Of a DNA stretch of 20,366 nt, positions 1 to 20,366 are shown piece by piece; the stretch's first letter is position 1, and each line of letters starts with the position of its first letter. The notes under the pieces were generated by a model. The model did no database searches and had not been told where the DNA came from. It saw only the letters and a program-made list of their open reading frames with translations. A program made the position numbers and the translations under genes. Origin of the DNA: a virus; IMG/VR virus record IMGVR_UViG_3300017510_000020, positions 1 to 20,366 of that record; one strand, given 5' to 3'.

Positions 1-36
1 CCGCATGATGTAACTTGGCCGACTAAACCGGAGTAA
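1..36 (+). CDS. Possible 3' end of an upstream head/neck gene
   Basis: Frame 1 is open from the window edge and gives PHDVTWPTKPE followed by TAA at 34-36, three bases before the next gene. The other two frames stop earlier (TGA at 6-8, TAA at 11-13). A stop placed immediately before the next start fits the tight gene packing seen everywhere else on this strand. Only 11 residues are visible, so no family can be named. In siphovirus gene order this position would usually hold a head-tail connector or another capsid-module gene. The GGAG at 30-33 inside this tail is the likely ribosome binding site of the next gene. Confidence 0.35.
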   Translation, partial: PHDVTWPTKPE

Positions 37-39
37 AGC

Positions 40-2163
40 ATGGTCGCCTTCGCGCCACTGTCAGCCTTCCCCCTAGCCGATGATGGTGGCAATAGGCTTT
101 TCGCCGCTGAGGATATTCTCAGTGGTGATCCAAATGTCGGTGCGACCGCGTTTGCGGAGAGCCACGGCCTTGGCTCTGACGACATTTCTACGGGCGCACC
201 GGATGTTGGCATAACCGCGCTCGATCAGGACCACAACCTTACTCTTGGTGACATTTCTACGGGCGCACCGGAAGTTGGCATAACCGCGCTCGATCAGGAC
301 CACAACCTTACTCTTGGTGACATTTCTACGGGTCAACCAGGGGTCAGCGACGCTACGATGTCCGAGGATGAGACGTTCGGGTCTGACGACATCCTCAGCG
401 GCGTTCCGCTTGTCACACCGGCGACCCTGCAAGAAGACGAGACGCTCGACGCGGGCAACGTCCTTAGCGGTCAGCCTATCGTCGGGCAGGCAGAAATCGA
501 CCAGAACCACAACCTCGGTTCGAGCGATGTGGCTTCGGGGCAACCGGGTGTTGGCGATGCGGACATGTCCGAGGATGAGACGTTCGCCTCTGACGACATT
601 CTCACCGGCGCTCCGGTTCTCGGCAATCCGACCATCTCCGGCTTCCAAGACATTGGTGCTCCGGCTGACACCCTCACCGGCGCTCCGCTTGTCGGCCAAA
701 CGACGATCACCCAAGACCACAACCTTCACGCCGATGCGGTGGTCACGGGTCAGCCGCTTGTCGGCAACACGAGTGTCGATCAGGATCAAGACTTAAGCGC
801 CGACGACATCCTCACGGGCGCACCCCTTGTCGCGCCGACAACGCTCACCTCGAACCACGACCTCGATGCGAGCGATACCCTGAGCGGCCAGCCGCTTATC
901 GGTCAGACGAGCCTCAGCCAAGGTCACGACCTCGACGCCGACCCGGTGCTCGCAGGTCAGCCCATCGTCAATGACGCAAACATGTCTGAGGACGAGACGT
1001 TCGAAGCGAACGACATCCTCACCGGACAGCCTGTCGTCCAGCCCACTACGCTCACGTCGAACCACGACCTCGACGCCGACTCGATCCTCACCGGACAGCC
1101 TGTCATCGCACCGACGACGATGCAGGAAGATGAGACGCTCAACGCCAATCCGGTGCTCTCCGGGCAGCCCGTCGTCGCTCCAACAAGCATTGACCAAGAT
1201 CACGACCTGTCGTCCGACGACATCCTCAGCGGTCAGCCTGTCGTCCAGCCGACAACGCTCACGTCGAACCATGACCTTGATGCTGACCCGATACTCAGCG
1301 GCCAACCGCTCGTTGCGCTGACGAGCATCAACCAAGATCACGACCTGAGCGCAAACGATATCACCTCCGGTCAACCGCTCGTTGCGCTGACGAGCATCAA
1401 CCAAGATCACGACCTGTCTGCCGATAGCATCGTCTCCGGGCAACCGCTCGTCGCGCCGACGACGTTCCAAGAGGACGAGACGCTCAATGCGAGCGACGTG
1501 CTTTCCGGCAACCCCGAGATCGTCACGACAGACATTGACCAAGACCACAAGCTCGACGGTGACGACGACACTGCCGGGCAGCCCGATCTTGGCCCGTCGC
1601 AGATCACGCAAAATCACTCGCTCGGGTCTCAGGATGTCACGAGCGGCACTCCGGTTGTCGATCTCGGCAACTTTACACAGCATAACATTCTTTTCGCACA
1701 AGACATTTTCTCGGGCGCTCCGACCATTACGCCCGGAGCAGAGGGTGAAGTGCGGCTCATTCCGGGGCCGCGACGCACACCGGCGAACTTCGGATCGCAA
1801 CGCGGTCGTCGCACAAATCGCGCTCTGGCTAGAGACGTGTGCCGCCTGATCGAACATCACGGCTACGGTGTTCGCATACAGTATCGTCTCAGCGGGGGTG
1901 TCTATAACTCGCGCACAGGGCGAATGGAGCAAGGTAAGGTCGAAAGCCAAATTGCACGAGGCGTGTTCATCAACTACAATGACCGGGACATTGACGGAAC
2001 GTCGATCACTGCTGACGACCGCAAGCTACTGCTGAAAGCAGAGGGCTTGGAGCGTGAGCCGCAGAACGGCGACTTCGTTGACGACGAGGTGCGTATCGTG
2101 AATACGCGCAAGATTAGATCGGGCGATGTTGTTCTCGCCTATGTCTGCCAAACCAGAGGGTGA
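40..2163 (+). CDS. Head-closure (neck) protein with 24-repeat acidic N-terminal array
   Basis: This 707-residue protein has two parts. Residues 25-566 are about 24 tandem repeats of 23 residues, with a core like DILSGQPLVxPTTL followed by DQDHDLDAD. They contain almost no Lys or Arg and no Cys. Residues 590-707 form a compact C-terminal domain with the segment DIDGTSITADDRKLLLKAEG, then a short beta-rich end (DEVRIVNTRKI, VVLAYVCQ). That end looks like the small head-closure/stopper proteins that seal the portal-connector channel and receive the tail. Position agrees: next come a gp10-like protein, tail terminator and tail tube. The start ATG at 40 has GGAG at 30-33. Stand-alone head-closure proteins are usually only 100-130 residues, so the repeat array is an added domain, which I infer projects from the neck as a collar or whisker-like fibre. 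The domain call is by sequence pattern only; the array's function is unknown. Confidence 0.7.
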   Translation: MVAFAPLSAFPLADDGGNRLFAAEDILSGDPNVGATAFAESHGLGSDDISTGAPDVGITALDQDHNLTLGDISTGAPEVGITALDQDHNLTLGDISTGQPGVSDATMSEDETFGSDDILSGVPLVTPATLQEDETLDAGNVLSGQPIVGQAEIDQNHNLGSSDVASGQPGVGDADMSEDETFASDDILTGAPVLGNPTISGFQDIGAPADTLTGAPLVGQTTITQDHNLHADAVVTGQPLVGNTSVDQDQDLSADDILTGAPLVAPTTLTSNHDLDASDTLSGQPLIGQTSLSQGHDLDADPVLAGQPIVNDANMSEDETFEANDILTGQPVVQPTTLTSNHDLDADSILTGQPVIAPTTMQEDETLNANPVLSGQPVVAPTSIDQDHDLSSDDILSGQPVVQPTTLTSNHDLDADPILSGQPLVALTSINQDHDLSANDITSGQPLVALTSINQDHDLSADSIVSGQPLVAPTTFQEDETLNASDVLSGNPEIVTTDIDQDHKLDGDDDTAGQPDLGPSQITQNHSLGSQDVTSGTPVVDLGNFTQHNILFAQDIFSGAPTITPGAEGEVRLIPGPRRTPANFGSQRGRRTNRALARDVCRLIEHHGYGVRIQYRLSGGVYNSRTGRMEQGKVESQIARGVFINYNDRDIDGTSITADDRKLLLKAEGLEREPQNGDFVDDEVRIVNTRKIRSGDVVLAYVCQTRG
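112..1737 (+). repeat. Tandem 69-bp coding repeats (23-aa units, ~24 copies)
   Basis: In-frame units begin at 112, 181, 250 and so on. One unit (595-666) is 72 bp; after it the phase resumes at 667 and runs to the last partial unit at 1702-1737. Most copies have diverged in DNA but keep the pattern [DP]-[IVT]-[LTV]-[ST]-G-[QA]-P. Two neighbouring pairs are almost identical: 181-249 with 250-318 (one visible difference, GATGTT versus GAAGTT), and the units starting at 1288 and 1357 over most of their length. The array is coding, not intergenic. Confidence 0.92.
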
Positions 2164-2166
2164 CAC

Positions 2167-2328
2167 ATGGACTACGTTGCAACCGCTAACTTTGCCTATC
2201 ACGGCAAAACGTATTACATTGGGGACGATGCGCCCAAAGCCGAAACCCTTCTGCGCTTCAACCTGATTGAGCCAAAGAAAGTCGAGGAAGATGCAAGCGA
2301 AAGCGTTCACGAAGGGGATGAAGATTGA
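2167..2328 (+). CDS. Small hypothetical neck-region protein (53 aa)
   Basis: The ATG at 2167 lies three bases after the stop of the head-closure gene, and the frame runs to TGA at 2326-2328. The protein starts MDYVATANFAYHGKTYYIGD, has the segment LLRFNLIEP, and ends in a very acidic tail (EEDASESVHEGDED). Short proteins with a GK.Y..GD beta-hairpin followed by an L...LIEP segment are common in this position in siphovirus genomes, between the head-closure and gp10-like genes; that is recalled resemblance. The last 38 bases overlap the start of the next gene in another frame. No function is assigned. Codon use matches its neighbours and the gene fills what would otherwise be a 120-base gap. 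Confidence 0.6.
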   Translation: MDYVATANFAYHGKTYYIGDDAPKAETLLRFNLIEPKKVEEDASESVHEGDED

Positions 2329-2770
2329 GGACCAGGCCAAAGCCTTAAGGCAACAGGTCGGCGCTCTCAAGTATCGCACCTTGGTCAACATGGCCGAGCT
2401 CATTTCGCAGACCAGCCCCGTGGACAGCGGCAACTATGCGCGCAACCACGAAGTCGCGCTCAGAAGCGGCTCCTTCCAAGCGGACGGTGTTCGGCCTGAC
2501 TCGCATAGCCGAGTTAGCCGAGAGGGTGTGCCTCATTACAAGAAAGCCAGAACAGAAGGCTTCGAGGGTATGATGGCCGACATCAACGGCTTCGGGCTTC
2601 TCAACCGTGCGGGACAAGTGCGCTCTCTCGCTGAACCTGAGCAGAACTTCGTATTCCGAAACCGCATGGAGTATGCGAACTTCGTTGAGCGCGAACACGC
2701 GGTCTACGCCCAAGCGCGGCGCGAAATCTCCAATGCCATTGCCGACGCCGTTGCTCAGGTGAAGCGATGA
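2291..2770 (+). CDS. HK97 gp10-like head-tail joining / tail completion protein
   Basis: The 159-residue protein (from ATG 2291) has the layout of the HK97 gp10-like family: an N-terminal helix (MKIEDQAKALRQQVGAL), a SPVDSGNYARNHEV segment matching the TPVDTG-L signature, and a C-terminal NRMEYANFVERE stretch like the family's Y-YVE-GT motif, then a closing helix. These proteins bridge the head-closure ring and the tail terminator. Three starts are possible: TTG 2267, ATG 2291 (GAGGA just upstream) and ATG 2318 (AAGGGG just upstream, at MKIED). Family members usually begin near the MKIED helix, so 2318 is a real alternative. The stop overlaps the next start as ATGA, a coupling junction. Confidence 0.75.
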   Translation: MQAKAFTKGMKIEDQAKALRQQVGALKYRTLVNMAELISQTSPVDSGNYARNHEVALRSGSFQADGVRPDSHSRVSREGVPHYKKARTEGFEGMMADINGFGLLNRAGQVRSLAEPEQNFVFRNRMEYANFVEREHAVYAQARREISNAIADAVAQVKR

Positions 2771-3171
2771 CCGTCACGAACTCTATCCGTGAGGCTCTGG
2801 ATAGCCACTTGGCTGCAACGCCCGACATTCCGCGTGTCGTGTTTGAGAACACGCCCTATGAGCAAATTCCAGACACGCCGCACATTCGCGTTCAGTTCTT
2901 CCCAACATCTCGTCGCCCTGCCGTTAGAGGTCCAACACCGCAGCATCGTCACCAAGGGCTATACAGCATGACCGTGTGCGTCCCGGCCGAATACGGAACA
3001 GGCGCAGGGCTGGAAATAGTTGACCGCCTGATGCAGAGATTCAACGGCTCGACAAATGTGGTGGGTGTGGACTTGATTGTGTCTGTCGAGTATTCTGAAG
3101 CCGAAGGTTCTTTTGAGGAAGAGCCGTTTTACTGTACGCCAGTCCGCGTAGGCTGGTACGTCTACAACTAA
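2767..3171 (+). CDS. Tail terminator protein (DUF4128/gpU-like)
   Basis: This 134-residue protein lies directly before the tail tube gene, where the terminator normally sits. Its pattern fits small tail terminator folds: an N-terminal helix (SIREALDSHLAA), a first strand ending in VVFENTPYEQIPDTPHIRVQ, a GLYSMTVCVP strand, a helix with GLEIVDRLMQRF, and a final strand pair ending in TPVRVGWYVYN. The terminator caps the tube, ends its polymerisation and docks to the head. The start ATG 2767 overlaps the previous stop by four bases. The assignment combines gene order with secondary-structure pattern; I cannot exclude another small neck protein. Confidence 0.7.
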   Translation: MTVTNSIREALDSHLAATPDIPRVVFENTPYEQIPDTPHIRVQFFPTSRRPAVRGPTPQHRHQGLYSMTVCVPAEYGTGAGLEIVDRLMQRFNGSTNVVGVDLIVSVEYSEAEGSFEEEPFYCTPVRVGWYVYN

Positions 3172-3182
3172 GAGGGACGAAA

Positions 3183-4097
3183 ATGGCCTTTTCCCAGGGT
3201 GCCCGCAGTTCGCTGGCCTACATCACCGAAACCGGGTTCGGTCAAACCCCGGCAACTCCCACTCTGGCGTACCTGCCGATCAAGACGCACAGCCTTGATC
3301 TTTCCAAAGAGCGCCTTGAGGGTCAAGACATTCAGCCTGACGAGATGCCTCGCGTTGATCGTCACGGTAACCGCTCGGCTGCTGGCTCCATCGAGGTTGA
3401 CTTTCGCAAGGGCGACTACGATGAGTTCCTTGAATCGGTAATGCGAAACAGCTTCGAAACGGATGAACTGAAGGTTGGCACCACGCCGAAGTTCTTTACC
3501 ATCGAGGATGCGGCTGAGGACAACAGCCAGTTCCGCCTTTTCACCGGCATGACCGTGAGCCAGGCGTCGTTCAGCATTGCGCCGAACCAGATGGTCCAGA
3601 CTACCTTCGAGATGGTCGGTCAAAACGCTACTCAGCAGCAGAGCACGGCTTCGTCTGGCGGAGCCAAGACGCCGATCAGCAACAACGCCCCGTTCGACAG
3701 CTACAACGGTTCGATCCTTGAGGGTGGCAGCGGAATCAACGTGGTGTCGAGCATCGAGTTCAGCATCAACCGCGGCTACGCGCCGACGTTCGTCGTGGGT
3801 TCCGACTTCGCGCCTCAGCTTGAGAACGACCGTGCCATCGTCAGAGGCACCATGTCGCTCTACTACGAGGACGAGACGCTCATCGACAAGTTCCTCAACG
3901 AGCTTGAGACCTCGCTTGAGATCAGCGTTGACGACCCGTCGCAAGCCAATGCGTATACCTTCCTGCTCCCGCGTGTGAAGTTCAACAGCGCCTCTGTGCC
4001 TCTGGCAAACCCGCAGTCGCGGATCATCGAGGTTTCCTTCGTGTCCCTCTACGACGAAACCGAAGAAACGAACCTGAAGATCACGCGGACACCGTAA
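3183..4097 (+). CDS. Major tail tube protein
   Basis: A 304-residue protein starting MAFSQGARSSLAYITETGFG and preceded by AGAGGG four bases before the ATG. The N-terminal ARSSLAYITETGFGQTPATP, followed by a segment rich in D/E and R (KERLEGQDIQPDEMPRVDRH), is typical of the phage tail tube family of alphaproteobacterial phages. It sits between the terminator and the G/GT chaperones, as a tube protein should. It would polymerise as stacked rings around the tape measure. The middle part (about 145-165, TQQQSTASSGGAKTPISNN) is low complexity and looks like an exposed loop or domain linker. At 304 residues it is larger than minimal tube proteins of about 150-200, so it may carry an outer decoration domain. 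Confidence 0.85.
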   Translation: MAFSQGARSSLAYITETGFGQTPATPTLAYLPIKTHSLDLSKERLEGQDIQPDEMPRVDRHGNRSAAGSIEVDFRKGDYDEFLESVMRNSFETDELKVGTTPKFFTIEDAAEDNSQFRLFTGMTVSQASFSIAPNQMVQTTFEMVGQNATQQQSTASSGGAKTPISNNAPFDSYNGSILEGGSGINVVSSIEFSINRGYAPTFVVGSDFAPQLENDRAIVRGTMSLYYEDETLIDKFLNELETSLEISVDDPSQANAYTFLLPRVKFNSASVPLANPQSRIIEVSFVSLYDETEETNLKITRTP

Positions 4098-4150
4098 TCC
4101 CGGCGTCGGGATACCGGATGGAGGGCGGAAGTCGGGGCCGTCCTCCATCC
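4097..4150 (+). promoter_or_regulatory. Tandem stem-loops between tail tube and chaperone genes
   Basis: The 87-base gap after the tube gene holds two hairpins. The first is ATCCCG-GCGT-CGGGAT (4097-4112). The second pairs GGATGGAGG (4116-4124) with CCTCCATCC (4142-4150), then continues inward through a G-T pair and CGG/CCG, leaving a loop of 9 bases. No T-run follows, so it is not a standard intrinsic terminator. I infer an RNA structure that protects or processes the tube mRNA, or partly stops transcription so that tube protein is made in excess over chaperone. The AAGGAG binding site of the next gene lies well downstream. Confidence 0.6.
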
Positions 4151-4184
4151 ACCCCTGACTTCCCCGGCAACAAGGAGAACCCCG

Positions 4185-4589
4185 ATGGGCCTCAAGAATG
4201 TGGGCACGGTCAAGGACACGACCGACATTGAACTCGTTCACCCTGCAACCGGCGAAGCTCTGCTCAATGACGACGGATCGACCATGACCATTACGGTTCA
4301 TGGCCCGTATTCCGAGACCTACCGCAAGGTGAACCACGACCAGCAAAACAAGCGCCTGATGAAGGCGCAGCGCACCGGCGGCAAGGTCAACCTGACCGCT
4401 GAGGAGATCGAGGCGTCGTCCCTTGAGCTTCTGGTCAAGTGCACTGTTGACTGGAAGATCACTCTTGAGGACGGAAAGGGCCTTGAGCCCTTCGACCAAG
4501 ACGCTGCGCGCCAAGTTTACAAGGAATACCCTTGGCTGCGTGAGCAGGTGGACGCTGTGTTCGGGGACACGCGCGCTTTTTTGGAGTAG
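4185..4589 (+). CDS. Tail assembly chaperone (gpG-like), zero-frame product
   Basis: A 134-residue protein with AAGGAG eight bases before ATG 4185. It starts MGLKNVGTVKDTTDIELVHPAT, has a beta-rich first half and a helical second half (LTAEEIEASSLELLVKCTVD), and ends TRAFLE at TAG 4587-4589. Its place between tail tube and tape measure, and the frameshift site two codons before its stop, identify it as the lambda gpG analogue. Such proteins coat the tape measure and recruit tube subunits during tail assembly and are absent from the mature particle. The YRKVNHDQQNKRLMKAQR segment is the kind found in these chaperones. The family call rests mostly on context. Confidence 0.8.
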   Translation: MGLKNVGTVKDTTDIELVHPATGEALLNDDGSTMTITVHGPYSETYRKVNHDQQNKRLMKAQRTGGKVNLTAEEIEASSLELLVKCTVDWKITLEDGKGLEPFDQDAARQVYKEYPWLREQVDAVFGDTRAFLE

Positions 4590-4942
4590 TCCAAGCGGAA
4601 CTGCTCTACTACGGTGAAAAGGCCTTTGCGCTGAACAAGACCGACAAAAACGGCGTCAGCGTGAGGGAGCACCTTGAGCAGGTCCAAAGGTCCACTGGCA
4701 AAACACCGTCAGACCTTGAGATGCCCGAGTTCCCAGATGTGGCCTCTCACATCTGGGAGGCTTTCATGTCACTGCACTCGGGTCGCTCCTATGGCATGAG
4801 CGGCCCAAATCCTTTATCATGGGGTGACATCAAGGATTGGTGTGACCTGACGGGTGTGCATCTTCCGCCGTGGGAAGTGGACATGATTAAGGCGCTCGAC
4901 CTTGTTTGGGTGCGAACGATGAACGAGAGCAGTGATGGCTAA
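4185..4942 (+). CDS. Tail assembly chaperone fusion (gpGT-like) made by -1 frameshift
   Basis: After slipping back one base at TTTTTTG (4577-4583), the ribosome reads GGA GTA GTC CAA onward without a stop to TAA 4940-4942, giving a product of about 252 residues. The added T-like part begins GVVQAELLYYGEKAFALNK and ends VWVRTMNESSDG. It includes SHIWEAFMSLHSGRSYGMSG and PLSWGDIKDWCDLTGVHLPP, the Trp-rich helical pattern usual for the second chaperone in this position. The internal ATG at 4661 would give a 93-residue stand-alone protein that discards the open 78 bases before it, so frameshifted expression is the better reading. The end overlaps the tape measure start by eight bases. The ratio of G to GT is important for tail assembly in lambda. 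Confidence 0.82.
4577..4583 (+). promoter_or_regulatory. -1 ribosomal frameshift slippery site TTTTTTG
   Basis: Zero-frame codons here are GCT TTT TTG, giving the X-XXY-YYZ heptamer T-TTT-TTG. The zero-frame stop follows two codons later at 4587-4589 and the -1 frame is open across the junction. A weak hairpin (GTAGT 4586-4590 with ACTAC 4608-4612) lies just downstream, but it starts only two bases after the heptamer, closer than usual, so its role is doubtful. The position at the end of a G-like chaperone matches the conserved siphovirus arrangement. Confidence 0.8.
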
Positions 4943-7877
4943 TCTCCAGCAGGTCGGAATTGAGTTTGTAACACAAGGTGAAAGGGAACTTGTTTCCGCC
5001 ATTGCCCGCGTAGACAAGTCTCAAAAGTCCCTGGAATCAACCTCGACCTCTCTGGAAAAGGCGGTTAGGCGAGGTATCGCCACCGAAGAGCAGGCCATTT
5101 CCGCCTTCATGGCGGTCTCCAAGTCCGCAGTGAGCTACCAAGACGTGCTCAAGGGGCTTGAGCAAGATGCCAAAATGCTGGCACAGGCGAACCAGGCCAA
5201 TGTCAATTCCACTCTTGAAGTAGACAGGGCACATAAGTCTGCGCGCGAAAGCGCAAAAGCGTTTGGCAGCGTCATCAAGGCGATGGATCAAGACGCCAAG
5301 ATGCTGGCAGATGCCAATCAGGATAACATCAACTCGATCCTTGGAGTAGACAGAGCGCACAAGTCTGCTCGGGCGAGCGCCAATGCGATGAAGCAGGCGC
5401 TAGACGAACAAGAACGCGCTTCCAAGCAGTCTGCGGCAGCAAACCAAGAAGCCATCAACAGCCTCTTTGGCATCGGTCGTGCCTCCAAGTCCGCAGAGCA
5501 AAGCGCAAAGGCGTTTGGCGACATCTTCAAGGCGATGGATCAGGACGCCAAGATGGCCGATCAGGCCATGCAGGAATACAACAACGCCTTGCTCGGGGTA
5601 AACAGGGCGCACAAGTCTGCGCGCGAAAGCGCAAACGCCATGAAGGAGGCGTTCGAGGCACAAGAGCGGGAAGCGAAACAACTGGCTATCGCCCAAGACC
5701 AAGTTTCCGCAAGCTCAAGGGAGGCTGCCGCTGCGTCGGAGGCATTGCAGCGTGAAAAAGACCAACTCCGCACCAAATACGACTCGGTTTTCCGCGCCTC
5801 ACAGCTTTACGAGAAGAGCCTTAATGAACTGGACCGTGCGCTCGAAATTGGGGCTGTTAGTGCTACGCAGCATCGCATTGAGTTGGACAAGCTAAACGCC
5901 GAGTATCAGCAGTTCACCAGCGGAGCCAAAATCGCCGCAAGTGCGGCCAATCGTTTCGCGCAACAGGATCAACGCATGCGCGGCGGGCTGAACAACACCA
6001 ATGTGCTCCTACAGCAAGCCGGTTTTCAGGTTGGTGACTTTGCCGTTCAGGTGCAATCCGGTACCAACGTGCTCGTGGCCTTCGGTCAACAGGCGACACA
6101 GATCGTCGGCACAGTGGCCGCGCTCGCCAAGACCACACGCATGATCACCATATTCTCCGGTCTCGGCATCGTTATCCCGATCATCACGGCGATTGGTCAG
6201 GCGTTTATGCGGACTAGACAAGAGGCAGATGAGGCATCTTCAAGCGTAGAGACTTTTGAAAGCAAGCTTGAGTCTGCTCGTAGGACCGTTCAGGGTATGG
6301 CGGATGACCTTGAATTGATTAGACGCGGTTTCAAAGATTCTTTTGAGCTTACTCTTGTTGATGCTGTTGAAGTTGCAGAAGGTAAACTTGAAGATGCTCA
6401 GAAAGAGTATCGAGAACTAATCAGGATCGCAGAAGAAGAGATTGCTGCTTCCAGTCTTTCTGGCGCTATGCAACCAGAAGACATTGTTGGTACAGAAAGA
6501 CTTGAGAACGCCAAAGAAGCAGTGTCACTTGCGAGAATTGAATTAGAGTCTGCAAGAGAACTGCAAAGACAGCAGAAAGAACAAGAACGCCGTGAATCTG
6601 TGATTAACCAACTCCACGAGATTAGGCAAGAGAGAGCTCAACAGCAGCTAGAAGCTAGGCAAGAATATAACGAAAGGCTTGATCGAACTGCTGGTATAAT
6701 GCAGACAATACAGAGGGATACTGAAACTCTTGACAGTAACTTTATCAGTCTTGCAGGTAACGTAACTTCGTCGGGGCTTGAAGCTATTAAGTTGGCACAA
6801 GCCCTTGCGGACAGTGAGGTATCGGCTAGCGATCTGACTGACTTGGACCTTGAGCGGGGAATATCCGACGCTGCGGCAGAAGCCCTATTGCTGGCTAAAA
6901 GACTTAATGTCTCCTTTAACGCTGCTAAAAATATGGTCGATCTTAGCAGGAAATCTACCGCCGAAATTATGTATGGTGCAGGTATGATCCCCGGAACTCC
7001 GGGGGGTAATATTCCCGGCGGTGCAAACTCTAGCCGAGACCTAAATATATTCAGTGGTAACGTCCCCGAAACCCTCCTTGGCGGTGGCTCAGATACCGAG
7101 GCTAGCGGAGGCGGCGGTGGTGGCACCACGGAAAAGCAACAAGACTACCTGCGTCAACTTCAGCGGGAGGCGGAACTCAAACTCCGCATGATCGGCCTGT
7201 CCGAACAGGAGCAGCGTCGTCTTGAGATCGTGAACGAACTCAAGCAAAAAGGTCTGCCGATTGAAGAGAAGCGCATTGAGCAAGTGCTTCGAACTGAGCA
7301 GGCGCTCCGTCGAGCACAACAAGCCGAGAAGCGCCGTGAAGACATAATGAACACTGTCTCAAGCAACATCGAATCCGCACTCATGTCCGTCGTTGATGGC
7401 ACAAAGTCCGTCGAGGATGCCTTCCGTGGAATGCTGCGGAACATCATCCTCGAAATCTACAAACAGCAAGTGGCGCAGCCGTTCGCGCAGCAGGCGGGCA
7501 ACTTCATCACAAGCCTGCTCTCAGCCAACGGCAACGTGTTCAACAACGGCTCTCACGTGCAAGCCTACGCCAACGGCGGTGTGGTGGGTGGTCCCACCTA
7601 CTTCCCGATGCGTAATGGTAGCACGGGGCTTATGGGTGAAGCCGGACCTGAAGCCATCATGCCTCTCAAGCGCACCAAGGGCGGTAAGCTCGGTGTCGTC
7701 GCTGAGGGTGGCGGGGGAGATATCAACCAAACCCTCGTCTTCAACATCTCTGCCAACGGTGACGAGAGCGTCAAACGCATCGTGCGTGACGAGGCACCGC
7801 GCATCGCAGAGCAAGCCAAGTCTGCCGTGGTTGATGCCAAGCGGCGCGGCGGCAGCTACGGGAGGGCTTTCCGCTAA
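4935..7877 (+). CDS. Tail tape measure protein
   Basis: A 980-residue protein begun at ATG 4935 (MANLQQVGIEF); GTG 4932 is in frame but adds nothing supported. Residues about 75-255 are long charged helices with a 42-residue repeat. A hydrophobic segment near residues 385-430 (VAFGQQATQIVGTVAALA, then IFSGLGIVIPIITAIGQAF) may insert into the host membrane at DNA entry. Residues 430-700 are helical and encoded by AT-richer DNA. The C-terminal region has a glycine linker, coiled coils, and the lambda-type tape measure signature GGPTYFPMRNG-STGLMGEAGPEAIMPL near residues 884-910. It sets tail length; at about 0.15 nm per residue the tail would be near 145 nm, a rule-of-thumb figure. The stop overlaps the next start as TAATG. 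Confidence 0.92.
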   Translation: MANLQQVGIEFVTQGERELVSAIARVDKSQKSLESTSTSLEKAVRRGIATEEQAISAFMAVSKSAVSYQDVLKGLEQDAKMLAQANQANVNSTLEVDRAHKSARESAKAFGSVIKAMDQDAKMLADANQDNINSILGVDRAHKSARASANAMKQALDEQERASKQSAAANQEAINSLFGIGRASKSAEQSAKAFGDIFKAMDQDAKMADQAMQEYNNALLGVNRAHKSARESANAMKEAFEAQEREAKQLAIAQDQVSASSREAAAASEALQREKDQLRTKYDSVFRASQLYEKSLNELDRALEIGAVSATQHRIELDKLNAEYQQFTSGAKIAASAANRFAQQDQRMRGGLNNTNVLLQQAGFQVGDFAVQVQSGTNVLVAFGQQATQIVGTVAALAKTTRMITIFSGLGIVIPIITAIGQAFMRTRQEADEASSSVETFESKLESARRTVQGMADDLELIRRGFKDSFELTLVDAVEVAEGKLEDAQKEYRELIRIAEEEIAASSLSGAMQPEDIVGTERLENAKEAVSLARIELESARELQRQQKEQERRESVINQLHEIRQERAQQQLEARQEYNERLDRTAGIMQTIQRDTETLDSNFISLAGNVTSSGLEAIKLAQALADSEVSASDLTDLDLERGISDAAAEALLLAKRLNVSFNAAKNMVDLSRKSTAEIMYGAGMIPGTPGGNIPGGANSSRDLNIFSGNVPETLLGGGSDTEASGGGGGGTTEKQQDYLRQLQREAELKLRMIGLSEQEQRRLEIVNELKQKGLPIEEKRIEQVLRTEQALRRAQQAEKRREDIMNTVSSNIESALMSVVDGTKSVEDAFRGMLRNIILEIYKQQVAQPFAQQAGNFITSLLSANGNVFNNGSHVQAYANGGVVGGPTYFPMRNGSTGLMGEAGPEAIMPLKRTKGGKLGVVAEGGGGDINQTLVFNISANGDESVKRIVRDEAPRIAEQAKSAVVDAKRRGGSYGRAFR
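5160..5690 (+). repeat. 126-bp in-frame repeats in the tape measure gene
   Basis: The codon for Arg in RAHKSARESA or its variants lies at 5226, 5352, 5478 and 5604, exactly 126 bases (42 residues) apart. Units alternate: copies 1 and 3 continue with SAKAFG-IKAMDQDAKM, and copies 2 and 4 with SANAMK followed by Q/E-rich helix. This implies an older 84-residue duplication of a two-unit block. The 42-residue period fits six heptads of coiled coil. Confidence 0.9.
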
Positions 7878-8461
7878 TGGCTATCATCTACCCACTGGAC
7901 CTGCCGACAACCATCGGCTTTGCTGAGATCGAGCTTCGAGCGCGGAACGCTGTTGCCATCAGCCAGTCGCCGTTCACCTTCGCTACGCAGACGCACTCCT
8001 ATCCAGGGCAGATGTGGGCTGCGAGCGTCAGCATTCCGCCGGTGCGCCGTGACTTGGCCGAACCTTGGATCGCCTTCCTCCTCGCGCTTCGAGGGCCGAA
8101 GGGCACCTTCCTCTTGGGCGATCCCAACTGCCCAGAGCCACGAGGAACGGCCACGAGTGCGACGATCAGCGGCGCGACGGGTGACAGTAGTGTGTCTGTG
8201 ACCATGACCGGATCGCTATTGGCCGGGGACTACATCCAACTCGGTTCTGGCTCTGACGCTACGCTCCACAAGGTGTTGCAAGATCAGACGGGCGACGGTA
8301 CGCTTGATATTTGGCCTGCCTTGCGTAAAGCCCGTGCCTCTGAGTCTGCAACCTTGAACAATGCTCGTGGTGTCTTCCGCCTCTCTGGACAAGAGCAGTC
8401 GTGGTCGATTAACAGTTCCAGTACCTACGGTATCTCGTTTGAAGCGATGGAGGTCGTATGA
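7877..8461 (+). CDS. Distal tail / minor tail protein
   Basis: A 194-residue protein that starts MAIIYPLDLPTTIGFAEIEL and contains AISQSPFTFATQTHSYPGQM and RRDLAEPWIAFLLALRGPKG-TFLLGDP. This pattern recurs in minor tail proteins immediately after the tape measure in phages and prophages of Alphaproteobacteria. By position it is the likely Dit-like protein that ends the tube and joins it to the hub, but the family match is by recalled pattern and the Dit role is inferred. The C-terminal part is beta-rich with a SWSINSSSTYGISFEAMEVV ending. It starts in a TAATG junction with the tape measure and overlaps the next gene by four bases (ATGA). Confidence 0.7.
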   Translation: MAIIYPLDLPTTIGFAEIELRARNAVAISQSPFTFATQTHSYPGQMWAASVSIPPVRRDLAEPWIAFLLALRGPKGTFLLGDPNCPEPRGTATSATISGATGDSSVSVTMTGSLLAGDYIQLGSGSDATLHKVLQDQTGDGTLDIWPALRKARASESATLNNARGVFRLSGQEQSWSINSSSTYGISFEAMEVV

Positions 8462-9009
8462 GCCGCACAGTCCCCGGCGCAATCCTCACGGCCTTGGCCC
8501 AAGGCGATGTCGAGCAGTTTCTTGCCGTCGAGATGTTGCTCGATAGCGCACCCGTTCGACTGTGGACAGGCTACGGCGACCGGACCATTGACGGCAATAC
8601 CTTCACGGGTGCGGGCGAGTTACTCAACATCCAAGGTCTCGAAGAGGTCGCAGACCTGTCTGCCAAGGCCATTACCATCAGCCTGAGCGGCGCGACCGCC
8701 GAGCTGGTCTCTCTCGCGCTTCAAGAGCCGTATCAGCGGCGAAAGTGCCGTGTGCTTTATGGCGTGACAAGTGTCAGCGATTACGTCGAGGTGTTCAGCG
8801 GAAAGCTAAACACGATGACCATCGAGGATGCCCCGGACAGCGGAACCATTTCTGTTCTGGTGGACAGCAAGCTGGTTGAACTGGACCGTGCGAGCAACCG
8901 CCGATACACGAGTGAGAGCCACAAGACCCGACACCCCGGAGATACATTCTTCGATTACGTCGCCGGTCTGCAAGACGCGGAGATCGTATGGGGCCGCAAG
9001 AACGCCTGA
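8458..9009 (+). CDS. Tail hub / minor tail protein (lambda gpL or GTA gp13-like position)
   Basis: A 183-residue protein with a beta-rich layout. Near the N-terminus it has AVEMLLDSAPVRLWTGYGD, then GNTFTGAGELLNI, and it ends RRYTSESHKTRHPGDTFFDY-VAGLQDAEIVWGR. The closing pattern of a Tyr-Thr start, a pro-gly-asp turn, then F-YVAGLQ-EI-WG is typical of hub proteins one gene before the tail peptidase in alphaproteobacterial phages. It probably forms part of the baseplate hub that links the distal tail protein to the tip. The final 22 bases overlap the peptidase gene in another frame. I am confident it is a tail-tip structural protein and less certain of the exact lambda counterpart. Confidence 0.7.
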   Translation: MSRTVPGAILTALAQGDVEQFLAVEMLLDSAPVRLWTGYGDRTIDGNTFTGAGELLNIQGLEEVADLSAKAITISLSGATAELVSLALQEPYQRRKCRVLYGVTSVSDYVEVFSGKLNTMTIEDAPDSGTISVLVDSKLVELDRASNRRYTSESHKTRHPGDTFFDYVAGLQDAEIVWGRKNA

Positions 9010-9407
9010 ACGAATACATCAAGGAGGTCAAGGACACCCCATTCGAGTGGGGTGTTCACGACTGCCTGACGTTCACCAACGAGGCTTGGCGGCGTATGCA
9101 CGGTCACGGTTGGGCAGACGACTGGCTTGGTCGCTATATGATCGAGCACCCCTACGGCATCAGGGCGATGCGACCAGAGCAACTACGCTCAGAGTTCGGC
9201 TACTTCTCCTTCGCGGAGGCTGTTGACCAAAGGCTCACACGCATCAAGCATGTTCCGCCACGGGGTGCATTGGTGGCAACCAAGAAGGCAGAGCGTTGGG
9301 CTATCGGCCATGCGCTCGGTATCTGCAACGGCATCAAGTGCGCGTTTCTTTCTCACAACGGTGTGGTATACTTACCCGTAGATGATGTAGACAAGGCTTG
9401 GGTATGA
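8988..9407 (+). CDS. Tail-tip NlpC/P60-like peptidase (DUF6950-type)
   Basis: A 139-residue protein whose signature is FEWGVHDCLTFTNEAW at residues 19-34, placing the candidate nucleophile at Cys26 in a W-G-x-H-D-C context. The C-terminal half has IGHALGICNGIKCAFLSHNG-VVYLPVDDVDKAW, the usual ending of this phage family. The family is distantly related to NlpC/P60 peptidases, and in gene transfer agents and siphoviruses a peptidase holds this slot, where it is thought to cut peptidoglycan at DNA entry. ATG 8988 lies 22 bases inside the previous gene with GGAG five bases upstream. The catalytic His/acid residues cannot be assigned by eye, so activity is inferred. Confidence 0.75.
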   Translation: MGPQERLNEYIKEVKDTPFEWGVHDCLTFTNEAWRRMHGHGWADDWLGRYMIEHPYGIRAMRPEQLRSEFGYFSFAEAVDQRLTRIKHVPPRGALVATKKAERWAIGHALGICNGIKCAFLSHNGVVYLPVDDVDKAWV

Positions 9408-12400
9408 AAAGCGGTCTCCCATACAACGTAATGCGTCACCGCGACTGGGACTTTGCGCCTCGTGAACCGGTGACAACATCTGTCGCGCTGGCGATCTTCG
9501 GCGGGGGTGTGGCGACCGCAGGTCAGCTTGCTGTTGCATCTTTTCTCGTCAATCTCGCCGTCACTGCCGTCACGTCTTGGGCTATCAACGCCCTAACCCC
9601 GAAGCCTGATTTCAGTTCCGCCGACTCTGGCGGCATCATGGTCAACGCCCGTGAGGCTGCTGCACCTCAAGATTTCCTCTACGGCCAAGTTCGCAAAGGC
9701 GGGATCGTAACCTACTACGAGTCCACGGGCGACAAGAACAAGTTCCTGCACCAGATCATCGCACTCGCCGGTCACGAGGTCGAAGAGGTCGGTGACATCT
9801 ACATCAATGATGAGCCAGTTACGGTTGATAGCGATGGTTTCGTAACCGGAGACAAGTGGAAGTCAAAAATCCGCGTTCAGAAGTTCGACGGAACGCAGAC
9901 ATCCGCACCCGCCGATCTTCTTTCAGAGTCCAATCAGATCGGCGCCAATTTCGTAGGTAACGGCATTGCCTACCTCTATGTGCGCTACGAGTTCGACCGA
10001 GACGTGTTCCCTAACGGCGTGCCGCTCATCACCGCTGTGGTCAAGGGGAAAAAGGTTTTCGATCCTCGAACGGGCGTCACAGCCTACAGCAACAACGCTG
10101 CACTCTGTCTGCGCGACTACATCGTGTCCGAATATGGGCTTGATGATGACGACATCGATGATCTGGTCTTTTCTTCCGCCGCGAACGTCTGCGACGAGGC
10201 CGTGAGCCTGAGTGGCGGTGGCATCGAGCCGCGCTACACCATGAACGGTATCATCAAAGCCAACACCAACCACGGCGACGTGCTCAACCGCATGGTCACG
10301 ACCTGTGCGGGAACCCTGTTTTGGGGTGCGGGAAACTGGAAGCTGACAGCCGGTGCCTACAGCGCAGCCAGCAAGACGCTGACCCTGGACGATCTGCGCG
10401 GGCCGATAAGCCTCAACACCAGAACCAACCTGCGCGACCAGTTCAACGTCGTCCAAGGCACCTTCAACGACGCCGATCAGCGGTGGATCACGGTAGACTA
10501 TCCGCCGATCAGGAGTGCGGCATTCATCGCCCAAGACAATGATGTTGAGCAGCCGCTTGATTTCGAGTTACCGCTCACCACCAGTTCCGCAACGGCCCAA
10601 CGCCTTGCCAAGTTGACGTTGCTTCGAGGGCGCGAGCAGATGTCCCTGAGCGCGGACTTCGGGCTTAATGCCTTCGACGTTGAGGTTGGCGAGATCATCG
10701 CGCTCGACATCGACCGCTACGGCTGGAGCAACAAGGAGTTCGAGGTCACGGGTTGGAGGTTTGGGCCGAGCGATGAGGGTGATACTCGCGTAACGCTTAC
10801 CCTCAGAGAGACGAGCGAAGCGGCGTTCGATTGGAACGCCGAAGAAGAAGACATCATTGGAAATGACAGCAATCTTCCTAGTTTTGCTGACGGCCTTGAA
10901 ATTTTCGGCTTGACCGTTTCGGGTGGTGGTCGCACTCAAGGTGATGGCACTTTCGTCAATTCGGCCATTGTGTCTTGGACAGCCGTTAGCAACTCCTTCA
11001 TTGAAAGCTATGAAGTCCAGTGGAAGCCTGTCGCGGATAGCTCGTATTCTTCGGCCTTCACGACCGACAATACGCTTGAAGTGTCCCCTCTCGTAGATGG
11101 GGTGGAGTACATCTTCAGGGTCAGAGCCATCTCCGTCCTTGGTAACCGAGGCCCCTTTAGTACAATCACGTTTACTGGAGGCGGTGACGAGACAGCACCA
11201 GGTCTTCCTACTGACATTACAGCGGAAGGTGGGTTCAAGTATATCACTGTCAAATGGACTAACCCCGCCGACACGGACTTGAATTTCGTAGAGGTGTGGG
11301 AGAATACTTCTAACAGCGTGTCTGGCGCAACCGAGGTGGGGATCGCCTCAAGCAACCAGTTTACTCGCACCGGCTTGGGTCTGAATGAGACCCGTTACTA
11401 CTTCCTGCGCTCTGTTGACTACAGCGGCAACCAGTCTGCATTTACCGCAGGAGTGTCTGCCACGACAACCTTTGTAGATGATGCTGACTTTGAGAACGGC
11501 ATTAGGTCACTGTTTGAAGAGCAAGGTCTTTACCCTATTGAGGATGTAGATAGCCTGCCTCCGTCTGGTATCCTTAATCGTAAGGTGTTCAATCGTGCTG
11601 ACGGTAAGCTCTATGAGTGGAATGGTTCTTCTTGGGTTCTTGTAGTTTCTGCTGTTGAGGCTCCAGACATCTCCGGTGAGTTACAAACAAACCAGATTGC
11701 TTTGGACGCAGTAACCAGCGATTTGATAGCCAACGATGCTGTTCAATCTGAGAACATAGCAAACCTTGCAGTTAATGAAGCCAAGATTTCTGATAGTGCT
11801 ATCACAACCACTAAGATAGCTAATGCTGCTGTTGAGGAAGGTAAACTTGCGTTAAGTGCTGTAACTGCTGATAAGATTGCCAACCTCGCAGTTAATGAAG
11901 CTAAGATTGCTAATAGTGCTATCACAACAACTAAGATAGCTAATGCTGCTGTTGAGTCAGGGAATCTTGCCAACGATGCCGCAACAGAAGCTAAGATTGC
12001 AACTAGCGCAATTACTGAAACCAAGATTGCCTCAGGTGCGATAACAACACCAAAAATTTCTGCCGGGGCAGTAACGGCTACTGAGATAGCTGCTGGATCA
12101 ATTACTACAAGTAAAATAGATGCTGGCGCAGTAACTGCAAGTGAAATAGCTGCTGGCACTATCACCTCTAATGAGATAGCTACTAATAGTATTACTGCTG
12201 GGAACATTGCTGCTGGGGCTATCACGGCCAGTGAGTTAAGTACAAATTCGGTTACTGCTATAAAGATAGCTTCCGATTCAATCACTACTGGTAAAATTGC
12301 TGCTGGTGCAGTTACTGCTGGTGAAATAGCTGCTGGCAGCATAACCTCTAATGAGATAGCCACTAACACCATCACTTCTGGCGAAATAGCTTCTGGTGCT

Positions 12401-13201
12401 ATCACTACAAATGAGCTTGCGGCAGGGTCTGTTACCGCCACAGAGATAGCTTCTGAAAGTATTATTTCATCAAAGATAGCCGCTGGTGCAGTAACTGCTA
12501 CAGAGATAGCTGCTGGCAGTATCACCTCTAATGAGATTGCCTCTGATACAATTACCGCAAATAACATTGCAACTGAGACGATCACGGCTGACGAGATTTC
12601 TGGTAACACGATCACTGGTGATAAGATTGTAGCCAATACTATTACGGGTGGTCTCCTTGCTACTTCTGGTATTATAACTAACTCGGCTCAGATTAACGAT
12701 GCACTGATTACTAATGCTAAGATCGAGAACGGGGCGATAACCAACGCCAAGATCGACAACGCCGCGATCACCAGCGCCAAGATCGACGATCTAGCCGTCG
12801 AGACGATCAAAGTGGCTGACCGGGCTATTACGTCTCAAGTAGGAGTAGAGTCATCTGGTGGGTCAACCACAGGAAGCTCTTGGGTAACAGTTTCGTCGCT
12901 CAGTTTTTCGGCGAATGGAGGCGAAGAAGTGTTGCTCGGCGCGTCTTTTAATTGGGTGGCAGTAAGTTTTGAGTTTACTGAAACAGCCAGAGTTAGGTTG
13001 GTATTTAACGGGTCCACGGTTAGGAGCGCCTCTGAAAGTCTAAAAGACGAAAGTAAAGGTTACAAACCCGCTTTTATTTCCTCGAAAACTGCAAGTTTTG
13101 GAACCAACTCGCTTTATATACAAGTTAAGCTAGACAGACCCGATAAGGGGAGCTCTTCGGTCAGCGACGCAACTCTTTTCGTACTGATCGCTAAGAAATG
13201 A
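9404..13201 (+). CDS. Tail tip protein: J-like hub, FnIII-like domains, decapeptide fibre
   Basis: A 1265-residue protein from ATG 9404 (AAGG seven bases upstream; TTG 9398 is a poorer start). A hydrophobic N-terminal stretch (about 24-60) leads to the central hub (about 75-485) with QDFLYGQVRKGGIVTYYEST, HQIIALAGHEVEEVGDIYIN and a helix-strand core like lambda gpJ. Two fibronectin-III-like domains follow (about 490-590 and 595-690). After a linker containing FNRADGKLYEWNGSSWV come about 37 ten-residue repeats (768-1145) and a 120-residue beta-rich C-terminus that could bind a receptor. It probably closes the tail tip and determines host recognition. The fibre-coding DNA is AT-richer (37-47% in lines counted) than the hub region. 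The stop overlaps the next start. Confidence 0.85.
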   Translation: MKSGLPYNVMRHRDWDFAPREPVTTSVALAIFGGGVATAGQLAVASFLVNLAVTAVTSWAINALTPKPDFSSADSGGIMVNAREAAAPQDFLYGQVRKGGIVTYYESTGDKNKFLHQIIALAGHEVEEVGDIYINDEPVTVDSDGFVTGDKWKSKIRVQKFDGTQTSAPADLLSESNQIGANFVGNGIAYLYVRYEFDRDVFPNGVPLITAVVKGKKVFDPRTGVTAYSNNAALCLRDYIVSEYGLDDDDIDDLVFSSAANVCDEAVSLSGGGIEPRYTMNGIIKANTNHGDVLNRMVTTCAGTLFWGAGNWKLTAGAYSAASKTLTLDDLRGPISLNTRTNLRDQFNVVQGTFNDADQRWITVDYPPIRSAAFIAQDNDVEQPLDFELPLTTSSATAQRLAKLTLLRGREQMSLSADFGLNAFDVEVGEIIALDIDRYGWSNKEFEVTGWRFGPSDEGDTRVTLTLRETSEAAFDWNAEEEDIIGNDSNLPSFADGLEIFGLTVSGGGRTQGDGTFVNSAIVSWTAVSNSFIESYEVQWKPVADSSYSSAFTTDNTLEVSPLVDGVEYIFRVRAISVLGNRGPFSTITFTGGGDETAPGLPTDITAEGGFKYITVKWTNPADTDLNFVEVWENTSNSVSGATEVGIASSNQFTRTGLGLNETRYYFLRSVDYSGNQSAFTAGVSATTTFVDDADFENGIRSLFEEQGLYPIEDVDSLPPSGILNRKVFNRADGKLYEWNGSSWVLVVSAVEAPDISGELQTNQIALDAVTSDLIANDAVQSENIANLAVNEAKISDSAITTTKIANAAVEEGKLALSAVTADKIANLAVNEAKIANSAITTTKIANAAVESGNLANDAATEAKIATSAITETKIASGAITTPKISAGAVTATEIAAGSITTSKIDAGAVTASEIAAGTITSNEIATNSITAGNIAAGAITASELSTNSVTAIKIASDSITTGKIAAGAVTAGEIAAGSITSNEIATNTITSGEIASGAITTNELAAGSVTATEIASESIISSKIAAGAVTATEIAAGSITSNEIASDTITANNIATETITADEISGNTITGDKIVANTITGGLLATSGIITNSAQINDALITNAKIENGAITNAKIDNAAITSAKIDDLAVETIKVADRAITSQVGVESSGGSTTGSSWVTVSSLSFSANGGEEVLLGASFNWVAVSFEFTETARVRLVFNGSTVRSASESLKDESKGYKPAFISSKTASFGTNSLYIQVKLDRPDKGSSSVSDATLFVLIAKK
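11705..12840 (+). repeat. 30-bp decapeptide repeats nested in 180-bp and 120-bp blocks
   Basis: About 37 in-frame units follow a pattern like GAVTATEIAA or SITSNEIAT: small residue, A/S/T, I/V, T, two variable residues, K/E, I, A, small residue. Higher order is visible. Positions 12121, 12301 and 12481 start three related 180-bp blocks (GAVTA-EIAAG-ITSNEIA in each). Positions 11761 and 11881 start two related 120-bp blocks (LAVNEAKI then SAITTTKIANAAVE). Such short beta-strand repeats suit a trimeric beta-helical fibre, which is an inference. No spacers are present, so it is not a CRISPR array. Confidence 0.9.
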
Positions 13202-13620
13202 TGAACTACACCGTATATGACGCCAAAGGCGAAATCGTCTCCGTGATCCGCGCCAGCGATTGGGAGACGCTCGACCTGAACACGCCGCCGGGGTGCTCCC
13301 GTATCGAGGGGCGCTACCCGCCGCAGGAATACTACGTGAAGGACGGCGTGCCGAAGCCCTACCCCGAGAAGCCGAGCGACTTCTGCTCTTTCGACTTCGA
13401 GGCGGAAGTGTGGGTGGAGGATACGGACGCGGCCTTGGCTGCGGCGTGGAAAGAGCTGCGGGCCGAGAGAGACCGCCTCCTTTTCCAGTCGGACTGGACT
13501 CAAGTTCCTGACGCTCCGGTGGACAAAGAGGCTTGGGCCATCTACCGCCAAGCCTTGAGAGACCTCCCCGCCAACACGACCGACCCGCGCGATCCCCCTT
13601 GGCCCGAGCAGCCAAAATGA
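13198..13620 (+). CDS. Tail fibre assembly chaperone-like protein
   Basis: A 140-residue protein immediately after the tip fibre gene. The C-terminal 65 residues (RAERDRLLFQSDWTQVPDAP, VDKEAWAIYRQALRDLP, then PPWPEQP) match the phage tail assembly chaperone pattern in which R-LL--SDWTQ-PD-P-D--AW--YRQ-LRD-P is conserved. The N-terminal half (NYTVYDAKGEIVSVIRAS, and YYVKDGVPKPYP) resembles fibre-associated chaperone domains. Position right behind the fibre gene supports a role in folding or attaching that fibre. Two adjacent ATGs (13198 and 13201) are possible; the first overlaps the fibre stop as ATGA. The GC content returns to high here after the AT-rich fibre repeats. Confidence 0.8.
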   Translation: MMNYTVYDAKGEIVSVIRASDWETLDLNTPPGCSRIEGRYPPQEYYVKDGVPKPYPEKPSDFCSFDFEAEVWVEDTDAALAAAWKELRAERDRLLFQSDWTQVPDAPVDKEAWAIYRQALRDLPANTTDPRDPPWPEQPK

Positions 13621-13655
13621 TATACTGCGGAAAAACACTGTCAGGTGCTCGCACT

Positions 13656-13883
13656 ATGGAACTGATTGACCCGCTGATGAGATGGATCGTTGCGCCTTTG
13701 GCCGCGATGGTGATCTGGATGCTCAAGAAAATCACCAATATGTCCACCGAGATGCGGGTCTTGGAAGCCAAGCTCGAAGCTCAGGCCGAGGCAAACAAGA
13801 ACGCTCACGCCGCACTCCAACAACAGATGACGCAAATCCTATCCAAGCTGGATGGCATCGAGGCGTATCTGAGGAAAGACTGA
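13656..13883 (+). CDS. Small membrane-anchored coiled-coil protein, holin/XhlA-like candidate
   Basis: A 75-residue protein starting MELIDPLMRWIVAPLAAMVI, with one hydrophobic helix (about 10-24) followed by KK and a heptad-like stretch (MRVLEAKLEAQAEANKNAHA then ALQQQMTQILSKLDGIEAYL). One short transmembrane helix plus a coiled coil, directly before an endolysin, is the layout of XhlA-type haemolysin/holin accessory proteins, so a lysis role is likely by context. The start ATG 13656 has AGGTG eight bases upstream. An earlier in-frame ATG at 13617 overlaps the previous stop and would add 13 residues (MIYCGKTLSGART); its binding site is weaker. The stop overlaps the endolysin start (TGATG). 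It could also be a spanin-like or unrelated membrane protein. Confidence 0.55.
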   Translation: MELIDPLMRWIVAPLAAMVIWMLKKITNMSTEMRVLEAKLEAQAEANKNAHAALQQQMTQILSKLDGIEAYLRKD

Positions 13884-14506
13884 TGAAGAAAGTCTACAGC
13901 GCAGCCCGCGAAGACCTCGGCACATGGGAGTGGAAGGACGGTCACAACCCCAAAGTCCTCAAGTATTTCGCAGATGTTGGCCACGATTGGGTCAAAGACG
14001 ACGAAACTGCCTGGTGTGCGGCTTTTGTTGGCGCAAAACTGAAAGAGGTCGGCCTCCCCCACACCGGAAAGCTGAACGCTCGCTCATATCTTGACTGGGG
14101 ACAGTCGGTGGAAATCGGGGCCGCAGAACCTGGCGACGTTGTGGTGCTCTGGCGCGAAGACCCCGATAGCTGGAAAGGTCATGTGGCCTTCTTCGTCCGC
14201 TACGAGGGCGACAAGGTGATCCTTCTCGGCGGAAACCAGTCGAACCAAGTCAACGAAACAGCCTACGAAGCCGACAAAATCCTCGGCGTCCGACGAATGA
14301 GGGAGCGCAAGACGCCGACGCAGAGCAAGACCATGCAGGCTGGAGCAACGGTCACGGCGTCGGGTGTTGGTACGGCTGTGGGTGCCATCTCGTCTCTCGA
14401 CAGCATCGCCCAATACATCGTGCTCGGCTTTGCAGGTCTCACCATCTTGGCGGCAATCTTCATCATGCGTGAACGACTGAAGGCGTGGGCCAATGGATAC
14501 CGTTAA
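13883..14506 (+). CDS. Endolysin, NlpC/P60-CHAP-like peptidase with C-terminal membrane helix
   Basis: A 207-residue protein with a papain-like peptidase domain in residues 1-140: ETAWCAAFVG sets Cys45 as nucleophile, WKGHVAFFV gives His100 as base, and LLGGNQSNQV places Asn118 as the third residue. This arrangement matches the phage TIGR02594-type family, which cuts peptide bonds in peptidoglycan. Residues 141-172 are a charged then Gly/Ala/Thr-rich linker, and residues 175-195 (IAQYIVLGFAGLTILAAIFI) form a transmembrane helix with RERLK on its far side. No N-terminal signal or SAR helix is visible. It lies between the coiled-coil membrane protein and the spanins, so it is the main lysis enzyme. 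Whether the helix tethers, exports or permeabilises is unknown. Confidence 0.85.
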   Translation: MKKVYSAAREDLGTWEWKDGHNPKVLKYFADVGHDWVKDDETAWCAAFVGAKLKEVGLPHTGKLNARSYLDWGQSVEIGAAEPGDVVVLWREDPDSWKGHVAFFVRYEGDKVILLGGNQSNQVNETAYEADKILGVRRMRERKTPTQSKTMQAGATVTASGVGTAVGAISSLDSIAQYIVLGFAGLTILAAIFIMRERLKAWANGYR

Positions 14507-14714
14507 GACCTACTTCTACGCCGCGTTCTTCTTTGTGCTGGCCTACTTCGGCTTTCAGGTATACAGAGAGGGCCGCAGAGATGAGCGTATGGAGCGCGAA
14601 CAGGATGCCCTCGATGACGTGCGTAAAGCCAAAGAAATCCGCGATGATGTCTCTTCTGACCCTTACTTTGTTGACCGCGCTGGTCACTGGGTGCGGAACA
14701 AGGACAACAAGTAG
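14493..14714 (+). CDS. Inner-membrane spanin (Rz-like)
   Basis: A 73-residue protein with an N-terminal hydrophobic helix (residues 7-22, YFYAAFFFVLAYFGFQ) and a charged helical remainder (YREGRRDERMEREQDALDDV). It starts 14 bases inside the endolysin gene and contains the start of a lipoprotein gene in another frame. An inner-membrane protein with a periplasmic helix followed by an overlapping lipoprotein is the classic Rz/Rz1 arrangement; the pair links both membranes and fuses the outer membrane at lysis in Gram-negative hosts. Sequence identity to Rz is not visible, as is normal for spanins, so the call depends on topology and order. Confidence 0.75.
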   Translation: MDTVKTYFYAAFFFVLAYFGFQVYREGRRDERMEREQDALDDVRKAKEIRDDVSSDPYFVDRAGHWVRNKDNK

Positions 14715-14847
14715 CTTCTGCGACATCTACACTCCGATCTACTTTGATGAGCAAAAGACCGTGGACTGGTTGTTCAAGAACGACCGGCTGCTAGTAGAAG
14801 AAATCGTCATCCAAAACGAGACTTGGGCAGAACTATGCAATGGTTGA
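14614..14847 (+). CDS. Outer-membrane spanin lipoprotein (Rz1-like), overlapping Rz
   Basis: In the frame +1 to the Rz-like gene, ATG 14614 (AGGA eight bases upstream) gives 77 residues starting MTCVKPKKSAMMSLLTLTLL with lipobox LVTGC at Cys27. The KPKK n-region, hydrophobic core and lipobox form a complete lipoprotein signal; the internal ATGs at 14644/14647 would lose the positive n-region and lack a clear binding site. The mature part is about 51 residues, with CDIYTPIYFDEQKTVDWLF and an ending QNETWAELCNG, a pattern I recall in small lipoproteins of alphaproteobacterial phages. It would sit in the outer membrane and pair with the inner-membrane spanin. It extends 133 bases past the Rz stop, so the two genes are interleaved rather than fully nested. 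Confidence 0.75.
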   Translation: MTCVKPKKSAMMSLLTLTLLTALVTGCGTRTTSSFCDIYTPIYFDEQKTVDWLFKNDRLLVEEIVIQNETWAELCNG

Positions 14848-15005
14848 ATGACATCTCCCGCCTGACGCACGTCCTCCTGACAGGTCGAAACTGCTCTTGG
14901 TGCAGCTACGCATGGGAAAAACGCCTTGAGCGGGGATGGTCTCCTCTCGTTTTCCTTGTGGGCAAGAAGCACTCTTGGGAGAGTTGGAAGAGGTATAACG
15001 AGTAA
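14835..15005 (+). CDS. Hypothetical small protein with a CxxC pair (56 aa)
   Basis: ATG 14835 lies inside the end of the lipoprotein spanin gene and the frame runs to TAA 15003-15005, overlapping the next ATG as TAATG. The protein is rich in aromatic and basic residues: MQWLNDISRLTHVLLTGRNC, then SWCSYAWEKRLERGW, a short hydrophobic patch PLVFLVG, and KKHSWESWKRYNE. The C-x-x-C pair (GRNCSWC) could bind metal or form a disulfide, but only one pair is present. I do not recognise a family. Precise fitting between two coupled genes is the main evidence that it is translated. Confidence 0.55.
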   Translation: MQWLNDISRLTHVLLTGRNCSWCSYAWEKRLERGWSPLVFLVGKKHSWESWKRYNE

Positions 15006-16108
15006 TGACCCCGGCACAACGCGAAGCCCTTGAGGCTATGGAAAACTACGGCAATCAAACCAAAGCAGCAAAAGCCCTTGGCATCAGAAGATCGACGCTC
15101 CAGGAGCGGCTCCGCAGAGCCAAGGCGCATCAAGAAGCAGACCCCGCAATCAAGAACGCAATGAGCGAGGTCGGAATGCAGGACGCCGGTGTCCTGCACT
15201 CAGGTTGGATCAAGAGCGACGGCGCGAGCATGTATTTCACCATGCCGCGTGACGAGGAGAAGCCGGAGGATGTTGCGGAGCGGATCAAGGAAGCCCTCGA
15301 AGACGTAAAGCCGATCCCGCGAATCCCTCAGCCAGAAACATTCGACATCGATCTGCTCACTCTCTACCCCCTGCCAGACGCACATATTGGCATGTATGCC
15401 TATGGCGAAGAGACGGGGGAGAACTACAGCGCCGACATCGCGGAGCAGCGCATCTTGAGCGGAATGGGGCAGTGCCTCGCAGCCTCTCCCCCTTCCGGTG
15501 AAGCCGTGATCGTCGCTATGGGCGATCTGCTACACGCCAACGACCAGACCAACCAGACGCCCGCGAGCAAGCACCAACTCGACGTGGATACGAGGCACTT
15601 CCGCAATCTCGACATCGCCATCACGACGCTGGCGTCATCCGTCGAAGCTGCGCTCAAGAAGCACAACAAGGTCAACGTGGTGGTCCAACCCGGCAACCAC
15701 GACGTATCGGCCTACATGGCGGTCCTGTTCGCCTTGTCGGAGCGATACCGGGACAATCCGCGCGTCGGCGTCCAGCGCAAGCCCGGCGAGTTCTTCGTCC
15801 GAGAGTTCGGTAAGTGCATGATCGCCAGCCATCATGGCGACAAGAGCAAAGCCGAGCGCATGGTCATGTTCATGGCAGACCAGTGGCCGAAGATTTGGGG
15901 GCGCACGACACACCGCTTCCTATTCACCGGGCACCTACATCACCACAAGAGCCAGGACATCGGCGGCTGCTATTGGGAGCAGCTTCGCGCCGTGACCGCG
16001 AGGGACGCATACGCAACGGCCCACGCCTATACAGCGCGGGCCGAGATGCAGGCGATCACATATCATCGAGATCGCGGTGAGGTCAGCAGGGTCAAGGTGT
16101 CACTCTGA
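15005..16108 (+). CDS. Metallophosphoesterase with N-terminal helix-turn-helix
   Basis: A 367-residue protein. Residues 1-40 are a helix-turn-helix of the Fis/HTH_8 type (AMENYGNQTKAAKALGIRRS, TLQERLRR). The calcineurin-like phosphoesterase motifs follow in order: D125-x-H127 (DAHIG), GDLLH 173-177, GNHD 230-233, SHHGD 275-279 and GHLHHH 309-314. These residues bind two divalent metals and hydrolyse phosphoesters, so activity is well supported, while the substrate is unknown. Phages often carry such a gene near the end of the late region; nuclease, phosphatase or cyclic-nucleotide hydrolase are all possible. It is the last gene of the long plus-strand block, starting in a TAATG junction and ending with a nine-base overlap with the convergent minus-strand gene. 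Confidence 0.85.
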   Translation: MTPAQREALEAMENYGNQTKAAKALGIRRSTLQERLRRAKAHQEADPAIKNAMSEVGMQDAGVLHSGWIKSDGASMYFTMPRDEEKPEDVAERIKEALEDVKPIPRIPQPETFDIDLLTLYPLPDAHIGMYAYGEETGENYSADIAEQRILSGMGQCLAASPPSGEAVIVAMGDLLHANDQTNQTPASKHQLDVDTRHFRNLDIAITTLASSVEAALKKHNKVNVVVQPGNHDVSAYMAVLFALSERYRDNPRVGVQRKPGEFFVREFGKCMIASHHGDKSKAERMVMFMADQWPKIWGRTTHRFLFTGHLHHHKSQDIGGCYWEQLRAVTARDAYATAHAYTARAEMQAITYHRDRGEVSRVKVSL

Positions 16109-16417
16109 CTGTAGGTGTAGCTCCTTGATGCTGTTCGCCGCCGCGTCAGCCCAGGTCTCAAGAGACATGCCCATCAAGAACTCCAACTCATCTTGCGTGA
16201 GTTGATCCAACACATCACCCATTTCCCCTATGGGCATCTGGCGGATCGTTGACCTGCGCCTTTCCTCGTCGGTCTTCCTGTTGATCGTGTGGCCCTGATC
16301 CTCAAGGCGTCGAGCAACATCGGATACGGCCTTCGCGGAAGCCCCTGTCATGGCCCTCACCTCGCTATAGGCGAAGCCTTGGATCAATAGCTCTTTGATA
16401 CTGAGGTTGTCTTGCAT
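16100..16417 (-). CDS. Hypothetical protein with N-terminal HTH-like region
   Basis: A 105-residue protein, MQDNLSIKELLIQGFAYSEV then RAMTGASAKAVSDVARRLED. The first 40 residues look like a winged or simple helix-turn-helix (I-ELL-QGFAYSEVRAMTG-SAKAVSDVARRL). The middle is basic (NRKTDEERRRSTIRQM) and the C-terminus is helical and acidic (MGDVLDQLTQDELEFLMGMS). Its start overlaps the stop of the upstream minus-strand gene as TGATG, so it is the second gene of a two-gene unit. Its 3' end overlaps the metallophosphoesterase gene on the other strand by nine bases. A DNA-binding regulatory role is an inference from the HTH pattern; no family is recognised. Confidence 0.65.
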   Translation of the reverse strand: MQDNLSIKELLIQGFAYSEVRAMTGASAKAVSDVARRLEDQGHTINRKTDEERRRSTIRQMPIGEMGDVLDQLTQDELEFLMGMSLETWADAAANSIKELHLQSE

Positions 16418-16725
16418 CAGTGGTCGATGCCTTGGTCATCCATGATCTTTTGCAGACGCTCGATCTCGGCCTTCTGCCACTCGTAAGCCTGCTGCAATGC
16501 GCTGTCCTCGATCAGAAGAGCAGTCACCACATAGTCCGTCTTGTCCTTGTCATCGTCCATGACAGACATCAGGTTCTTTGTCCCAACGTCATCTTCGCTG
16601 AGGTCAAAGTTGTCCACCACGAAGCCGGGAATGTAGACATTCTCGTTCTCTGTGGTGACGCCGAAACCGTATTGTTTCTTGCCGGGTTCGTTGTTGATGC
16701 GGGTGATGTAAACGTGCTTAATCAT
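16417..16725 (-). CDS. Hypothetical protein, possible OB-fold/cold-shock-like N-terminus
   Basis: A 102-residue protein started at ATG 16725 because AGAGGG lies five bases upstream; an earlier frame extension to 16767 lacks support. The N-terminal 60 residues are beta-rich (IKHVYITRINNEPGKKQYGF, GVTTENENVYIPGFVVDNFD, LSEDDVGTKN). A K-x-YGFG followed by E-VYIP and a D-L-E-DVG turn resembles cold-shock-like OB folds (GFGF, VFIP), but the nucleic-acid-binding aromatic pattern is incomplete. The last 35 residues form a charged helix (EWQKAEIERLQKIMDD). It is the first gene of a minus-strand pair and diverges from the HTH/methyltransferase pair. Function is not assigned. Confidence 0.65.
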   Translation of the reverse strand: MIKHVYITRINNEPGKKQYGFGVTTENENVYIPGFVVDNFDLSEDDVGTKNLMSVMDDDKDKTDYVVTALLIEDSALQQAYEWQKAEIERLQKIMDDQGIDH

Positions 16726-16786
16726 GTCGCCCTCTTGATTTCCGTAGACCACAACTGTTATCACCAAAACAACACGGAGGCAAGAG
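16726..16786. promoter_or_regulatory. Divergent intergenic region with probable back-to-back promoters
   Basis: Only 61 bases separate the minus-strand ATG (16725) and the plus-strand ATG (16787), and both genes start a transcription unit here. Each start has a strong binding site within the gap: AGAGGG for the minus gene, GGAGG seven bases before the plus gene. A possible plus-strand promoter is TTGATT (16735-16740) with TGTTAT (16756-16761, 15-base spacer) or TTATCA (16758-16763, 17-base spacer). The matches are partial. A small HTH protein encoded on one side makes a self-regulated operator here plausible, but I see no convincing dyad. Confidence 0.4.
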
Positions 16787-16966
16787 ATGACGTTGGAGAA
16801 ACGAATAAAAAACCTGCTCCGAGAGAAGCCTTACCTCAGCCGCTCATCTGTCGCAGACGAGCTTGGCGCGTCGCCCTCCACAATCTCTGTCGTTGCCCAC
16901 AGGCACGGCATCAGGTTCATGGACAGGAAGCAGGTTGAAGAGTTGTTCGATGGGAAAAAGAAGTAA
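16787..16966 (+). CDS. Small HTH protein (59 aa), likely DNA-binding regulator
   Basis: ATG 16787 has a strong GGAGG seven bases upstream and reads to TAA 16964-16966. The protein starts MTLEKRIKNLLREKPYLSRS and continues SVADELGASPSTISVVAHRH, then ends MDRKQVEELFDGKKK. The stretch YLSRSSVADELGASPSTISV is a clean helix-turn-helix: helix two with A-ELG, the turn, and a recognition helix beginning SPSTIS. It is monomer-sized, so it may be a small repressor, activator or excisionase-like factor. The next gene's start lies 17 bases inside it, which suggests coupled expression with the methyltransferase. It heads a plus-strand pair that sits between two minus-strand blocks. Confidence 0.75.
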   Translation: MTLEKRIKNLLREKPYLSRSSVADELGASPSTISVVAHRHGIRFMDRKQVEELFDGKKK

Positions 16967-17477
16967 CCGCTTCGCTCGGGTTGACCGAGACTTCTACCCT
17001 ACACCCTGGGCGGCGGTAGAACCCTTGCTCCCACACCTTCAGGGAAACACGCGCTTTGTAGAACCTTGTGCCGGGGATGGTCGGCTGGTGAAGCATCTGG
17101 AAAGCGCAGGACACAAGTGTCGATACGCCTGCGACATCGAACCCCAAAGCGTTTGGGTTTCGCAGCGTGACGCCTTCGACATCTCCGAGATACGCAGTGT
17201 CAAGGCCGAGTGCATCATCACCAATCCGCCGTGGGATCGAAAGTTCCTGCACCCGTTCATCGAGCACTGTGTCGGGCTTGGGCCGACTTGGTTGCTTTTC
17301 GATGCTGACTGGATGCACACAAAGCAGTCTGCACCGTATATGCAGAACTGCTCCATGATCGTCAGCGTCGGTCGTGTTAAGTGGATCGAGGACAGTAAGA
17401 TGACGGGTAAGGACAACTGCGCTTGGTATCGGTTCGAGACCCAAAAGCCTCGCCTGACCCGCTTCGTTGGGCGCTAG
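16950..17477 (+). CDS. Class I SAM-dependent methyltransferase with NPPW motif
   Basis: A 175-residue protein from ATG 16950. FVEPCAGDGRLVKHL (residues 37-51) is the SAM-binding motif I, CDIEPQ (61-66) supplies the acidic motif II, and TNPPWDRKFL (91-100) is the catalytic motif IV. NPPW/NPPY with a motif order of SAM then catalytic region is typical of N6-adenine methyltransferases. The protein is short and has no obvious separate target-recognition domain, so the substrate could be phage DNA, host DNA or another amine. Phage methyltransferases of this sort commonly protect DNA from restriction. It overlaps the HTH gene start-to-end by 17 bases; its stop shares CTAG with the opposing gene. 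Confidence 0.8.
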   Translation: MGKRSNRFARVDRDFYPTPWAAVEPLLPHLQGNTRFVEPCAGDGRLVKHLESAGHKCRYACDIEPQSVWVSQRDAFDISEIRSVKAECIITNPPWDRKFLHPFIEHCVGLGPTWLLFDADWMHTKQSAPYMQNCSMIVSVGRVKWIEDSKMTGKDNCAWYRFETQKPRLTRFVGR

Positions 17478-17683
17478 AGTTCTTTCAGCGCCATCGCCAA
17501 CATGCCGATAACGTCGAACGGAGAGCCGCTCGCGCTGACCCCGATGTTGCCGTCTTCGCTCATCATAACGACAACGGCTTGCGTGACGTTATGCTCCTCG
17601 ACGTGATCGATGGTCTTGGTGAGCATTTCCTTCACGTCTTCGCTTTCGCTCTTGTCCTGCGGGAACTCAACAACCTTCACCAC
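17474..17683 (-). CDS. Hypothetical protein (69 aa)
   Basis: Starts with GTG at 17683 (or the adjacent GTG 17680), with GAGGTG just upstream, and overlaps the stop of the preceding minus-strand gene by seven bases. The sequence MVKVVEFPQDKSESEDVKEM, then LTKTIDHVEEHNVTQAVVVM, MSEDGNIGVSASGSPFDVIG, MLAMALKEL shows alternating helix and strand: an acidic helix, a VTQAVVVMMSEDG strand-turn, and a final helix. Small proteins of this kind (V--FP, then AVVV..EDG) are common in phage accessory regions and unassigned in function. The stop lies within CTAG 17474-17477, which also contains the stop of the methyltransferase on the other strand. Confidence 0.65.
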   Translation of the reverse strand: MVKVVEFPQDKSESEDVKEMLTKTIDHVEEHNVTQAVVVMMSEDGNIGVSASGSPFDVIGMLAMALKEL

Positions 17684-17946
17684 TTCACCTCGATGTCGTG
17701 CTTGTCACAAGCCGCGAAAACCTCGTCCTCGGGAACGTCCAGTTTGTCGGCCAACTGTTCGATGGTCAAGGTCTTGTGACCCTTGACCGCGCGAATACGC
17801 TTGGAGAGGGATGCGAGCCTGAACTTGAGGCTCGATCTCTTGCGACCAAACTCGTCGTAGATCGCGCTGTGGCCAGTCGGATACTTCTTCGGCTTGTTTC
17901 TTTTCATCCAAGCCTCGACCGCTTTCCGCTCCTCATCACTCAACAT
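17677..17946 (-). CDS. Hypothetical protein with C-terminal HTH-like segment (89 aa)
   Basis: Begun at ATG 17946 (MLSDEERKAVEAWMKRNKPK); the longer reading to 17976 uses TTG and would add only 10 residues that lie within the SleB gene. The middle is basic (DEFGRKRSSLKFRLASLSKR, IRAVKGHK). The last 25 residues, LTIEQLADKLDVPEDEVF then AACDKHDIEVK, look like a degenerate helix-turn-helix or a small helical DNA-binding region. It overlaps the SleB gene by 11 bases upstream and the next gene by seven bases downstream. The KPKKYPTGHSAIYDEFG segment may bind nucleic acid; no family is recognised. Confidence 0.65.
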   Translation of the reverse strand: MLSDEERKAVEAWMKRNKPKKYPTGHSAIYDEFGRKRSSLKFRLASLSKRIRAVKGHKTLTIEQLADKLDVPEDEVFAACDKHDIEVKW

Positions 17947-18304
17947 AGAACAAGTGATCTCCCGACTTTCCGACAAACCTCAGTTCATCCGACCAATAAG
18001 GCCGGACCCAATCAGCGTGATAGTGTGTAGCACCTCGGATTTCAACAACCCCTTCGGGGTCACTGAGCACCATCCGGGCCACCATCAGGCTCTTGTCCCA
18101 CGCCGAAAACTCCTTGATGGCTGGGACACCGTTATTGAAGGCGCTGAACTGCTTCGGCTCGAATGCCACATGGCATACATTGTCGGGGTATTTGTCAGAT
18201 GACACGCGCTCCAAAACAACACCAGCCACATTCGCTTGGGCGTCAAGCGGCTCGGAGCGCGCCTCGAAGTAGATCACGGCGGCAAGGCACAGGGTCGATA
18301 GCAT
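17936..18304 (-). CDS. SleB-type cell-wall hydrolase
   Basis: A 122-residue protein starting MLSTLCLAAVIYFEARSEPL. The pattern matches the SleB/Hydrolase_2 family: LAAVIYFEAR with the candidate catalytic Glu14, DAQANVAGVVLERVSSDKYP, KQFSAFN (51-57), and GATHYHADWVRPYW (91-104). Family members are cortex/peptidoglycan lytic enzymes and occur in phages and Alphaproteobacteria. Nothing precedes the domain, so there is no separate signal peptide, although the first 12 residues are hydrophobic. The start has GGAG eight bases upstream and overlaps the previous stop (TGATG). It lies on the opposite strand from the lysis cassette, so it is probably expressed at a different time. Activity is inferred from the family. 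Confidence 0.82.
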   Translation of the reverse strand: MLSTLCLAAVIYFEARSEPLDAQANVAGVVLERVSSDKYPDNVCHVAFEPKQFSAFNNGVPAIKEFSAWDKSLMVARMVLSDPEGVVEIRGATHYHADWVRPYWSDELRFVGKSGDHLFYVE

Positions 18305-18447
18305 CAGGACCGCTCCAGAAGGTCGATGAGCGACAGGATTTCGTTGGCGTCGTGATACTTCGGATTGGCGGTCGCCTTGAGGTCGAGTTTCATGATCTCG
18401 GCCTTGCGGCGGATGCGATTGATGATGGCTCGCTGATCGACGTTCAT
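18304..18447 (-). CDS. Small helical protein (47 aa)
   Basis: ATG 18447 has a strong GAGGAG eight bases upstream and the frame runs to TGA, overlapping the SleB start (TGATG). The 47 residues MNVDQRAIINRIRRKAEIMK, then LDLKATANPKYHDANEILSL, IDLLERS are predicted almost entirely helical, with a basic first half and an acidic, leucine-rich second half. It could be a small coiled-coil or an antitoxin-like/regulatory peptide, but no family is recognised. The strong binding site and precise coupling to the hydrolase are the evidence for translation. Confidence 0.6.
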   Translation of the reverse strand: MNVDQRAIINRIRRKAEIMKLDLKATANPKYHDANEILSLIDLLERS

Positions 18448-18458
18448 CTTCACTCTCC

Positions 18459-19031
18459 TCACTTTTGCCCAAAGCCGCGAAAATCGCGCACGGCACGGTT
18501 GTATTCGCCCAACGCCTTATGGATATCATGCGAACGCTTCGTCGCGCGCCCGTATTTATCCTTGAGCGGACGGCGCACATAGCTCATCTGCTTTTCGCTC
18601 AGGGGCGTAGGGTATTTTGACTCAGGGGTCCACGCCGCCACCTGATCGCGGAGGTTCAGCTTGAGGCGGTTCCTGACACGGTTCGAGAACAGCGCGGCGA
18701 TGTCCTCAAGGTCTTCGACAGAGAGGCGCTTGGAGAAGGCGGTGTGGACACCGTTCTCCTTGAGGGTCTTGCGGGCCGCGCGAAGCCGATCTGCTGTGGC
18801 CTTGTGGTATGCGGCCAAAGCATCGGCCATGCGGCGCTGGCGGTATTCACGGGCCTCTTCCCAAGCCGCTTCGTTTTGCGTCAGGGGGGTGCTGTGCGCT
18901 CCACCACCGTAAGAGGTGGAGCCGATCTCCTTGTGGACAAGGGTCTTCGCCTCATCATCCCAAAACACCGAGATGAAGTCGCTGTCTTGGTAGAGGTTGC
19001 GCTCGTAGTTTCCGACACAGTGAAGGGCCAT
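18459..19031 (-). CDS. Hypothetical protein (190 aa)
   Basis: ATG 19031 has AAGGAG seven bases upstream and is preceded by the only gap above 50 bases in the minus block. The sequence begins MALHCVGNYERNLYQDSDFI then SVFWDDEAKTLVHKEIGSTS, suggesting a small beta domain (residues 1-50). It continues into a long basic helical region (EAREYRQRRMADALAAYHK, RLRAARKTLKENG) and ends with a KQMSYVRRPLKDKYGRATKR segment. The many Arg/Lys in the second half suit nucleic-acid or ribosome contact; that is inference. I do not recognise a family. It is the likely first gene of a transcription unit running on to the SleB gene. Confidence 0.65.
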   Translation of the reverse strand: MALHCVGNYERNLYQDSDFISVFWDDEAKTLVHKEIGSTSYGGGAHSTPLTQNEAAWEEAREYRQRRMADALAAYHKATADRLRAARKTLKENGVHTAFSKRLSVEDLEDIAALFSNRVRNRLKLNLRDQVAAWTPESKYPTPLSEKQMSYVRRPLKDKYGRATKRSHDIHKALGEYNRAVRDFRGFGQK

Positions 19032-19050
19032 GCTGATTCTCCTTGCTTTG

Positions 19051-19094
19051 AGTTGACAACCACCACTAGCCACACGAGAGGCGAAAAGTCAACT
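19051..19094 (-). promoter_or_regulatory. Inverted repeat and weak promoter before the 190-aa gene
   Basis: AGTTGAC (19051-19057) and GTCAACT (19088-19094) are perfect 7-base inverted arms separated by 30 bases. On the minus strand the right arm supplies TTGACT, a good -35. At 17-18 bases only CTAGTG or TAGTGG is found, a poor -10. The arms could be operator half-sites, a looping site, or the stem of a transcript hairpin in the leader. The right arm overlaps the stop codon of the gene ending at 19089, so the region does double duty. Confidence 0.4.
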
Positions 19095-19274
19095 AGAAAC
19101 TTGGCTGTCTGGTCCGTCCGCCGGGATGAAGTATTCGCAATCAACCGGGTCAGGCGCGATGATGGAAACGCGGTGACAGCCCCTAGCCTCTCTATCGATG
19201 TGGCGCAGACATTGGTCTGCTTTGGGGCAGTAATCTCCGGTGCCGCATCGAGCCATGTCACAGCATAGGCGCAT
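19089..19274 (-). CDS. Cys-rich small protein (61 aa), probable metal-binding
   Basis: ATG 19274 overlaps the stop of the membrane protein gene (TGATG). The first half is dense in cysteine: MRLCCDMARCGTGDYCPKAD, then QCLRHIDREARGCHRV, and a later DCEYFIPADG. Seven Cys and two His in 61 residues, with C-x4-C, C-x5-C and C-x5-C spacing and a closing D-C-E-Y-F-I, look like a small zinc-binding fold similar to others in phage accessory regions. No known family is certain. A longer reading in the same frame up to 19478 is not the gene, because 19274-19450 is better explained by the two-helix membrane protein in another frame. Confidence 0.65.
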   Translation of the reverse strand: MRLCCDMARCGTGDYCPKADQCLRHIDREARGCHRVSIIAPDPVDCEYFIPADGPDSQVSS

Positions 19275-19450
19275 CACGTCGTCACCACCAGCAGCATGGA
19301 CAGCAGCCCGAGGGCTATCGCGGCGAGGTAGTAGCCGCCGGCCTCGGACTCCTTGTCCAGCGCGGTCTTGTAGCCGCCCAGCGACGCCGCGAGCAGCGCG
19401 AGCGCCTGCATAGTAAGCACCGCGACCCATATCACGAGCGATTCCATCAT
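19274..19450 (-). CDS. Two-helix small membrane protein (58 aa)
   Basis: ATG 19450 follows a strong GGGAGG, and the frame runs to TGA 19274-19276. The protein MMESLVIWVAVLTMQALALL-AASLGGYKTALDKESEAGGY then YLAAIALGLLSMLLVV has two transmembrane helices (about 5-24 and 40-56) joined by a charged loop (KTALDKESE). The upstream stop overlaps the start (ATGA) and its own stop overlaps the next start (TGATG), so it is firmly part of the coupled operon. Two-helix proteins of this size can be holins, antiholins or small host-membrane effectors; placement on the minus block away from the endolysin argues against being the main holin. Codon bias and overlap structure make it clearly coding. Confidence 0.75.
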   Translation of the reverse strand: MMESLVIWVAVLTMQALALLAASLGGYKTALDKESEAGGYYLAAIALGLLSMLLVVTT

Positions 19451-19632
19451 TTCCCTCCCTCCCCAACGGGGTGGTCAATCATCCATTTGAGCGCCTGCCA
19501 AACGACCTGATGCGCGCGCTTTTCCGCGTCGTATTCATCATCCTCCACAATGTCGGCCAGGTCTGCCATGAGATCAGCAGGCAGCGGGCCGTTGAGCCAG
19601 CGCCGTGCGTGGTCCGCTATCTTATCGCTCAT
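19447..19632 (-). CDS. Hypothetical acidic helical protein (61 aa)
   Basis: ATG 19632 has GGGAGA upstream at suitable spacing. The protein MSDKIADHARRWLNGPLPAD then LMADLADIVEDDEYDAEKRA, HQVVWQALKWMIDHPVGEGGK is mainly helical with an acidic middle (VEDDEYDAE) and a Trp-containing helix near the end. It overlaps the membrane protein start as ATGA and follows the Cys-containing protein after 11 bases. No family is recognised. Small proteins with this charge pattern are frequent in early/accessory phage operons. Confidence 0.6.
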   Translation of the reverse strand: MSDKIADHARRWLNGPLPADLMADLADIVEDDEYDAEKRAHQVVWQALKWMIDHPVGEGGK

Positions 19633-19643
19633 TTGTAGTCTCC

Positions 19644-19955
19644 CTAGTCTTGGCGCAGGGCGGTGCCCCAGATAGCGACGCAGGTTTCCGGGTCCACAGC
19701 GGCGATGTGTTCGCGGTCCTCTCGTTCCATGTCACACACTCGCGGCATCCCGTCTTCGAGGTCAGGCCAGTCAAGTTCGGCAGCGACGATCTGCGACGCC
19801 CTCTCGCAGTGCAGGTGAGAGCGCCAGACGCTGAATCCGTCGATCGTATTCGTCTGATAATAGTATCGCTCGCCCACGCAGATCGGCCCCATACAACTAT
19901 CGCAGGTGTACCCCTTGCGGGCGACGGGGTGGCGCTCGGAAAGAATGACAGCCAT
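19644..19955 (-). CDS. Zinc-finger-like small protein (103 aa)
   Basis: ATG 19955 overlaps the stop of the upstream gene (TGATG) and lies after GGGGAG. Residues 15-52 hold a treble-clef-like pattern: GYTCDSCMGPICVGERYYYQ, then SHLHCERA about 24 residues later, i.e. C-x2-C ... H-x-H-C. I recall this layout, with a G-x-x-Y strand after the first CxxC and a late H-x-C, in many phage HNH-like or zinc-ribbon accessory proteins. The C-terminal half (IVAAELDWPDLEDG, VCDMEREDREHIAAVDPETC) is acidic and lacks an HNH catalytic pair that I can see, so nuclease activity is unlikely. It ends GTALRQD, like the neighbour's ending. Confidence 0.65.
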   Translation of the reverse strand: MAVILSERHPVARKGYTCDSCMGPICVGERYYYQTNTIDGFSVWRSHLHCERASQIVAAELDWPDLEDGMPRVCDMEREDREHIAAVDPETCVAIWGTALRQD

Positions 19956-19982
19956 CACTCCCCTCCCTCGTCTTGGCGCAGG
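19647..19982. repeat. Short direct repeat at the ends of two neighbouring genes
   Basis: GTCTTGGCGCAGG occurs at 19647-19659 and again at 19970-19982, and the match continues with 18 of 20 bases equal. The first copy encodes (on the minus strand) the final LRQD of the zinc-finger-like protein; the second encodes LRQD near the end of the coiled-coil protein, five codons before its stop. It looks like a small duplication or recombination scar, or a chance C-terminal similarity. Confidence 0.55.
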
Positions 19983-20359
19983 ACGGCGCGGGAGCGACGA
20001 ATCTCGGAGGCGATACCTGCTTGAGCGCGGTCCATCAGGCGTTTCAGAGCTTCATCGCTGGGGCTGTTCATGTCCAGATCACCAAGCTTGTCTTCCAGCA
20101 GTTCGAGGATATCGCCCGCCCATGCCGCATATACATTTGCAATATCGTGGTATTCATCCCGCTTGGCCTCCGCCTTTTCGGCGCGCTCGCGCCAGCTAAT
20201 GCGCTCACCCTCAACCCACGCTAGGCGATCCAGCAATTCGCGCTTGCGCTGGCGCAGGGCGTCACGCTCGGCGGTCAGTTCTTGAATGGCTTGCCACGCG
20301 CCACACGGGTTTTGCTCAACATCACGCTGCGTATTAAACCCCTCGTCGTAGTCACTCAT
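19955..20359 (-). CDS. Coiled-coil accessory protein (134 aa)
   Basis: ATG 20359 lies seven bases from the window edge, so its binding site is only partly visible (GAAGTAA). The first 20 residues (MSDYDEGFNTQRDVEQNPCG) are followed by a long heptad-rich helix from about 25 to 75 (IQELTAERDALRQRKRELLD, RLAWVEGERISWRERAEKAE, AKRDEYHDIANVY). The C-terminal part has another acidic helix (GDILELLEDKLGDLD) and a final basic one. Proteins of this shape, sometimes called Ea22-like, are frequent in phage accessory operons; the family name is only a possibility. It is the first gene of the minus-strand chain seen here, though the transcript may start further upstream. Confidence 0.7.
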   Translation of the reverse strand: MSDYDEGFNTQRDVEQNPCGAWQAIQELTAERDALRQRKRELLDRLAWVEGERISWRERAEKAEAKRDEYHDIANVYAAWAGDILELLEDKLGDLDMNSPSDEALKRLMDRAQAGIASEIRRSRAVLRQDEGGE

Positions 20360-20366
20360 TTACTTC

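Follow-up and report, generated by a model that had tools for sequence, protein, structure and literature searches.

How does a head-closure domain come to stand at the end of a long acidic repeat array, and where in the virion would such a protein be found? This question is raised by an open reading frame (ORF) near the start of a viral contig from IMG/VR (IMGVR_UViG_3300017510_000020; 20,366 nucleotides, hereafter the window). Positions 40-2163 of the + strand form one open frame of 707 residues, in which a short N-terminal motif, the array, a linker and a head-closure (Hc1, or stopper) domain follow one another.

The array covers residues 24-566 (109..1737, +) and was delimited by TRF, lag identity and composition. 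It consists of 24 tandem units starting at residues 24, 47, 70 and so on to 554, each 23 residues long except one of 24, and towards the end of the array they become degenerate. Every one of the 23 units of 23 residues has Gly6 and Pro8. Identity at a lag of 23 residues was 43%, compared with 8% on average and no more than 12% among 1000 shuffled sequences; the preliminary description of this locus had likewise counted about 24 copies. It had also described residues 25-566 as nearly free of Lys, Arg and Cys, and this part indeed contains 90 Asp or Glu and 16 His but a single Lys or Arg and no Cys (pI 4.05, versus 9.7 for the C-terminal 141 residues of the ORF). TRF reported 98% over positions 181-332 of the window, and one neighboring pair of units is identical at 66 of 69 bases, which points to recent duplication of a copy; by its sequence, then, the array is still changing in length through duplication.

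We searched the array against Pfam and, by sequence, against the PDB, and neither search gave a match. AlphaFold, applied to the N-terminus and seven units (39 sequences), returned no monomer fold (pLDDT 43.6, pTM 0.19), and the array is possibly an obligate oligomer or a flexible chain. The invariant Gly-x-Pro and the hydrophobic residues at regular spacing are reminiscent of a beta-type fibre shaft, for which AlphaFold gave no fold with seven units. Binding of Ca2+ by the array, which had been suggested earlier, found no support: there was no RTX or EF-hand match in Pfam, and the unit consensus contains neither GGxGxD nor an EF-loop motif. Matches to Streptomyces plasmids (25-30% identity; ATPase and WD40 genes) were rejected as matches of composition. 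A second long repeat region, with units of a 15-residue type (TxxKIAxGAVTxxEIA), lies at 9398-13201 of the window in a protein that resembles the central tail fibre J and also has an fn3 domain; it is separate from the array.

The Hc1 domain comprises residues 599-707 (1834..2163 with the stop codon, +). Residues 599-706 matched phrog_161, head closure Hc1, with an E value of 4.6e-13 when the whole protein was used and 2.5e-14 when the C-terminal part was used alone. An AlphaFold model of residues 567-707 (38 sequences) reached a pLDDT of 82.5, with its first 25 residues uncoiled, and its top structural matches were stopper or neck chains (Z 10.5 to 8.8), namely the stopper and neck proteins of phiCD508, phage 812, T1, FCWL1, Pam3 and Chi. 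On the 3' side follow a neck1 or tail-completion-like gene (2267..2770, +; phrog_169, E 0.0096 in the window and 1.8e-4 for its homologue in the relative L108, with the gene order kept in relatives), a tail terminator gene (2767..3171, +; PF13554, E 1.6e-12; phrog_179, E 9.6e-18) and a tail tube gene (3183..4097, +; PF18906, E 1.3e-40); the 5' side of the ORF lies beyond the contig end. Profile, predicted fold and gene order thus bear out the earlier identification of the C-terminal domain as a head-closure protein, and a head-closure fold, whose absence had been named as counter-evidence, was returned by both profile and structure. The extents had to be revised: the domain begins at about residue 599 and not at 590, where a 118-residue C-terminal part had been placed, and residues 567-598 (1738..1833, +) are a basic, non-repeat linker recognized by composition, with no match in any frame.

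In profile, in predicted fold and in its place before neck1, tail terminator and tail tube, the window domain is like phrog_161 and the solved stoppers (phiCD508, 812, T1, Pam3 and SPP1 gp16). It differs from them in context. Hc1 relatives stand alone and do not exceed 145 residues, whereas the window protein has about 600 additional N-terminal residues with the 24-unit array. The size expected of a single Hc1 domain is therefore exceeded (707 residues versus no more than 145 in 70 other distinct Hc1 sequences), and the expectation that neck proteins normally lack such an array is well founded, as 0 of these 70 has one. The Hc1 label fits the domain, and the whole 707-residue protein is a fusion. 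We found no account of a fusion of this type among open papers.

Next, we characterized the array by its relatives. Among 50,697 phage records, a protein search with the array matched only gp57 of Roseobacter phage CRP-6, a hypothetical protein (MK613348). Searching IMG/VR with a DNA pattern derived from the repeat yielded 100 stretches. In about 80 of these, the encoded protein shows a conserved N-terminus (MLGFSPLASAPLADDG or MFGTSPFASATFAG), an array that can reach 36 or more of the 23-residue units, and a C-terminus that varies; a second DNA pattern (QDH type) gave no matches in this search. We define these proteins here as the CRP-6 gp57-type repeat-fibre family, which amounts to about 90 viral loci (CRP-6-like marine phages). 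The members tested had no informative match in Pfam or NCBIfam, and PHROGs gave only weak matches of unknown function. The window ORF carries both marks of the family, the 23-residue units and the N-terminal motif at residues 1-23 (MVAFAPLSAFPLADDGGNRLFAA; 40..108, +; motif HMM E 9e-8). Because the family N-terminus is present, the ORF reads as a complete repeat-fibre protein plus Hc1 and not as an Hc1 protein with an odd tail, and the earlier idea that the array is an extension of a neck protein gives way to that of a separate family that became fused. CRP-6 gp57 shares the repeat family and the N-terminal motif with the window ORF, but it is a standalone protein of 422 residues, with a BppU_N gene directly after it and a separate Hc1 gene 4.1 kb downstream.

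The earlier suggestion of similar repeats in prophages found no support. When the repeat pattern, which would miss more divergent repeats, was run on about 85,000 bacterial and archaeal genomes, only one of 74 matches was a true relative: a Rhodobacteraceae single-cell contig (L208) in which the repeat protein and BppU_N are adjacent. A search of bacterial genomes with the tail tube found no relatives. CRP-6 infects a Rhodobacteraceae strain (PMC6918029), and since both its host and L208 belong to this group, the host of the window phage is probably Rhodobacteraceae as well.

There is variability in the body and C-terminus of the repeat proteins. In L053, L075, L113, L125, L142, L157 and L159, the array is fused to a domain of about 265 residues, which occurs alone at L046:2566-3375 and L077:592-1419 and has no match in PHROGs. 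At the same gene position, L108:2-1195, L179:328-1506 and L181:3-410 encode quite different repeats (PAADIAIAAxAP type; GFGxxxFxG type in L181), and the L179 protein retains the family N-terminal motif. The fibre body seems to be exchangeable.

For comparison of gene arrangements, we retrieved 80 close relatives by means of the tail tube and 16 loci by means of an Hc1 alignment; Hc1 used directly as a protein query gave no match in phage records, and a first Hc1 alignment was too divergent for searching the collection. Wherever visible in relatives, Hc1 is an ORF of its own. Where both genes can be seen, the repeat gene lies upstream of Hc1, at a distance of 4-6 kb in most loci but of 1.8 kb in L179 and L180. 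The closest Hc1 proteins start with MRLxKDV; the window reads RALARDV at this place, the original start codon being lost. The window domain is 43-54% identical to its standalone relatives, which are 43-81% identical among themselves, and judged by these values it is not decaying and is at most slightly more diverged than its peers. A lost start and a little-diverged domain are what would be expected of an established fusion.

In L106, L108, L173, L179, L181, L184, L187, L188, L191 and L194, what lies between adaptor and Hc1 varies, this slot being occupied by a sialyltransferase-like gene (phrog_4603, E 5e-23 in L108), sulfotransferase-like genes or a SAM methyltransferase. Judging from translations only, HNH-type homing endonuclease-like ORFs occur among the neck and tail genes at L173:3155-4399, L173:8211-8999, L181:3501-4343 and L188:1150-2412.

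To place the repeat fibre in the virion, we turned to its genomic neighborhood. The repeat gene of 67 of 89 relatives has a gene of about 107 codons directly behind it, the two most often overlapping by 1 nt, and 11 of 13 aligned partner proteins matched Pfam BppU_N (best E 1.1e-11). This arrangement is frequent, not universal, as some relatives have no BppU_N gene behind the repeat gene; the window itself, a 20,366-nt contig with 39 bp 5' of the ORF, contains no BppU_N match and no adaptor gene. In L108:1195-1938, L179:1503-2246 (also L180) and L181:410-1156, the protein in the adaptor position carries BppU_N fused at its N-terminus, and a profile of that adaptor-position protein finds solved phage connectors (E 4e-4 to 0.01), one of which is the head-to-tail protein gp72. 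Fusion partners usually act together. Since some phages join BppU_N to the adaptor and the window, independently, joins the fibre to the next ring, the stopper, we infer from these gene arrangements that repeat fibre and BppU_N pair up to form a neck appendage.

BppU_N is the N-terminal part of the lactococcal siphophage baseplate protein BppU and of the neck passage structure (NPS), which has been proposed to form collar and whiskers (PMC6669499, PMC4493119). The collar or whisker reading in the preliminary description thereby gains independent support for its neck location, from the BppU_N partner and the adaptor fusion of this partner in relatives. As in the lactococcal NPS (TP901-1, 936 group), a fibre-like protein is here linked with BppU_N and, by inference, with the neck. 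In the NPS, however, BppU_N and fibre are one protein, whereas they are two genes in the relatives of the window; the window instead has its fibre attached to the stopper, and neither BppU_N nor a carbohydrate-binding module was found. Lacking BppU_N, the window protein is not classed as an NPS, though it may work in an NPS-like way.

On balance, we lean towards the reading that two virion genes which are normally separate have been joined in frame in this ORF, and that the N-terminus of the stopper bears a long fibre that replaces neck attachment through BppU_N. In the neck, the Hc1 domain would sit where stoppers usually do, with the adaptor on one side and the tail terminator on the other. 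In the AlphaFold model the stopper N-terminus begins with a helix, and in Anabaena phage A-1(L) gp7 forms a hexamer whose N-terminal helices hook onto the ring above it (PMC10966104); by this analogy the array would emerge from the stopper N-terminus near the adaptor interface and project as a long, strongly negative fibre. There would probably be one fibre per stopper subunit and, if the stopper is hexameric as in solved necks, six chains of about 550 repeat residues each would extend from the neck of a particle. The fusion would thus substitute for the BppU_N-mediated attachment of the array in relatives. The sequences themselves show the fusion in this contig, what its two halves are, their separate coding elsewhere and the joining of BppU_N to the adaptor in three relatives; presence in particles, the neck position of the array, the fibre shape and the copy number are predicted.

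Long, repeated appendages on a neck ring, as proposed here, are known from the neck fibres of A-1(L) (gp82/gp81/gp80; PMC10966104). Those are separate proteins on the gp5 ring that form a bead-chain of repeated trimers, whereas the window protein is a single chain fused to the stopper, and the two are likened by architecture and not by sequence. The TP901-1 collar is reported to be non-essential for infection (PMC6669499), and by analogy the likeliest function of the fibre would be an accessory role in adsorption or at the surface. More broadly, and with somewhat less than even confidence, we propose that CRP-6-like phages have an undescribed two-gene collar system (fibre and BppU_N base) which has repeatedly been hard-wired onto neck rings, in some lineages by way of BppU_N and the adaptor and in the window by way of the fibre, turning the stopper ring into a fibre-bearing collar.

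As the fusion was seen in one metagenomic contig, with the ORF starting 39 bp from the contig end and the junction also near that end, it could instead stem from an assembly chimera or from a deletion in a defective variant that joined the end of a repeat gene to Hc1 and removed BppU_N, adaptor and modification genes. That all 70 other distinct Hc1 sequences are unfused would fit such an event, as would a normal gene before the repeat gene and the distance of only 1.8 kb from repeat gene to Hc1 in L179, relative to which the window is without the intervening 1.8 kb (a BppU_N::adaptor fusion and modification genes). The upstream gene, present in the window by its 3' end (1..36, +) and read as a tail assembly chaperone, ends with PHDVTWPTKPE*, and the tail assembly chaperone of L180 (PF16778, E 4.9e-16) ends with VIWPTKPE*; the like ending, and a 3-nt gap before the repeat gene that window and L180 have in common, indicate that the 5' side is normal, and the same ending also precedes the repeat gene in L011, L030, L045, L051, L054 and L102. 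At the junction itself, however, the frame is kept while both the stop of the repeat gene and the start of Hc1 are absent, and Hc1 is retained from its third residue with only the start codon gone, which a random join would rarely yield. Between the halves stand the 32 residues of the linker, which in three frames matched no remnant of the genes that precede Hc1 in relatives, and codon-position GC is similar on either side. We consider an artefact of this kind unlikely.

The fusion might also be real yet uninformative about the standalone protein, which would then belong to the head or to the tail tip as a fibre or decoration. The repeat gene does stand in a fibre cassette, after tail-fibre-type chaperones or enzymes of collagen-modifying type, it precedes protease and capsid genes in relatives, and in seven loci the array is fused to the ~265-residue domain, which has no assigned place. 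Two different fusions to adjacent neck proteins, together with the pairing with BppU_N, are nonetheless hard to derive from gene order alone, and we find this location quite improbable. Rather doubtful is a variant of our preferred fusion in which the gene gives two products, the full-length protein and a free Hc1 of 137 residues begun at an in-frame GTG just past the array (V571; 1750..1752, +). Read from the sequence, this candidate start has an SD-like GGAG at 1735-1738 and an AGGG just upstream, but the spacing is not ideal (11 nt and 4 nt from the GTG, respectively) and no second fusion was found for comparison. That only some stopper subunits would bear an array, as two products would entail, is accordingly just as doubtful.

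If repeat fibre and BppU_N do form a neck appendage, the fusions act as natural cross-links that join the pair to two adjacent neck rings, and they indicate a likely location and partner for a repeat protein that is abundant in marine phages but has no name. Phages of CRP-6 type reportedly occur throughout the ocean and reach high abundance in coastal waters (PMC6918029), and an accessory neck fibre could bear on how they find Roseobacter cells. For cultured CRP-6, the prediction is that gp57 and gp56 are located at the neck.

Finally, the region directly upstream of the repeat gene contains joined enzyme genes at L001:4138-5907 (CRP-6 gp58), L002:3778-6150 and about 40 further loci. United in them are a GT25 glycosyltransferase, a PLOD-type glycosyltransferase (PF25342, E 3e-40 in L002) and a 2OG-Fe(II) oxygenase, a combination also seen in collagen lysyl hydroxylases of animals. 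In L002 the enzymes adjoin a collagen-like protein rich in G-x-K-G, and a collagen-modifying pathway of phages is possible.
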